This document shows, piece after piece, positions 1 to 64,000 of a stretch of DNA of 64,000 nt. The stretch covers positions 1,860,001 to 1,924,000 of the forward strand of contig NZ_CP100425.1 in the NCBI RefSeq assembly GCF_023151555.2, in the 5' to 3' direction. The position numbers were made by a program, and so were the translations under genes. Source of the stretch: Photobacterium sp. CCB-ST2H9 (GTDB lineage Bacteria; Pseudomonadota; Gammaproteobacteria; Enterobacterales; Vibrionaceae). The notes below the pieces were generated by a model. That model did not search any database. It was not told the origin of the DNA and worked only from the letters and a program-made list of their open reading frames with translations. How positions within the stretch are numbered: the stretch's first letter is position 1; each line of letters begins with the position of its first letter.

Positions 1-291
1 CCACCCAGGCAAACGATACCTTCAGTGAATTTTGCGACAATTTTCCCTTGTCTTGCAGGCTGCGACTGAAACAAGCTCATTTTTTTGTAAAAGAACTAAC
101 TTTTGTAAAGGATTGAGCGAATGAAACCAATTTTTCTTGTTTTATTACAATCATCCTAATAATCCGCTAAAAATAAGTAATTTCTGACATCACAGTTTTT
201 TCAGCATATCCCACTGCGTTAATGATAAAGATCACAAGTTACAAAAGATCAGGATCACAATTACAAGCAATTAATTTTACTAGGATAATAA

Positions 292-307
292 TGTAACGAC
301 CGTTACA
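292..307. promoter_or_regulatory. 16-bp inverted repeat upstream of the GAPDH gene
   Basis: Two 7-base arms (TGTAACG and CGTTACA) are separated by AC, about 80 bases before the start codon at 389. The TGTAA-N6-TTACA shape recalls operators of central-carbon or aromatic-amino-acid regulators (HexR and TyrR sites have related half-sites), but the spacing does not exactly fit the HexR pattern I remember. A repressor operator for the downstream gene is an inference. The rest of 1-388 is AT-rich and shows no gene. Confidence 0.4.
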
Positions 308-388
308 ATCCCTGCCCATAAAAACGATAACAGTTCACAGGATAAATCCCTGTTTTTCTTCCCTATATGTGAAAGGTCCTAAGTAAAG

Positions 389-1828
389 ATGAGTCCGGAA
401 AAATACCTCCTCGACTGGCAAACCAGCCAAACAAATGCTGAATCCATCTCACCAATTCTTGGCCAGCTATACCGGCAAAAAGGCGTCGAAGTTCTGTTGT
501 TCGGTCGTCAGATCGTCAATGCTTCTGTCATTGAACTGATTAAAGCCCACCGTATCGGTAAACGTTACACAGAAACAGAAATTTCGCCTTCCCTGACTCT
601 GCCAATCATTGAAAAACTCAACCATCTGGACCTGTCCCCTTGCCGTATTGATGTTGGCCAACTGGCGAGCACTTACTGGAAAGAACACCAGGATGAAAAT
701 GGCCTGGATGATTTTCTGCAAGCGGCTCTGGCTGACTCGCTGAGCAGCACAGAATCTTTGCAGTCACGCGATGTCGTGCTGTACGGTTTTGGCCGTATCG
801 GCCGCCTGCTGGCGCGTCTGCTGATTGAAAAAAGCGGTGCAGGATATCCGCTGCGCTTACGTGCCATTGTGGTTCGCGGCGGTAAAAACGGTGACCTGGA
901 AAAACGTGCCAGCCTGCTGCGTCGTGATTCAGTTCACGGCCAGTTCAACGGCAGCATTACCGTGGATGAAGAGCGCAAAGCGATCATTGTCAACGGTAAC
1001 TACATTCAGGTTATCTATGCGAACAGCCCTGCAGAAGTGGATTACACCACTTACGGCATCAATAATGCGCTGATTGTTGATAACACCGGTATCTGGCGTG
1101 ATGCTGAAGGCTTGAGCCAGCATCTGAAATGCCCGGGAGCTGCGAAAGTGCTGCTGACGGCGCCTGGCAAAGGTGAAATCAAGAACATCGTCTTTGGTGT
1201 AAATGAAACTGACATCCTGAGCGAAGATACAATTATCTCTGCGGCAAGCTGTACCACCAACGCAATTACCCCTGTCCTGAAAGCAGTCAATGACAAGTAC
1301 GGCGTTCTGAACGGCCACATCGAAACCGTTCACTCTTACACCAATGACCAGAACCTGATTGACAACTTCCACTCCGGCGAGCGTCGCGGCCGTTCTGCGT
1401 CACTGAACATGGTTCTGACCTCAACAGGCGCAGCAAAAGCCGTTGCAAAAGCACTGCCTGCGCTGGCTGGTAAACTGACGGGTAACGCGATTCGCGTGCC
1501 GACCCCGAACGTTTCGATGGCTGTTGCAAACCTGAACCTGAACACTGATGTGTCTGCAGAAGAACTCAACATCTATCTGCGCAATGTTGCACTGAATTCT
1601 GCCCTGTCAGGTCAGATTGATTACACTCAGTCCACTGAGATTGTCTCCAGCGATATCGTCGGTTCCCGCCATGCTGGTGTTGTAGACGGTGCTGCAACTA
1701 TTGCTCAGGACAAGCGCTGCGTACTTTACATCTGGTATGACAATGAATTCGGTTACAGCTGCCAGGTCGTTCACTGTATGGAACAAATGATGGGTGTTCG
1801 CTATCAGACCTTCCCTGCACTGAAATAA
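389..1828 (+). CDS. glyceraldehyde-3-phosphate dehydrogenase, long form (479 aa)
   Basis: The enzyme converts glyceraldehyde 3-phosphate to 1,3-bisphosphoglycerate with reduction of NAD(P). A Rossmann motif GFGRIGR starts near residue 133 and the catalytic cysteine lies in SAASCTTN at residue 288, followed by the HSYTNDQN histidine block. Classical GAPDH has about 330 residues; here about 125 extra residues precede the dehydrogenase fold, as in the long GAPDH paralogues of Vibrio and Pseudomonas, which are thought to serve gluconeogenesis or anaplerotic flux. The gene stands alone, with an AAAGG ribosome site and a strong terminator behind it. A housekeeping gapA is probably elsewhere. The family call is secure; the paralogue role is inference. 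Confidence 0.93.
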   Translation: MSPEKYLLDWQTSQTNAESISPILGQLYRQKGVEVLLFGRQIVNASVIELIKAHRIGKRYTETEISPSLTLPIIEKLNHLDLSPCRIDVGQLASTYWKEHQDENGLDDFLQAALADSLSSTESLQSRDVVLYGFGRIGRLLARLLIEKSGAGYPLRLRAIVVRGGKNGDLEKRASLLRRDSVHGQFNGSITVDEERKAIIVNGNYIQVIYANSPAEVDYTTYGINNALIVDNTGIWRDAEGLSQHLKCPGAAKVLLTAPGKGEIKNIVFGVNETDILSEDTIISAASCTTNAITPVLKAVNDKYGVLNGHIETVHSYTNDQNLIDNFHSGERRGRSASLNMVLTSTGAAKAVAKALPALAGKLTGNAIRVPTPNVSMAVANLNLNTDVSAEELNIYLRNVALNSALSGQIDYTQSTEIVSSDIVGSRHAGVVDGAATIAQDKRCVLYIWYDNEFGYSCQVVHCMEQMMGVRYQTFPALK

Positions 1829-1870
1829 CGTATTCTACCTATAATAATTATTTCTCTTGCTGAACATTTG

Positions 1871-1904
1871 CCGCCCGGGATGAACTCATCCAGGCGGTTT
1901 TTTT
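1871..1904 (+). terminator. intrinsic terminator of the GAPDH gene
   Basis: A hairpin pairs CCGCC with GGCGG and, inside it, GGATGA with TCATCC, followed by a run of seven T. It lies about 40 bases after the stop codon. Confidence 0.85.
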
Positions 1905-2109
1905 ATTTCTGTTTAAAAGAAACACTGCCCGATTACCCTGAAAAATCTGCCAAGACCTTTCTATATCCGCTGACCTATTTAATCTGAGCTGTTCAATCTG
2001 AGCTATCATCAAGAATATTTTCAATGTCTGGATTTCTTCCCTGTAAACCAGCATTTTCTGCAAGTATAAAATGCAGTGATTGTAAACCTCTCCTAATTAT
2101 TTACACGTA

Positions 2110-2880
2110 TATTTCGAGTTTCCAGCCGAATGATGCAGTGCCAGATATTCCTATAGCGTCAGATCAATCAGTGAATCATAAGGACGTTCTTCGTTATATT
2201 CCCGACTTCAGCCAACATGATGGATATATACAGATTTAGAGCTTCGTCACGCTATGTTCGGTTAAACCGTTCAACATTTGAGTTCTGGGTCGGTATTCCT
2301 GACTGTATAAACTCCAGCGGGATATGGTACTCTTCAGCCTATTCGACAAGGGCCGTAGAAATAAATTCAGGCCGTTATCCATACGAAGTTTTTAGGAAAC
2401 CCCGTCAGCATCGACACGCTCCAATACCCGAATTACCCGTTTGGCTAATAAGCTGAGATCAATTTCTCTCAAAAGTGTTTCACGATTGAAGTCATCAACA
2501 AGGTTTAATGTCCTAAACTGTCTACTATAGTACAAGCTATCACTATTAAATCCATCGACCACAATTGTTAGCGTAACTCGGTACTGCCAATGGCTCTGGA
2601 TAGCTCGAAGGCAAGCATTTCTTTCCTCTGTGTCGCTCGTTCAGGCTCAATAAACGCGCTTGTGGTGCCAATGATCGCCCCAACGACGTAGAATCTTGAA
2701 CAGCTTGCTGAAGCCATAAGCAGGATATTGCTCAACCGCTTTCTATCACCTTCGCATGACATGCTCGTTCTTCTTTGTATTTGGCTGATACCGATAGACA
2801 GAATCACTGATGCCAGCAGCACGACAGACCAGACAACTGTATCGCATCCCCCCACCCGCGAAACCAATCCCTTGCTCCAA
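2110..2880 (-). pseudogene. IS3-family transposase (OrfB) remnant with frameshifts and stops
   Basis: Reading the minus strand across frames restores a typical IS3 OrfB: YRYQPN near 2795, PAYGFSKLFKILRRWG near 2690-2740, HKRVY near 2665, PEPLAVP near 2590, WSMDF near 2555, then FRTLNLVDDFNRE, RMDNG, EFISTALVE, ERFNR and EYNEERPYDSL near 2185. These include parts of the DDE catalytic core. At least four frameshifts and several stop codons break it, so it cannot make a transposase. No OrfA and no clear terminal repeats were found. Longer open frames here (for example 2568-2987 minus) are out-of-frame shadows of this remnant. Confidence 0.85.
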
Positions 2881-3374
2881 CCGACTCTAAGCACAGCGTA
2901 AACCATATCCACGATTGACCAACAAGGTGACATTCCGCTGGCAAAAATGTGCCCGTCAGCCACAAATTTATCTAAACGCACCCGCATCCAATGTTTTCTT
3001 GATCGTCGCTTTCACATTCTCTGATCGTGGACCATGGTTCAGCTCCCAGACTTTGGGAGATGGAGAAGAATCTGAAGCTCGCTGAGCAGTATGATCATGA
3101 AAAATCGAACGTCTTACCTGAAGTGTGGCCAATGAAATGATGAACAGAACCAAGATCGGATGAGTTTCAAATGTCCAGATGTTCACATTGAGCCGTGTCA
3201 GGCACAGCGCTGTTAGGCGGCTTCGATCGTAAGCTCCGCTCTGTGATGAACTTGCTCATTCCCCTGTGACATACTTATGACCCCGTGAAAATGTTGACTA
3301 GACTTACAGGTAAGAAATTTTTGGACGGTTGTTCTCAAGGCAATCAAAACTCAATTTGAATTCAGAAGTGTAAA
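2881..3374. other. non-coding or decayed stretch between IS remnant and kinase locus
   Basis: No intact gene is convincing here. A plus-strand frame around 3045-3135 reads MEKNLKLAEQYDHEKSN and ends in a double stop; it may be the tail of a lost gene or chance. A short palindrome with a GTTAGGC-like end lies near 3205-3220 but has no partner, so I do not call a recombination site. Confidence 0.4.
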
Positions 3375-3524
3375 ATGACAAATGTAGCCAGATATATATG
3401 GAGTTTAGTGTTGGTGTGGCTGATTTTTGTTGCTGCATACTTCTATTACTTTGAAGAAACGTATGTGGTTCCGGTTGTTGAGGAGTTCCATGTAGAAGAA
3501 CAACAAGAGCAAGCTCATGAATAG
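3375..3524 (+). CDS. small single-pass membrane protein (49 aa) overlapping the kinase gene
   Basis: The frame encodes a short N-terminus, one hydrophobic helix (about residues 9-25: WSLVLVWLIFVAAYFYY) and an acidic, Glu-rich tail ending in EEQQEQAHE. Its stop codon overlaps the start of the downstream hybrid kinase by eight bases, the usual sign of translational coupling. I do not recognise the family. The overlap and the membrane location suggest a partner or regulator of the kinase, but this is inference. The reading frame is short, so it could be spurious. Confidence 0.55.
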   Translation: MTNVARYIWSLVLVWLIFVAAYFYYFEETYVVPVVEEFHVEEQQEQAHE

Positions 3525-5328
3525 GAATAAAGTGATGAAATTTCTATCTCTTGAGTGCTTCCTGGCTGTTGCTTTTGCTGCAGCAGTTTCGTTTTTTATC
3601 TCGTTCAAAGTCGAACATGACATCTTAGGCAAGCTTGAACGCTCGTTTATCGCGCACGCTCAGAGCCTCATCCACATGAGGAGTTACGCCCAACTCGCCG
3701 AGCCTGGCAGTGAAAACAAACACATTGAAGATTTATTAGCGCAAATACAGGCACTTGATTCCGATTTACAAAACCTTGTGTCGACGACCCTGAATATCGA
3801 AGCGCTTTTCCCTGATATTATTTGGCCCAAAGGCCAGATTCAACCACTTGTCGCTAAATATGAAAATACGGCACAAGAGCACATGGGCCTGCTCGATGAG
3901 CTTTTAAAAGCCAAAAAGCAGCCTTTAGCCCAGGCGTCGATTGAACCGCTTCAGAGAGCAATCCTGACTGAAGACATGGATGAAGCAATCGAGCACATCC
4001 ACGAAGAGTTAATGAATGAAATCTTCAAGGCAAACAATGCGATGGTCACTTCGCTCTTGCTTGCTACTTGCGTTATGTTTTTGGTCGTTGTGCTTTATCT
4101 CTATCGTTATATTGATGCTCTGAGAGAGGCACAGATTGCGCTCAAAGAGGCAGTAAAAACCGCTCAGGAAGCAACCGCGGCGAAGTCCATGTTTCTCGCC
4201 ACCATGAGCCATGAGTTAAGAACACCAATGAACGGTGTCATCGGAATGGCGCAGATCATCGCCTCTGAAATGCAGGATGAATCGCAGAAGTCCAACCTGA
4301 ATATCTTGCTGGAATCGAGTGAACATCTGATGTCCGTTCTCAATGAGATCCTGGACTTCTCTAAATTAGAGCAAAACAAACTGGAGCTGGTCAGAGAGCC
4401 ATTTCCTGTCATACAGCTGCTGTCACCTGTCGCAAGCAGCTTCTACCCGCTAGCTGCAGAAAAAGGCATCGTGTTGCAGCTTCATACCAAAAATCTTCCT
4501 GATGGCACTATCTTAGTGGGCGACAAAGCCAGAATTCGGCAAATTGTATATAACTTAATCGGCAATGCCGTGAAGTTCACCCCACAGGGGCATATTGATA
4601 TTTCACTCGAATTTAAAGAAAGCGATGAAACACTGACGATTACTGTTACAGACACAGGGATTGGGATACATCCAACCAGGCTGGACAGTATATTTAATTC
4701 CTTTGAACAAGCTGACGCGACAATCAACCAAAATTTTGGTGGGACCGGACTGGGTTTATCCATCGTGAAACATCTCTGTATTGCGATGGGTGGCGATGTG
4801 TCGGTCAGTAGCGAGGTTGGCGTTGGCAGTACTTTTCAAGCCATTATCAAGACACCAAAGGGAATCACTGACTCAGCCAATCCTAACGCGCAACAGCTTG
4901 AAAAATTCAACTTGTCTGAACTTTCTGTCCTTCTGGTTGAAGATAACCGGGTCAATCAGCTGGTAGGGAAACATTTGTGTGAAAAGTTAGGATGCCATGT
5001 TTCTGTTGCTGAGAATGGCCGCATGGCTATAGATATGCTGCAAGAGGAATACTATGACGCTATTCTGATGGATAACCGAATGCCCGAAATGAACGGGATA
5101 GAAGCAACACGCTTCATCAGACAAAGTTTGAATTACCAGGGGCTTATACTGGCCTGCACCGCAGATGCGACAACGGATACGTCTTCAGAATTCCTGGCTG
5201 CAGGAGCCGACAGAGCGATCAGTAAACCTTTGCGGTTAGAGAAGCTGGAAAGCGTATTGACCCATTACTTTCAACAGCACGATACTCGTAAAGATTATCA
5301 ATCCGTCAGCGTAGAAGATAGAGCATGA
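3517..5328 (+). CDS. membrane hybrid sensor histidine kinase (603 aa)
   Basis: Two membrane helices (about residues 8-28 and 177-197) enclose a sensor region of about 150 residues without a recognisable fold. A dimerisation domain carries the H-box FLATMSHELRTP with His232, then an ATPase domain with the N-box NAVKFT and G-boxes DTGIGI and GGTGLGLS, and a C-terminal receiver whose phospho-acceptor is Asp519 in ILMDNRMPEMN. No HPt domain is present, so a separate phosphotransfer protein is needed. An alternative start is Met7 (GTGATGAAA). No response-regulator gene is adjacent. The signal is unknown. Confidence 0.92.
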   Translation: MNRNKVMKFLSLECFLAVAFAAAVSFFISFKVEHDILGKLERSFIAHAQSLIHMRSYAQLAEPGSENKHIEDLLAQIQALDSDLQNLVSTTLNIEALFPDIIWPKGQIQPLVAKYENTAQEHMGLLDELLKAKKQPLAQASIEPLQRAILTEDMDEAIEHIHEELMNEIFKANNAMVTSLLLATCVMFLVVVLYLYRYIDALREAQIALKEAVKTAQEATAAKSMFLATMSHELRTPMNGVIGMAQIIASEMQDESQKSNLNILLESSEHLMSVLNEILDFSKLEQNKLELVREPFPVIQLLSPVASSFYPLAAEKGIVLQLHTKNLPDGTILVGDKARIRQIVYNLIGNAVKFTPQGHIDISLEFKESDETLTITVTDTGIGIHPTRLDSIFNSFEQADATINQNFGGTGLGLSIVKHLCIAMGGDVSVSSEVGVGSTFQAIIKTPKGITDSANPNAQQLEKFNLSELSVLLVEDNRVNQLVGKHLCEKLGCHVSVAENGRMAIDMLQEEYYDAILMDNRMPEMNGIEATRFIRQSLNYQGLILACTADATTDTSSEFLAAGADRAISKPLRLEKLESVLTHYFQQHDTRKDYQSVSVEDRA

Positions 5329-5652
5329 CACGACAGAACTAAAACCCAAACCGCTTATTTTTTCTGATATTACGAATTCCGTATCTAATTGAATTTTAAT
5401 CATAAAATTCAGCATCAATTTGTTCACGGGTTACTGCTTTGACTGTGTGGGATGGGTTTTCTATGAGAAAAGACGGATAACGGTTTTACCCTGTGTTGCA
5501 GGCTGATTATTCACACAAGCCTGCTGAAGTATGCATGTTGGTGGATTTCCTATTTTAAGTCATCTCGACTCACTCCGAATCAATCTGTTTTTCCCCTAAC
5601 GCTAAATCTGACCTACCTGAACCGGTAGGCCAGAAAGGGAATGCCGGCTCTT

Positions 5653-5958
5653 TCAGCAAAGATCACTCATAAGAGTCTCGTATTCTTCCTCGGCATCATC
5701 AATCAGCCGCGTGAGCTCTTTGGCATCCTGACCAGTGAGCTCAACATGCCAACAGAGCTGCTTTGGCCTGTCATGTTTCTGACAAACAAGGACAGTGACT
5801 TTCCCTTTTTCTTTAAATAATAAATCCTCAAAATCGCCGTCAAGCTCACGCTTCTCATCTTTGACATCGATATGAAGGGTCCCAGTAGGATTGACTGTAA
5901 CCTGAGCTTTTGGATGTGTTTTTCCAGCGAGAATATAGGAACATCGTTTGGCAAACAT
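5653..5958 (-). CDS. hypothetical protein (101 aa)
   Basis: A soluble, acidic protein with no signal peptide or membrane segment; the C-terminal third (about residues 78-101) is a predicted acidic helix. It contains Cys at residues 6, 59, 68 and 101, not spaced as a metal site. The start is well supported by an AGGAGAT ribosome site eight bases upstream. I do not recognise the family. A weak hairpin (CCTACC/GGTAGG, 5612-5629) lies beyond its stop. It stands alone between the kinase and the integrase remnant. Confidence 0.65.
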   Translation of the reverse strand: MFAKRCSYILAGKTHPKAQVTVNPTGTLHIDVKDEKRELDGDFEDLLFKEKGKVTVLVCQKHDRPKQLCWHVELTGQDAKELTRLIDDAEEEYETLMSDLC

Positions 5959-6169
5959 GAGATATCTCCTGGATGTGGGTGGGAGAATTCATATTTAAAT
6001 TATAGTATTACCCGCCCCCTCCACCAGCGTAAATCAAGGTTGATTGATGTAGCTCAAACTCTGCCAACGTTAGCCCGTTTCAGCGCTCCGTACGCACAGC
6101 AGCACATCTGGATTTGCCAGTTTTTCACACACTATGCTTTGAGAACGACGCGTTTCGTTGTCGTGATGC

Positions 6170-6557
6170 CATCAAACAACGAAGATCCTTCTTGCTTGCT
6201 ATATACGTCGCTACTGGCAAGTCAAGAGGAAAACAAATCTGGCCTTTCCTTTAGACCTAACCAATCCACTGCTCAGTGTTAGCCTCGGAGAGATCATTGC
6301 CATGTGCAGGAGTAATGTTGTGATGCATTTCATTCTTCATCAGAAAAAACGGTTACAGCAAACACAGTCAGGTGCCAATCAAGGTCAACCGGCTCTCACG
6401 TCACCTTGCTGATGTAAGAGACAGTAAAGCTCTCACCGTGGAAGGCACCCCATCCTTCCACGAACTGCGATCTTTAGCAGAAAGGACTGATAACAAAATT
6501 GGGATTGAGACTCAGCTCCTGCTTGGTCACCACGATCGCCCCATGACAGATAAATAA
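6170..6557 (+). pseudogene. lambda-type tyrosine integrase remnant (C-terminal half)
   Basis: Plus-strand frames join to give an integrase tail: KTNLAFPLDLTNPLLS near 6230-6280, LGEIIAMCRSNVV near 6285-6320, then after a frameshift near 6375 VRDSKALTVEGTPSFHELRS (the conserved His-x-x-Arg box) and LLLGHHDRPMTDK with the second conserved histidine. The catalytic tyrosine and everything before about the middle of the protein are missing or scrambled. It marks a former prophage or island at this place. Bases 5990-6170 hold nothing else I can support. Confidence 0.8.
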
Positions 6558-6801
6558 CCGATATCAGCGGAGCTGAGTATGTGGTTGTGAGCAGATAGGC
6601 TTTTTCTGATGGTCGACTTAATCATAATTGTCCCGAAGTGAGTTCCAGGGTGGTTCGTAGCGTACGGTCCGTGTTTTACGAACCGAGAAATTTTTGCCCC
6701 CAAAACATGCTAATAGTGTAGGCTTCAGTTGACTCGAATTTGAAACCTTCAATACATACGCTAATGTGTAGCCATCTACAAGGGATATTATCGGCTGACA
6801 G

Positions 6802-7524
6802 TTATTCATCAATGAGGAAATGCCTATGAAGTTCTTTTTTACCTTTACTTGTTATAACAACTTCGCGATATCCAGGGACTCTTTCTATCCAGTCATTACT
6901 TTCAAAAAAACTAAGTAGTGATGCCCCTAAGTGACCACCAACGTGGAACTGTCTTTCGCTCCAATCTAAACATGGACAACATTTTTTCCTTCTAGTTTTT
7001 GCATCTATATTGATACCTAACTGTAAGAGCTTTTCTTGCCCTTGCACAGTAAGCTCTTTGCCCTCACTATCCATCCAGTTATTTTTCACTAGAGAATCAT
7101 ACAATTTAACCGCTATTTCACCGGCCAAATGGTCATAACATGTTCTTGCTCTTAGCAGTTCTTTAGGCACTTTGGTACGAGATGGACTACTTACTTGAAA
7201 AGTAATTCCCATCATATTTTCTAGTAATGCAGCGACGTTGCTACTATAGAGGCGAAAATATCTATGTCGCCCCTGAGCTAAACATTCAACAAGATTAGCT
7301 TTCAGTAGACGAGATAGGTGAGCGCTAGTAGTCGATGGTGCAATATCTGCTATCACGCTTAGTTCAGTAGCAGTCCAAGCTTTTCCATCCATCAACGCAC
7401 ATAGGATTTTCATCCTAGAGGCGTCCGACATAGCAGCCGCTAAGGCTGCCATGTCGGTTTCCTGACTATAGTCTAATAATTCTGTTGAAGAGATACTTTG
7501 TTTGCTCAAGTTTAGACTGCCCAA
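6802..7524 (-). CDS. ArsR-type winged-helix transcriptional regulator (240 aa)
   Basis: An N-terminal winged-helix domain (about residues 22-110) contains the recognition segment APSTTSAHLSRLLKANLV and wing GRHRYFRL. The C-terminal half has a CCPCLDWSERQFHVGGHLGA block, seen in the longer ArsR-like regulators that carry a second domain; the clustered cysteines (about residues 182-185) could sense metal, thiol or oxidant. It overlaps the ACT gene by 13 bases and is the last gene of a three-gene operon, so it probably regulates that operon. The inducer is unknown. Confidence 0.85.
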   Translation of the reverse strand: MGSLNLSKQSISSTELLDYSQETDMAALAAAMSDASRMKILCALMDGKAWTATELSVIADIAPSTTSAHLSRLLKANLVECLAQGRHRYFRLYSSNVAALLENMMGITFQVSSPSRTKVPKELLRARTCYDHLAGEIAVKLYDSLVKNNWMDSEGKELTVQGQEKLLQLGINIDAKTRRKKCCPCLDWSERQFHVGGHLGASLLSFFESNDWIERVPGYREVVITSKGKKELHRHFLIDE

Positions 7525-7895
7525 TCAACCGTTGCATTTTCGGCCAATGTATAGTTATCAGTTACAAGTATCAACCGATTATCATGATCACTATACTGAA
7601 CAATAATGTTAACACCTTTATCCGCTAACGCTTTAGCTATCGCACCAAGCTCACCTGGTTGTTCTTGTTTGAGTTTTCGTATGAGTGGAGAAACGACTCC
7701 CATTACTTCAAACCCATTATCAGTAAGAACATCCCTAGCTCTTTCTCCATCTTCAACTAGAAAATGAGCATGGCTGTGATTTTCATGAACAAATACGCCC
7801 CCACCTTCTAATCCAATTCCATTCTTTCCAAGGATTTCTCCAAAACGAGATAATTCTCCGGGACTATTTTTTAAAATTATATGTATATCATGCAT
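7512..7895 (-). CDS. ACT-domain protein (127 aa)
   Basis: Two ACT-like halves are visible: residues 1-60 begin MHDIHIILKNSPGELSRFGEIL and residues 70-115 contain KQEQPGELGAIAKALADKGVNI, both with the PGEL turn typical of ACT ligand-binding domains. Such free-standing tandem ACT proteins bind amino acids or related small molecules and often act with a regulator. It lies between an ABM-fold gene (15-base gap) and the ArsR gene (overlap), so a sensing role in the operon is likely but not shown. Confidence 0.8.
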   Translation of the reverse strand: MHDIHIILKNSPGELSRFGEILGKNGIGLEGGGVFVHENHSHAHFLVEDGERARDVLTDNGFEVMGVVSPLIRKLKQEQPGELGAIAKALADKGVNIIVQYSDHDNRLILVTDNYTLAENATVDWAV

Positions 7896-7910
7896 ATTTC
7901 TATCTCTATG

Positions 7911-8213
7911 TTATTGAGAACAATATTCTCGAGTTGAGGTTAAAACATTGATTTTGTAAGCAGAGAAAATAGAAGATTTTCCTTCGTCTTGAGCAAGCCT
8001 GTGCTGTACATTTTTCTTCCAATGCTTGATTGCTTCTTCATCTTTCCACCAGGATAGGGATATAAACTTGTCTGGGTTAGTTGTGCTTTGAAAACGTTCG
8101 ATTGATATAAAGCCATCGATATCACTGAGAAGTGGTTTTAACTGTTCTGCCAACTGGAAATATCGGTCTCTCTTTTCGGCAACCGCCATTGCCTCAAATA
8201 ATACGGCTATCAT
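7911..8213 (-). CDS. antibiotic-biosynthesis monooxygenase (ABM) fold protein (100 aa)
   Basis: The dimeric ferredoxin-like ABM fold is suggested by MIAVLFEAMA at the start, the FISIERFQSTTNPDKFISLSWW core and the DEEAIKHWKK helix. Family members are quinol monooxygenases, haem-degrading enzymes or stress proteins of unknown substrate. It is the first gene of the ABM-ACT-ArsR operon. A regulated detoxification or small-molecule-response module is an inference from this context. Confidence 0.82.
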   Translation of the reverse strand: MIAVLFEAMAVAEKRDRYFQLAEQLKPLLSDIDGFISIERFQSTTNPDKFISLSWWKDEEAIKHWKKNVQHRLAQDEGKSSIFSAYKINVLTSTREYCSQ

Positions 8214-8558
8214 TACTTTCCCTATCTATGTCACTTAATTGTTGCTGGTACTATAGCGACTTGGAAAAGAGATGCTTCGTTGATGACCGAAATATGGTTG
8301 TCGTATGATTACTGTTCAGGAGAGGAGAGTTTACAAACAACACAGTTTTCCATATCTGTGCTAATTCGTGGTTGACTAAATTAAGTTGTAACTCTAAGAA
8401 GTTTTGTCCAATTTCGTTTTACGTGATTACTCAAAGCAACACCCACTTCAAAAATATCTGAAACACAAAAAGTTACAGCGTAACTAAGGTTCACAATGCT
8501 TTCCACTTGGTAATGGTCGTGAGAACTTACTGTCGTTTTGGAGGGAATTATCAAGCAA
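8214..8558. other. intergenic region with the ABM-operon promoter
   Basis: No gene is supported here. The region must hold the minus-strand promoter of the ABM-ACT-ArsR operon and is a likely site for the ArsR operator, but I see no clear inverted repeat. Confidence 0.4.
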
Positions 8559-8586
8559 TAAAAAAGCCTGTAAAAACAGGCTCTTT
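8559..8586 (-). terminator. intrinsic terminator after the oligopeptide-binding gene
   Basis: On the minus strand AGCCTG pairs with CAGGCT across a T-rich loop, followed by TTTTTTAT. It overlaps the last few bases before the stop at 8590. Confidence 0.85.
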
Positions 8587-8589
8587 AAG

Positions 8590-10212
8590 TCATTTGGCAA
8601 CGAAGTACATGTCCTTCGCGTAGATATTTCCTTTCGGGTTATTACGCGGGAAACCTTTCAGGTTACTTTTGACCAGTCTGGTGTGGTTGTAATAATAAAC
8701 AGGCATGACCGGTGATGCTTTATCCAGAATTTGCTCCGCCTGACGATACAATCCGTACCGTGTGGGTTCATCAGAGACATCGGCCGCTTGCTTCAGCAGT
8801 GCATCAAAATCCGGGTTACAGAACCCGGTTTCGTTCCCGGGATGACCACAGGTAAAACTGTTCAAAATAGATGAAGGCTCAGCATAGTCACCAAAAGCAT
8901 AAGAACGTGCAACAGTAAAATCTCCAGCAGCTTTCGCGGCCAGATAAGCGTTCCACTCCATGTTTTCCAGTGCGACGTTTACACCGAGTGTTTTCCACAT
9001 CGCAGCAATGGCTAATGCCAGTTTCTTGTGGTTTTCACTGGTGTTGTACGTGAGCGTCACGTTTAAAGGCTTCGTCTGGCTGTAACCCGCTTTCGTCAGC
9101 AGGTCACGGGCTTCTGCCATTCGTGCGTCATGCCGCATCAGCTGATACGCCGGAGTATAATTCCTGTAATTCGGGATAATGTCCGGCACCACAGAAAATG
9201 CGGCCGGTTCACCCTGCCCTGTGACTTTTTGCACCAGCACATCCCGGTCAATCGCCATCGTCAGGGCGCGGCGCACATCCGGGTTATCAAATGGTGGTTG
9301 CTGGGTATTGAACGCGTATACATACGCCCCCAGCAGTCGCAATGACTTTAACTGTTCCGGGTTTTCTTTCATCAGCTTCTGGTAATACTCAAGCTGAACC
9401 CGGTTCGTCATATGAATTTCGCCAGCCTGATATCGCAATAACTCAGCATGTTGCGACGATAACGCCAGATAAGTCACACTGTTAATCACAGTAGAGGCGT
9501 TTTCCCGGTAGCGCTCATTCCGGGCCACCTCTACTCGTTCATTCGGTACCCAGGATTTCAGAACATACGCACCATTCGAAACAAAATGCTCCGGACGGGT
9601 CCAGCTATCCGGAAATTGGCTGACAACATGTGCCGGTACCGGAAAGAAAGTTTTAATGCTCATTAAACTGAGGAAGTAAGGTGTCGGCCGGGACAGAGTA
9701 ACTTCAAGCTGATGAGAATTGAGCGCTTTCACACCGAGCGCTTCAGGGGGGTGCTCCCCATTCAGAATAGCTTTCGCGTTGAGGATATTAGCTGTAGCCA
9801 GATTAAAACCGGTATTGTTCCCAGTTGATTGATTGACAGCACGACGCCAGGCAAACACAAAATCTGCTGCAGTTAAGGCTGTGCCATCTGACCATCGCAA
9901 GCCGGGGCGCAACTGGAAGCGATACGTTTTTCCAACATCGGAAACTGACCAGGATTCTGCCTGTCCCGGGATGATCTCACCGTCAAGGTTCTCGATCACC
10001 AGTCCCTCGAACAGATCATTAACGATCACATCGCCCGGACTGCCTGAACCGACAAAGCCCGGATCAAGCGTACTGGGTTCAGCGCCATTGGCACGGACGA
10101 GATGCTGTGTTTTTGCCAGTTTGACGCCGTCAGGGACAACGGCAGCCGTCACCGAAACAGAACAAAAAACTGCGGTGAGCGCAAAACCGGCAATCAGAAT
10201 TTTTTGATTCAA
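8590..10212 (-). CDS. peptide ABC transporter substrate-binding protein, OppA type (540 aa)
   Basis: A signal peptide (residues 1-24, cut after SVTA) precedes a family-5 solute-binding protein. Landmarks are EPSTLDPGFVGSGSPGDVIVN, the LRPGLRWSDGT motif and the LRYQAGEIHMTNRV segment; its length is that of OppA/MppA. It should bind oligopeptides in the periplasm and deliver them to an Opp-type permease. No oppBCDF genes are next to it, so it is an orphan receptor that must share a permease encoded elsewhere. Its terminator is at 8559-8586. Confidence 0.9.
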   Translation of the reverse strand: MNQKILIAGFALTAVFCSVSVTAAVVPDGVKLAKTQHLVRANGAEPSTLDPGFVGSGSPGDVIVNDLFEGLVIENLDGEIIPGQAESWSVSDVGKTYRFQLRPGLRWSDGTALTAADFVFAWRRAVNQSTGNNTGFNLATANILNAKAILNGEHPPEALGVKALNSHQLEVTLSRPTPYFLSLMSIKTFFPVPAHVVSQFPDSWTRPEHFVSNGAYVLKSWVPNERVEVARNERYRENASTVINSVTYLALSSQHAELLRYQAGEIHMTNRVQLEYYQKLMKENPEQLKSLRLLGAYVYAFNTQQPPFDNPDVRRALTMAIDRDVLVQKVTGQGEPAAFSVVPDIIPNYRNYTPAYQLMRHDARMAEARDLLTKAGYSQTKPLNVTLTYNTSENHKKLALAIAAMWKTLGVNVALENMEWNAYLAAKAAGDFTVARSYAFGDYAEPSSILNSFTCGHPGNETGFCNPDFDALLKQAADVSDEPTRYGLYRQAEQILDKASPVMPVYYYNHTRLVKSNLKGFPRNNPKGNIYAKDMYFVAK

Positions 10213-10317
10213 GACGAGTTCCCTTCGGTCTTTATCCCATCAACACCTGAAATCCTTGTGTCTGATGTACGCCTGTTTCAGCGATCCATAGAAAGTGCGG
10301 GGACTAGATAAAATGAT

Positions 10318-10367
10318 GCCAGACCCTCAAAATGATTCAGGTCTGGCCAAAAGCAAAGCTTTTTTCT
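10318..10367 (-). terminator. terminator region after the small lipoprotein gene
   Basis: GCCAGACC (10318-10325) pairs with GGTCTGGC (10340-10347). A second small stem (AAAAGC/GCTTTT) flanks it at 10348-10363. On the minus strand the first stem is followed by ATCATTTTA, a moderate tract. Confidence 0.65.
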
Positions 10368-10377
10368 TTTCAATCAA

Positions 10378-10716
10378 TTACTTGGGAATGTTAAAACTTT
10401 TGTCATTCAGACAGGTAAAAGTGTAGTATTCCGAACGTTCATTGAAATGGCTGAAGCCCTTGCCCTGACAGTATGCACCGTTGATTTCATTCATCACAGT
10501 CAGTGTTTGCTGACTCTTCACAGAGAAATAGCTGTCATTTTCACAGACGACCCGGATCTTGCCATCATCCCCCTGAGAGAATGCCCGCACTTTGGCAGCA
10601 CACAATGAGTAGCTCACATCGACAAAGTCATTTGCTCTTTCATCTACCGATGCACTACAACCCGCAAGCATTACCGCTGAAACTGCAGCGAGACTAATTA
10701 AGGCTTTCACGATCAT
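10378..10716 (-). CDS. small lipoprotein (112 aa)
   Basis: A lipoprotein signal with lipobox VMLAGCS places the acylated cysteine at residue 19. The mature part has further cysteines at 38, 58, 83 and 106, which could form two disulfides in the periplasm, and ends in FTCLNDKSFNIPK. I do not recognise the family. The gene has its own terminator and an AGGAGA ribosome site, so it is probably monocistronic. Function unknown. Confidence 0.75.
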   Translation of the reverse strand: MIVKALISLAAVSAVMLAGCSASVDERANDFVDVSYSLCAAKVRAFSQGDDGKIRVVCENDSYFSVKSQQTLTVMNEINGAYCQGKGFSHFNERSEYYTFTCLNDKSFNIPK

Positions 10717-10835
10717 CTCCTTTTTTATATACCTCAGTTAGATTGTAGTGCGGTCGTAAATAAATCGCATCAATTTCCTGCTACTGAATCAAAAATATTT
10801 CGCATGGAATCATAAATTTAGACAAACCTAATGTA

Positions 10836-11441
10836 TCACTCCAGGGAAGAAGCCGATGTAAACTCTTTAATTTTTCCGTCAACCACCAGAAAACAATCCA
10901 TACCTGCTGCAAGTGCAGCCTGACGTCCAAGAGAAGTGTCCTCAAACACCACACACTGAGAAGGCACAAGGCCTATTCGTTGAGCAGCTTCGAGGAAAGT
11001 ATCCGGGTGAGGTTTGTGATTTCGGACGTCGTCCGCCGTGACCAGTGCATCCAGTGAGGGAAGAATGTCCGTCATTGAGAGTAATTCCAGCGCATTGGAC
11101 TTTCGGCAGCCTGTGCCGACGGCAATTTTCTTTTCCCCCCGGTAGCGCATCAGCAGCGAAAATGTGGCAGGAATCACCTCCCCTTTATGTTCAAGGGCTT
11201 CAAAGAATTGCCACTTTGTATCTGCGACTTCCTGAACACTGTGCTGCAGCTGATACTTTTCATTCATCATTTGCGCGGTTTTGACTGTCGGAGAGCCTCC
11301 CAGACTCATCAGCCATTTCGGATCAAACGGAATACAAGACTGTTCACATGCAGCACGCCAGGCCTGAAGATGCGCAGGCATTGAATCAATCAAAGTGCCA
11401 TCCATATCGAAAATCAGACCGTGATATTGAGACAGATCCAT
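10836..11441 (-). CDS. yqaB: HAD-family sugar phosphatase, YqaB type (201 aa)
   Basis: A beta-phosphoglucomutase-like HAD hydrolase with the nucleophile motif LIFDMDGTLIDS at the start, the cap domain after it, the second motif VGTGCRKSN and the acidic motif CVVFEDTSLG. E. coli YqaB removes phosphate from fructose 1-phosphate and 6-phosphogluconate; the same activity is likely. The start at 11441 is chosen because GGAGG lies nine bases upstream; a longer frame adds ten residues without a ribosome site. Confidence 0.85.
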   Translation of the reverse strand: MDLSQYHGLIFDMDGTLIDSMPAHLQAWRAACEQSCIPFDPKWLMSLGGSPTVKTAQMMNEKYQLQHSVQEVADTKWQFFEALEHKGEVIPATFSLLMRYRGEKKIAVGTGCRKSNALELLSMTDILPSLDALVTADDVRNHKPHPDTFLEAAQRIGLVPSQCVVFEDTSLGRQAALAAGMDCFLVVDGKIKEFTSASSLE

Positions 11442-11529
11442 CCTTAACCTCCAAATCAACACGTCTTCCATATTGGCTTAAAGTGCCTTTTCAAATCCAG
11501 ATCTGTTTTCAACGCTTACCGGCGAAAAG

Positions 11530-12330
11530 TCACTCGATATCCATCACCACCAATCCCCATTTCTCGGCGATCCGATCAAAAAAACCCTGAGTTTTCTTCA
11601 ACTCAATCCAATGGTTAATAAAGTTAATCCAGACCTGATCATCACGAGGTAACAGCATCGCCAGAGGTGTCGCTCGCCGCATGCCCCGGACATTGGGCAC
11701 AGCCAGCTGTGCAAAGCGGCTGGTCAGTGTGGCAGCCTCAATATTAGAAGTCACAATCACGTGAGCGCGATTGGACAACAGCGCCTGATACGCTTTGCCG
11801 CTCTCAACCACTTCTTGTCTGGCTTTCGGGAAAAACTCTTTCACCATCATTTCTTCCACAGAGCCCCGACGCGATGCCACAGTGACTGAAGATGCGTTAA
11901 AGTCGCTCCAGTACCTGAAACGACTCTGAATTGATTGATGCGTCACCGGCACAAATCCCAGATAGTAATAAGGACGGCTGTAGCCTACGATTTTCGCCCG
12001 GCTGATATTCAGCGCTGCGCTGCCGGTCAGATCATATTTCTCCGTAACAATCCCGCTGACCAGTGTTTTCCAGTCTGTTGCAACATATTCCACCGTCACG
12101 CCCAGATCTTTAGCCAGCTCTGTCGTGATATCAATGTCATACCCTTTGTAGAAATTTGTTGCAGGATCCCGCATGGTCATGGGTCCCCAGTCCCCTGTGG
12201 TTCCGACGCGGAGTACCCCCCTGTCCATCACTTTCTGTAAACGACTTGAAGCAGCATGAGCCTGGCTTATCATTACGATACACAACAGAAAAGCCAGAAA
12301 CAGCAGTTTGAAGGACAAGGTAAGCCTCAT
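11530..12330 (-). CDS. periplasmic family-3 solute-binding protein (266 aa)
   Basis: A signal peptide ending near SQAHA precedes a Bac_solute_3 fold with the opening motif GVLRVGTTGDWGPMT, then GYDIDITTELAKDLGV and the RAKIVGYSRPYYYLG hinge. The opening also resembles cyclohexadienyl dehydratase (PheC-like) proteins, which share this fold, so amino-acid binding or a periplasmic enzyme are both possible. No permease genes are adjacent. GGAGG six bases before 12330 fixes the start; a longer frame lacks a signal peptide. Confidence 0.85.
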   Translation of the reverse strand: MRLTLSFKLLFLAFLLCIVMISQAHAASSRLQKVMDRGVLRVGTTGDWGPMTMRDPATNFYKGYDIDITTELAKDLGVTVEYVATDWKTLVSGIVTEKYDLTGSAALNISRAKIVGYSRPYYYLGFVPVTHQSIQSRFRYWSDFNASSVTVASRRGSVEEMMVKEFFPKARQEVVESGKAYQALLSNRAHVIVTSNIEAATLTSRFAQLAVPNVRGMRRATPLAMLLPRDDQVWINFINHWIELKKTQGFFDRIAEKWGLVVMDIE

Positions 12331-12512
12331 CAGGACACCTCCGGAAACAACAGCGCAATCTTCACTACGTTTTGAATTAAAGATAGCATTGTCTGTGTAA
12401 AAATTTGTTGTGGCAGACAAGTTAATTCTGTCTCAGAAGTACAACATCAGAGGGAATGATGAAATGAAAGTCACTGAAGTAAGGTGTTTTCTCAAAAATA
12501 AGAAATCACATC

Positions 12513-12540
12513 AAAAAAACTGCATTACTGTTGTAATGCA
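12513..12540 (-). terminator. intrinsic terminator of the AraC-type regulator
   Basis: TGCATTAC pairs with GTAATGCA over a four-base loop and is followed on the minus strand by GTTTTTTTG. Confidence 0.8.
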
Positions 12541-12614
12541 GGAAACACAATATAAGGAATATTCTTTCGCTTGATTGCAAAGGTGATTATTTTCCCCGAA
12601 CGTGAACACCAACA

Positions 12615-13325
12615 TTAATTGTGGTTCAGATTGTGTTTTCTCATTCGGAATTCACCCGGAGAGCAGCCCATGTGCTTTTTAAACACTCGCGAAAAATATG
12701 AAACATCTTTAAAGCCTGCCGAGTTCGCAATCTGAGATATTTTTTCACGATCTGAACTCAGCAATCCGCAGGCAAGATCCAAACGTTTCTTAATAATGTA
12801 CTGTTTCAGTGTCACGCCCATGATGCTGTGGAACAAACGCGAAAAATAGGTCGGAGAATACTGGCATGCGTTTGCTAAGTCCTCTTCCCTCAACGGTGAG
12901 CTGAGGTTTTCATCAATGATCTTGAGTGCCGGTCGGATCGACATCTCTCGATTCTCGAATCCTGGCTCAATATCAGCTTCGATGTTATGCGTATGAAGGC
13001 GGCTGAAACATTCTTCCAGTTCCTGTCGGCTCGCATTCGCCGGTAATACATCTTCACCACCGGCCCGGAGGACGTTCAACGCCAGATTTCCGTCGAGATT
13101 ATGATAGACGACAACGACCTTTGCGGCAGGGAAGCGAGTTTTCACTGCCCGCAGCAATTCAAATCCTTCCGATGTCGAGTCAATGACCTCAAGAAAAACA
13201 AGTTCCTGCCCTGTCATTGATGACAATAACTCGTACGGAGAGATCTCGACGACCTTATGCGAAAGTTTCAGGTTTTCTTTCGCTTCTACCTGCTTGTCAT
13301 GATGACTACTACTAACCCAAATCAC
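12615..13325 (-). CDS. AraC-family regulator with a receiver-like domain (236 aa)
   Basis: Residues 1-115 follow the response-regulator receiver fold, but the phospho-acceptor position is Glu46 (VFLEVIDSTSEGF) and the fold begins without the usual acidic pair, so it is probably not phosphorylated. Residues 130-232 form two AraC helix-turn-helix units with EEDLANACQYSPTYFSRLF and ISQIANSAGFKDVSYFSRVFKK. The start is GTG, with AAGGTGA eight bases upstream. No kinase gene is adjacent. It may regulate the neighbouring binding protein or its own long AT-rich upstream region; this is inference. Confidence 0.88.
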   Translation of the reverse strand: MIWVSSSHHDKQVEAKENLKLSHKVVEISPYELLSSMTGQELVFLEVIDSTSEGFELLRAVKTRFPAAKVVVVYHNLDGNLALNVLRAGGEDVLPANASRQELEECFSRLHTHNIEADIEPGFENREMSIRPALKIIDENLSSPLREEDLANACQYSPTYFSRLFHSIMGVTLKQYIIKKRLDLACGLLSSDREKISQIANSAGFKDVSYFSRVFKKHMGCSPGEFRMRKHNLNHN

Positions 13326-13797
13326 ACATTCACCTTAAACTACTCGTGTCATATTCCCATGTACATCAATTGATATGTACATGAATGGTGGTTGACACTC
13401 CTTGTCGATGAATAAAAAAATATTTATAAGAATACGTATGAATATCAGGGCAAAAATGTATTTACTTAAAATAATTAAGGTTCATTAAACTAAATTAATC
13501 CAGTCTTTCCGAAATGTTTCAAATATAAGCATCAATTCTTTGAAAGTCTGCTATGAGTAAGACTTCAGTCAGTTGACATAGTTCCGTCATATGAATGATG
13601 TCATTTTTTAGTACTTATAATTATAATAATTAAAGCACTTATCACAAATAAGTCTATTTTTTTCACAGTGCTGACTTGTCGCAAAAAAAGACCAAAAGAC
13701 AAAAAAGTCTGACAGCGAAGCTTAGAAATGCGGTCTTGGAAGGCTATATTTTTGTTTCAAAGGCGTTTTTCAGTATCACCTGAGATCCCATTGACTC
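13326..13797. other. AT-rich intergenic region
   Basis: About 470 bases without a supportable gene. It contains the promoter of the AraC-type regulator, which reads leftwards, and the end of the NTF2-like gene. Long A and T tracts suggest a bent, regulator-bound region, but no discrete operator is clear. Confidence 0.4.
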
Positions 13798-14208
13798 CTA
13801 CTTCAGGTAGCCCGTCAGCTGTTGATACAGGTCAAAACTGCTGTCCTCTAACCAGCATTCAGTGATGAAACCCGCTTCCAGCCGAAACTGAATCATACCT
13901 GTCATCTGAATGACCTGCTTTTTGCCCGGTATATTCAGCCAGCCGCCCTGGTATTGAGCCTGACAGCGATATCTCACCACGGTTAGCGGAGGCTGACAGA
14001 CGGTATCAGATATAGAGAACACAACTGATTTAAATTTTTGCCGCCACAACTGAAGGTAGGAAAGGTAACTCTCATGGGAGACCTGCTGCTTACGGCCGCC
14101 CGGCAAATGAAAAATGAAAGGATCGGAGACGTATCTGGTCAGACTGTTACTATCGGCATTTGCCCAGATATCCTGGAACCAGGCATCGACCCATTCCCTT
14201 GTTGTCAT
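13798..14208 (-). CDS. NTF2/SnoaL-like protein (136 aa)
   Basis: The short alpha-beta cone fold is suggested by REWVDAWFQDIWANADSN at the start, the FHLPGGRKQQVSHE turn, and the MTGMIQFRLEAGFITECWLEDS strand pair. SnoaL-like proteins are small cyclases, isomerases or ligand-binding proteins; the substrate cannot be read from sequence. It has no operon partner. Family assignment is moderate. Confidence 0.65.
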   Translation of the reverse strand: MTTREWVDAWFQDIWANADSNSLTRYVSDPFIFHLPGGRKQQVSHESYLSYLQLWRQKFKSVVFSISDTVCQPPLTVVRYRCQAQYQGGWLNIPGKKQVIQMTGMIQFRLEAGFITECWLEDSSFDLYQQLTGYLK

Positions 14209-14388
14209 CTCAGTTACAGCTCCGCTTCAATTCATCGGGACATCGTATTACACAGACTCGAATGCTGCGAAAATTGTGACATTAAAATGCTGCCTCAATT
14301 TATACTAGACCTGCATCAAATCCTATGTCGGGGTTTATTATTGCAAATTTTCTTCGCACAATATCAAATTTACTGACAATGAATAAAG

Positions 14389-14766
14389 TTAGCGTTGTGC
14401 ATGCCACATCCGGCGAACATCAGACAAATTCTGTTTCGCCTGATCAGACGCATCTGAGAGAAAGGGCTCAGCCTGCCTCAGGTAAAACTTTGCTTTTTCT
14501 GGATCTTTTATTAAGAAATAGTTGTGCGCAATCACGCCCAGCAAATCAACGAATGCGCTTTTATCATGGGATCGGCTTGCCTGAGGCAGCATCGACTGAA
14601 AAATAAGAAGACTTGTTTCCGGTGTATTCACAGACATAATCTGCGACAGATCAGGGCTGACTGAATCGGGTGTGGCATAACAGTATGTCTTCGTATCATC
14701 TGCCCGGACGAAGCTACTCGCTAACAGCAGGCAGTAAATCACAATGCACGGGTAAAATTTTCTCAT
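14389..14766 (-). CDS. exported small protein of unknown function (125 aa)
   Basis: A signal peptide (MRKFYPCIVIYCLLLASSFVRA) precedes a mature chain of about 100 residues with one Cys and TPR-like helices (HNYFLIKDPEKAKFYLRQAE). The start at 14766 was chosen because it begins the signal peptide; a longer open frame to 14937 adds residues of no clear character. I do not recognise the family. Confidence 0.6.
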   Translation of the reverse strand: MRKFYPCIVIYCLLLASSFVRADDTKTYCYATPDSVSPDLSQIMSVNTPETSLLIFQSMLPQASRSHDKSAFVDLLGVIAHNYFLIKDPEKAKFYLRQAEPFLSDASDQAKQNLSDVRRMWHAQR

Positions 14767-14957
14767 CACGCAACGTTTCGCTTTGTCCTGGCGGGGTACG
14801 CCAAAGGTAAAACAAGAAGTCATGTGCAGAATCATACTGATAAGTTCAACTGCCGCCGCACCAGTATTGTGCTGATTGTGCCAGCTTTGGTGATGGCCTC
14901 TCAGAGCCAAAGCAACTGAGAGGTGTGTTACCGTCAATAATACAAGTCAGATATCAT

Positions 14958-15623
14958 TCAGAGCGGATCACTCATGTTCAGTCTGGATAATGCAGCCTGA
15001 TAATAAGACAGGCTGGGAATGTGGGTATGGTGGCTGAGTTTCTTGCCAACGGCCACAAAATCATACCCCAGCTCCTGAGATGCTCTCTGGTTCCACTCCC
15101 CTTCGGCAAATACAATCCGTCTTTTAAATGTCATTCCGGAATCCTGTTTGGCCCTGAATGCAGCGAGCGCCATAATCTCAGTCCGGCTTGGTGCATCAGA
15201 TGATGAGGCGAACGTCATTTTACTGACATCAATCCCAACCGCTTTCAGCTTCATGCGGCTGACTGCCGCCCAGCCGCCGCTGGTAATCGCAACATGGGTG
15301 TCCTGACGAGTCCCCATCAGCTCGAGGAATTCCCGTGCGCCTTTGCTGAGCACAGTCTCTGCCGGAAGCGAAGTCAGTTTGTCCGCTAAATAGTCCAGAT
15401 ACTTTTGCTCCACCTGACGATGAATGATAGACCGGCTTGTTTCCACCGGGAACTGACGCAAGATGTCATCCAGCATTGCTGAATCAGTCACCCATTTTTC
15501 CTGATAACGCGATTTATCTAAAGTAATGTGGAGCACATCTTCAATTGCCTGAAGAAAACAGCTCATGTCGATTCCCTGCGCATTCACCAGCGCACCGTCC
15601 ACATCAACTAACAACAGATTCAT
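14958..15623 (-). CDS. HAD-family hydrolase (221 aa)
   Basis: The nucleophile motif LLLVDVDGALVNAQG stands at the N-terminus, with a helical cap, then the motif-II region VAITSGGWAAVSRMK and a motif-IV like VFAEGEWNQRA in which the usual DD pair is replaced by EGE. It belongs to the phosphoglycolate phosphatase-like HAD group, substrate unknown. The start at 15623 has an AAAGG site; a longer frame to 15698 would add a hydrophobic stretch in front of the catalytic strand and is unlikely. Confidence 0.75.
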   Translation of the reverse strand: MNLLLVDVDGALVNAQGIDMSCFLQAIEDVLHITLDKSRYQEKWVTDSAMLDDILRQFPVETSRSIIHRQVEQKYLDYLADKLTSLPAETVLSKGAREFLELMGTRQDTHVAITSGGWAAVSRMKLKAVGIDVSKMTFASSSDAPSRTEIMALAAFRAKQDSGMTFKRRIVFAEGEWNQRASQELGYDFVAVGKKLSHHTHIPSLSYYQAALSRLNMSDPL

Positions 15624-15720
15624 CAAAATACCTTTGTTTATATCTTGGGAGATTGCGCCGTACAGCATGAAGATGTAAACAAAATGTTTCAATAACAATT
15701 TTGTTAAACTTCATTACTTT

Positions 15721-15734
15721 TTGAGTCGACTCAA
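15721..15734. promoter_or_regulatory. perfect 14-bp palindrome in the HiPIP upstream region
   Basis: TTGAGTCGACTCAA is a perfect palindrome, about 190 bases before the HiPIP gene and 98 bases before the divergent HAD gene. It could be an operator for either. No regulator can be named from it. Confidence 0.35.
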
Positions 15735-15922
15735 ACTCTTATCGTGCCATCAGATGCATTGCGTGTTCAGAACACAGCAAAGGATTACCACAAAACGCAT
15801 GGTTATCAACAAAAATTTAACATCGTGATTTCTTAGCGATATTTCAGATTCTTTCCCACAATTATTCCGTTCGCCTCAAGAAGCGAGCCATATGTGAGTA
15901 ATGAAGCAATCAAAGGATAATT

Positions 15923-16237
15923 ATGATGAAAACTTCAACAGACCGCCGGCGTTTCCTGCGTCTGACCATGGCAGGAATCATTGGTATCACACTGGGTGAT
16001 CAAATCTTGCAGAGAAAAGCTCTGGCCAGTGAAGAGCTCCCACACTTGGAAGAGGATGATCCGCAGGCTTCGGCGCTGACTTATACGCACAAATCACCTC
16101 ATGCAGACAAACATTGCGGAAATTGCATGTTACTCCAGGGCAACGAAGGTGATGAATGGCGCCCCTGCTCAGTTTTCCCGGGTAAATTAGTGAATGTAGA
16201 AGGATGGTGCGCAGCCTGGACAGCCAAACCTGCGTGA
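15923..16237 (+). CDS. high-potential iron-sulfur protein, HiPIP (104 aa)
   Basis: A Tat signal with DRRRFLRL and a hydrophobic segment ends near KALASE. The mature chain carries the four cluster cysteines in CGNCMLLQG, WRPCSVFPG and EGWCAAW, the HiPIP pattern for a [4Fe-4S] cluster cycling between 3+ and 2+. It acts as a soluble periplasmic electron carrier. Tat export fits a cofactor inserted in the cytoplasm. It is monocistronic with a terminator at 16244-16265. Confidence 0.92.
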   Translation: MMKTSTDRRRFLRLTMAGIIGITLGDQILQRKALASEELPHLEEDDPQASALTYTHKSPHADKHCGNCMLLQGNEGDEWRPCSVFPGKLVNVEGWCAAWTAKPA

Positions 16238-16243
16238 TTCCTG

Positions 16244-16265
16244 AAAGCCCGTTCCGCGGGCTTTT
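16244..16265 (+). terminator. intrinsic terminator of the HiPIP gene
   Basis: AAGCCCG pairs with CGGGCTT, followed by TT, seven bases after the stop codon. Confidence 0.8.
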
Positions 16266-16312
16266 GCCCACCCGATTTTGGAAAAACATAGAATTTCAGA
16301 ACAGATATCGAA

Positions 16313-16386
16313 TGGAGGCGCGTCCCGGAGTCGAACCGAGGTCCACGGATTTGCAATCCGCTGCATAGCCACTCTGCCAACGCGCC
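16313..16386 (-). tRNA. tRNA-Cys (GCA)
   Basis: A 74-base cloverleaf reads on the minus strand from GGCGCGTTGGCAGAGTGG to an encoded CCA. The anticodon loop is GGATT-GCA-AATCC, giving anticodon GCA, and the T-arm is GGTTCGACTCC. The acceptor stem GGCGCGT/ACGCGCC is complete. Confidence 0.97.
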
Positions 16387-16500
16387 TTATTGAAGCTTGT
16401 CTCAGAAGACGAAGCGCATTATCCAAATCCTGATAAAAAGTACAAGCCTTTTCTTCATCGGCCCGAATCAATTGGCGAATCTTCCGCCAAATGAAAGAAA

Positions 16501-17283
16501 TCAGCCAAAAAACAGTCCGACCCGGTCATGGAGATAAACCTGCTCAACGGTTGTCTCGAAGGTTTGCTCAAGACATTCCACGGTCATTACTTGCTCAGGT
16601 GTCCCTTTTCCGACACAGGATCCCTGCTTAAGGATGATGACGCTGTCGGCATGCCGTAGTGCCCGGTTCAGATCGTGATTGGCCATGACAACCGCAATCC
16701 CCTGCTCCGACAGCTCGGCCAGAAGACGGTACAAAGCCGCTTCCTGACCGATATCCAATGCGGTTGCCGGCTCATCGAGCAGCAGCAGACGCCCCTCTGA
16801 ATGCAGTTCCGGCCAGATTTGCAGACAGGCCGCTGCAAGCCTGACCCGTTGCCACTCGCCGCCAGAGAGCTGCTGAATATGTCGTGACAGCTTATCTTCA
16901 ATCGACAAACGGCGACAGATCTCCAGAATCGCCTGATGAACACGTTCCGCCTCGGCATCAGGAATGGCAGACACCGCAAGTTGCAGATACTGATACACCC
17001 CGACTGCAAAACCGGGCTTATCCTGCTGAGGGAGATAGCTGCGATATCTGGCCATGTCATGCAAGTCCATCGACGAAAGCGCTTCACCCGCCAGCATGAC
17101 CTGCCCTGAACCGTGAAATAATCCGGAAAGGCATTGAATCGCTGTACTTTTGCCACTCCCGTTCGGACCAATGAAATGGACAATTTCGCCCCGCCGGACC
17201 GAAAAACTGAGTGGCAACAATCTGGTATCAAACGCGATATTGTCCGCACGAAGGATTTCTTCTTGTCCTGTCTTATCTGTCAT
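16501..17283 (-). CDS. btuD: vitamin B12 ABC transporter ATPase BtuD
   Basis: The ATP-binding subunit of the BtuCDF cobalamin importer. Walker A is GPNGSGKS, the signature LSGGEWQR, Walker B RLLLLDEP, and the switch histidine lies in VVMANHDLNRAL. It follows btuC with a gap of only six bases or none, depending on the start; the ATG at 17283 is preferred, while a TTG two codons upstream would abut the btuC stop. No btuF or riboswitch was seen next to it. Confidence 0.93.
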   Translation of the reverse strand: MTDKTGQEEILRADNIAFDTRLLPLSFSVRRGEIVHFIGPNGSGKSTAIQCLSGLFHGSGQVMLAGEALSSMDLHDMARYRSYLPQQDKPGFAVGVYQYLQLAVSAIPDAEAERVHQAILEICRRLSIEDKLSRHIQQLSGGEWQRVRLAAACLQIWPELHSEGRLLLLDEPATALDIGQEAALYRLLAELSEQGIAVVMANHDLNRALRHADSVIILKQGSCVGKGTPEQVMTVECLEQTFETTVEQVYLHDRVGLFFG

Positions 17284-17289
17284 CTTCAA

Positions 17290-18282
17290 TTACTCGGCCT
17301 GCGAACGCAGCAGCATCCAGATAAACACAGGCGCGCCCAGCGTCGTTGTCACGACCCCAACCGGCAGTTCTGCTGCCGGTAACGCCACTCTTGCCAGTAC
17401 ATCGGACAAAGCCAGCAGCAACGCGCCAAAGCCAGCAGAAAGCGGCAGCAGATAACGGTTCTCTGTCCCCAGCGCCAAGCGCAGCAGATGCGGAACAACC
17501 AGTCCAATAAACCCAATCACACCGGCCAAAGCAACGGCAGCGCCGACCAGCAAAGCAATGACCAGAATCAAACGCCAGCGAAGCGCAGAGACATCCAGAC
17601 CCAGCTGACGTGCATGAATTTCTCCCAGCATCAGAATGTCCAGTTGTTTACCGCGTGTGCAGAGCCAGATCAGGGCTGGCAGCAAAATCGCAAGGACACT
17701 GAGCTGCCCCCAGCTGACACCACCCACACTCCCCATCAACCAGTACAGCAGCTGACGCTGATTCAGGTCATCACTGAAATAGAATGCCCAGGTCACCACA
17801 GCACCGGACAAAATACCCAGCGCGACCCCAATCAGTAAAAGGCGCGTGGTTGAGACCCGCCTGACTCTGGCGAGACTGACCAAGAGCAGCGTAAAAACTA
17901 ATGCGCCCGACATCGCGACAATCATCGTCAGCCAGGGTCCTGGCACCCAGGGCAGCAAAAACAGCATCAAGACCAAAGCCAGACTGGCACCACCGGATAT
18001 GCCCAAGACACCGGGTTCTGCTAACGGATTGCCAAGAAGAACCTGTAATACAGCGCCGGATGCAGCCAGCGCGGCACCAATAGCCATTGCCGCGACCAGA
18101 CGGGGAAATCGGATCTGCCACAGTAACTGTTTTTCCAGATCACCCTGAGGCAACCAGGGCAGCACCCAAATCTCACCGACGGACAGCGACAAAAAACTAC
18201 AGCCAATCAACAACAGAACCACCAGCCAGACGCTGAATTTCCATTGGGATTTCCGTCGCTGTAAAAAACGCTCTAAGTGCAT
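17290..18282 (-). CDS. btuC: vitamin B12 ABC transporter permease BtuC
   Basis: An inner-membrane permease of the FecCD/BtuC family with about ten helices. The motif [20 protein letters not shown] near residue 58 and [19 protein letters not shown] are diagnostic, as is the [10 protein letters not shown] loop that contacts the ATPase. Together with btuD it forms the cytoplasmic-membrane part of cobalamin import; the outer-membrane receptor must be elsewhere. Confidence 0.94.
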
Positions 18283-18346
18283 GAATTCGATTATTTTCGT
18301 GTGATGGAGTCAGAAAAGAAACATACAGTGTCTGCTAATAAATGAA

Positions 18347-18378
18347 AAGCAAGCCAGAACAATTGGCTTGCTTTTATA
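18347..18378 (-). terminator. intrinsic terminator of astE
   Basis: AAGCAAGCC (18347-18355) pairs with GGCTTGCTT (18365-18373); on the minus strand a CTTTTCATTT tract follows. Confidence 0.8.
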
Positions 18379-18439
18379 TTTGGACAACACTTGTTTTAAA
18401 GCAATGGGCAATCATCACCCATTGCTGAGAGTCTGTGAA

Positions 18440-19486
18440 TCAGACTTTCGCCCGGACCTGATCCGTCAGCTCAATGTCTGCTTTTTGTACCAGCAAGCAG
18501 GCGCGCTGTCCCAAGGCGACATTGGGATTCGGAAAAACAACCGATTCCCCGCCTTCAGCTGCGACATAAGTTTCCCCGTTGTCCTGACCCAGCACTGTGC
18601 CTTCAGCAAAGTAAGTAAAATTGGCCTGATTTGCCGGGAAAGTAAAAGAAAAATCAGATGTCTGTTTGGTCAGTGTGCGGGTGACACGATAAACACAGAC
18701 TTCTTTGTCACCTGCATAAGCCGCCAGTGAATCCTTTGACACCAGTGCCAGCATCGCCTGATTAAAGGCCTCCAGCCGGTGAAGATCGTTCTCTCCCAGC
18801 CGTGCGACCCGCCCGAGTTCCATTGTCAGCGCCTGAGCACCGTAATAATGTGCACTGTACCAGCTTAATGTTGGCGATGCAGAACCCGATAACATCATGG
18901 CTTCAATTTCACCGTGATGCAGGAAATTGAACAGCGCCAGTCCCCGGGTTTTCTTTTCACTGTAAGGGCTGACGGCAAACGTATAATGAGCGGATTCACG
19001 AATCGCACTATGCAGGTCTAAATGCCATCGTTCGGCGTTTTCCAGAGGAGAGTTCTGGTAAAAGTCGTCTACGGCTCGCATCAGTAGATTCGCCTGCCGG
19101 CGATCAACATTACTCTCTTCGTTGATGCCTGCAAAAAGGCGGTTCATATTTTCATCAATGAAACGGGTATGCGCATTAATCGCTTCAGGATGACCGATAA
19201 TCAACAGGAGTCGATGCTTAGGGAGCAGCTCCCCTTGCATAATTTTTTTCACCAGTTGCTGAAGCAGCTCAATTGGCCCTGTTTCATCCCCGTGAACCCC
19301 GGAGGACAGAATAATATCTTTACTATCTACTGACAGTGAAGGCGGTGTCACGGTTAACACACCACGTGCGGTCAGCTCACAGCTGACGCCATTGTCTAAT
19401 TGCCATTTTCCGGCTTCAAAAGGTCGTGTTAAATCCAACGTTGCGGAAAGAAACTCTCCTTCCTGTACTGCCTTGACCAAAGCCAT
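18440..19486 (-). CDS. astE: succinylglutamate desuccinylase
   Basis: The last step of the arginine succinyltransferase pathway: N-succinylglutamate to glutamate and succinate. The zinc site appears as SSGVHGDETGP (His and Glu ligands) and the later HLDLHSAIR histidine; the length (348 residues) fits AstE. Other ast genes are not adjacent, as in several vibrios. Two ATG codons open the frame; the second (19486) has better spacing to GAGGAGG. Confidence 0.93.
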   Translation of the reverse strand: MALVKAVQEGEFLSATLDLTRPFEAGKWQLDNGVSCELTARGVLTVTPPSLSVDSKDIILSSGVHGDETGPIELLQQLVKKIMQGELLPKHRLLLIIGHPEAINAHTRFIDENMNRLFAGINEESNVDRRQANLLMRAVDDFYQNSPLENAERWHLDLHSAIRESAHYTFAVSPYSEKKTRGLALFNFLHHGEIEAMMLSGSASPTLSWYSAHYYGAQALTMELGRVARLGENDLHRLEAFNQAMLALVSKDSLAAYAGDKEVCVYRVTRTLTKQTSDFSFTFPANQANFTYFAEGTVLGQDNGETYVAAEGGESVVFPNPNVALGQRACLLVQKADIELTDQVRAKV

Positions 19487-19695
19487 CATGACCTCCTCGT
19501 CCGTGCAATCGGCATACTTAAATCAAGATTGTTTTATGCAGACATAAAGAATAAATAACCAATAAAACCAAATGCTGTCATAAAATCAGTGAAATAAACT
19601 GATTTCACTATACATCTTGGCTACATAGTTTCAACAATATCTTGATGATGGCAGGTAATAATGAGACGAAGGTAGACTGAGGCCATAAAATGAAA

Positions 19696-19727
19696 AACCC
19701 AAGTAAGCGAATCGTCTTACTTGGGTT
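19696..19727 (-). terminator. intrinsic terminator of ihfA
   Basis: A perfect 12-base stem (AACCCAAGTAAG with CTTACTTGGGTT) has an eight-base loop, followed on the minus strand by TTTCATTTTA. Confidence 0.88.
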
Positions 19728-19745
19728 CTTACTAACTTAAACCGC

Positions 19746-20042
19746 TTACTTTTCGATTTTGATACTCTCAACGCGTGCTTTAAGCTTCTGGCCCGGGCGA
19801 AAGGTCACCACTCGCCGTGCCGAAATTGGAATATCTTCACCGGTTTTAGGGTTTCGTCCAGGCCGCTCATTTTTGTCTCGCAGATCAAAATTACCAAAAC
19901 CGGATAATTTCACCTGTTCGCCGTTTTCAAGTGCCTTTCTGATTTCTTCGAAGAAGACTTCCACCGTATCCTTGGCGTCCCGTTTGCTTAATCCCACATT
20001 CTCAAACAGGTTCTCAGCCAAATCGGCTTTTGTGAGCGCCAT
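19746..20042 (-). CDS. ihfA: integration host factor alpha subunit
   Basis: A 98-residue DNA-bending protein that pairs with Ihf[15 protein letters not shown] opens it, [20 protein letters not shown] is the beta-arm with the intercalating proline, and the basic tail follows. The start at 20042 matches the family; an upstream frame extension lacks a ribosome site. Unlike the classic pheST-ihfA operon, an intrinsic terminator and about 400 bases separate it from pheT, so it probably has its own promoter. Confidence 0.96.
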
Positions 20043-20057
20043 AGATAACTCCCTCAA

Positions 20058-20430
20058 GACTGTGTTGAACGATTAGTAAACATATTCATCAACATGCTTA
20101 CTGCGAATTAGTCATTACAAGACAAACACCGCGATATGCATTTAAATGCATTATAGCCTTCTCTTCAGTGCCTGACCTTAACTAGTGACAAGTTTATGCC
20201 AACTCGCTGATTTCCGCCAACTTTTTTAGGCAAACTTATTGTCAAACCCTCGATATATATATACCGGAAAAGCATGACAACATGCACCTTGTTGTGCTTA
20301 AACTTGCAAATCGACAACAATAAATACCAAAAATAACAAAAGTATCAGTCAATATGACTGACAAAATGAAAGCTATAAGGAATTCTTACTATTTATCAGA
20401 ATCTTAGCTCTGTCTGCAAAAAAATCAAAA
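20058..20430. other. ihfA upstream region
   Basis: No gene is supported. The stretch holds the ihfA promoter region, with AT-rich segments (TATATATATA near 20258-20267) and short inverted repeats such as ACAACATGCACCTTGTTGT near 20277-20296. Confidence 0.4.
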
Positions 20431-20455
20431 AAAAGCAGCCTCTGCGGCTGCTTTT
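20431..20455 (-). terminator. intrinsic terminator of pheST
   Basis: AGCAGCC pairs with GGCTGCT over a five-base loop, with a run of eight T on the minus strand, about 30 bases past the pheT stop. Confidence 0.88.
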
Positions 20456-20483
20456 TCATCAAATCTCAAGTGATTACAGAGGG

Positions 20484-22868
20484 TTAATCACGCAGACTCG
20501 CACCAAATTGTTCGCCCAGTACGGCGACAATCGCTTCAACTGCCCCCTGAATATCCGCTTCTTCAAGCGTACGCTCAGCGGATTGCAGGTAAAGAGCAAT
20601 CGCCAGACTCTTCTTACCTTCTTCAACGCCTTTACCACGGTAAACGTCGAACAGGTTAACATCAGTCAGCAATTCACCACCATGTGCCTGACAAGCTGCC
20701 AGAACCTCACCAGCAGCTACATCTTCTGCAACCACAACAGCAATGTCACGACGGTTTGCCGGGAACTTGGAAACAGGCTTAGCCTGAGGGATTGCGCGGC
20801 TTGCAATTGCAGTCCACTCAATTTCAAATACGATTGTACGACCATTTAGATCGAACTTACGCTCCAGCTCAGGGTGCACCGTACCGATAAAGCCGACTTC
20901 CTGGCCATCGACAATAATCGCTGCAGACTGACCCGGATGCAGAGCCGGGTGTTTGGCTGCTTTAAACGTAAAGTCAGCGTTCGCTGTCAGTTCCAGAATC
21001 GCTTCCAGATCACCTTTCAGGTCGAAGAAATCAACCGTGTTTGTCGCGATGTCCCAGTGTTCTTCACTGCGTGCACCGGCAATCACACCTGCCAGCATCG
21101 TTTCCTGACGAATGCCGTTTTCTGCATTCTCATCCGGAATAAAACGCATACCGGATTCGAACAGACGAACACGCGGCTGCTGACGATTCTGGTTGAACGC
21201 AACAGTATTCAGCAGACCAGGCCACAGGCTCAGACGCATCGCTGACATTTCAGCAGAGATAGGATGCGGCAGAATAATGGCGTCGATTTCAGGAACGATC
21301 AATTTTTGCTGCTCTGGCTCAACAAAGCTGTACGTAATCGCTTCCTGATAACCACGATCAACCAGCAGATCACGTACGCGTTTCAGCGGCAGATTTGCTT
21401 CCTGATGCAGATTCATGCTCAGCGCAGCCACTGGAGACTGAACCGGAATATTGTTGTAACCATAAATACGGCCAACTTCTTCAACCAGATCTTCTTCAAT
21501 CGCCAGATCGAAACGCCATGATGGCGCAACCGCACGCCAGCCAGTATCTGTTGGTTCAACGATACAGCCCAGACGGCTCAGGATTTCAACCACGTCTTCA
21601 TCGGAAACAAAATGGCCCAGCAGGCTGTCCAGTTTACTGCGACGCAGGATAATGCTGCTTTGCTGAGGCAGAGACTGCTCAGATTCAGCTTCAACAATCG
21701 GCGCAACGTCACCACCGCAAATCTCAACCATCAGCGCAGTCGCACGCTCCATGGCTTTTGTTTGCAATGCCACATCCACACCGCGCTCAAAGCGGTGAGA
21801 AGAATCGGTGTGCAGACCGTAGCTACGTGCACGGCCGCGGATTGCATCCGGTGCAAAGAACGCACATTCCAGCAGCACATCTTTGGTTTCTGCGCTCACA
21901 CCTGAGTGTTCACCACCAAAGATACCGGCCATCGCCAGTGCTTTCGACTGGTCAGCAATCACCAGCGTATCGCTGTTCAGTTCAGCTTCGGTCCCGTCCA
22001 GCAGCGTCAGCTTCTCGCCCTGCTCTGCCATACGGACCACAATACCGCCATCGATCTGGTTCAGATCAAACGCATGCATCGGCTGACCCAGCTCCAGCAT
22101 GACATAGTTGGTGATATCGACGATTGGATCAATTGAACGAACACCACAACGACGCAGTTTTTCCGTCATCCACAGAGGAGATTCAGCTTTCACATTCACA
22201 TTGCGAATGATACGGCCCTGATAGCGCGGACAAGCTTCCGGCGCTTTCACTTCGATGGAAATTTTGTCGTCCATTGCAGGTGCAACGACTTCAAATGCTG
22301 GTTCAGTGACCGCAGCACGGTTCAGGACACCGACTTCACGAGCCAGGCCAGCAATGCTCAGGCAGTCTGCACGATTTGGCGTCAGATCAACATCAATGAT
22401 GACATCGTTCAGGCTCAGGAATTCGCGGAAGTCAGTACCGATCACGGCACTTTCCGGCAGTTCCATGATGCCGTCGGAGTCAACATCAATACCTAATTCA
22501 GAAAAAGAACACAGCATGCCGTGAGAAGGCTGACCACGCAGTTTCGCTTTCTTAATTTTGAAGTCACCCGGCAGTACAGCGCCTACCGTTGCTACCGCAA
22601 CTTTCAGACCCTGACGACAGTTTGGTGCACCGCAGACGATATCCAGCAGTTCTTCTTCACCCACATCAACTTTGGTGACACGCAGTTTGTCGGCATCAGG
22701 ATGCTGACCACACTCAACCACCTGACCGACTTTCACGCCGTTAAAGGTGCCTGCGACAGCTTCAATACCGTCAACTTCCAGGCCCGCCATCGTGATCTGG
22801 TGAGCTAGTTCTTCGCTGTTGTTAGCAGGATTAACCCACTCGCGTAGCCAAGATTCAGAGAATTTCAT
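20484..22868 (-). CDS. pheT: phenylalanine-tRNA ligase beta subunit
   Basis: The 794-residue beta chain of the alpha2-beta2 synthetase that charges tRNA-Phe. An EMAP-like tRNA-binding domain (residues 39-150) contains [19 protein letters not shown]3/B4 editing, B5 and the catalytic-like core follow, and the anticodon-binding FDX-ACB domain closes it ([16 protein letters not shown] onward). It is 20 bases downstream of pheS. Length is normal. Confidence 0.97.
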
Positions 22869-22888
22869 AATTTGCTAGCCCCTAATGC

Positions 22889-23902
<1,014 letters not shown>

Positions 23903-23993
23903 TCAAGGGAGATGATAAATTCGCGTAACGATACATATTAAAGAAAGCTGATGCTAAATCCAAACGCAATCGCCACTTAGCGGTGCATTTGCT

Positions 23994-24028
23994 TAAAAAA
24001 ATTACCAGCCTGGAGCCTAAAAAGCTGG
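23994..24028 (-). terminator. terminator or pheST attenuator
   Basis: CCAGC (minus strand) pairs with GCTGG across a 14-base loop, followed by TAATTTTTTT. It lies between the TonB-receptor stop and pheS, so it could end the receptor transcript or act as the pheST attenuator; I found no clear Phe-rich leader peptide. Another GC-rich hairpin (CCGGCCCTC with GAGGGGGCCGG) is at 24067-24094. Confidence 0.5.
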
Positions 24029-24119
24029 AATCTGTCCCTTTTTGCAAAGTCTGCACTGTCAGCATCCCGGCCCTCCTGCAACTGAGGGGGCCGGAAGCAA
24101 TGGACATCTCGCAGTGTGC

Positions 24120-26311
24120 TTACCATTTATAGGTAACAGAGAACCGAATATCACGACCTGCACCCGGCACCCCTGCCGCCAGATAAGGTTCGTAGTAACG
24201 ATCCGTCAGGTTTTTCACCGTCAGACTTGTGATGAAATCCTGATTTGATGGCACGGGCAGCCATTCTGCATACAGTTCCTGCAACGTATAAGATTCACTT
24301 TTCACTGAGAGGTAAAACAGATCGTCAGCGGGCGGCGTCCGGTGCTGTTCGTCGTACCAGCGAACTTTCCAGCCTGTTGTCAGCCCTTCATACCATTGAT
24401 ATCCCAGGCCCAGATTGACATTGAGCGGTGCAATGCCCGGCAGGTATTCATTCGTGCCGGTGCTGTCAGCAAGAGAACCCTCATGTTTGCCCCTCAGCAC
24501 ACTGGCTGACAGATCGGTATACCAGCCGTTCAGACGATAAAAAGCCCGGAAATCCGCACCATAAATATGGTAACCATCCAGATTCGTGCGCCAGCCCTGC
24601 AACTGTTCAGTCGACTTCTCACCACGGCGCTGTGCAACATCGTTTTCAGCCTGATTCCAGTGCAATGTCAGTTCAGCAGCCAGATGATCCCCTGCCGCCA
24701 CAAAACCTCTCTCCTGATGCAGCACGCCAAGCTTGTACGCATGAATTCGCTCCAATTCCAGATCCCGGCTGCTGCTGATTGCTTTACTCGCACGGGCATA
24801 CTGGACCGAATAAATATCATCAATACTGGGTGCCTTGAGGCTGTAAGCGTAAGCAAAATTAAACGCTGTGGTCGGCAGCCACTGATAATTCAACGCCAGT
24901 CGAGGGCTCCAGCCACGATGTGAGACTTTGCTGTAATCATGCCCGGCATCGGGATCATTGTAATCACTCGCCAGATTCTCTTTCCCTTCACTCACGATGT
25001 AATCGTAACGAAGTGAAGGTGTGATCAGCCATTGATCGGTCAGGTGATAGTCATCCTTGATATAGAAGGAATAAGTATCCTGCGTCCCGGAAGGTTCAAA
25101 ATACGGTGTGTAATAGCCGAAATTCTTTTTCTCGTTCTTCGCGGCACTTTTATTGAAGACATGAGAGTTTCGATCAATCGATTTATACTGGAGACCGGTT
25201 TCGACCACATGCTTACCCAATGTGGCGGTATTCGTCAGGCTGGCGTAGTCACGTCGATAACTCAGCCAGGATTCATGACCATAGTTACCTACGCTGACGT
25301 ACATCTTGTCCCATGCGATATCCGGCCGTACCCAATGGCGCTCATTTTTCGAGTGGGCAAGGACAAGCTCGACATCCACCCAAGGACTGATCGGAGAATA
25401 CTGATAATTAAAGGTGGTTGTCTCGTCCGTGAAGGTATTATTGACTGTGTATGCATATAAGGCTGCATCATAAGAGCCGTATTTCTCAATCAAACGATCG
25501 GTAATTTCCGGCATGCCACCCCGTCGGGTTGCCCAGGGTTTCTGGCCTGTATCTTTGTAACGGCTGTGGCTGAGCATCAGCCGGTGCTCCAGGTTTTCAT
25601 AACTCAGCTTCGCCAGCATGTTGTGCTGCTCATAAGCTGAATAATCCAGTGTCTCCCCATTCCCGAGCGTGACGTCGTTTGACTCGCGAAAAACACCATT
25701 GACCAAAAATTGCCAGTCTTCACCGAGCATGCCGTACGCAGTCGCACTGTAACGTTCCAACTCATCGTTTGTGTTGTAACCGCCTTGCAGACGAACACCA
25801 AAAGTATCATTCCCACGCAAGAAATCGGACGCGTCTTTGGTCCTCAGCTGCATGGTGCCGCCAAAGCCACCATTACCGGTACGCACTTCATGGGCACCTT
25901 TGGTCAGATAAACTTCGCTGATCAAGGCTGGATCAAAGAAGAAACTGCCGTAACGATATTGCTGAAAACCAATGGGCGCGCCGTCCACCATGACATTGAT
26001 ATCATCCGGATCAGAGAAGCCCCAAATGCTGATTCGCTCGCCGCTGGAGCGTGCGCCGCCATCCAGATTCACGCCCGGTATTGCATCCGCCAATTCAGCC
26101 AGATTTGTGGGCTGAAGCTCTTCAATTTCACTCAGGGTCATGGTGACTTCACCTGGCTTTTCAGCACAACCGGCCTGGCCATACGCGTACCAATGACATC
26201 AATCGTCTCCATCCCGGCTTCGTCATACGTTGATGGTGCAGCAATAGATAAAGGAGATGAAACCGCCAGAAAAACAGCGACAGAACATAATCTTACTTTA
26301 AATAACAACAT
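24120..26311 (-). pseudogene. TonB-dependent outer-membrane receptor, interrupted by one frameshift
   Basis: The signal peptide and TonB box (starting MLLFKVRLCSVAVFLA, then ETIDVIGTRM) lie in one frame, start 26311; the plug and 22-strand barrel (from MTLSEIEELQPTNLAELADA) lie in the next, 26141-24120. Joining them at an AAAA tract near 26158 (one missing A) restores a continuous receptor of about 730 residues. The plug has VMVDGAPIGFQQ and the barrel ends with FSVTYKW, a terminal aromatic. Substrate is uncertain: siderophore or haem are likely because of the Fur-box-like site upstream. Either a recent mutation or a sequencing error explains the break. Confidence 0.8.
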
Positions 26312-26378
26312 GCCTAATAGGTAATAAACTGCATAGAACGAAAAGTGCGGGGATTCTATCGCAAGGACGCCGCCCTTT

Positions 26379-26401
26379 AAATGAAAATAATTATTATTTG
26401 T
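26379..26401 (-). promoter_or_regulatory. Fur-box-like site upstream of the TonB receptor
   Basis: AAATGAAAATAATTATTATTT is centred on ATAATTAT, with AT-rich arms close to the Fur consensus (GATAATGATAATCATTATC). It lies about 75 bases before the receptor start at 26311, a normal promoter position, so iron repression is probable. Confidence 0.6.
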
Positions 26402-26619
26402 AAGTAAGAAGTGCGGATTGATTACATCTCGAGCTGAACAAGTCATCACTGATACCGGATCAGTCACTCTTCCCTTTGCAACGCTCTTCATTTATCAGAA
26501 TTAATGCCGGAACTTTCAAAGAATTACTTTTTCATCATTCCTTAGCATCAAGGTTGTCATTCCTTTCTGGGATGATGTTTTTTTCATTCTGTTTTTTACT
26601 CGCGAAAAAGGAACCACTG

Positions 26620-27933
26620 ATGAAAAAATACACAGCCACAATCTTATCTGGTCTCATCCTGGCTTCATCTGACCTGGTTTATGCTGGTTTATACCCCGCT
26701 CAGCAAAACAGTCCGATAGAAACGGTAAAAACACCTATGTTTATCGCACTGGGTTTTGACGACAACACAGAAGCCGATGGTCTGCGATGGGTCGAAGCAA
26801 CCCTGAACAGCCATACCAACCCCCGGGGGCTGGATGCATTTGCCGGTTCACCTTTAACTTCCACCTTTTTCATGCATTGCCAGCCGGCAAGGACTCTGCC
26901 AGAAATTGTGTCACTCTGGCGACAGCTCAACCGAGCTGGCCACGAGATTGCCAATCACACAGAAACACACCCCGATGACAAAGTGAACTATAACCCGCTG
27001 GAATCCTGGATGACTGCGGCGCAATGGCAGCAGGAAGTCGCCCGTTGCAATCAGTTTCTGACGCAGAATGTTGAACAAGGGGGTATCGGCGCACCCGCTA
27101 TTGCAGGATTCCGGGCCCCATTTCTGACGTATAACGACAATACATTAGATGCGCTGACAGCCAATGGGATTCAATATGATGTGAGTTTTCCGGCAGGCAT
27201 TACTGCCGAAGAAGACGGCACCAACAATTACTGGCCCCACACACTGGATAACGGCAGTCCGTCACAATTCATTGCTCAGCAAGGTGGCTGGAAACCTGTG
27301 GTGAAAAATGTCACCGGACTTTGGGAAGTACCAATGCAAACGCTGATTGTGCCAAACGATGAAGAAGCCGTTGCGTATGGACTGCCCTATTCACTCAATG
27401 ACAAAATAGCCAGCCGGGTTCCCTATTATGATCCGCAGACGAGAAAAGCTGATAATTTTGACTGGAACCTATACACCACAACCGATTGGGGTGGATATGG
27501 CCTGAATGCTGCCGATGTACTCGCGCTGTATAAATACAACCTCGACCTTCATTTACAAGGAAATCGTGCCCCGTTAGTGCTGGGCTTACACTCTGCTTTC
27601 TACGGCACAGTCAAGGGCGGCGAACACATCGGTATGCCTGACACCACGGTCTCTGAACGCCAGGAAGTGCTCAGATCATTTTTCCGGTACGCGCTGACCA
27701 AACAGGAAGTTCGCTTTATCTCTCACCGTCAGTTAGTGAAATGGATGCACGCCCCAACGCCTTATCTGAGTTGCGCTCAAGAGGCATGGTCTGCTCATCG
27801 GACATACCGAGCCGGTGATCTGGTGAAATATCAGGGCAGTTACTGGCAGGCAAAATGGTGGACCGTTCAGGAAATACCGGGCACGACACCTGACAGCCCC
27901 TGGGAAAAACTGAAGGGTTGTGAAGAGAAATAA
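26620..27933 (+). CDS. chitin-oligosaccharide deacetylase with chitin-binding domain (437 aa)
   Basis: After a signal peptide (MKKYTATILSGLILASSDLVYA) comes a polysaccharide-deacetylase domain: metal site FDDNTEADG, then HEIANHTETHPDD with the two histidines, and catalytic-arm PAIAGFRAPF. A C-terminal CBM5/12 module (about residues 393-432) contains AWSAHRTYRAGDLVKYQGSYW. Vibrio enzymes of this kind remove one acetyl from secreted chitin oligomers, giving a signal dimer. The start at 26620 has AAAGGA seven bases upstream; the longer frame has no signal peptide. It diverges from the receptor gene. Confidence 0.9.
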   Translation: MKKYTATILSGLILASSDLVYAGLYPAQQNSPIETVKTPMFIALGFDDNTEADGLRWVEATLNSHTNPRGLDAFAGSPLTSTFFMHCQPARTLPEIVSLWRQLNRAGHEIANHTETHPDDKVNYNPLESWMTAAQWQQEVARCNQFLTQNVEQGGIGAPAIAGFRAPFLTYNDNTLDALTANGIQYDVSFPAGITAEEDGTNNYWPHTLDNGSPSQFIAQQGGWKPVVKNVTGLWEVPMQTLIVPNDEEAVAYGLPYSLNDKIASRVPYYDPQTRKADNFDWNLYTTTDWGGYGLNAADVLALYKYNLDLHLQGNRAPLVLGLHSAFYGTVKGGEHIGMPDTTVSERQEVLRSFFRYALTKQEVRFISHRQLVKWMHAPTPYLSCAQEAWSAHRTYRAGDLVKYQGSYWQAKWWTVQEIPGTTPDSPWEKLKGCEEK

Positions 27934-27955
27934 TCGAATCAATACAAAAAGAAAA

Positions 27956-27980
27956 AAGGAGAGCCGAAGCTCTCCTTTCC
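27956..27980. terminator. bidirectional intrinsic terminator
   Basis: AAGGAGAGC pairs with GCTCTCCTT over a four-base loop, with A tracts on the left and T on the right, between the deacetylase (plus) and rplT (minus). Confidence 0.85.
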
Positions 27981-27998
27981 CATCAAACTGAACTGTAA

Positions 27999-28352
27999 TT
28001 ACAGTGCAGCTTTCGCTTTTTCAACCAGAACGGTGAAAGTCGCTTTGTCGAAAACAGCGATATCAGCCAGGATCTTACGATCGATTTCGATAGATGCTTT
28101 CTTCAGACCGTTGATGAATGCGCTGTAAGTCATGTCGTTTTGACGTGCCGCAGCATTGATACGTGCAATCCACAGTTGACGGAAAGTACGTTTCTTGTTG
28201 CGACGGTCACGGTAAGCGTATTGACCGGCTTTAGTAACTGCTTGGAAAGCTACGCGGTATACACGTGAACGTGCACCGTAGTAACCTTTAGCTTGTTTAA
28301 GAACTTTTTTGTGACGTGCACGTGCTTGTACACCACGTTTTACGCGAGGCAT
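27999..28352 (-). CDS. rplT: 50S ribosomal protein L20
   Basis: A 117-residue basic protein of early 50S assembly; in enterics it also represses rpmI-rplT translation. [20 protein letters not shown] and the [16 protein letters not shown] tail are diagnostic. It is last in thrS-infC-rpmI-rplT. Confidence 0.97.
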
Positions 28353-28392
28353 AGGAAACTCCTAACTTAAATTAAACGAGAACTAAAAACGA

Positions 28393-28587
28393 TTAAGCGA
28401 ATGGCAGCATACGTGCTACTGCTGCTACTTCACATGCTGGAAGAATGCAGTTTGGACGCAGCTGACGCTTGTTCTTAGTCGTACGTTTGGTCAGGATGTG
28501 ACGCTTAGTCGCACGCTTGTACTTAAAACCACCAGCAGTTTTCTTAAAACGCTTAGCAGCACCTTTGTTGGATTTCATCTTAGGCAT
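28393..28587 (-). CDS. rpmI: 50S ribosomal protein L35
   Basis: A 64-residue basic protein with [17 protein letters not shown] at the start and [17 protein letters not shown]. The start at 28587 is that of the family; the longer frame adds five residues. Forty bases ahead of rplT. Confidence 0.97.
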
Positions 28588-28635
28588 GATGAGACTCCGC
28601 ATTGTTGATAGTTAATAACACAGTAATCAGGCGAA

Positions 28636-28666
28636 CACAAAGCGCTGCTCAAAGCAGCGCTTTGTG
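28636..28666 (-). promoter_or_regulatory. 14-bp hairpin between infC and rpmI
   Basis: CACAAAGCGCTGCT pairs perfectly with AGCAGCGCTTTGTG over a three-base loop. It lies in the leader of rpmI-rplT, where L20 autoregulation occurs in enterics. There is no good T tract, so a processing or L20-control element is more likely than a terminator. Confidence 0.6.
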
Positions 28667-28683
28667 CTACTTGAAGGCCTAAA

Positions 28684-29235
28684 TTACTTCTTCTTAGGGG
28701 CAAGCATCATGGTCATCTGACGACCTTCAACTTTATTAGGGAAGCTCTCGACGACAGCGATGTCGGCCAGTTCATCCTTAATGCGGTTGAGCAGATCGAT
28801 ACCCAGACCTTGGTGGGCCATTTCACGACCGCGGAAACGCAGTGTGACTTTACCCTTGTTGCCCTCTTCTAAAAAGCGAGTCAGGTTGCGCAGTTTTACC
28901 TGATAATCGCCTTCATCTGTACCAGGACGGAATTTAACTTCCTTCACTTGGATTTGTTTTTGCTTTTTCTTTTGCTCTTTAGCAGCCTTGCTCTTTTCGA
29001 ACAGGTACTTGCCGTAGTCCATCACACGACAGACAGGTGGCTCGGCATTAGGGCTGATTTCAACGAGATCGACACCAGCTTCATTCGCTGTTTCCATTGC
29101 TTCTTCAATAGAAACAACACCGATAGATTCGCCATCGATTCCAGTTAAACGAACTTCGCGTACGCCACGGATTTCGCCATTGACACGGTGTGGATTTTGC
29201 TTAACTGGTGCTTGAGTTCTTCTTCCGCCTTTAAT
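28684..29235 (-). CDS. infC: translation initiation factor IF-3 (AUU start)
   Basis: The 183-residue factor that keeps the 30S subunit free and checks initiator tRNA pairing. Translation starts at ATT (29235), three bases after the thrS stop, with GGAGGAA before it: the rare AUU start by which IF-3 limits its own synthesis. The first residues read [14 protein letters not shown], and the C-terminal domain contains [14 protein letters not shown]. The open frame from the first ATG (29097) would lack the first 46 residues. Confidence 0.96.
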
Positions 29236-29238
29236 ACC

Positions 29239-31167
29239 TTATTCCTCCAAAACATTGAGCTTACGACTGCTAATCTCTTGCTGCATGTAAGCAACAAAAT
29301 CGTCAATCTTAAATTTACCCAAATCGTTACCCTTGCGAGTCCGAACTGCAATCTCGCCTGCTTCGACTTCTTTGTCGCCGCAAACCAGCATGTACGGAAC
29401 TCGCTTCAAAGTATGTTCGCGGATTTTAAAGCCAATTTTCTCATTTCTCAAGTCCGCATTGACTCGGATTCCACTTTTTTGCAGTTTTTCTACAACTTCG
29501 CGAACATATTCTGACTGACTGTCAGTGATATTCATGACAACTGCTTGTTGTGGCGCCAGCCAGGTCGGGAAATAACCTGCATACTCTTCAATCAGAATAC
29601 CGATGAAACGTTCCAGGGAGCCAAGAATTGCACGGTGAATCATCACAGGCGTGTGACGCTCGTTATCTTCACCCACATAAGTAGCACCCAAACGCTCAGG
29701 CAGAGCAAAGTCTAGCTGAACAGTACCGCACTGCCAAGCACGATCCAGACAGTCATGCAGAGTGAACTCAATCTTAGGTCCGTAGAACGCACCTTCGCCT
29801 TCCTGAATGTCATATGGAATATTCATGGATTCCAGTGCAACTTTCAGGTCTGATTCCGCGCGATCCCACATTTCGTCAGAGCCGACACGCTTTTCAGGAC
29901 GCGTAGACAGTTTCACCACGATGTTATTAAAACCAAAGGTCTCATACATGTCGTAAACCATCTTGATACAAGCCGTGACTTCTTCCTGCACCTGATCTTC
30001 AGTACAGAACACGTGAGCATCATCCTGAGTAAAACCACGAACACGCATCAGACCGTGCAGTGCACCTGATGGTTCGTTCCGGTGACAGCTGCCGAACTCC
30101 GCCATACGGAGCGGCAGATCACGGTAAGATTTCAGACCCTGGTTGAAGATCTGAACATGGCCCGGACAGTTCATTGGCTTGATGGCATATTCACGCTTCT
30201 CAGATTCAGTGGTGAACATGTTTTCAGCGTACTTGTCCCAGTGACCAGAACGTTCCCACAGCACGCGGTCCATCATCAGCGGACCTTTCACTTCCTGGTA
30301 ATCGTACTCAGTCAGTTTGCTGCGAACGAACACTTCCAGCTCACGGAAAACAGTCCAGCCGTTGTGATGCCAGAACACCATGCCCGGCGCTTCCTGCTGC
30401 ATGTGGTACAGATCAAGTTGCTTACCCAGTTTACGGTGGTCACGCTTGGCTGCTTCTTCCAGACGAGTCAGGTGTGCTTTCAGCGCTTTCTTGTCATGGA
30501 ATGCTGTACCGTAGATACGCTGCAGCATTTTGTTGTCGCTGTTACCACGCCAGTACGCACCGGCAACGTTCAGCAGTTTAAAGTGCTGACAGAAACCCAT
30601 GTGCGGAACGTGCGGGCCACGACACATGTCGATATATTCTTCGTGATGGTATAAACCCGGACGATCTTCGCGAGAAACATTCTCGTCCAGAATTTCCATC
30701 TTGTACGGTTCGCCACGTGATTCAAATGTATCACGCGCTTCCTGCCAGCTGACTTTCTTCTTGATCACCGGATATTTGGTTTTCGCCAGCTCCACCATAC
30801 GTTTTTCGATCTTTTCCAGATCTTCGGTGGTCAGCGGTTGCTCGAGATCAACGTCATAATAGAAACCGGAATCAATAGTAGGACCGATCGCCATTTTCAC
30901 ATCAGGATAAAGCTGCTTGATCGCATGACCCAGCAAGTGTGCACAAGAGTGGCGAACGATTTCCAGACCGTCATCGTCTTTCGCAGTGATGATTTCCAGG
31001 TTCGCGTCGTTTTCAATCAGATCGCACGCATCAACGCGTACACCATCAACACGACCAGCGATACAGGCTTTCGCCAGACCAGGGCCGATTGATGCTGCGA
31101 CATCCATTGTAGAAACCGAGTTATCAAACTGGCGTTGACTGCCGTCAGGAAGAGTAATTACAGGCAT
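29239..31167 (-). CDS. thrS: threonine-tRNA ligase
   Basis: A 642-residue class II synthetase: TGS domain ([16 protein letters not shown]), editing domain with the [10 protein letters not shown] zinc-like histidines, catalytic core with motif 2 [13 protein letters not shown], then anticodon-binding domain. In enterics ThrRS represses its own mRNA through the leader (31168-31450 here). First gene of the operon. Confidence 0.97.
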
Positions 31168-31452
31168 TCATTAATCCTTTGTTCAGTGGTGCCACATACC
31201 AAGTAGCACATGCAATTTTTTGTTTGACCGCCTGCCAAGATGCAGTACGGTGATGAGAAAGCGTCTGTTTCGGTATGAATTTTGGTACAAATCAAAATTG
31301 CTGACCCCAGACAGAAGGCGAATTGTAATGGAATGACTCATAAAACTAAAGGAAGAAAAGCCTTTGGGATGTGAGTCACTTGCAAAAAAAGGCAAAAGTT
31401 GCTTTCATTTGTATAGGCAATTTAAAGTCGCGTATGACTCAGAGACAACACC

Positions 31453-32160
31453 ATGGCAAACGCACCGCGTTATCAGCAAATTAAAGACTACCTCGATCAG
31501 AAGATTCAGAGCCGCGAGTGGCCCCCTGGTCATAAAATTCCAACCGAAATTGAGCTGTCTGAACAATTTGAAGTCAGCCGGATGACGGCGAATAAAGCGA
31601 TCAAGGAACTGGTCAATGAAGGTTTTCTGGAACGCACGCCACGGTTAGGCACTTTTGTCTGTAATAAAAAAGCCGAATCTCCCCTGATGGAAATCCGCAA
31701 TATTGCAACAGAAGTTACCAGCCGGGGGCACCAGTACTCCAGTAAAGTGATCACCCAAAAGCAAGTGAAAGCCCGCGATGATATCGCATTGCGTCTGGGG
31801 GTGCGTCATGACACCACAGTCTACTTTACCCAAATTGTCCATTACGAAAACAGCGTCCCGATTCAGCTCGAAGAACGCTGGGTTAATCCGTATTTTGCGC
31901 CGGACTACATCCAGCAGGATTTTACGACACAAACGCCGAATGAATACCTGATGCAGACATGCCCGCTCAGTGACATCGAGCATACTGTTGAGGCCATCCT
32001 GCCGCCGCCTCACATCAGTGAGCTGCTTGAAATGACTGAAGCATCTCCTTGTCTGCTCCTGAATCGCCGTACCTGGAGCAGTACAAATCTGATCAGCACT
32101 GCCCTGCTCTACCATCCGGGCGACAAATACAAACTCAGTTCCAGAACCCGGGTGGGATAA
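31453..32160 (+). CDS. hutC: histidine utilisation repressor
   Basis: A GntR/HutC-type regulator. The winged helix (residues 1-70) contains FEVSRMTANKAIKELVNEG; the UTRA-type effector domain follows (residues 90-230), where urocanate is bound in known HutC proteins, releasing the DNA. It is divergent from thrS and upstream of hutIGUH. The start is preceded by a weak site. Confidence 0.94.
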   Translation: MANAPRYQQIKDYLDQKIQSREWPPGHKIPTEIELSEQFEVSRMTANKAIKELVNEGFLERTPRLGTFVCNKKAESPLMEIRNIATEVTSRGHQYSSKVITQKQVKARDDIALRLGVRHDTTVYFTQIVHYENSVPIQLEERWVNPYFAPDYIQQDFTTQTPNEYLMQTCPLSDIEHTVEAILPPPHISELLEMTEASPCLLLNRRTWSSTNLISTALLYHPGDKYKLSSRTRVG

Positions 32161-32223
32161 CCTGCCACTTCAGCCCGGAACACAGCATACAAAGTCTCCT
32201 ATCTCTGCTATCTGACTGATTAC

Positions 32224-32254
32224 AAAGCCTGAATGTCGTATTCAGGCTTTTTTG
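32224..32254 (+). terminator. intrinsic terminator of hutC
   Basis: AAAGCCTGAA pairs with TTCAGGCTTT over a seven-base loop, followed by TTTG. It separates hutC from hutIGUH. Confidence 0.88.
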
Positions 32255-32386
32255 TATACCTCACGCATGTCTTCTTTCACTGACAACAAACACTGCATTC
32301 TCAACAGCTGTTAATAGAATCATTCAATATTGATCACATTTTTATTACATGACGTCTTGAGTTTTATCGCATTTCAGACTTTAATT

Positions 32387-32396
32387 TGTATATACA
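32387..32396. promoter_or_regulatory. candidate HutC operator before hutI
   Basis: TGTATATACA is a perfect palindrome, 27 bases before the hutI start, matching the TTGTATATACAA type bound by HutC of other bacteria. A degenerate copy (TTGTATAGGCAA) lies near 31410-31421 ahead of hutC, which may be autoregulated. Confidence 0.65.
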
Positions 32397-32422
32397 TAAA
32401 CAACCCCAAGAGATGCAGCTCA

Positions 32423-33652
32423 ATGGAACGCATTCTGACCAATCTCAAACTTGTCACGATGGCACCGGAACACGGTTATCAGGTCATTGATAACGCGATG
32501 GTGATCATTCGTCAGGGCAAGATCAGCTATGCGGGATCATATCAGGCGGACCAGCTCAACTATGCAGAGCGTCAGGCTGAGATTATCGATTGCCGGCAAG
32601 CACTGGTCACACCGGGATTCATCGACTGCCACACGCATCTTGTCTTTGCAGGCAATCGTGCCAATGAATTCGAACAGCGTCTGAACGGCGTGCCTTATGA
32701 AGACATTGCCAAAGCCGGCGGCGGTATTTTGTCTACCGTACGGGCCACCCGGGAAGCAACCGAAGACGAGTTGTTCGACTCAGCCATGGAACGTCTGGCT
32801 GGCCTGAAACGTGACGGTGTCACTACAGTGGAAATCAAATCCGGCTATGGCCTGACCTCAGAAGATGAACTGAAGATGCTGCGTGTTGCCCGTCGTATCG
32901 GTGAACAGGCAGATATCAAAGTCTCCACCACCCTGCTGGCGGCCCATGCACTGCCACCAGAATTCGCAGGCCGCAGTGATGCTTACATTGACTTAGTGTG
33001 CGATGAAATCATTCCGGCTGCAGCGCAGGAGAATCTGGCTGATGCAGTCGATGTGTTCTGCGAAGGCATCGGGTTCTCCCCTGCGCAATGCGAACGTGTT
33101 TTCAATGCTGCAATCAAACACGGCCTGATGATCAAAGGCCACACCGAGCAGCTGTCGAATCTGGGCGGGAGTGCATTAGCCGCCGAAATGGGCGCCAAGT
33201 CAGTCGACCATATTGAATATCTGGATGAAGCGGGTGTGGAAGCACTGGCGAAACACAACACGGTCGCGACGCTTCTGCCGGGTGCCTTCTATTTCCTGCG
33301 TGAAACCCAGCAGCCGCCTGTCGCGTTGTTAAGGGAAAAAGGTGTGCCGATGGCAATTTCCACCGATTTCAATCCGGGGACGTCTCCGATTGCTTCCCTG
33401 AAAACCATGATGAACATGGCCTGTACCTTCTTCCGTCTGACCCCTGAAGAATGTCTGCGGGGCGTAACCGCCAATGCGGCACAGGCACTGGGACGGAGTG
33501 AAACATGCGGGCAAATCCGCGAAGGCATGGCTGCTGATCTGGCACTGTGGCGCGTCGGTTCTCCTGCAGAACTGTCTTATCGCATGGGCGTACCGGATTT
33601 GATTGCCCGTGTCGTTGACGGCGAATTCTTTTATCAACCTGAAAATCAGTAA
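32423..33652 (+). CDS. hutI: imidazolonepropionase
   Basis: Third step of histidine breakdown: imidazolonepropionate to formiminoglutamate. An amidohydrolase-fold metalloenzyme with DCHTHLVF (metal histidines), a later [10 protein letters not shown] and the aspartate in STDFNPGT. The start at 32423 suits the 409-residue family; the longer frame adds a spurious leader. First gene of hutIGUH. Confidence 0.95.
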
Positions 33653-33663
33653 CAGGAGGCTGT

Positions 33664-34665
33664 ATGCCGATTGATATGAGTGTCTGGCAAGGCCGCAGTG
33701 ATCCTGAAGACGGCAACAAAGGTCTGCGCTGGCACGAAAAAGTCCAGCCTGCCGACAACGCAAATGACAGCGGCATCATGCTGCTGGGCTTTGCCTGCGA
33801 TGAAGGGGTATCCCGCAACAAGGGCCGTACCGGCGCCTATGATGCCCCGGTTGCCATTCGCCGTGCGCTGGCCAATCTGGCCTGGCACCACGAAGGCCCG
33901 GTGTATGACGGTGGCAACATCAGTTGCGACGACAGCAATCTGGAACTGGCACAACATCGCCTGTCCGAAGATGTCAGCCGTGCCCTGCGTCAGAAGCACA
34001 AAGTAATTGTGTTTGGCGGCGGCCATGAAGTGGCCTGGGGATCGTTTCAGGGCATCGGTAACTACCTGCTGCAAAAACAGCATGTTGCGACAGAAGGTAA
34101 CGACGAAGCACCACGCATTGGCATCATTAACTTCGATGCCCACTTTGACCTGCGCAACCCGCCGGGTGGTCAGCAGTCCCAAAAAGGCAGCTCTGGCACA
34201 CCTTTTCATCAGGCGGCCCGCTTTTGTGAAGTGCATAACTGGCCGTTCAAATACGCTTGTCTGGGCCTGGCACGGACCAGCAATACAGAAGCGCTCTATG
34301 AAAAAGCAGACCGGCTGGGCGTGTTTTACAAAGATGACCATGAACTGAACTATCAGAAGATTGAACAGACACTGGTCGAACTGCAGCGTTTCATTGATCA
34401 GTGTGACTACCTCTATCTGACCATTGATCTGGATGTGTTCCCTGCCTCAGTGGCACCGGGCGTCAGCGCCCCGGCCGCCCGCGGCGTGCCGTTCGACATC
34501 GTAGAAATGCTGCTCGAACCGATTTTAAAAGCCAGAACCCCGAAAGGTGAATCGAAGATCCTGGTCGCGGATCTGGCTGAGTACAACCCTCGATTTGATA
34601 TTGATAATCAAACTGCACGGTTAGCTGCACGGCTGGCCTGGACTATCGCCCGCGCGATTCGTTAA
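33664..34665 (+). CDS. hutG: formimidoylglutamase
   Basis: Hydrolyses formiminoglutamate to glutamate and formamide; an arginase-fold binuclear manganese enzyme of 333 residues. Metal ligands are in FGGGHEVAWG, NFDAHFDLR and TIDLDVFP. It follows hutI by 11 bases with an AGGAGG site. Confidence 0.95.
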   Translation: MPIDMSVWQGRSDPEDGNKGLRWHEKVQPADNANDSGIMLLGFACDEGVSRNKGRTGAYDAPVAIRRALANLAWHHEGPVYDGGNISCDDSNLELAQHRLSEDVSRALRQKHKVIVFGGGHEVAWGSFQGIGNYLLQKQHVATEGNDEAPRIGIINFDAHFDLRNPPGGQQSQKGSSGTPFHQAARFCEVHNWPFKYACLGLARTSNTEALYEKADRLGVFYKDDHELNYQKIEQTLVELQRFIDQCDYLYLTIDLDVFPASVAPGVSAPAARGVPFDIVEMLLEPILKARTPKGESKILVADLAEYNPRFDIDNQTARLAARLAWTIARAIR

Positions 34666-34689
34666 TCGAAGAGCGGCAAGGAGAGCAAA

Positions 34690-36372
34690 ATGACACAACA
34701 TAATTCACGACTGGATACCACCCGTACCATCAAGGCGCCAACCGGCACGACGCTGAATGCCAAGTCATGGCTGACAGAAGCTCCACTGCGCATGCTGATG
34801 AACAACCTGCATCCGGATGTCGCTGAACACCCGCATTCACTGGTGGTTTACGGTGGTATTGGCCGTGCAGCCCGTAACTGGGAATGTTATGACAAAATTG
34901 TTGAAGTTCTGAAGCGTCTGGAAGACGACGAAACGCTGCTGGTTCAGTCCGGTAAACCTGTGGGTGTGTTCAAAACACATAGCAACGCACCACGTGTCCT
35001 GATCGCAAACTCGAACATCGTGCCACACTGGGCAAACTGGGAGCACTTCAACGAGCTGGATAAAAAAGGCCTGATGATGTACGGCCAGATGACTGCGGGC
35101 AGCTGGATCTACATCGGCTCTCAGGGCATCGTGCAGGGCACTTACGAAACTTTCGTTGCGATGGCACGCCAGCACTTTAACGGTGATGCTTCCGGTCGCT
35201 GGATCCTGACCGGTGGTCTGGGCGGTATGGGTGGCGCTCAGCCGCTGGCAGCAACCATGGCAGGTTTCTCTATGGTTGCCGTCGAGTGTGACGAATCCCG
35301 TATCGATTACCGCCTGCGTACCGGTTATGTCGACTGTAAAGCAACGACGCTGGATGAAGCACTGGCAATTATTGAAGAAGCAAAACAAACCGGTAAGCCT
35401 GTGTCTGTTGGCCTGCTGGGCAATGCCGCTGACGTTTTCCCTGAGCTGGTGAAACGCGGTATCGTACCAGACTGTACGACAGACCAAACCTCTGCCCACG
35501 ATCCGCTGAATGGTTACCTGCCACAAGGCTGGACCATGGCACACGCGGCAGAAATGCGCCAGAAAGACGAAGCTGCCGTTGTGAAAGCAGCCAAACAATC
35601 CATGGCGGTTCAGGTTCAGGCGATGCTGGACTTACAAAAAGCAGGTTCTGCAACCGTCGACTACGGTAACAACATCCGTCAGATGGCGCTGGAAGAAGGC
35701 GTTGAAAACGCATTTGATTTCCCTGGATTTGTACCGGCTTACATCCGTCCGCTGTTCTGTGAAGGTGTTGGTCCGTTCCGTTGGGCTGCCCTGTCCGGCG
35801 ACCCGGAAGACATCTACAAAACCGATCAGAAAGTCAAAGAGCTGATCCCGGATAACCCGCACCTGCACAACTGGCTGGACATGGCGCGCGAGCGTATCCA
35901 GTTCCAGGGACTGCCGGCGCGTATCTGCTGGGTCGGCCTGAAAGACCGTGCCCGTCTGGGTCTGGCATTCAACGAAATGGTCCGTAACGGCGAGCTGAAA
36001 GCCCCGATCGTAATTGGCCGTGACCACCTGGATTCAGGTTCTGTTTCCAGCCCGAACCGCGAAACTGAAGGAATGATGGACGGTTCAGACACCGTATCCG
36101 ACTGGCCGCTGCTGAATGCCCTGCTGAACACCGCTTCCGGTGCAACCTGGGTATCTCTGCACCATGGTGGTGGTGTGGGTATGGGCTTCTCCCAGCATTC
36201 AGGTATGGTGATCGTCTGTGACGGTACCGACGAAGCTGAAGAGCGTATCCGCCGCGTTCTGCGCAACGACCCGGGTACAGGTGTGATGCGTCACGCAGAC
36301 GCTGGCTACGACATTGCGATCAACTGTGCCAAAGAGCAGGGCCTGGATCTGCCAATGATCACTGACAAATAA
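34690..36372 (+). CDS. hutU: urocanate hydratase
   Basis: Second step: urocanate to imidazolonepropionate, using tightly bound NAD as electrophile. The 560-residue length and blocks [26 protein letters not shown] and [14 protein letters not shown] are those of urocanase. Confidence 0.96.
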
Positions 36373-36387
36373 TTTCGAGCAGGAACA

Positions 36388-37926
36388 ATGACTATGTATC
36401 AATTAGAAATCATCCCGGGAAAACTGAATCTGAAGCAGCTGCGTGAAGTGAGCCGCAACCCGGTGAAATTGTCTCTGCATGACTCAGCGCTGGCAGGCAT
36501 GAAAGCCAGCACTGAAGCGGTTGAAAAGATCATTCGTGAAGACCGCGTGGTTTACGGTATCAACACCGGGTTTGGTCTGCTGGCCAACACGCGGATCGCA
36601 GTGGAAGATCTGGAAACCCTGCAACGCAGTATCGTCCTGTCACATGCAGCCGGTATTGGCGAATTCATGGATGACGCGACTGTCCGTCTGATGATGGTAC
36701 TGAAAATCAACAGTCTGTCCCGTGGCTTCTCCGGCATCCGCCCTGAAGTCGTCAATGCCCTGATCACTCTGGTCAACGCTGAAGTGTATCCTTGCATTCC
36801 GAAAAAAGGCTCTGTCGGTGCATCCGGTGACCTGGCGCCACTGGCACACATGAGTACTGTTCTGCTTGGCGAAGGTCAGGCACGTTACCATGGTGAGATC
36901 ATTTCAGGCGCTCAGGCACTCAAAGCTGCGGGTCTGGAGCCGATTGTCCTGGCACCGAAAGAAGGTCTGGCCCTGCTGAACGGTACGCAAGCCTCGACTG
37001 CCTTTGCACTGGAAGGTCTGTTTGCCGCAGAGGATCTGTTCTCTGCAGCGACCGTATGCGGCGCAATGTCTGTCGATGCAGCACTGGGCAGCCGTCGTCC
37101 GTTTGACCCGCGTATTCACAGCGTTCGTGGTCATCGCAGCCAGATGGATGCCGCCGCAGCCTACCGTCATATGCTGGATCACCGCAGTGAAATCGGTGAC
37201 TCGCACGTCGACTGTGAGAAAGTGCAGGATCCGTATTCCCTGCGCTGTCAGCCACAGGTGATGGGTGCCTGCCTGCAGCAAATCCGTCAGGCCGCCGAAG
37301 TGCTTCTGGTCGAGTCCAACGCGGTTTCTGACAACCCGCTGGTCTTTGCGGAAGATGATGACATTATCTCCGGCGGTAACTTCCATGCAGAACCAGTCGC
37401 CATGGCAGCTGATAACCTGGCGCTGGCAATTGCTGAAATCGGCAGCCTGTCTGAGCGACGCATGGCGCTGTTGATTGACAGTGCACTGAGCAAACTGCCA
37501 CCGTTCCTGGTGGACAATGGCGGCGTGAACTCAGGGTTCATGATTGCTCAGGTGACGTCTGCAGCTCTGGCAAGCGAGAACAAAACCCTCGCCCACCCGG
37601 CTTCGGTTGACAGCCTGCCAACCTCGGCAAACCAGGAAGACCACGTCTCAATGGCTACTTTTGCCGGTCGCCGTCTGGCGGACATGGCTGAAAACACCCG
37701 CGGTATTCTGGCGGTTGAACTGCTGGCTGCGGCGCAAGGGCTGGATTTCCGTTCACCGAGAAAGAGCTCCGGACGAATCGAAGAAGCCAAAGATCGTCTG
37801 CGTGAGCGCGTCAGCTTCTATGATAAAGACCGCTACTTCGCGCCTGATATCGAGAAAGCCAATGCGCTGCTGCTTGAAGCCAGCTATAACAATCTGATGC
37901 CTGAAGCACTCCTGCCAAGTGTATAA
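36388..37926 (+). CDS. hutH: histidine ammonia-lyase
   Basis: First step: histidine to trans-urocanate and ammonia. The self-made MIO cofactor arises from the Ala-Ser-Gly of [17 protein letters not shown]. 512 residues, normal for the family; a second ATG two codons on is an alternative. Last gene of hutIGUH, 15 bases after hutU. Confidence 0.96.
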
Positions 37927-37947
37927 GTCAGACAAAGGTTAAAAACG

Positions 37948-37973
37948 AAGCCGGGATTATCCCGGCTTTCTTT
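37948..37973 (+). terminator. intrinsic terminator of hutIGUH
   Basis: AAGCCGGG pairs with CCCGGCTT over a five-base loop, followed by TCTTTTT. Confidence 0.88.
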
Positions 37974-38378
37974 TTGCCAGAACCCAAAATCATACACTGC
38001 CTTTCCCATTCATCTGGCTTCATTTTTCTTGTCCTGCGCGTAACCATCACTACACCATTCCCACAAAGATAACCCGCCACGTCAGAGAATCCAGGTCATT
38101 CCTATTTTTGCAAAGCCAATTGCCTGTTTTTGCTCTTTAATCAGTAGAAACACAAGAAATAGTCTAAGCTGTGATGAGGTAGAGCCGGGGCAACTGATAT
38201 AAATCAAAGAGAATGAATCGCATCAGGCCATAATAGCCGGTAACTGTCAGCGAATACGTGGCAGGCTAACCTGTGCCCCTACAGATTTGGCGTCACTGTC
38301 TTTTAAATTCAGTCCGATTGGACTGTGTTGTTCCGTTATTTGATTTGTACCCAAACTGGTTTGTACCCGGAGGATGCT
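37974..38378. other. intergenic region before the fructosamine kinase-like gene
   Basis: About 400 bases without a supportable gene. It must hold the promoter of the kinase gene; no clear operator was found. Confidence 0.4.
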
Positions 38379-39248
38379 ATGTGGCAAGCGATTTCCGATC
38401 AGCTTTCAGACGTACTCGAACACCCCTTTACAATCCGAGAGCGGGATACCCTCCCCGGCGGGGATGTGAACGACTGCTACTGCATCAGCGACGGGGACCA
38501 GAGGTACTTCATTAAACTCAACGACAAAGAACACCTGCCCGTCTTTGAGGCCGAAGCAGAAAGTCTCCGCCTGTTAAATGAAACCGGTTTTGTCACCGTC
38601 CCTGTCAGCCGGTATATGGGGGTCAGCCGGGACAAGGCTTTTCTGGTGCTGGATTTCATGCCCATGAAAAGTATGGATACCGAAGCTGCACATACTCTGG
38701 GGCAGCAACTGGCGCATTTACATCAATGGGGGGAACAGCCTGAATATGGCTTCGATATGGACAATTTTATTGGTCTGACCCCTCAGCCCAACCAATGGCG
38801 GCGAAAATGGTGCCGTTTCTTTGCCGAACAACGCATTGCCTGGCAGCTTCAGCTCTGTGAAGAAAAAGGCATGGAGTTCGGCAATATTGATGTCATCACC
38901 GGAAATGTGATTGAAATCCTGTCCGCCCGCCAGCCCAAACCTTCCCTGCTGCACGGCGATTTATGGCATGGCAATACTGCCCTGAGTGTCGACGGCCCGG
39001 TCATTTTCGATCCGGCCAGTTACTGGGGAGACCGGGAATGCGACATTGCCATGACAGAGCTTTTCGGTGGCTTTCCTGAAAGCTTTTACAATGGCTATCA
39101 GTCGGTCTTTCCGCTGGATGAAGGCTACAGCCAGAGACGGGATTTATACAACCTCTACCATCTGCTGAACCACTGCAACCTCTTCGGTGGTGAATACTTA
39201 GATCAGGCCGAACACTGTATCCGTAAACTGGACCTGAACAGCAGGTAA
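38379..39248 (+). CDS. fructosamine kinase family protein (289 aa)
   Basis: An aminoglycoside-phosphotransferase-like kinase: the ATP lysine in YFIKLND, brackets HQWGEQPEYGFDMDN, catalytic loop LLHGDLWHGN with Asp and Asn, and metal-binding VIFDPASYWGDRECD. Relatives phosphorylate ketosamines (Amadori products) or ribulosamines on proteins or free amino acids, helping deglycation. The start at 38379 has a GGAGG site; the longer frame does not. Confidence 0.88.
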   Translation: MWQAISDQLSDVLEHPFTIRERDTLPGGDVNDCYCISDGDQRYFIKLNDKEHLPVFEAEAESLRLLNETGFVTVPVSRYMGVSRDKAFLVLDFMPMKSMDTEAAHTLGQQLAHLHQWGEQPEYGFDMDNFIGLTPQPNQWRRKWCRFFAEQRIAWQLQLCEEKGMEFGNIDVITGNVIEILSARQPKPSLLHGDLWHGNTALSVDGPVIFDPASYWGDRECDIAMTELFGGFPESFYNGYQSVFPLDEGYSQRRDLYNLYHLLNHCNLFGGEYLDQAEHCIRKLDLNSR

Positions 39249-39345
39249 TCTCCCGCCGCTCACTGCAATTTGACTACCGTCTTCAGGGCTGAAGTGATAA
39301 GGTTCACACTCCTTAAGTTTCACTTCAGCCCAAGACAGGATTCAA

Positions 39346-39999
39346 ATGTTAAAAGCCGCAATCTTTGATATGGACGGCCTTCTGGTCGATTCTGAACCTT
39401 TCTGGCAACGTGCTCAGGTCGAGGTATTTTCTTCTTTGGGAGTCAAAATTTCTCAGCAGGATACGCTGGAAACCATGGGACTCCGCATCGACCACATTGT
39501 TGACCTCTGGTTTGAGCGTCAGCCGTGGCAGGGACCAAACTGCCAGGAAGTCAACGACCTGATCACCAAACGCGTCGAAGCACTGGTTCAGGAGCACAAA
39601 CCCATGTTACCCGGTGTTCTGGAAGCCATCCAAACCTGCCAGGAGCTGGGCCTGAAAATTGCCCTGGCTTCATCTTCACCAATGAGTCTGATCCACGCCA
39701 CGCTGGATGCGCTGTCGCTCACCGAAGCTTTCAGTGCACTGTTCTCTGCCGAGCACCTGCGTTTTGGTAAACCTCACCCGGAAGTGTATCTGAATGCAGC
39801 TGATGCACTGGGTGTTGAGCCCCATCTGTGCGTCGCATTTGAAGATTCGCTGAATGGCCTTCTGGCGGTGAAAGCGGCACGGATGAAAAGCATTGCTGTC
39901 CCGGAAGCTCAGCATCGCGATGACCTGCGCTGGTCCATTGCCGACCGAAAACTTAACTCGCTGCTCGAAGTAAATAAAGCATTAATCACCGGTCTTTAA
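39346..39999 (+). CDS. yniC: HAD-family hexitol/2-deoxyglucose phosphatase
   Basis: A 217-residue HAD hydrolase with AIFDMDGLLVDSEPFWQRA, cap, IALASSSPMSLI (motif II) and CVAFEDSLNGL (motif IV). E. coli YniC (HxpB) acts on 2-deoxyglucose 6-phosphate and sugar alcohol phosphates. It is close to the fructosamine-kinase-like gene (97-base gap), so a sugar-phosphate repair role for both is possible. Confidence 0.85.
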   Translation: MLKAAIFDMDGLLVDSEPFWQRAQVEVFSSLGVKISQQDTLETMGLRIDHIVDLWFERQPWQGPNCQEVNDLITKRVEALVQEHKPMLPGVLEAIQTCQELGLKIALASSSPMSLIHATLDALSLTEAFSALFSAEHLRFGKPHPEVYLNAADALGVEPHLCVAFEDSLNGLLAVKAARMKSIAVPEAQHRDDLRWSIADRKLNSLLEVNKALITGL

Positions 40000-40013
40000 T
40001 CAGCTTCAGTGAT

Positions 40014-40051
40014 GATTAGCATTTCTGTTTTTACCAGCAGAGATGCTAATC
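40014..40051 (+). terminator. hairpin after yniC
   Basis: GATTAGCATTTCTG pairs with CAGAGATGCTAATC, one mismatch in 14 pairs, ten-base loop containing T5. No T tract follows on the plus strand, so transcript end or mRNA-stabilising hairpin are both possible. The rest of 40052-40437 shows no gene. Confidence 0.55.
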
Positions 40052-40437
40052 CATTGAATTCTCAGTTCCTCTGCTTTTTCCAGCCGCATTGAGGCTGTTT
40101 TGACTCAAAAAAATAGAGTTCACTTCACACCTTCAGACGCTTGTCCACCGCAGATTTCCGAAGTTGCCAGACACCCGCTTTCCAATCCGCAAAACTTCTC
40201 AGCAACTCAAAGTTTGCGGTTAATTCACGGCAAAAACTAATCCGGCTCGCTAGGATTAACATAACGGTTTACAAATCGATTCTCCGTGTCATTTCAGGAC
40301 GAGGCGCTTCATCTCATCCTCCGGGTTCAGCGCTGAGCCGGACCCGAATGCACAGGGAAAATACCACTCTCCAGTAAGGAAGTTGGACGCAGTGTCTGTG
40401 TGCCATTTGGTGTTAGGTACATGTTAAGGAGTTTAGA

Positions 40438-40641
40438 ATGAAGAATTACAGCGAGCAGAGTGTGATTTGTCCGCATTGCGGCCACAATATCCGCATTACG
40501 CTGGATACCAGTGCCGGCAGCCAGGAATTTTATGATGATTGTCCCGCCTGTTGTCATGCCATCCACCTGAACATGCAGGTCGATGATCTGCACAAAACAA
40601 TTCATTTGTTTGTGGATGCAGACGACGAGCAAATTTTCTGA
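40438..40641 (+). CDS. CPxCG-type cysteine-rich small protein (67 aa)
   Basis: A zinc-ribbon with two pairs, ICPHCGH and DCPACCH (about residues 12-15 and 38-41), the CPXCG motif family of gammaproteobacteria. The chain is acidic at its end (VDADDEQIF). The function in this family is not established. It lies near the convergent riboflavin synthase gene and has a GGAGT site. Confidence 0.88.
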   Translation: MKNYSEQSVICPHCGHNIRITLDTSAGSQEFYDDCPACCHAIHLNMQVDDLHKTIHLFVDADDEQIF

Positions 40642-40693
40642 GCACACCTCCGTCGGAGTGTGCATGAAACACCGCCCTGCCTTATGGCAGGGC
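40642..40693. terminator. paired hairpins between CPxCG gene and riboflavin synthase
   Basis: A first stem GCACA..TGTGC with CTCCG/CGGAG (40642-40663) and a second GCCCTGCC/GGCAGGGC (40674-40693), lying between convergent genes. T tracts are weak. Confidence 0.6.
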
Positions 40694-40714
40694 GAATAAT
40701 TTGTGGGCCACGCA

Positions 40715-41323
40715 TCAGCTGCGGGCGGCCATGACACGCTCTACAGTATCAACAACAGCCTGAGTCTGAGGATCAATCTCAATATTGATTGCATCCCCCG
40801 GACGCCGGGTTGCCAGATTGGTTCTGGTGAGCGTCTCCGGAATCAGATTGACATTGAAGCGTTGTGCTTCCACATCACCAATCGTCAGACTGGCACCATC
40901 AATGCCGATATAACCTTTCGTGAACACATATTTCATCAAAGACGACGGCATCGAGAACCAAATCTTGTAATTGTTTTCAGATTCAATCACCTCATCCACC
41001 GTTGCGGTTGTCATGATATGTCCCGACATACTGTGACCCCCGATTTCATCCCCGAATTTCGCCGCACGCTCGATGTTCACCCGGTCCCCTTCACGGAGCA
41101 AACCAAGATTGGTCACACGCAGGGTCTCCTGCATCAAATCAAACGACACAAGATTGCCATCGATTCGGGTAACCGTCAGACAGCAACCGTTATGTGCGAC
41201 GGATGACCCAAGCTCTAAGCCATGAATGAGCTCATCCGGCAAACGAAGCACGTGTGTCTGGAAATCTTTTTTCTTTTTAATTTCAACAACTTCAAAAGTT
41301 CCCTGAACAATTCCTGTAAACAT
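40715..41323 (-). CDS. ribE: riboflavin synthase alpha subunit
   Basis: Converts two molecules of 6,7-dimethyl-8-ribityllumazine to riboflavin plus the pyrimidinedione. A duplicated lumazine-binding fold of 202 residues; MFTGIVQGTFEVVEI at the start, VAHNGCCLTVTR in the first half and YIGIDGASLTIGDV in the second. The start at 41323 matches MFTGIV of the family; a longer frame is an artefact. Standalone, convergent with the CPxCG gene. Confidence 0.95.
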   Translation of the reverse strand: MFTGIVQGTFEVVEIKKKKDFQTHVLRLPDELIHGLELGSSVAHNGCCLTVTRIDGNLVSFDLMQETLRVTNLGLLREGDRVNIERAAKFGDEIGGHSMSGHIMTTATVDEVIESENNYKIWFSMPSSLMKYVFTKGYIGIDGASLTIGDVEAQRFNVNLIPETLTRTNLATRRPGDAINIEIDPQTQAVVDTVERVMAARS

Positions 41324-41452
41324 CTGTCCTCCGCATTTAAAAGCAAAAACAAGCTTTAACTCACAATTTGACCACAAAGTTAGAACAACTGTCCCAAAAT
41401 TTTGTGACTCGATTGTATTGGGTCAGGCAAATACTTATCCTTACTCACCGTA

Positions 41453-43354
41453 ATGTTTCGCAGCGGTATTACGCTTAATTTCCTGACCATGTTTAAATCG
41501 CACACCAATCACCTGGGCTTCCGAATCCAACTTACTTTAACGACAGTCATTCTTCTGAGTGCCATTGGTGTCGGCATGATTTGGTACAACAGTTCTGAAC
41601 GCGCCATCACCCAGGCGATTGAAGGATTTTACCGCCAGAGCAATGACGTCGTGAAAGATCACCTGGATGAATTTTTTAACAATGTCCGGCTGATCTACAA
41701 ACAACAGGAACTGATGTCTGACGAACTGGATGCGATCGTTCAGGACAGAACAAAAATGCAACAGTACCTGACCGATTCTCTCGTTCAGCACCCTAACATA
41801 GAGCACTTTTACTTTGCTACACCGGAAGGCGGATTCAGGCTGATTGGCCGCGACCCGGATATTGTCCGGTTCAAACTGCCCGAAAGCTATGCAAATTATC
41901 TGGAATTTATCGAAACTGAGCGCCCGGAAGCAAGTGCGTTGCACCGCTACATTATTCATCCGGAAAAACAGAACATCCTGCTGAATACCAAGGAATACTA
42001 TGACGCCCGTAAGCAACCCTGGTTTTTTCAGGCGCTGACTCATGACCAGGCCGTATGGAGTGAGCTGATCAAGCGTGAGGAACAGCAAGGTGAGCTGGGG
42101 GTTACGTTATCAAAAGCAGAATACGACCAGGCCGGCGAACTGCTGGGTGTCTGGGGCATGGATATTGATTTAACACCGCTAATTGATGAGCTGGAAAGTA
42201 TCAAAATCAGTCCGAACAGCGTCATCACCATTCTGGGCCGGCAGGGAACAATACTGACCAGTACCCGGCCGGATCATGTGGCTGCCTACGGGGAACTGAA
42301 AACGATTGATCCTCAGCAGACGCCGCTTCTCTATAAAGTCTGGAAATACAGATACGGGCACACAACTGAAGTCAGCCCGGTCTACCGTTTTCACTGTCAG
42401 GGACAGGACTGGCTGAGCTATACCGGCTATTACACTCTGGACGGGGATGACCGGGTCACCATCGTCATGCTGTCGCCGTTAAGCGACTTCACTTCTGTCT
42501 TCATGACAGCCAAAGATACGGCCATCATCCTGACCCTGGTGCTCATGATCATCGCTGCCATCTACGGGTACTACGGAAACCGTTACATTCTGACGCCCAT
42601 TCAGCGCCTGACACACGCGATTAACAATATCAGCAAGGGTCATTGGGGGCAGACACTGAATCTGAAACGGAATGACGAAGTGGGCCAGCTGGCGGATGCA
42701 TTCGATGATATGAGCCGGCATCTGGAACAAACCATTACCCACCTGGATCAGGAGCGCGAAGAAACGGCCAGACTCAACCTGTTACTGGAAAAACAGAATC
42801 AGGAACTGGAGGCCAGAGTCGCAGCCCGCACTCTTGCCCTGAAGAAAGCCAACAGCCGTCTGGAAAAACTGGCTTTTTATGATCCCCTGACCAACGCACC
42901 GAACCGCCGCTATTTCTGGCAGCGATTCAATGAAATGCGTGATCGGCAAGGGTGCTGGCTGATGTTACTGGACGTGGATAATTTCAAAAAACTGAATGAC
43001 ACTTACGGACACCAGGTTGGCGATCAGGCCCTGCAGCATCTGGTCAATATCTGTAATGACACCTTTGACGAACCCGACTTTATTGGACGAATCGGTGGAG
43101 AGGAGTTTGCAATCTGCTCTCTCGCTCCGGATGAAAGCACCATTCGCCGGATCGCAGATGACCTGTTGAAACGCATTGCCTCAATCCCGGTTTCACTGGG
43201 AGACACGCTGATCACCATCACCGTCAGCATGGGGATCACCCAGTGTGAACCCGGCAGTAAAGGCTGTTTTGGCATTGCAGACGGATTGCTTTATCAGGCG
43301 AAACAATCGGGTAAAAACAAAGCGCTGATGATGAATCTGCAAGAGCGCGGCTAG
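41453..43354 (+). CDS. membrane diguanylate cyclase with Cache sensor and HAMP (633 aa)
   Basis: Two transmembrane helices (about residues 25-45 and 353-372) flank a large periplasmic dCache-like sensor; HAMP (about 373-425), a coiled coil, then GGDEF domain with GGEEF at residues 548-552, so it should make cyclic di-GMP. The allosteric I-site (RxxD) is replaced by EPD before the motif. ATG at 41489 is an alternative start. No partner gene; environment-sensing control of biofilm or motility is likely. Confidence 0.93.
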   Translation: MFRSGITLNFLTMFKSHTNHLGFRIQLTLTTVILLSAIGVGMIWYNSSERAITQAIEGFYRQSNDVVKDHLDEFFNNVRLIYKQQELMSDELDAIVQDRTKMQQYLTDSLVQHPNIEHFYFATPEGGFRLIGRDPDIVRFKLPESYANYLEFIETERPEASALHRYIIHPEKQNILLNTKEYYDARKQPWFFQALTHDQAVWSELIKREEQQGELGVTLSKAEYDQAGELLGVWGMDIDLTPLIDELESIKISPNSVITILGRQGTILTSTRPDHVAAYGELKTIDPQQTPLLYKVWKYRYGHTTEVSPVYRFHCQGQDWLSYTGYYTLDGDDRVTIVMLSPLSDFTSVFMTAKDTAIILTLVLMIIAAIYGYYGNRYILTPIQRLTHAINNISKGHWGQTLNLKRNDEVGQLADAFDDMSRHLEQTITHLDQEREETARLNLLLEKQNQELEARVAARTLALKKANSRLEKLAFYDPLTNAPNRRYFWQRFNEMRDRQGCWLMLLDVDNFKKLNDTYGHQVGDQALQHLVNICNDTFDEPDFIGRIGGEEFAICSLAPDESTIRRIADDLLKRIASIPVSLGDTLITITVSMGITQCEPGSKGCFGIADGLLYQAKQSGKNKALMMNLQERG

Positions 43355-43458
43355 CTTAGTGAGACTGATTGAATAAATCGTTGTCTGCCGGAGGGAAGCC
43401 GATATAATCACTACTGAATAATCTTCCAACAAGATATCCCTGCCCGCTGGAGCAATTT

Positions 43459-44829
43459 GTGCATTTTTATCGTCTTGAAACTAAGCGATTGCTTAAACTC
43501 GCTATTCCCGTTCTGATCGCTTCTGTTGCCCAGACTGCGATGAGTTTTATTGATACTGTGATGGCCGGTAGTGTCAGCGCAACTGATATGGCTGCGGTCT
43601 CCGTGGCTTCCAGCATCTGGATGCCTGCAATTCTGTTTGGAATTGGTGTACTGCTCGCTATGGTTCCCATCGTCGCTCAGCTGAATGGTTCCGGACAGAA
43701 AGAAAAAATCCCGTTTCAGGTTCAGCACAGTTTTCTCTTAGCGCTGCTGCTGTCTGTCCCTGTGATTCTGGTGCTGTATAACGCTGGCGTCCTGATCGAT
43801 TATATGGCGCTCGAAAGCGTCCTGTCTGAAAAAACCATCGGTTATCTGCACGCGGTTCTTTATGCCGTTCCGGCCCTGTTTCTGTTTCAGGCCTTACGCA
43901 GCTTCTCTGAAGGATTATCCCTGACGGTTCCGGGCATGGTGATTGGTTTCATCGGCCTGCTTGCCAACATTCCTCTGAACTGGGTCTTTGTCTACGGTAA
44001 ATTTGGCGCACCGGCTCTGGGCGGTGTAGGCTGCGGCGTCGCAACCGCCATTGTCTACTGGCTGATGTTCTTTGCCATGCTGATTTACGTCCTGGTGAAC
44101 AAAAAACTCAACCGGATTGGGCTGTTCAACACCCTGTATCAGCCTGAAATGAGTACCGTCACCCGCCAGTTCAAACTAGGTTTTCCGATTGCGGCCGCAC
44201 TGTTTTTTGAAGTCTCGCTCTTTGCCGCCATTGCCCTGCTGATTGCGCCGCTTGGCTCCATTGTGGTGGCCGCGCACCAGATTGCGATTAACTTTTCCTC
44301 GCTGGTCTTTATGCTCCCGATGAGCCTGAGCGCAGCGACCAGTATCCGGGTTGGACATCAGCTGGGTGAGAAAAACTTCGACGGCGCCAGAATTTCCAGC
44401 CATTGCGGTATCTGGCTGGGCGTCGCTGTCTCTCTGACCACCGCGGTACTCACGGTCATTTTCCGTGAACCCATTGGGTTACTTTATACCGATAACCCGG
44501 AAGTGGTCAGTCTTGCCGCCCAGTTATTGTTCCTTGCAGCGGTTTACCAATGCAGTGATGCCATCCAAGTGGTCGCTGCCGGTGCACTCCGCGGGTATAA
44601 AGACATGCAGGCAATTTTCGTCCGGACTTTCATTGCCTACTGGATCTTCGGCCTGCCGACCGGTTACACCCTGGGGATGACGCATCTGGTCACCGAGCCG
44701 ATGGGCCCGCACGGATTCTGGATTGGTAACGTGGTTGGTCTGACGGCCGCTGCCATCATGCTGACAACACGCTTACTGTGGCTGCAACGTCAGGATCACG
44801 ACTTCCAGCTGGCCCTGTCAGTCCGCTAA
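43459..44829 (+). CDS. norM: MATE-family multidrug efflux protein NorM/MdtK
   Basis: A 12-helix sodium- or proton-driven exporter of 456 residues; MSFIDTVMAGSVSATDMAAV, the VPIVAQLNGSG loop and SLSAATSIRVGHQLG are hallmarks. The start is GTG at 43459 with a GGAG site. Homologues in Vibrio export norfloxacin and cationic dyes. Monocistronic, terminator after. Confidence 0.95.
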   Translation: MHFYRLETKRLLKLAIPVLIASVAQTAMSFIDTVMAGSVSATDMAAVSVASSIWMPAILFGIGVLLAMVPIVAQLNGSGQKEKIPFQVQHSFLLALLLSVPVILVLYNAGVLIDYMALESVLSEKTIGYLHAVLYAVPALFLFQALRSFSEGLSLTVPGMVIGFIGLLANIPLNWVFVYGKFGAPALGGVGCGVATAIVYWLMFFAMLIYVLVNKKLNRIGLFNTLYQPEMSTVTRQFKLGFPIAAALFFEVSLFAAIALLIAPLGSIVVAAHQIAINFSSLVFMLPMSLSAATSIRVGHQLGEKNFDGARISSHCGIWLGVAVSLTTAVLTVIFREPIGLLYTDNPEVVSLAAQLLFLAAVYQCSDAIQVVAAGALRGYKDMQAIFVRTFIAYWIFGLPTGYTLGMTHLVTEPMGPHGFWIGNVVGLTAAAIMLTTRLLWLQRQDHDFQLALSVR

Positions 44830-44861
44830 TCCGGGCTCTGTAATCTGGCAACAGTACATAG

Positions 44862-44887
44862 AAGGCAGCAAAAGCTGCCTTTTCTTT
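44862..44887 (+). terminator. intrinsic terminator of norM
   Basis: AAGGCAGC pairs with GCTGCCTT around AAAA, followed by TTCTTT. Confidence 0.88.
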
Positions 44888-44944
44888 ACCTGAAAAGTCA
44901 GCATGTTAGCGTATACTTTGAAAAAACCGTCTGAAGTATCGCCC

Positions 44945-46006
44945 ATGCTTTTTGTTCTCCGTCATTTTGTTGCTGGTCTGAAAGTCTTCCTGCTGTCGGT
45001 CTGCCTTATGCTGCTGAGTAGCTGCGACACACCGTCGTCAGAAAGCAGTTTCACAAATTATACCGATCGTCTGGCCTCGGTTCTGGACAGCAGTGAACCC
45101 GAAGCACCCAAGACTGCAATCCCCCCGCTGCCGGAAGTCAGTGAACTGCTGCAACAGACAGAAGATGTCCGAATGGGCCTACTGGATGCTTACGAGTTAA
45201 GAGCATGCGGCCTGTTTCAGCTGATTGCGGAGCGAAATTCCGTGCTGGGTAAAGTTCAGGACCGAACCCGGCAACTGCGTTACGAATTACTGTTACTGGA
45301 CGGTATCAGTCACTGCCTTGCAACACTGCCGGAGAACAGCAAACTGCAGGCACAGCTCCTTCAGGTCCAGCGCATCAAACAGCAGGATTTACCCAAATAT
45401 TTCTGGAACATGCTGCTCACCGGTGAAGAATGGCAGAAGCAATTCAAGCCGACCCATATCGCTTTCCCGTTAAACGCTATGCCCGGCGCTTCTGAAAGTC
45501 AGCATATTTTCCGCGGAATCGCCGAGATCGCCCGACAAATCAGCGCAGGACAGACGGTGACATCCCAAGCCGCAGACAACTTGCTGACCTATCAGGCAGA
45601 CATTCACACCTTCCGTTATCTCGGCCAGTTGTTTTACGCCATGGCCCGCGCCCGGGACTGGCTCAATACAACCACCCGGTTGCTGAACAGCCAGGATTCG
45701 CAGGTGATGTGCGGTCCAAACCGCAACCAGCAACAAGCCGATTACCTGCAGAACGTGTTTTATAAGTTTTATGTCGGCGAGATTCAGCCCTATCTGGCAA
45801 AACTCGACAGTCAATACCAGGAAATTTCGCCCGACCTGCAAGCCTTATTTACAACGCCAGCACGCCCCGCTGCACTGGCTGACTACCAGAGTTATTACAT
45901 TGACGGTGCATTACACAGCCAGTTTCGTGAAGCCACGCTCAACCATGTGCATTACTGGCAGACACTCTTCAAACGCTGTGGGATAAAGGTCGGACAGACC
46001 GGATAG
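44945..46006 (+). CDS. DUF3080 lipoprotein (353 aa)
   Basis: A lipoprotein signal with lipobox LLSSC places the acylated Cys near residue 26. The mature part is helical and matches DUF3080, found in Vibrionaceae and relatives; function unknown. The start at 44945 (MLFVLRHFV) is preferred; a longer frame adds 14 residues. It precedes the DUF5062 gene by 44 bases and may be co-transcribed. Confidence 0.82.
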   Translation: MLFVLRHFVAGLKVFLLSVCLMLLSSCDTPSSESSFTNYTDRLASVLDSSEPEAPKTAIPPLPEVSELLQQTEDVRMGLLDAYELRACGLFQLIAERNSVLGKVQDRTRQLRYELLLLDGISHCLATLPENSKLQAQLLQVQRIKQQDLPKYFWNMLLTGEEWQKQFKPTHIAFPLNAMPGASESQHIFRGIAEIARQISAGQTVTSQAADNLLTYQADIHTFRYLGQLFYAMARARDWLNTTTRLLNSQDSQVMCGPNRNQQQADYLQNVFYKFYVGEIQPYLAKLDSQYQEISPDLQALFTTPARPAALADYQSYYIDGALHSQFREATLNHVHYWQTLFKRCGIKVGQTG

Positions 46007-46050
46007 CCTTCGCTATGCTTGATGAACAGAAATCGCGATGGAGTGACGCA

Positions 46051-46311
46051 ATGAAAAAAATAAAAAATGAGCAAAAGTTGCTCAAAAAAGCCATGGAACT
46101 CGGCATCGCCTTTGCCCGAAAGCAGGGATACGAAGATTTTGGCAAAGGCATCTCTGAAAAAGACAAAGTCGAATGTATCTATCGCCTGCTGGTCGACGTC
46201 AAACAAATCACCCCCCTCGCCCCGGATCAGGAAGACGGCCCCAACATGCGTCACAAACTGGCCATCTGGATTTCCCGGCTGTTACCGCCGGATCATGAGT
46301 TACTGCAATAA
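46051..46311 (+). CDS. DUF5062 family protein (86 aa)
   Basis: A small basic-acidic helical protein with MKKIKNEQKLLKKAMELGIAF at the start and VECIYRLLVDVKQITPL. It matches the DUF5062 family of vibrios; function unknown. Chosen start has GGAGTGA upstream; a longer frame adds 12 residues. Confidence 0.78.
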   Translation: MKKIKNEQKLLKKAMELGIAFARKQGYEDFGKGISEKDKVECIYRLLVDVKQITPLAPDQEDGPNMRHKLAIWISRLLPPDHELLQ

Positions 46312-46409
46312 TTCTTCCCGAAAAACAATCACTCACTGACTGAAAGCGCACCAGGCAGTACAAGTTGCAACCAAACAGTCACGAAAAATAAAAAAGCCAA
46401 CTCAAACAC

Positions 46410-46438
46410 TTGCACCGGAGGGAGTGAATCGCTAATAT
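46410..46438 (+). promoter_or_regulatory. sigma-70 promoter of the tRNA-Val array
   Basis: TTGCAC (46410-46415) and TAATAT (46433-46438) are separated by exactly 17 bases, 33 bases before the first tRNA. It probably drives all five genes. Confidence 0.7.
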
Positions 46439-46471
46439 TCACCCCGTTCTGATGCAGAGCACTTCCATGAT

Positions 46472-46548
46472 ACGACCGTAGCTCAGCTGGTTAGAGCACC
46501 ACCTTGACATGGTGGGGGTCGGTGGTTCGAGTCCACTCGGTCGTACCA
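46472..46548 (+). tRNA. tRNA-Val (GAC), variant A, copy 1
   Basis: A 77-base cloverleaf with acceptor stem ACGACCG/CGGTCGT, anticodon loop CTTGACATG (GAC) and encoded CCA. Stem of variant A: CCACC/GGTGG. Confidence 0.97.
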
Positions 46549-46576
46549 AATTTCGCATTAGAATAACTTAAATTTC

Positions 46577-46653
46577 GCGTCTGTAGCTCAGCTGGTTAGA
46601 GTACTACCTTGACATGGTAGGGGTCGGTGGTTCGAGTCCACTCAGACGCACCA
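46577..46653 (+). tRNA. tRNA-Val (GAC), variant B, copy 1
   Basis: Same arms and anticodon, but acceptor stem GCGTCTG/CAGACGC and anticodon stem CTACC/GGTAG. Encoded CCA. Confidence 0.97.
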
Positions 46654-46701
46654 TATTTCGCAAATTGCCTCCCCTTTTTCAGGCAGTTCGCAACAAACAA
46701 T

Positions 46702-46778
46702 ACGACCGTAGCTCAGCTGGTTAGAGCACCACCTTGACATGGTGGGGGTCGGTGGTTCGAGTCCACTCGGTCGTACCA
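46702..46778 (+). tRNA. tRNA-Val (GAC), variant A, copy 2
   Basis: Identical over the tRNA to the first copy at 46472. Spacer before it contains the repeat CGCAAATTGCCTCCCCTTTTTC. Confidence 0.97.
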
Positions 46779-46792
46779 AAATTTAAAAATCT

Positions 46793-46869
46793 GCGTCTGT
46801 AGCTCAGCTGGTTAGAGTACTACCTTGACATGGTAGGGGTCGGTGGTTCGAGTCCACTCAGACGCACCA
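46793..46869 (+). tRNA. tRNA-Val (GAC), variant B, copy 2
   Basis: Identical over the tRNA to 46577-46653. The spacer before it is only 14 bases. Confidence 0.97.
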
Positions 46870-46914
46870 TATTTCGCAATTGCCTCCCCTTTCAGGCAGT
46901 TTGCAACAGACAAT

Positions 46915-46991
46915 ACGACCGTAGCTCAGCTGGTTAGAGCACCACCTTGACATGGTGGGGGTCGGTGGTTCGAGTCCACTCGGTCGTACCA
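46915..46991 (+). tRNA. tRNA-Val (GAC), variant A, copy 3
   Basis: Identical to the other variant A copies and last of the array; the 3-prime half of it is a likely integration site for the phage-derived island that follows, though I found no duplicate at the far end. Confidence 0.97.
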
Positions 46992-46998
46992 AACAGAG

Positions 46999-47028
46999 AA
47001 GCCCGTTCGAAAGAGCGGGCTTTTTCTT
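46999..47028 (+). terminator. intrinsic terminator of the tRNA-Val array
   Basis: AAGCCCG pairs with CGGGCTT, followed by TTTCTTT. Confidence 0.85.
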
Positions 47029-47053
47029 TGCTAAGAAGATGTATTCCACTTCT

Positions 47054-47827
47054 CTACATTACACTGGTGTTGCCAGATTCAGAAAGCTGCTTGGCGGCGG
47101 CTTCGTCGCTGACCCCTGTGAGTGAGTCTTTCAGCAGTTGAACCATGGCGGTGTGCTGTTCGGCAGAGAGTTTCAGCCCTTTGGTGTTCGCTTCGAACAG
47201 TGCGATCAGTTGTTCCCACATTGTTTGTCGTTCCTCAAAGAATTTATTCGCCAGTGACTCGGAAAGGTAGGTTGGGCAATCGTGCAGGCTGGCTTCGCTC
47301 AGCTCGATTTTGTCGAGGTTTCTGATGCATGGCCGTGTGACCAACCCGGCGCCCAGCAGGGTTGGGCCAAATTCCTGATACTGGCCGTTCTGCCCTTGTT
47401 CGTTACTGACGTAATTGGGATGAATTTCGGCGCTCAGGTATTTAAAGCCTTCTTTGGTGACTTTGCTGATGCCGAGTTCGTACCACTCCACCTCTGCACG
47501 TAATCGACCGCGATCGGTAAACAAGCGACGCACCACCGCCCCGGCACCGTTTTCAGGCTGGTGCTCAATGTCGATGTTGATTTCCTGGCCATAGACGTTC
47601 TCGTTGAAGTTTTTGACCAGGTCATCGAACATTTGCTGGGTCAGTTCGAATTCGCCGTAGCGCGGATCGTAAAATTTGCCGGTTCGGGTAATGGTGACAA
47701 CACTGCGTTTACTGCTGCTGTGGGTATCCACCTTCACAGCATCCGACAGGAGATGAATGGCCCCGCTGGCCGGTGCTGCACTGAGTGCCAGCACAACACT
47801 GGCGGAAAGAAAGGATTGTTTGCTCAT
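47054..47827 (-). CDS. phage protease (Mu gpI-like / capsid protease), likely remnant (257 aa)
   Basis: The chain has the block VTITRTGKFYDPRYGEFELT, then DIEHQPENGAGAVVRRL and KEGFKYLSAEIHPNYV, typical of phage head-maturation proteases. The N-terminus (MSKQSFLSASVVLALSAAPA) is a common opening for such phage proteins, not a true secretion signal. The C-terminus stops after a short coiled tail, shorter than intact relatives, and no scaffold or capsid genes follow, so it is a prophage relic. It is the last gene of the island next to the tRNA array. Confidence 0.75.
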   Translation of the reverse strand: MSKQSFLSASVVLALSAAPASGAIHLLSDAVKVDTHSSSKRSVVTITRTGKFYDPRYGEFELTQQMFDDLVKNFNENVYGQEINIDIEHQPENGAGAVVRRLFTDRGRLRAEVEWYELGISKVTKEGFKYLSAEIHPNYVSNEQGQNGQYQEFGPTLLGAGLVTRPCIRNLDKIELSEASLHDCPTYLSESLANKFFEERQTMWEQLIALFEANTKGLKLSAEQHTAMVQLLKDSLTGVSDEAAAKQLSESGNTSVM

Positions 47828-47842
47828 GTCTCTGCCCTAAAA

Positions 47843-47874
47843 CGGAAAAGCCCCTGAGGGTAAACTCAGGGGCT
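47843..47874 (-). terminator. intrinsic terminator directly before the phage protease gene
   Basis: AGCCCCTGAG pairs with CTCAGGGGCT, then TTTTCCGTTTT on the minus strand, just 16 bases before the protease ATG. It ends a transcript from an upstream gene that was replaced by the cargo. Confidence 0.75.
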
Positions 47875-47995
47875 CGGTCGCCATCAATGTGGGGAGAGTG
47901 GCAGAGGCTTGGAAGCGGCGGGAGGGGGATCATGGTAATTACGCTGACACAGAACTATGAACACCCTCTTCTGCGAAGCAATTTGCTATGTGTAA

Positions 47996-49444
47996 TTACA
48001 TCGACAGAGCTTCTCTAAGTCCTATATGCACAACCATTTGTTTACTAAAATCTAAATCAGAGTTGTTTTCACGATGAGACCAAGATTGGTACTGCTTACC
48101 ACCTTTCTCTCTATTTTTCCAAGTGTTTCCTATAACACTAAAGTTATATAGATTAATTAGTGCCTGTTCAGCCTTAATGTTTTTATAATGAAAAACATTA
48201 TCTTCATAATACTTAACAATATCTTTGAAATAAAAATAGTGCCGATTAAAATTTTTAATTAACTTAAGGCTTTCTTCTATTTCAATATCTGTAACATGTC
48301 CTGACATTTCATTCCTAACTTCGTCTAACAGATATTGAGAATAATCTGATCTAGCATCTGCTAAAGTTTGCCATCTAAAAGAATTATGCGACGGATGTTT
48401 CTCAATAATAGAATTCAGAAATGTAATAATATCCCTAGGCCTAAAGAATGTTCTTTCGAGTAAAAAACGTTCAGTAGGTATTTTATTAACATTATCAGGA
48501 AACAACAAACCAAATGCGGCATGATCAGATGCAGCTCCTAACAAAGGACTAGATTTCTTTGCTTTTGTTAATATCATTTTAATAAGTGGAGAACTCTTAC
48601 TTATTCTATCTCCCCACTCTATTTTTACTGAATTTATTCTCTTTATTTTGTTCAAGTCAGGATCATTTAATATCGAAAATATATCTGTTCGCAGCAGGAC
48701 AACCGATTTGGCTTCGATCCCATTCTCTACCATTTTAAGGTTTAAGTTATCTGCTGCTTTTATTAAACTTAAAATTGAATTTTTGTAATAGTCATCATCT
48801 CGAAAACGATCATCCAATTCATCATATATGATAGTATGAATTGTTGATGTACATTTCAATGCTTTAACAACAGTAAATTCTAAAGCCTCAATATAATCTA
48901 GATAACTACCTGTCTCTATTTTATCGCCAAAGTTGTTCTCGATGAAAGATCGAAAAACCCCGCCTCTTATTTTATTAGCTTTAGTAATCTCAATAATTCT
49001 TTTACTATCAATATCAATAGATTTGTAGTTCTCCTCAAAGAAATCCTCAATTTTATCTTTATGCTCATTCTTTGACATTTTACTATCTTTTAGTATTGAG
49101 CGAGATAAGTCTAGTAGAAGCATCCACCTCCATATTTCATAATATTCGTTAGGTTTCACATCTTCAGTTTTCAAGTGTACTAACTCTTGGAACTTAAAAT
49201 CCTTGTAGGATCGAATGTCACAATTCCAACTATCATTTTTACTCGACATTTTCTTCATATAATGAGCTAAAAAAGTCTTTCCAGATCCTTTTCTACCCAA
49301 AATCAAAAATTTTTCTTTTCTTTGCACCTGATCATAAATTGATTTCTCGTTTATAAAAAACTCTTCAAAGTTATCTCTATAAATTGCCTCTTTTTTACCA
49401 TCATTCTGACCTAAGTATAGGTCTTTAAGCTCCAATTGATTCAA
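47996..49444 (-). CDS. P-loop ATPase, Sll1717-like (482 aa)
   Basis: Walker A is LGRKGSGKT (residues 49-57) and Walker B TIIYDELDD (204-212), with a sensor-like LLRTDIF near 250-256 and an arginine-finger-like FRPRDII near 334-340. The first residues (LKDLYLGQNDGKKEA) resemble the start of the Sll1717 family of STAND/AAA-like ATPases, which recur in accessory and phage-related loci. No effector domain is seen; the C-terminal 130 residues are helical. The gene is very AT-rich beside its neighbours, pointing to transfer. A phage-defence or nucleic-acid motor role is inference. Confidence 0.72.
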   Translation of the reverse strand: MNQLELKDLYLGQNDGKKEAIYRDNFEEFFINEKSIYDQVQRKEKFLILGRKGSGKTFLAHYMKKMSSKNDSWNCDIRSYKDFKFQELVHLKTEDVKPNEYYEIWRWMLLLDLSRSILKDSKMSKNEHKDKIEDFFEENYKSIDIDSKRIIEITKANKIRGGVFRSFIENNFGDKIETGSYLDYIEALEFTVVKALKCTSTIHTIIYDELDDRFRDDDYYKNSILSLIKAADNLNLKMVENGIEAKSVVLLRTDIFSILNDPDLNKIKRINSVKIEWGDRISKSSPLIKMILTKAKKSSPLLGAASDHAAFGLLFPDNVNKIPTERFLLERTFFRPRDIITFLNSIIEKHPSHNSFRWQTLADARSDYSQYLLDEVRNEMSGHVTDIEIEESLKLIKNFNRHYFYFKDIVKYYEDNVFHYKNIKAEQALINLYNFSVIGNTWKNREKGGKQYQSWSHRENNSDLDFSKQMVVHIGLREALSM

Positions 49445-49613
49445 ATCTTACTCCTATCTTAATTGTTACTTATACATCATGTTTTGTGAACATAAGATGA
49501 TATACCTCATTCGCATATCATTCTTTGCCCTCGTTCAACTTTCACCAACTAATCATATATTTAAACAGCATGCTAGCAAACGTCATTTCTGGCTTTTGCA
49601 TGCTCCGATCACA

Positions 49614-49784
49614 TCAGTAGAAGCTCAGCCCTACCGGCACTTCCACCCACCGCTTACAACGGCACAGCGCGACACCCTCTGCGACTTTGACGCAGCGGGA
49701 GCGGATGACGCCTTGGTGGGTAAAGATGCAGTGGCCGCATTCGCAGACGACGGCGGGGTATGGCCCCGCCAGTTCCTGGTACAT
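49614..49784 (-). CDS. Cys-rich miniprotein, copy 1 (56 aa)
   Basis: The frame has CECGHC, GVIRSRC and CRCKRWVEVPVG, giving six cysteines (about residues 14, 16, 19, 31, 41, 43), a likely zinc ribbon. It is a paralogue of the gene at 52535-52726; the two share GVIRSRCVK and LCRCKRWVEVPVG, and long runs of the DNA. It is too short for automatic calls in most pipelines. It follows the 70-residue gene by 46 bases and precedes the ATPase gene. Phage origin and nucleic-acid binding are likely; nothing is proven. Confidence 0.72.
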   Translation of the reverse strand: MYQELAGPYPAVVCECGHCIFTHQGVIRSRCVKVAEGVALCRCKRWVEVPVGLSFY

Positions 49785-49830
49785 GGCATCGAGTCGTTTT
49801 GTTCAAGTTCGGTGACGTTGGCCTGTACCA

Positions 49831-50043
49831 TCATTCTGCCTCCATCTTGAGTAAGGCGATGTCGAGCTTGTCGCCGATAGATGCAGACAGATAAAAGAGT
49901 TGTTCAGCGGTGAGGGTTTCAACCGGGCCTGAGGTTGCGCCGGAGATTGCGGCTAACCCGCCAATCATTTCCCGGGCTTCGAGGACTAAGGTGTGCGGAA
50001 CTTTGTTGATTGCCTGGAAAGCAGAAGCTGAATTTATAGACAT
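49831..50043 (-). CDS. phage-type small protein (70 aa)
   Basis: MSINSASAFQAINKVP opens it, then an Ala/Gly-rich centre and LTAEQLFYLSASIGDKL, a helical protein. The start at 50043 has a GGAGA site seven bases upstream; the open frame continues upstream through the leader to 50322, but that part crosses a terminator hairpin and is not needed. The protein is followed by the Cys-rich miniprotein. Function unknown; small prophage proteins of this type sit near leader RNAs. Confidence 0.65.
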   Translation of the reverse strand: MSINSASAFQAINKVPHTLVLEAREMIGGLAAISGATSGPVETLTAEQLFYLSASIGDKLDIALLKMEAE

Positions 50044-50330
50044 AGCATGTCTCCGTTGAGAAGCAAATTTACATTGCCACTCGGAGACGCCAATACTCAC
50101 GATGGTGGCAACTCGAACAGGGTTGGCGTAACCGGTCTCAACGATACCGGCGCGACCGAAGTCGCCCCTGCCCGAGCTACCATAGAGTACTGCTTTTCTT
50201 AGGTGTGCGCGAGCGCCGCCCAACAAAAAAGACGCTGAGCGCGTCTTCCGGGCTCTCTTAGTTTGCTGGACGCCAATCCAGATAACAGATTTTGCTGTTA
50301 TGCAATTAGACCATACAGACAAGTAATGTT
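50044..50330 (-). promoter_or_regulatory. leader region of the phage-type small gene
   Basis: About 285 bases between the 688-residue protein and the 70-residue protein. It is GC-rich compared with the cargo on both sides and holds a terminator at 50225-50247 (minus), followed by about 180 bases including GATACCGGCGCGACCGAAGT and several short inverted repeats. A leader transcribed past a terminator recalls the P4-type immunity leader. This similarity is in layout only. Confidence 0.45.
50225..50247 (-). terminator. intrinsic terminator in the leader
   Basis: AAGACGC pairs with GCGTCTT (minus strand) around GCTCA, then TTTTTTG. It lies downstream of any minus-strand promoter near 50300 and about 180 bases before the gene it precedes, so read-through must be controlled for that gene to be made. 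Confidence 0.75.
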
Positions 50331-50339
50331 CGTCAATAC

Positions 50340-52406
50340 CTAATTGCCTTTTCTATCTACTTGTAGCCATCGAATATAGTGATAATCTTTAAACCAATCT
50401 TTACAACCAGTTGATATGTGTCTAGTACGATTTAGCTCTGATAAGAACCCTTCATTATTAGAACTAAAAGATAATATTTCAATAAATTGAGGAACACTAA
50501 AAAACCTACAATTAAAAAATGGGTTCATTTCTTTAGCGTATTCTTCTTGGAATATTTTAGTCTGATATTGATTCCTAAGCTCAAGTAACACCTTATTTAC
50601 TTTTTTATTCTTAGATTCATCATCACTGTTCAATTCAGAGTTTATTAATGAGCCTAATATCTGATGAACAAAAAGACCATCTTGAATACCAAAAAAGCCA
50701 AATAAAGTTAATGCCACTCTTTCAATACGTCTATTGTTTAGAAGAATCTCGGTGCCATCATTAAAAACAATTTTTTCATTCCGGCGAAGTGTGTATTCAT
50801 GGCAACCTGTTTGAGATAGTGCATGAAATAGTGACTGTGAGATATCGACCATTGATGTCAATGCATCTCCGGCTCTTGCATTTGATGTTAAAGTCTTCCG
50901 CTTTAACTCAATGAAAACAATTGACTCTGCTGTCTCTATTATATAGTCACATTCTCTTCCTTGGCTCTTAATATTTAATTCTCTAGCAATTTCCTTTGGA
51001 ATACTATAATTCTTATTGGAATGAAAGGTAATTCCGTTTTTCATGAATTGGCTCTCAACGAAGTCTTCAGCCACCTTACCTAATACATTACCATCCACTC
51101 CACGCTTTGAGAAAACATCAAACAACGAATAATAAAAACCATAGTTACAGAAATTTGAGTTAATATATATATAGTACTTACCCCTATTAATGAAAGGTCT
51201 TTCATAATAGTTTCTTTTTTCTATATCACTTGGGTTCAAGTATCCTCTATTAATATGTAAATAATTATGAGAAAGGATATCAAGTGCATTTTTTAAATCA
51301 TCGAAACCATATTTCAATAAATCAACATATATGTCATGAACTGTAAATTTATATGGCTTTTCACCTGGTCTTGAAAAAATCCACTTCATTATGTCAACAT
51401 ATATATCAACATTAATATTTTCAGATTCCAATAACTTGGATTTAAACATTCCCTCAACCATTTTCAATGCATGATTATTTGAAATTTGATCTATAGAAAA
51501 ATGTTGATCATACAATATATTCTTTTGAATAGCAGGAAGAATAGTATCATAGCGATGATTAATATCGGAAAATTTATTGAAAGGTTGAATTCTCTGAATG
51601 CAAAAATAATGTTTAATTAAATCAGTTACTTCCTCAAAAACCTTGGCGTTCTTATTGAAATTTCTCCTTGGTTTATCGATTTCATATAACTTATTTAAAC
51701 ATACATTAAATAAATACCCCCAGGGAATGTCAATCTTACTCAATTCAACTAAACCAGGCTCAGATCTTAAGAAATATCTTCTAGATTTTGAATCATACCT
51801 TTTTGATAACATCATCATAATAAAAAATAATGACTGCTCACCAAGCTTACTAAGTCTATAGTCAATGGCAGATAGTAAATCCACTTCACTTTTGTGATCT
51901 AAGAATGCACACCCATTATTTATAACTACATTATATCTTTTACTTCTAAGGTAGTTTATAGACCTAGATATAATTTTCTGCTCTTGGAAAATTTGTATAT
52001 TGACAGGATCATAATTGGAGTCTATCGAATATAATGCTTCAAGATATCTTCTTGCTAAAAGCCAAGATTCAATAGAATTATTATATGAATCTAGCACGTT
52101 AATCTGGTAGCGAACATAAGAAAGGAATAAAAATGGACTTTTAAACTCTCCAGTTTTAGAAGAATAGTGTTTGAAACATATATGATCCTCAATATTGGTA
52201 TATTGGCTGGAACTAACTTCTTTTCCACTAAGACATTGCCTTAGTTTTTCTTTTAAGAACTCTTTAACTTCACTTTCAGTTTTATGCGTTTTAAATTTGT
52301 ATCCAAAAGATTTTGCAACATGAATAAAATCATCATATAAATTATTATCTAGGTGCCAGTCATAATCACCATTTTCCAAAAAATCTATAATCTGTTGCAC
52401 GTTCAC
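50340..52406 (-). CDS. large AT-rich protein with PD-(D/E)XK nuclease core (688 aa)
   Basis: A nuclease-like core lies at residues 440-505: GKVAEDFVESQF with Glu447, GRECDYII with Asp487, and FIELKRK with Glu500 and Lys502, the arrangement of PD-(D/E)XK endonucleases. The N-terminal 430 residues are helical, without a motif I know, and might recognise a target; the last 180 residues form an uncharacterised domain. GC content is far below the surrounding core genes, and it stands alone, downstream of a Cys-rich miniprotein gene. No methyltransferase is near, so a classical restriction system is unlikely. I infer a phage-defence nuclease. Confidence 0.7.
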   Translation of the reverse strand: MNVQQIIDFLENGDYDWHLDNNLYDDFIHVAKSFGYKFKTHKTESEVKEFLKEKLRQCLSGKEVSSSQYTNIEDHICFKHYSSKTGEFKSPFLFLSYVRYQINVLDSYNNSIESWLLARRYLEALYSIDSNYDPVNIQIFQEQKIISRSINYLRSKRYNVVINNGCAFLDHKSEVDLLSAIDYRLSKLGEQSLFFIMMMLSKRYDSKSRRYFLRSEPGLVELSKIDIPWGYLFNVCLNKLYEIDKPRRNFNKNAKVFEEVTDLIKHYFCIQRIQPFNKFSDINHRYDTILPAIQKNILYDQHFSIDQISNNHALKMVEGMFKSKLLESENINVDIYVDIMKWIFSRPGEKPYKFTVHDIYVDLLKYGFDDLKNALDILSHNYLHINRGYLNPSDIEKRNYYERPFINRGKYYIYINSNFCNYGFYYSLFDVFSKRGVDGNVLGKVAEDFVESQFMKNGITFHSNKNYSIPKEIARELNIKSQGRECDYIIETAESIVFIELKRKTLTSNARAGDALTSMVDISQSLFHALSQTGCHEYTLRRNEKIVFNDGTEILLNNRRIERVALTLFGFFGIQDGLFVHQILGSLINSELNSDDESKNKKVNKVLLELRNQYQTKIFQEEYAKEMNPFFNCRFFSVPQFIEILSFSSNNEGFLSELNRTRHISTGCKDWFKDYHYIRWLQVDRKGN

Positions 52407-52534
52407 TCCAAATAATTAAAAACTAGCTTCGATATGAATCATATCGCACACAACTTAATTTGGAGTCAACAAATTTTATTCAAAACGAGGACATACGCTA
52501 CTTATGCCGCATGTCCTGAAGTGGCAAGTTATGC

Positions 52535-52726
52535 TTACTGTAAATTCCCAACAGGCACTTCCACCCACCGCTTACACCGACACAGGGCAATGCCCTCGCC
52601 GATTTTGACGCAACGGGATCGAATCACGCCTTCGCTGTCGCAGATGCGGTAGCCGCATTCGCAGACAACTTCATTCACAATGGGTTTTACTGAGTGAAAC
52701 TGAGGGAGTTGTTGTGCGGTATTCAT
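52535..52726 (-). CDS. Cys-rich miniprotein, copy 2 (63 aa)
   Basis: CECGYRIC, GVIRSRC and CRCKRWVEVPVG give six cysteines near residues 22, 24, 29, 39, 49, 51, a paralogue of the gene at 49614. It lies just upstream of the 688-residue gene as copy 1 lies upstream of the ATPase gene. The N-terminus differs from copy 1. No strong ribosome site is seen. Confidence 0.65.
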   Translation of the reverse strand: MNTAQQLPQFHSVKPIVNEVVCECGYRICDSEGVIRSRCVKIGEGIALCRCKRWVEVPVGNLQ

Positions 52727-52818
52727 AATTTGCTTCTAGCTTTTTGCCGTTTATCAGCGCTGGTTTGTACTGATGTCGCTCATTATATCCAAGTTACATA
52801 GGCAATTTTTCAGCAACA

Positions 52819-52935
52819 TCAAAGGGGCCCGGTGTCGATGCCTTTGCGTTTCAGCAAGGCTTCCAGGGGATGACGATTGTTCTCTTTCAGGTGGCCCTGT
52901 TGCAGGGCTGCAACTTTATTATTTTGGCCCTGCAC
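52819..52935 (-). pseudogene. C-terminal fragment of an unrecognised protein
   Basis: A 38-codon minus-strand frame reads VQGQNNKVAALQQGHLKENN and ends GIDTGPL before a stop. It has the codon use and amphipathic pattern of a real protein tail, but no start or upstream part remains. It is probably a broken phage gene. Low certainty. Confidence 0.3.
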
Positions 52936-53010
52936 GGCTGGTTTTTAATTTCTCAAGTCAGAGTTTGTATCTGAGCAAAGTGGACTCTACGGACATGTCT
53001 GCCATGTGGA

Positions 53011-53244
53011 TTAAATTATTGGACTTCGTTGTTTCATTGAGTCCTTTATTAACCGTTGTGTCCTTAATGCTCGAATAGCAGCGACGATCTCTTGAAAACC
53101 CTTACCGCTAGTCAATAAATTCTTGGCAAGCTTTTTCTCTTCCTCTGAGAGGGAAATGCCTAACTCCTTCTCCAAATCTTGCACAAGATCTTCAAAAGCA
53201 GTGTTTAGAAGCTGCTCCGAAAACATAGAATGGTTCTCACTCAT
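53011..53244 (-). CDS. small helical protein (77 aa)
   Basis: MSENHSMFSEQLLNTAFEDL opens a chain with a coiled-coil-like Glu/Lys-rich centre (LEKELGISLSEEEKKLAKNLL). AGGTAAG lies five bases before the start. I do not recognise the family. It sits at the border of the island beside the repressor-like pseudogene. Confidence 0.5.
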   Translation of the reverse strand: MSENHSMFSEQLLNTAFEDLVQDLEKELGISLSEEEKKLAKNLLTSGKGFQEIVAAIRALRTQRLIKDSMKQRSPII

Positions 53245-53436
53245 TTTCTTACCTGATAATATTGTTATCTGTTAAGAAAAACATTCTATCTATTTGATAT
53301 AGAAGTTGCACTTTCATTCTTCAGCTGATTGTCATTCATAGAGCTAACAAACGATTTCTCGCTATGTAGCAAAAGCGGGGCTGAATAAAACTCCCTGCAA
53401 GCCACTTTCCGTCACACATACTTTCACCCCCACAAC

Positions 53437-54325
53437 ATGAACCACACAATCACACAATCAAATATGATTCTGAGTGAAATGTGTACCAGACTTAGCGCAA
53501 TAGCTTTCAGACAACCACAAATGGAATGGAATCCAGTGAGAACCTTTGAACATCGCCTTCATTTTATTCAGCAAGACCGAGCCCGGTCAAACTGGGCAGA
53601 AAGCTTAGGCATGTCTGAGCGCGAGTTTACAGCCCTGTTTACCGGCCCGTTTCCTGATACAGCGTTCCTTCAACTGCTTCGACGGGTTGAAAACGCAAAT
53701 CTGAACTGGTTACTGTCGAATAATGGCGAGCCCTTTTTCGTCAACCATCACCTCTCGGGAGAAGCGTTTTCGGATACGATTCAGGCGAAATTAGAATACA
53801 AACCCTGGCAGGTGTATTTGTGTTCACTGGCCGAGCACACAATGCTGATCCTCACCCATCCTGCTCAGGTTGAATACAAGGGCAAGACGGTCGATTATCA
53901 GCAGCTTGAGATTCATGTCGGTCCGGGCAGCACTTCATCCGTCGGCAGAAAAAGGACAGGTCCTTGTCCCACATTTCAGTGCGACCGAGAAAAAATCCAT
54001 TGCCAACGGCCAGCTGGGCACCTACGGCTTGATGCGAAATGGCGTCACTTTAAAAACCGAGTGTCATGTTGCCCTATCTGACTCCCTGCATTTTCCGGAC
54101 AAGCACGAAGCAAAAGATCAAGCAGACACGATTTTGTTAAAGGTACTCATGGCACTGCTTGAACAGTGCCTTGCTGAATCCGGTGAAGAGCTCAGCGCTG
54201 AAAACAAAGCCAAAATTATTTCGACACTTTACAGCTTTGCAGGTCAGATGAAAATGACGGCGACAGACCTGACACCCGCACTGATCCGCACCGCGATTCA
54301 GATCATGTACGAACAGAACCAATGA
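53437..54325 (+). pseudogene. phage repressor-like protein, frameshifted
   Basis: The first frame (to about 53930) has an HTH-like segment NWAESLGMSEREFTALFTG and NLNWLLSNNGEPFF, as in phage CI-type regulators; the second frame continues from LHPSAEKGQVLVPHFSATEK to the stop at 54325. A single frameshift near 53925-53945 separates them. The second half has no peptidase motif. The gene reads towards the syp cluster, 310 bases away. Confidence 0.65.
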
Positions 54326-54427
54326 ACCGTTTTCTGTCATCGTTCGGGCCATTCAGGCTGTAATCAGCAAGCCCTCTTTTCCACTGCGGATATTAAGTTG
54401 CTGATCTGGATTCGAAATGCAACTTGA

Positions 54428-54442
54428 TTCGCAAAATGCAAA
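54428..54442 (+). promoter_or_regulatory. candidate SypG-type enhancer site
   Basis: TTCGCAAAATGCAAA agrees at all but one fixed position with the SypG-binding pattern I remember from V. fischeri (TTCTCA, three bases, TGC). It is about 110 bases ahead of the sigma-54 element. The consensus is quoted from memory. Confidence 0.35.
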
Positions 54443-54537
54443 CCTCGTCTTTCCCATTATGTCCTGCCTTCTCGTTTGATTGCGGGACACAGCAGCCATC
54501 AGGCATTTGTATCCCTGCCCTGACAAACCATCATTTT

Positions 54538-54553
54538 TTGGCATGCTTCCTGC
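54538..54553 (+). promoter_or_regulatory. sigma-54 promoter before sypA
   Basis: TTGGCATGCTTCCTGC has GG at 54540-54541 and GC at 54552-54553 with ten bases between, the strict -24/-12 spacing of sigma-54. It lies about 85 bases ahead of sypA. Sigma-54 with SypG drives sypA in V. fischeri. Confidence 0.65.
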
Positions 54554-54635
54554 CTGAGCATTCACGAGCACATTTCATGTCTTGTTTTCAATGTATTGCA
54601 TTCACTGTAATGCTCAGAACGTGTCGGGAGTGGTT

Positions 54636-54968
54636 ATGAAGCTGGAATATATTCAGGGGAAAGACAGTCAGATTACTTTGGTCATTCAGGGCGAGATGGA
54701 TGCAGATGGCTGCCGGGACATCCAGCCTTATCTGGACCAGATCATTGCGCAGGAAAAAGGGCCGGAGGTCCTCATCGATTTAAATCAGGTCCCCTTTATT
54801 GATTCATCCGGCATTGGCGCCATTGTTTATCTCTACAAGCGTCTTCGCGAACAGCATTGCACACTGTCGCTGAGCCAGGTTCACGGCCAGCCGCTGGAAC
54901 TGCTGAAGCTGCTCAGAATCGATCAGGCGATTTCCATCAATCCGTTTGTCCCGGTGACAGAAAAATAA
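54636..54968 (+). CDS. sypA: STAS-domain anti-sigma antagonist, SypA-like (110 aa)
   Basis: A SpoIIAA-like STAS protein; the phosphorylatable serine is in FIDSSGIGAIVYL, about residue 56. In V. fischeri SypA promotes biofilm and is switched by the kinase/phosphatase SypE on this serine; that system is known there, and is inferred here from gene order. The start at 54636 has a GGGAGTGG site. First gene of the syp-like run. Confidence 0.85.
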   Translation: MKLEYIQGKDSQITLVIQGEMDADGCRDIQPYLDQIIAQEKGPEVLIDLNQVPFIDSSGIGAIVYLYKRLREQHCTLSLSQVHGQPLELLKLLRIDQAISINPFVPVTEK

Positions 54969-54984
54969 GCTCAGGGAAGTGCCC

Positions 54985-55806
54985 ATGCGTACGGACAGCA
55001 CATGCAGCATCGCTTTGCTGCTCATCTTCCCCCTGTTTCTGCTGAACGGCTGCTCGGTCTGGCCGGAAAAAGGAAACGGGGGCATGGCAGAACATTATCC
55101 GGTCACTCTGGCGCCAGTAATGCCCGATAAGCCGCTGGAGCCCGAGCATGGTCTGCGGTTTGAACTGGACATGGTCAGCCAGCATCTGGACATTCTGGTG
55201 CTGGAAGGCGCTGAGCAGTGCTTTCCGGCAACCGTCGTACAGGCAAAACAAAATCAGCAGCGCATTACCAGAGAGCTTGAAGGCGGGCTGAGTTACGATG
55301 CGGCCAACGATTTAATCGTTCAGCGCAATCTGCTGAAAAGACTGGAAAACCAGCTTGATGATGTGAAAAACAAAGGGGCATGTCATCCTCAGACGGCGAA
55401 TATGCAGGCACCGGCGGCGCTCGCCAGCAAGCTGTACCAGTTGCTCAACAGCGACAATCAGTTTGCGTTCAACTCACCGGAAGTGAACCCCAAGTACATG
55501 GGACACCTTGCAGAGGCCGCCATTCTGCTGCGGGACATCCCCACTTACCGCCTGCACATTACCGGCCATGCCGACCGGGTCGGCACGCCTGAATTCAATC
55601 AGCGGCTCGCACTGAACCGGGCAAAGCAGGTTCAGAGATACCTCGAGATTTTCGGGCTTCCTTCAGCCCGGATCACTATCGCTTCCGTCGGCAGTGAAGA
55701 CCCTTTATTTGACGGCCACGGCCCGGAGGTTCGTCTGACGAACCGCCGAGTCAGCATCGAGCTCGTCGAGATCACCCGCCCCATGCAAGGTAAGGAGTCA
55801 CCATAA
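54985..55806 (+). CDS. sypB: OmpA-family lipoprotein, SypB-like (273 aa)
   Basis: The signal has lipobox LLNGCS (acylated Cys near residue 23). A C-terminal OmpA peptidoglycan-binding domain shows LHITGHADRVGTPEFNQRL and LNRAKQVQRYL. It should anchor a transport or assembly complex at the outer membrane. ATG at 54985 is chosen over GTG 54979 for its AGGGAA site. Ends in TAATG, overlapping sypC by one base. Confidence 0.85.
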   Translation: MRTDSTCSIALLLIFPLFLLNGCSVWPEKGNGGMAEHYPVTLAPVMPDKPLEPEHGLRFELDMVSQHLDILVLEGAEQCFPATVVQAKQNQQRITRELEGGLSYDAANDLIVQRNLLKRLENQLDDVKNKGACHPQTANMQAPAALASKLYQLLNSDNQFAFNSPEVNPKYMGHLAEAAILLRDIPTYRLHITGHADRVGTPEFNQRLALNRAKQVQRYLEIFGLPSARITIASVGSEDPLFDGHGPEVRLTNRRVSIELVEITRPMQGKESP

Positions 55807-57908
55807 TGTCAGGCTTACGTCTATTCCTCTCGGTGGTTCTGGTCATTGTGATGTCTGCAACCGCATCCGCGTATTCCATTCAGCATGGTGACCAGCTGAC
55901 CATCAGCCTGCCGGGGGAGCAGTCTCTGAACCGGACCTTTCAGATTGACCGTCAGGGCCAGATTCAGTTACCGGAAATCGGCCCTGTGAAAGTCGCCGGA
56001 CAGACCGAAGCTTCCGTGACCGCTTTCATTCGCGACAAACTGGAGAGTGTGATTCGCGATCTGGATAATCTCAGCGTTTATGTCAGCAAACGACAGTTAC
56101 TGATCAGCATCCAGGGCTATGTCAACACACCCGGCGAATACACCTTACCTGCCAGCGCGTCGGTACAGGCCGCGATTGTTGCAGCCGGTGGAATGCGGCC
56201 GGGGGCGCAGCTGAATGTCATGCAGATCAAGCGCGCCGGCCAGACCCGCACATTTAACTACAAAGCCTTTCTCGACTCCGGCGATCAGTCTTTACTGCCT
56301 GTTCTGCAATCTCTGGATGTCATTTTCGTTCCGGCCTCGCCCATGATCGGGAATATCGAGCAGGATTTTGACCCCCAGAATCTGGCAGATGCCGGGGATG
56401 CCGCCAGCGACAGAGGTGCCGTTAAAGTGTTTGGTGAGGTCAATCACCCCGGCAGCTTTTCTCACAAAGACACGGCGAATCTGGTCGACCTGCTGATGCG
56501 GGCCGGTGGCGTCACCCGTTACGCCGGTGTCGAGCAAATCCGGGTCATTTCAAACAATGAGCCCGTCATCTTCAATCTGAAGCAGTATCTGGATACCGGT
56601 CAGGACACGCTGTTACCGCCAATCGAGCCGGGTGCGACCGTCTTTGTTCCCCGCCAGGAAGAAGAAGTGAAGCGCGGTGCGAACACCATTTATATCATGG
56701 GTGAAGTCGCCAAGCCCGGCGCTTACGAGACCAAACAGGGCACATCCTTTATGGATATTCTCGCCAATGCCGGTGGCCCGACCCGCTTTGCTGAATCCCG
56801 CCAGATCCGCATTATCACGGCACAAGGAGACATAAAGTCCTTCGACTTGTCAGGTTTCACAGAAGGCACAACCCGCAGAGCGCTCCCGCAGGTTTCCCCG
56901 GGGGACGCGATTTTCATTCCCGAAAAAACCGACATGAACGAAAAGTCATGGCTGAAAGTGTCGCCGCAGCGCGCGGTCAGAATCATGGGGGAAGTCGTGC
57001 GCCCCGGACGGATTGAATGGTCCAGTGAAATGAATCTGCTTGATTTGCTGGCCCATGTCGGCGGCCCGACGTCACGGGCAGATACAGCCAGAATTGAAGT
57101 GATGACCCCGAATGCTGCCGGTGTGAACCGGACCTATGTGTTCAATCTGGACCAATACCTGAAAAACGGTTCCCGCAGCAGTGATTTACCGCCGGTCCGT
57201 GCGGGGACAACCGTCCGGGTGCATGATCTACCGCAGGATCCGACCGACAACAAATCGCAATGGGTCCGACAGAGTTCTGAATTGTCTATCTATGTGTTCG
57301 GGCAGGTCGGTGCACCCGGTCGGTATCGGTTTACAAACCGCATGCACTTTCTCGATATTCTGTCGGCAGCTGATGGCCCGACCTCCAAAGCGGATATCCA
57401 CAATATCCGGATTACCCACCGCAACGGCGATTACGCCAGAGTGACCAAACTGAATCTCGCGTTATATTTCGAAACCGGCGATGAAAATCTGTTGCCTAAA
57501 GTCACCACGGGGGATGCCATCTACATTCCGGAAAAAGACCGCAACTGGCTGGAAGAAAGCAAAGAATCCACCATCCGGGTGCTGGGTGCGGTCAATAAAC
57601 CGGGACGGTACCGCTTTGATGACAACATGACTCTACTCGATTTACTCGCACAGGCTGGCGGACCGAGTAACAACGCCTATGTCGAAAAAATTACCGTGGT
57701 CAATCTGTCCTGTTGCCGGGATCAGGCCAGAACGTTTGACCTCACCGAGTTTGGCCGGACTGGTAATTTCAGCCTGCTGCCTGTGATTCGTGCCGGGGAT
57801 ACCGTCTATATTCCGGATCGCAGTGAGAGCACGATGGAAGCCTTTCGGCGCGGCATGAACGATTTGTTCCAGCTGGCCGCCACAGCCGCACTGGTGGGCT
57901 TACTATGA
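55806..57908 (+). CDS. sypC: polysaccharide export protein with six SLBB-type repeats, SypC-like (700 aa)
   Basis: Signal peptide (residues 1-22), polysaccharide-export domain (HGDQLTISLPGE, QIQLPEIGPVKVAG), then SLBB-like repeats recognised by IQGYVNTPGEY, VFGEVNHPGSF, IMGEVAKPGAY, IMGEVVRPGRI, VFGQVGAPGRY and VLGAVNKPGRY. Wza-type proteins with one to three SLBB units form the outer-membrane channel; six repeats make this one long. It overlaps sypD by four bases (ATGA). Confidence 0.87.
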   Translation: MSGLRLFLSVVLVIVMSATASAYSIQHGDQLTISLPGEQSLNRTFQIDRQGQIQLPEIGPVKVAGQTEASVTAFIRDKLESVIRDLDNLSVYVSKRQLLISIQGYVNTPGEYTLPASASVQAAIVAAGGMRPGAQLNVMQIKRAGQTRTFNYKAFLDSGDQSLLPVLQSLDVIFVPASPMIGNIEQDFDPQNLADAGDAASDRGAVKVFGEVNHPGSFSHKDTANLVDLLMRAGGVTRYAGVEQIRVISNNEPVIFNLKQYLDTGQDTLLPPIEPGATVFVPRQEEEVKRGANTIYIMGEVAKPGAYETKQGTSFMDILANAGGPTRFAESRQIRIITAQGDIKSFDLSGFTEGTTRRALPQVSPGDAIFIPEKTDMNEKSWLKVSPQRAVRIMGEVVRPGRIEWSSEMNLLDLLAHVGGPTSRADTARIEVMTPNAAGVNRTYVFNLDQYLKNGSRSSDLPPVRAGTTVRVHDLPQDPTDNKSQWVRQSSELSIYVFGQVGAPGRYRFTNRMHFLDILSAADGPTSKADIHNIRITHRNGDYARVTKLNLALYFETGDENLLPKVTTGDAIYIPEKDRNWLEESKESTIRVLGAVNKPGRYRFDDNMTLLDLLAQAGGPSNNAYVEKITVVNLSCCRDQARTFDLTEFGRTGNFSLLPVIRAGDTVYIPDRSESTMEAFRRGMNDLFQLAATAALVGLL

Positions 57909-58615
57909 CTATTTTTTCTCCCGACTCGCCCCAGATTGAGCAGATCTATCGTCACATTGTTCAGGAGGAACTGAAAAGTGTGGCAATTACCTCTGTCAAT
58001 GCTGAGGAAGGTGTCACCTCTCTGGCTCTGGCACTCGCCCAGCGGCATTTGCTTTCAGGCCGCAATACACTGCTGGTCGATCTCAATCTGAACCATCCCA
58101 CCCTGCTGCCGGTTCAGCTTCACCCCGAAACCACTGCAGAACCTGAATTTGGCACTCCCTGCACGGTTTGTATTGATGCTGCACCTGTAATTCTCAACGG
58201 CATCATTGCCCCTTCAGGCAGAGCCGACAGAATGATGCTGCGACGCCCCCACGCCATCTCAACGTGGATCAAAGAATGGCAGGCGACTTATGACCTCATC
58301 ATCTTTGATACATCCCCGATCTCACAGACAAACCACGACTGTATTCCACCGGAAAGCATTGCAGCCGCCTGCGATGGCTGCCTGATGGTCGTGATGGCAG
58401 GCAAAACAACCGAAAGTCTGGCAGAGTCCTGCGCCCAGTCTTTGCGCTTCGCCGGTGCCCGACTGACCGGCACGATTATCAACGATCAATGTAATCCGGC
58501 ACTCCGTTCTGAAATACAGCGTGAACTCGGCCGACTGCCGCAATGCTGCCGCCGGTTGGTCACAGCATTACGTAAAAAAGTGTCTGAAAACAAACTACTC
58601 TCCATAGAGCTGTAA
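57905..58615 (+). CDS. sypD: BY-kinase-like ATPase with degenerate Walker A, SypD-like (236 aa)
   Basis: The fold of bacterial tyrosine kinases that control polysaccharide polymerisation is present: A-prime NTLLVDLNLNHPTL (Asp59), Walker B LIIFDTSP (Asp135). Walker A should read PGEGKS/T but is NAEEGVTS (residues 32-39), with Val37 in place of the ATP lysine. The C-terminal tail lacks tyrosines and no membrane segment is present. Thus catalysis is doubtful; a scaffold role is possible. It sits between the exporter and SypE. Confidence 0.75.
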   Translation: MTIFSPDSPQIEQIYRHIVQEELKSVAITSVNAEEGVTSLALALAQRHLLSGRNTLLVDLNLNHPTLLPVQLHPETTAEPEFGTPCTVCIDAAPVILNGIIAPSGRADRMMLRRPHAISTWIKEWQATYDLIIFDTSPISQTNHDCIPPESIAAACDGCLMVVMAGKTTESLAESCAQSLRFAGARLTGTIINDQCNPALRSEIQRELGRLPQCCRRLVTALRKKVSENKLLSIEL

Positions 58616-58620
58616 CATGG

Positions 58621-60270
58621 ATGACAAGTCAGCCGCCGGACAGGTGCGAACATGCAATGGACCTGGATATGGACACGGATAAGAACATGGATATGAACAT
58701 AAAAACTGTTTTACTGGACATCGAACAACCCGCCACGCTCGCCAGTGTCACGAAAATCCGGCGACTGCTTCAGCAGGCACTGAGCCTGAGTAAAGCCGAC
58801 AGTCAGACCGCCAATCAAATCGCTCTGTGTTTTGCCGAAGCTGCAACCAATATTGTCCAGCACAGTTCCCCGTCGGCCCGGATACTGAAAGTCAGATTCA
58901 GCATGTCCTCTCAGAACTGGCTGCTGACGCTTGAGGACGATGGCGGGAGCTGGGATCCGACTCTGTTAAACCCGGCCGCGCCGGACGCCCTGACCCTGGA
59001 TACGCTGATGCTGGATGCTCTGGCGCTGGATGCCGAATCCGGCCGCGGAATCGCGCTGCTGAGATCGCTCAGTGATGAACTCACCTATCAGGCCGCTGGC
59101 ACGAATACCGGTGCGTTCAATTGCCTGACGGCCACCTGGCCGCATTGCCAGCAAGATGACAAGCCAACCATTTTTATTGTCGATGACGAGCCGTCACAAC
59201 GGCGCCTTTATCAAACCTATCTCTCAGACGACTTTCATGTTCTGACCGCCGACAACGGCCAGCAGGCACTTGCGACGATCGATCATCAGCACATTGATTT
59301 AGTGCTGTCAGATATTCAGATGCCCGGTATGAACGGTCTGGAGTTCCGTGAACAGCTGAACTCACTGTCTCCCGGCGCTGCCGTTCCCTTCATTTTTCTG
59401 ACAACAGCCAATGCCAGTGAAATCTTTCAGCAGGCTGCCACTATGGGCATTGATGACTACCTGACCAAACCCGTCAGCAAGCAACTGCTGTTGCAAACGG
59501 TGCACCGCGTACTTGAACGTTCCAGACAGGTTTACCGGCATCTGACCGGTCAGGTGAACCGGCAGATTGCCAGTGCCTTATCGCCGCAGCTTCCTGCGGG
59601 TTGTCCGGGCTGGCGGCTTGCTGTCAGGCAGCGAAATACAGGGATCGGCGGCGGTGATTTTGTGATGGCTCAGCCGTGCGAGAACGGCTTTTTTATCGCG
59701 GTTACAGACATCATGGGCCACAACGATACCGCCAAATTTTTCTCTTATGCCTACGCCGGTTATCTGCGGGGAATGTTGCTGAATCTCGCAGAGGTTGACT
59801 GCCCGCCGGATGAAGTGCTGCGGCGTCTGTCTATGGGCGCACGCACCGATCATTTCTTGTCTCAGGTGACCCTGACCTGCAGCGCACTTTGTCTGCATCC
59901 GGACGGACAGGTCGTTCTGGCCTCTGCCGGGCATCCACCGCCTCTGCTCATCACAAAGCAGCGCATTGAGGCAGTCGACATCAGCGGTATTTTGCCCGGG
60001 CTGCTGGAAGACCCGCATTACCCCGCCGTCACTCAGCTGCTGGAACCCGGACAACGTCTGGCGGTGATCAGCGACGGGCTGTTTGAATCTGCAATGACGC
60101 CGGATGGCCGGCAGGAACTGGAACGAAAAATGCTTGATGCACTCAGGAAGACACTTTCCCAACCGCTCGAGGAAGCCATTGAGCAGGTCATGCAAGTCTT
60201 TGATGACTGCACTGAGGGAAAGCCGAACGATGATGCCCTGCTGCTTCTGATTGAACGGGATTGCCAATGA
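58621..60270 (+). CDS. sypE: serine kinase-receiver-PP2C protein, SypE-like (549 aa)
   Basis: Three domains in the order known for SypE: RsbW-like kinase (N-box EAATNIVQH, G-box GRGIAL; about residues 25-175), receiver with Asp231 in VLSDIQMPGMNG (about 180-300), and a SpoIIE-type phosphatase (GGDFVMAQ, VTDIMGHND, SAGHPPPLL; about 330-545). In V. fischeri it phosphorylates or dephosphorylates SypA. Met-Asp repeats stand near residues 12-24 and LDALALDA-type repeats near 121-139. A later start near residue 22 is possible. Confidence 0.87.
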   Translation: MTSQPPDRCEHAMDLDMDTDKNMDMNIKTVLLDIEQPATLASVTKIRRLLQQALSLSKADSQTANQIALCFAEAATNIVQHSSPSARILKVRFSMSSQNWLLTLEDDGGSWDPTLLNPAAPDALTLDTLMLDALALDAESGRGIALLRSLSDELTYQAAGTNTGAFNCLTATWPHCQQDDKPTIFIVDDEPSQRRLYQTYLSDDFHVLTADNGQQALATIDHQHIDLVLSDIQMPGMNGLEFREQLNSLSPGAAVPFIFLTTANASEIFQQAATMGIDDYLTKPVSKQLLLQTVHRVLERSRQVYRHLTGQVNRQIASALSPQLPAGCPGWRLAVRQRNTGIGGGDFVMAQPCENGFFIAVTDIMGHNDTAKFFSYAYAGYLRGMLLNLAEVDCPPDEVLRRLSMGARTDHFLSQVTLTCSALCLHPDGQVVLASAGHPPPLLITKQRIEAVDISGILPGLLEDPHYPAVTQLLEPGQRLAVISDGLFESAMTPDGRQELERKMLDALRKTLSQPLEEAIEQVMQVFDDCTEGKPNDDALLLLIERDCQ

Positions 60271-60318
60271 GTCAATTTCTTCAGATGCAAGAGCGCAAGC
60301 AAGCTCTAAGGAGTCAAG

Positions 60319-61131
60319 ATGAGAATTCTGATTGCCCTGTTCCTTGCCATTCTGGCTGCCATGCCGGCGCATGCCAGAGAGATTATTTTTGGGATCGTGC
60401 CTCAGCAAGCCGCCAGTAAACTCGCCCGTGTCTGGACACCTATCCTCACGCAGGTGTCCGAACTGAGCGGCCATACCATTCACTTTGCCACCGCACCTGA
60501 TATCCCCACCTTCGAAAAACGTTTAAAAAACGGGGAATACGATATTGCCTACATGAACCCGTATCATTATGTCGTGTTCCATCAGGAGCCGGGTTACCGG
60601 GCCATCGCCAAGGCAGCCAATAAGCAAATCAAAGGCATTATTGTGGTCCGGAAAGACAGCGGGATCACCGCCCTGTCTCAGCTGGATCAGCAGACACTGG
60701 CATTTCCCTCTCCGGCCGCATTTGCTGCCAGCATTTTAACCCGCACCGATCTGTCCGCCGCCCATGTCCGGTTCACGCCAAAGTACGTGTCGTCCCACGA
60801 CTCCGTCTATCTGGCGGTGGCTCAGGGCATCTTTCCTGCCGGTGGCGGTGTGATGCGCACGTTCAACAGCATTGACCCGGCGCTGCGAAACCAGCTGACC
60901 CCCATCTGGACAACCCGGGGATATACCTCACATGCCATCGCTGTTCATCCGGGAATCGACAGTCAAACCGCCACCAGTATTCAGCAGGCCCTGATCACCC
61001 TCGCAGCAAAGGAAGACGGCAGGAAAGCCCTGGCTGAATTAGCGATTTCGGGGTTTGAGGCTGCCGAAGACAGCACCTGGGATGATATTCGCGCCCTGCA
61101 AATCGATCTATTACAAAATTTAATGCACTGA
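60319..61131 (+). CDS. PhnD-like periplasmic binding protein (270 aa)
   Basis: A signal peptide (MRILIALFLAILAAMPAHA) precedes a phosphonate-type ABC substrate-binding fold: IIFGIVPQQAASKLARVW, then EYDIAYMNPYHYVVF and SSHDSVYLAVAQG. There is no permease or ATPase gene, so it is likely a sensor ligand partner, like LuxP for LuxQ or TorT for TorS. It lies between sypE and the hybrid kinase, 48 and 11 bases apart, so it should feed its signal to that kinase. Ligand unknown. Confidence 0.85.
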   Translation: MRILIALFLAILAAMPAHAREIIFGIVPQQAASKLARVWTPILTQVSELSGHTIHFATAPDIPTFEKRLKNGEYDIAYMNPYHYVVFHQEPGYRAIAKAANKQIKGIIVVRKDSGITALSQLDQQTLAFPSPAAFAASILTRTDLSAAHVRFTPKYVSSHDSVYLAVAQGIFPAGGGVMRTFNSIDPALRNQLTPIWTTRGYTSHAIAVHPGIDSQTATSIQQALITLAAKEDGRKALAELAISGFEAAEDSTWDDIRALQIDLLQNLMH

Positions 61132-61142
61132 AGGAGGCCATG

Positions 61143-64000
61143 ATGAGTATTCGTCTGAAAACCATTCTGGGCATTGCCTTCATTGAAGTGCTTGTACTGG
61201 TGCTCTTAGTCAGCAACGCACTGACCTATCTCAGTCAGTCAAACCAGTCCCAACTGGAACAACGCGCACAGGCAGCCACAACGCTGTTTGCCCGGGCCAC
61301 CAAAGATGCGGTGCTGTCTTACGACCTGGCAACATTAAACAGTCTGGTTGACGAGATCATGGCGATTTCAGACATCAAATACGTCCGGATCTGTAATCAG
61401 GTTCAAGTGCTGGCTGAAGGAGGTAACGTGCCTGCGACCTCACCGCACACAGGCAAAGACCAGGGGATCAGCGACGTCGATGACGGCATTTATGACATCC
61501 ACTATCCGATCGTTGAAGCCGGAACCGTCTACGGCAGCATTGAAATTGGTTTTTCAACCTCCAAGCTGGAAACCCTGCTCACCGACGCCGGGAAGATGTT
61601 TACGTCCATTGCGGGACTGGAGGTCATTCTGGTCGCCGTCTGTTCCTTTGTTCTGGGGACGGCCCTCACCCGGCAGTTAAGCCGGCTCAAAATGGCGGTT
61701 GATGAAATCACGCACAACGGTCCGGGAATGACACTGCCCAGCCACACCAACAATGAGCTGGGGGCAGTCGTCCGCTCATTTAACACCATGTCACTGACGC
61801 TGGCGAAAAATCAGCAGGAAATCCAGGATTTGCTGGCGGACAAAAGCCGGACCCTGCATGAGCTGCATCGTCACGAAAAGATCCAGCAAGCCATTCTGAC
61901 CGCATCTCTGGATGCCATCATTACGATCAATCAGTCCGGCTACATCGTTGATTACAATACCAATGCCGAACACATCTTCGGCTGGCAGAAGCATGAAATT
62001 CTGCATCAGGACATGGCGAAATACCTGATCCCGCAACACCTGCGTTCGCAGCACCGTCAAGGCATGGCGCATTTCATCAGAACCGGTGAAGGGCCGGTGC
62101 TCGGACAACGCATCGAGACCCTTGCCCTGCATAAAAACGGGTATACATTTCCGGTTGAACTGGCCGTCTCTCCGGTTGAAGTTGACGGGGACTACCTGTT
62201 TGTATCGTACATCCGGGATATTACAGCCCGGAAAGTCGCCGAAAAAGAACAGCTGCTGGCGGCTCAGGCCTTTGACGCTCAGGAAGCCATCTTTTTTGCG
62301 GATGAGTCTGGTCAAATTCTTCGCTACAACCCGACATTTCAGCAGCTGACCGGTTATGATCCGGCATCCTGTTCACCATTGCCCAGCCTCAGCAGCCTCG
62401 TGTCCGTGCATCAGGCAATGTGGCAAACCATTCATCAGGGCGGGAAATGGTCTGGCGAGCTGGTATTACAACCCATCCGCGGTGAAGCACTCCCTATTTA
62501 TTTCAGTGCCTCCCCGGTGTTCCCCGACGAACACGCCGTACTCTACGTTTGCCACTTCATTGATATTTCAGAACAAAAGGCACACGAGGCCACACTGCAA
62601 CGCGCTCGCCGGGAAGCAGAAAAAGCCAATGAGGCCAAAAGCCGTTTTCTGGCTTCCATGAGCCATGAAATACGCACCCCCATGAATGGTGTGCTGGGTA
62701 TCCTGGATATCCTGCAGGGGGAAACCCTCTCCGCGCATCAGAAAAGCCTGGTTCAAACGGCACATGAATCCGGTAAACACCTGGTTGCGATCATCAATGA
62801 CATTCTGGATTTCTCCAAAATGGAGGCCAACAATCTGGTGCTGAACCATGAGCCTTTTCATATTCAGCAGGTTTTTCACCAGGTCATTGAACTGATGACG
62901 CCGCTGGCAGAGAAGCATCATCTGACCCTGTCATTAACCTTGCCCCCGGAAGCCAACAACTTCGCTCAGGGGGATGCAGGCCGTATCCGTCAGATTCTGC
63001 TGAATCTGATCCATAACGCCATCAAATTCACACCGCAGGGCGGGATTCGCGTCGAAGTGTCGCTCACGAAAACCGCTCTCAACACGAAAGCAGGCTGGCA
63101 GTTGAACTGCCATGTGATCGACAGCGGGATTGGTATTGCTCCAGAGGCACAGGAAAGCCTGTTTGACGAATTTACCATGTCTGATCAGGGTTATACACGG
63201 GCCACGGAAGGCACCGGGCTGGGGCTGGCAATTTGCAAACGCCTGATACAGCTGATGGGAGGTGAATTGGGTCTTTCCAGTACCCTTCAGACCGGGAGTG
63301 ATTTCTACTTTTCCATTCCGTTGGCAATTGCATCGCAAGATGCGACGCATCCACTGAGCCAGAAACAACTGCCGATTCTCCGGGCCGGGATGAAGATTCT
63401 GGTCACCGAGGACAACGCGGCAAACCGTCTGGTGATTGGCCATATGCTGAAAACCGCGGGTATCGAAACCGATATGGTCACCAGCGGCGAGCAGGCGATT
63501 CTTGCTGTTCAGCAACGCCACTACGACCTGATTTTTATGGACATCTCGATGCCCGGTATGGACGGCATGGAAGCAACACAGCGGATCCGAGCCCTGTCGC
63601 CGGAGAACCAGTCACTGCCGATCATTGCTTTGACCGCTCATACCCTGACAGGGGACAGAGAACGTTTCCTGTCCGCCGGGATGACCGACTACCTGAGCAA
63701 GCCCATTCACAAAGCACAATTACTGGACTGCCTGAGCAAGTGGGTCAAACCTGTTTCCGACAGCAACGAAAAGCGGTGCACTGTACCGTGTCAGTCCATT
63801 GATGAAGCAGAAACCTTCTGTGCGAATAAAGACGAAATTCCTTTATCGCTGTATCCGCTGGTTGATCCGACAACCATCCATCAATTGATCGAGGACACCT
63901 CCTTCGAAGATACCGACATGCTGGTCGAACTGTATCTTGAAGACAGCCAAAACCGAATCGCCACTATCCGCAAAGCCATTGAGGACAACAACCCGGATCA
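61143..64000 (+). CDS. sypF: hybrid sensor histidine kinase, SypF-like, partial at the window end (about 952 aa seen)
   Basis: Membrane helix near residues 9-30, a periplasmic loop, second helix near 155-180, HAMP (FNTMSLTLAKNQ), two PAS domains, histidine kinase domain with H508 in SMSHEIRTPMNG, ATPase with N-box NAIKFT and GTGLGLAI, receiver with Asp800 in IFMDISMPGMDG, and the start of an HPt domain that is cut by the window end. The ATG pair follows AAGGAGG; the second (61143) has better spacing. In V. fischeri SypF is the upstream kinase that controls SypE and SypG; I infer the same here. Confidence 0.85.
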   Translation, partial: MSIRLKTILGIAFIEVLVLVLLVSNALTYLSQSNQSQLEQRAQAATTLFARATKDAVLSYDLATLNSLVDEIMAISDIKYVRICNQVQVLAEGGNVPATSPHTGKDQGISDVDDGIYDIHYPIVEAGTVYGSIEIGFSTSKLETLLTDAGKMFTSIAGLEVILVAVCSFVLGTALTRQLSRLKMAVDEITHNGPGMTLPSHTNNELGAVVRSFNTMSLTLAKNQQEIQDLLADKSRTLHELHRHEKIQQAILTASLDAIITINQSGYIVDYNTNAEHIFGWQKHEILHQDMAKYLIPQHLRSQHRQGMAHFIRTGEGPVLGQRIETLALHKNGYTFPVELAVSPVEVDGDYLFVSYIRDITARKVAEKEQLLAAQAFDAQEAIFFADESGQILRYNPTFQQLTGYDPASCSPLPSLSSLVSVHQAMWQTIHQGGKWSGELVLQPIRGEALPIYFSASPVFPDEHAVLYVCHFIDISEQKAHEATLQRARREAEKANEAKSRFLASMSHEIRTPMNGVLGILDILQGETLSAHQKSLVQTAHESGKHLVAIINDILDFSKMEANNLVLNHEPFHIQQVFHQVIELMTPLAEKHHLTLSLTLPPEANNFAQGDAGRIRQILLNLIHNAIKFTPQGGIRVEVSLTKTALNTKAGWQLNCHVIDSGIGIAPEAQESLFDEFTMSDQGYTRATEGTGLGLAICKRLIQLMGGELGLSSTLQTGSDFYFSIPLAIASQDATHPLSQKQLPILRAGMKILVTEDNAANRLVIGHMLKTAGIETDMVTSGEQAILAVQQRHYDLIFMDISMPGMDGMEATQRIRALSPENQSLPIIALTAHTLTGDRERFLSAGMTDYLSKPIHKAQLLDCLSKWVKPVSDSNEKRCTVPCQSIDEAETFCANKDEIPLSLYPLVDPTTIHQLIEDTSFEDTDMLVELYLEDSQNRIATIRKAIEDNNPD

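What the first reader, a model, noticed from the sequence alone, without database searches (positions are those of the whole stretch)
50340..52406. 688-residue AT-rich protein with PD-(D/E)XK core: candidate single-gene defence nuclease
Glu447, Asp487, Glu500 and Lys502 form the catalytic pattern. The long helical N-terminal region and C-terminal domain match nothing I know. It has a much lower GC content than its neighbours, no methylase, and lies in a prophage-derived island.
Basis: partly seen in the sequence, partly recalled or inferred. Interest (0 to 1): 0.7.

Follow-up and report, generated by a model that had tools for sequence, protein, structure and literature searches.

The report
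Solitary prophage-borne nuclease, likely phage defence
A bacterium keeps, in the leftover piece of an old prophage, a lone gene for a probable DNA-cutting enzyme of an undescribed family, in a slot that related bacteria fill with other genes including anti-phage ones, so it may well be a weapon against viruses.

Summary
ORF 50340-52406(-) encodes 688 aa with a PD-(D/E)XK core. E447, D487, E500 and K502 are kept in 21-22 of the 21-22 alignment rows that reach them (E447: 21 of 22), at identities down to about 19%, and lie on the expected helix and strands of a confident model (pLDDT 88.4). The nuclease half matches YraN-type proteins by profile; a winged-helix-like part (about 306-430) precedes it; residues 1-305 matched nothing of note. 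The gene is rare (own genome only, of 99 relatives) and no partner gene recurs beside it. In 6 of 15 scanned loci a neighbouring gene is a defence gene (Gabija, Lamassu, Hachiman, Dsr1, SIR2-pAgo and others).
New here: the gene fills one of two cargo slots in a decayed prophage. Six copies in five same-genus genomes carry other AT-rich cargo there: DRT4, putAbiC, ParE-like toxins, a T5orf172 protein, unknowns. Best reading: a stand-alone, methylase-free defence nuclease of a family not found in Pfam, NCBIfam, PHROGs or PADLOC. Defence, substrate and trigger are inferred, not shown.

The parts
50340..52406 (-). 688-aa solitary PD-(D/E)XK protein gene (GTG start; a GTG two codons on may be the real start)
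   Evidence: homologues; model
51492..52406 (-). residues 1-305: mostly helical N-terminal region, no structural match of note
   Evidence: models; searches
51117..51491 (-). residues about 306-430: winged-helix-like region
50697..51101 (-). residues 436-570: PD-(D/E)XK nuclease core (YraN-like)
51066..51068 (-). E447 codon, first-helix acidic residue
   Evidence: 21/22
50946..50948 (-). D487 codon, presumed metal-binding Asp
   Evidence: 22/22
50901..50909 (-). E500-x-K502 codons
   Evidence: 21/21 each
50343..50696 (-). residues 571-688: mostly helical C-terminal extension
   Evidence: model
50312..52540 (.). cargo slot 2 (2229 bp, GC 0.304), between two conserved prophage blocks
49575..50311 (.). 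conserved prophage block 1 (small Cys-rich ORF and a leader ORF)
   Evidence: 81-97% DNA identity in relatives
52541..52939 (.). conserved prophage block 2 (Cys-rich 63-aa ORF at 52535-52726 and the tail of a head-cluster gene)
47931..49574 (.). cargo slot 1 (1644 bp, GC 0.312) holding the Sll1717-family ATPase gene 47996-49444(-)
   Evidence: NF047389 E 1.4e-89, phrog_13260 E 4e-78
47054..47930 (-). head-protease remnant (Mu-like I protein, 47054-47827) and edge of the prophage block
   Evidence: PF10123 34 bits vs cut-off 25.2; 859-aa counterpart in L074, which itself gave no Pfam match
46472..46991 (+). five tandem tRNA-Val genes, the integration neighbourhood
   Evidence: integrase-like ORF (by eye) directly after the same array in L053 and L056

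Best explanation
It is a stand-alone anti-phage (more broadly anti-invader) nuclease carried as exchangeable cargo of a prophage. The mostly helical N-terminal region and the winged-helix-like part recognise a sign of infection, and the C-terminal YraN-like PD-(D/E)XK domain then cuts DNA with a divalent metal held by D487 and E500, K502 assisting. With no methylase and no antitoxin gene seen to travel with it, selectivity should lie in the protein itself. I think direct attack on invading DNA with atypical or phage-specific features (works like a type IV or Shedu-type enzyme) somewhat more likely (about 55%) than triggered general DNA cleavage that stops the infected cell (about 35%). Shown by computation: ORF, catalytic set, fold, rarity, occurrence on plasmids and other mobile DNA, slot position. 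Inferred: nuclease activity, DNA as substrate, trigger, and protection.
For: Catalytic columns: D487 22/22, E500 and K502 21/21, E447 21/22 rows; fold and core order; profile match to YraN-type proteins Prob 96, E 4.1e-9. Slot position: other copies of the element hold DRT4 (E 1.7e-218), putAbiC twice (6.2e-28 and 1.9e-28), a ParE-like toxin and its DNA-level relative, a DUF4041-T5orf172 protein. Neighbours of homologues: LmuB and GajA on either side (L050), SIR2-pAgo (L051), PDC-S31 (L041), HamB (L046), type I REase piece (L048), Dsr1 (L008): 7 of 23 proteins at E<1e-20 against 0 of 29 controls from the same kind of loci (p 0.0018). No neighbour family except a transposase recurs in three or more of 22 loci, 320 ORFs. 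Codon positions fit a selected gene: 0.25 of second against 0.55 of third positions differ from the nearest full-length relative used.
Against: No activity test. With the looser cut E<=1e-5 the neighbour excess is 7 of 23 against at most 5 of 29 (p 0.21), the stricter cut was chosen after seeing the data, and three of the seven hits come from loci first picked by eye. 9 of the 15 scanned loci show no PADLOC hit in the neighbours scanned. Half of the 12 other slots (6 of 12) hold cargo of unknown or other kind, one with a baseplate-like domain. Some homologues are interrupted or end early (L003, L043, L045). No phage record and, by six peptide patterns, no IMG/VR contig held a relative, although the copy here lies in prophage DNA.
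Confidence: 0.68

Rival explanations
1. A DNA repair or recombination nuclease (YraN- or resolvase-like) that helps the mobile element itself, for example in replication or integration, with no role in immunity.
For: The sequence relation of the nuclease half is to YraN-type proteins; 15 plasmid records hold homologues.
Against: The host elements differ (plasmids, a locus with Tn7-type genes by eye, a prophage remnant, defence clusters) and no element gene but a transposase recurs with it; in the prophage family it is one of many alternative cargoes, so the phage does not seem to need it.
Confidence: 0.14
2. A sub-reading of the best explanation: a solitary abortive-infection or toxin-like nuclease, inactive until a phage product triggers it, then degrading host and phage DNA. 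Its odds overlap with those of the best explanation.
For: Slots of the same element hold putAbiC and ParE-like toxin genes; no methylase seen to protect host DNA; the long N-terminal region could be the sensor.
Against: The winged-helix-like region before the nuclease suggests DNA reading rather than a protein trigger (weak); no recurring antitoxin-like neighbour.
Confidence: 0.3
3. A decaying, non-functional relic kept by chance in a prophage remnant.
For: Surrounding prophage genes are short or missing; one Cys-rich ORF in block 1 is out of frame with its relatives' longer form; homologues L003 and L043 are interrupted.
Against: Full-length, catalytic set intact, codon pattern of a selected gene, while most of the prophage around it is gone.
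Confidence: 0.08
4. A restriction endonuclease with an unlinked methylase elsewhere in the genome (FokI/BspD6I-like).
Against: No methylase family recurs beside it in 22 loci, though single loci were not all screened for one; L006 has a DUF1156 gene and L048 a type I restriction piece nearby. Identity to N.BspD6I is 9%.
Confidence: 0.1

Closest known systems
YraN / UPF0102 (PF02021), a PD-(D/E)XK subfamily (PMC1189080, passages read)
   Same: Nuclease half: helix-1 Glu, E-x-D and hydrophobic-E-x-K pattern; profile-profile Prob 96, E 4.1e-9 over 64 columns against 14 proteins that I call YraN from size and motif.
   Different: Those proteins are about 115-180 aa; this one adds about 435 N-terminal residues and a C-terminal extension; Pfam gives no UPF0102 match for it, only sub-cut-off matches for homologues L007 and L049.
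Shedu (SduA), a PD-(D/E)XK defence protein (single-gene nature recalled)
   Different: No Shedu model of PADLOC is listed for it at E 1.
N.BspD6I / FokI type IIS enzymes
   Different: 9% identity; no recurring methylase neighbour.
Can2 / Card1 CRISPR ancillary nucleases
   Different: No Pfam match at all at E 1, so no CARF domain found that way.
Prophage and satellite anti-phage hotspots (Rousset et al. 2022, PMC9122126; passages read)
   Same: Variable defence cargo at a fixed place in a prophage family; that paper reports a hotspot in Vibrionaceae.
   Different: Theirs lies between cI and integrase of a P2-related phage; the two slots here lie inside the head gene cluster.

Membership tests
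PD-(D/E)XK superfamily | Core alpha-beta-beta-beta-alpha-beta with D and E/D-x-K on the second and third strands | tested here: met
   Model elements H439-456, E462-468, E483-491, E495-502, H515-543, E560-567 with E447, D487, E500, K502, Q532 placed accordingly
YraN / UPF0102 | Pfam PF02021 above gathering cut-off | tested here: not met
   No match for the window protein at E 1; 19.7 and 16.1 bits against 23.6 in two homologues
YraN / UPF0102 | Related nuclease domain | tested here: met
   hhalign Prob 96, E 4.1e-9; profile A1 picks up YraN-sized ORFs at E 2e-7 to 1e-3; YraN label of those ORFs by size and motif
Shedu | Match to a Shedu profile | tested here: not met
   PADLOC scan at E 1 lists only PDC-M29B, E 0.0047; that PADLOC holds Shedu models is recalled
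Shedu | SduA-like fold of the nuclease domain | tested here: inconclusive
Type II restriction-modification | Cognate methylase gene | tested here: inconclusive
   No methylase family recurs among 320 neighbour ORFs in 22 loci; none among eight local proteins by Pfam; not every neighbour was screened and an unlinked methylase was not sought
CARF-linked nuclease (Can2, Card1) | CARF sensor domain | tested here: inconclusive
   No Pfam match at E 1; residues 1-305 have no structural match of note
Anti-phage defence system | Protects cells from phage or plasmids | not testable with these tools
   needs experiment
Anti-phage defence system | Patchy distribution, defence-gene neighbours, prophage cargo slot | tested here: met
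   patchy; neighbours, 6 of 15 loci; excess depends on the cut; slots

The most novel reading that the evidence does not exclude
This is the first described representative of a family of single-protein immune nucleases with an unmatched helical sensor of about 300 residues, a winged-helix reader and a YraN-type cutter; and it sits in a previously undescribed two-slot cassette site inside a prophage head cluster, whose cargo is exchanged through conserved flanking blocks and kept by the host after most of the prophage is lost.
Probability: 0.42. Interest if true: 0.66.

Novelty: new variant of a known kind. Interest (0 to 1): 0.52.

Why it matters
PD-(D/E)XK domains are frequent in newly validated defence systems (13 of the 31 additional systems in DefensePredictor, PMC13092281, passage read), and how methylase-free ones tell phage from self is, as far as I know, largely open. 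This family, found in gamma-, beta- and alphaproteobacteria and on one Bacillota contig, offers a compact one-gene case with clear mutants to test. The two-slot site also points to more candidate genes: 14 slots in 7 elements, roughly half with cargo of unknown function.

Tried and rejected

Rows left out of counts: PADLOC neighbour scans covered 23 of about 28 nearest ORFs in 15 of the 21 homologue loci used. Unscanned in those 15: downstream of L006, L043 and L044, upstream of L047 and L051. In L046 a 94-aa ORF overlapping the homologue's start was passed over. L003, L004, L005, L007, L009 and L011 were not scanned at all, and L077, L078 and L052 were not used. Controls (29 proteins, six loci) lie 4.5 to 9.0 kb from the homologue, 8 of them under 6 kb. 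Of the prophage elements the partial copy L076 was left out of the slot table; small slot ORFs of L073, L074 and L075 were not scanned against any library, and cargo of L073-L075 was scanned against Pfam only.

Full report
Observation. The gene at 50340-52406 on the minus strand is a clean ORF of 688 codons starting with GTG; GGAG touches that GTG and fits a second GTG at codon 3 better. GC is 0.300, against 0.307 for the ATPase gene next in the island, 0.531 for the protease remnant and 0.513/0.549 for flanking gene blocks. Pfam gives no match at E 1, NCBIfam and PHROGs none above or near cut-off (best NCBIfam E 0.025, a YraN-type model at 0.11; PHROG 0.52); PADLOC gives only PDC-M29B over 33 residues at E 0.0047.

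Family. tblastn found 15 plasmid records, best 41% identity over 99% (Alteromonas), others 23-31%, and no phage record; IMG/VR gave none by pattern search. A GTDB contig scan gave 11 loci: Neptunomonas, Spongiibacteraceae, Marinomonas, Vibrio sagamiensis (interrupted), Colwellia, Psychromonas, Azohydromonas, Dyella, Methylococcales, an Aneurinibacillus contig of 9 kb (contamination not excluded) and a gammaproteobacterial MAG. In a 23-row alignment (window included) the columns read G443 22/22, E447 21/22, D487 22/22, E500 21/21, K502 21/21, Q532 23/23, gaps set aside. The tree groups the window protein with Neptunomonas, Marinomonas and Spongiibacteraceae (98/97), with plasmid-borne Alteromonas next (99/98), which fits horizontal transfer; this was not tested formally.

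Distribution. 1 of 99 genomes of relatives, the own one; 3 of 394 genomes of the order and 3 of 398 of the phylum at E<=1e-10, own genome included, one of the phylum matches (G710) covering only the nuclease part. In the class search 77 of 369 genomes matched at E<=0.001, but nearly all are ORFs of about 100-210 aa, YraN-sized; apart from the own genome one long match to most of the family stood out (G195, E 2.7e-48), and two longer ORFs share the nuclease part (G255, 724 aa with NERD and SEC-C matches, and G326, 477 aa).

Neighbours of homologues. 23 nearest neighbours of 15 loci were scanned with PADLOC. Seven hit at E<1e-20, in 6 of 15 loci: LmuB and GajA flanking the L050 copy and SIR2-pAgo beside L051 (these two loci were first picked by eye), PDC-S31 beside L041, HamB beside L046, a type I REase piece beside L048, Dsr1 beside L008. 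In 29 control proteins 4.5-9 kb away in six of the loci none reached 1e-20; five families matched one member each, best 4.7e-12. Fisher p is 0.0018 at the strict cut and 0.21 at E<=1e-5; the strict cut was set afterwards, so this is supporting, not decisive. No neighbour family other than an IS3-type transposase recurs in three or more of 22 loci, so the gene appears to stand alone.

The prophage slots. Next to five tRNA-Val genes lies what is left of a prophage: a head-protease fragment (PF10123, 34 bits; its 859-aa counterpart in L074 gave no Pfam match), slot 1 with the Sll1717-family ATPase, block 1, slot 2 with this gene, block 2. Block 1 recurs in 9 of 52 genomes of the genus at E<=0.001; six of these, own included, match over nearly its whole length, one over 265 bases and two only briefly. 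In L058, L074 and L075 the same blocks sit in a cluster with the protease-type gene on one side and a portal-like gene on the other (PF07230, 21.5 bits in L058, just under its cut-off of 22.9; other head-gene labels by eye). Block edges facing slot 2 end within about 10 bp of each other in seven relatives (50302-50311 and 52544-52554). In seven elements, window included (six copies in five other genomes; partial copy L076 left out), the 14 slots are AT-rich (GC 0.30-0.40). Long shared cargo at DNA level: L058/L074 slot 1 (1710 bp), L073/L074 slot 2 (1750 bp), L058 slot 2/L075 slot 1 (568 bp); L054/L075 slot 2 share 185 bp, the rest only short edges; the window's two cargoes match no other slot. 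Cargo in the 12 other slots: DRT4, putAbiC twice, ParE-like toxin in L058 and by DNA similarity in L075, DUF4041-T5orf172, a Gp10_C-like protein, and five slots of unknown function. The right flank of the remnant in G019 matches the window's host DNA (86% over 3.3 kb), yet its slots hold DRT4 and unknown genes: different cargo in what looks like the same remnant of a close relative.

Reading. A conserved catalytic core, rarity, presence on plasmids, solitary status, defence neighbours and a swap-slot shared with DRT4 and putAbiC together favour a stand-alone defence nuclease. How it recognises a target is inferred. Published work shows that PD-(D/E)XK domains are common in defence: 13 of 31 additional validated systems in PMC13092281 (passages read) and 11 systems with a component suggesting DNA binding or cleavage, often with distant PD-(D/E)XK similarity, in PMC9519451 (passage read). 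A Vibrionaceae prophage hotspot between cI and integrase is in PMC9122126 (passages read); the slots here lie elsewhere in a prophage. So the kind is known; the family and the site appear new within the searches named.

Noticed in passing
window 47996-49444 (-): AT-rich Sll1717-family P-loop ATPase (NF047389 E 1.4e-89, phrog_13260 E 4e-78) as cargo of slot 1; itself a candidate defence gene.
   Followed up: partly
L058:11960-13524 and L074:3492-5056: Two-gene cargo (about 335 aa plus about 185-206 aa with hydrophobic stretches) in slot 1 of two genomes, without Pfam (L074) or PADLOC (L058) match; possible two-gene defence unit.
   Followed up: partly
L013:643-2817 (-): 724-aa protein sharing the nuclease part with this family but with NERD and SEC-C matches: a sister architecture.
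   Followed up: no
L044:12183-16611: Colwellia homologue lies beside a TniQ gene (PADLOC match) and Tn7-type transposition genes (the latter recognised by eye).
   Followed up: partly
L041:5926-6645 and L043:4636-5316: A 226-239 aa protein of unknown function upstream of the homologue in both loci (nearest upstream ORF in L043, further up in L041).
   Followed up: no
window 49614-49834 and 52535-52726 (-): Two copies of a small Cys-rich phage ORF, one upstream of each cargo gene in the same direction; the first copy is out of frame relative to the longer form in relatives.
   Followed up: partly
L053:1667-3544 and L056:1435-3076: Same-genus genomes carry an integrase-like ORF (by eye) and further prophage-like genes directly after the tRNA-Val array, i.e. 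at the site of the window's remnant.
   Followed up: partly
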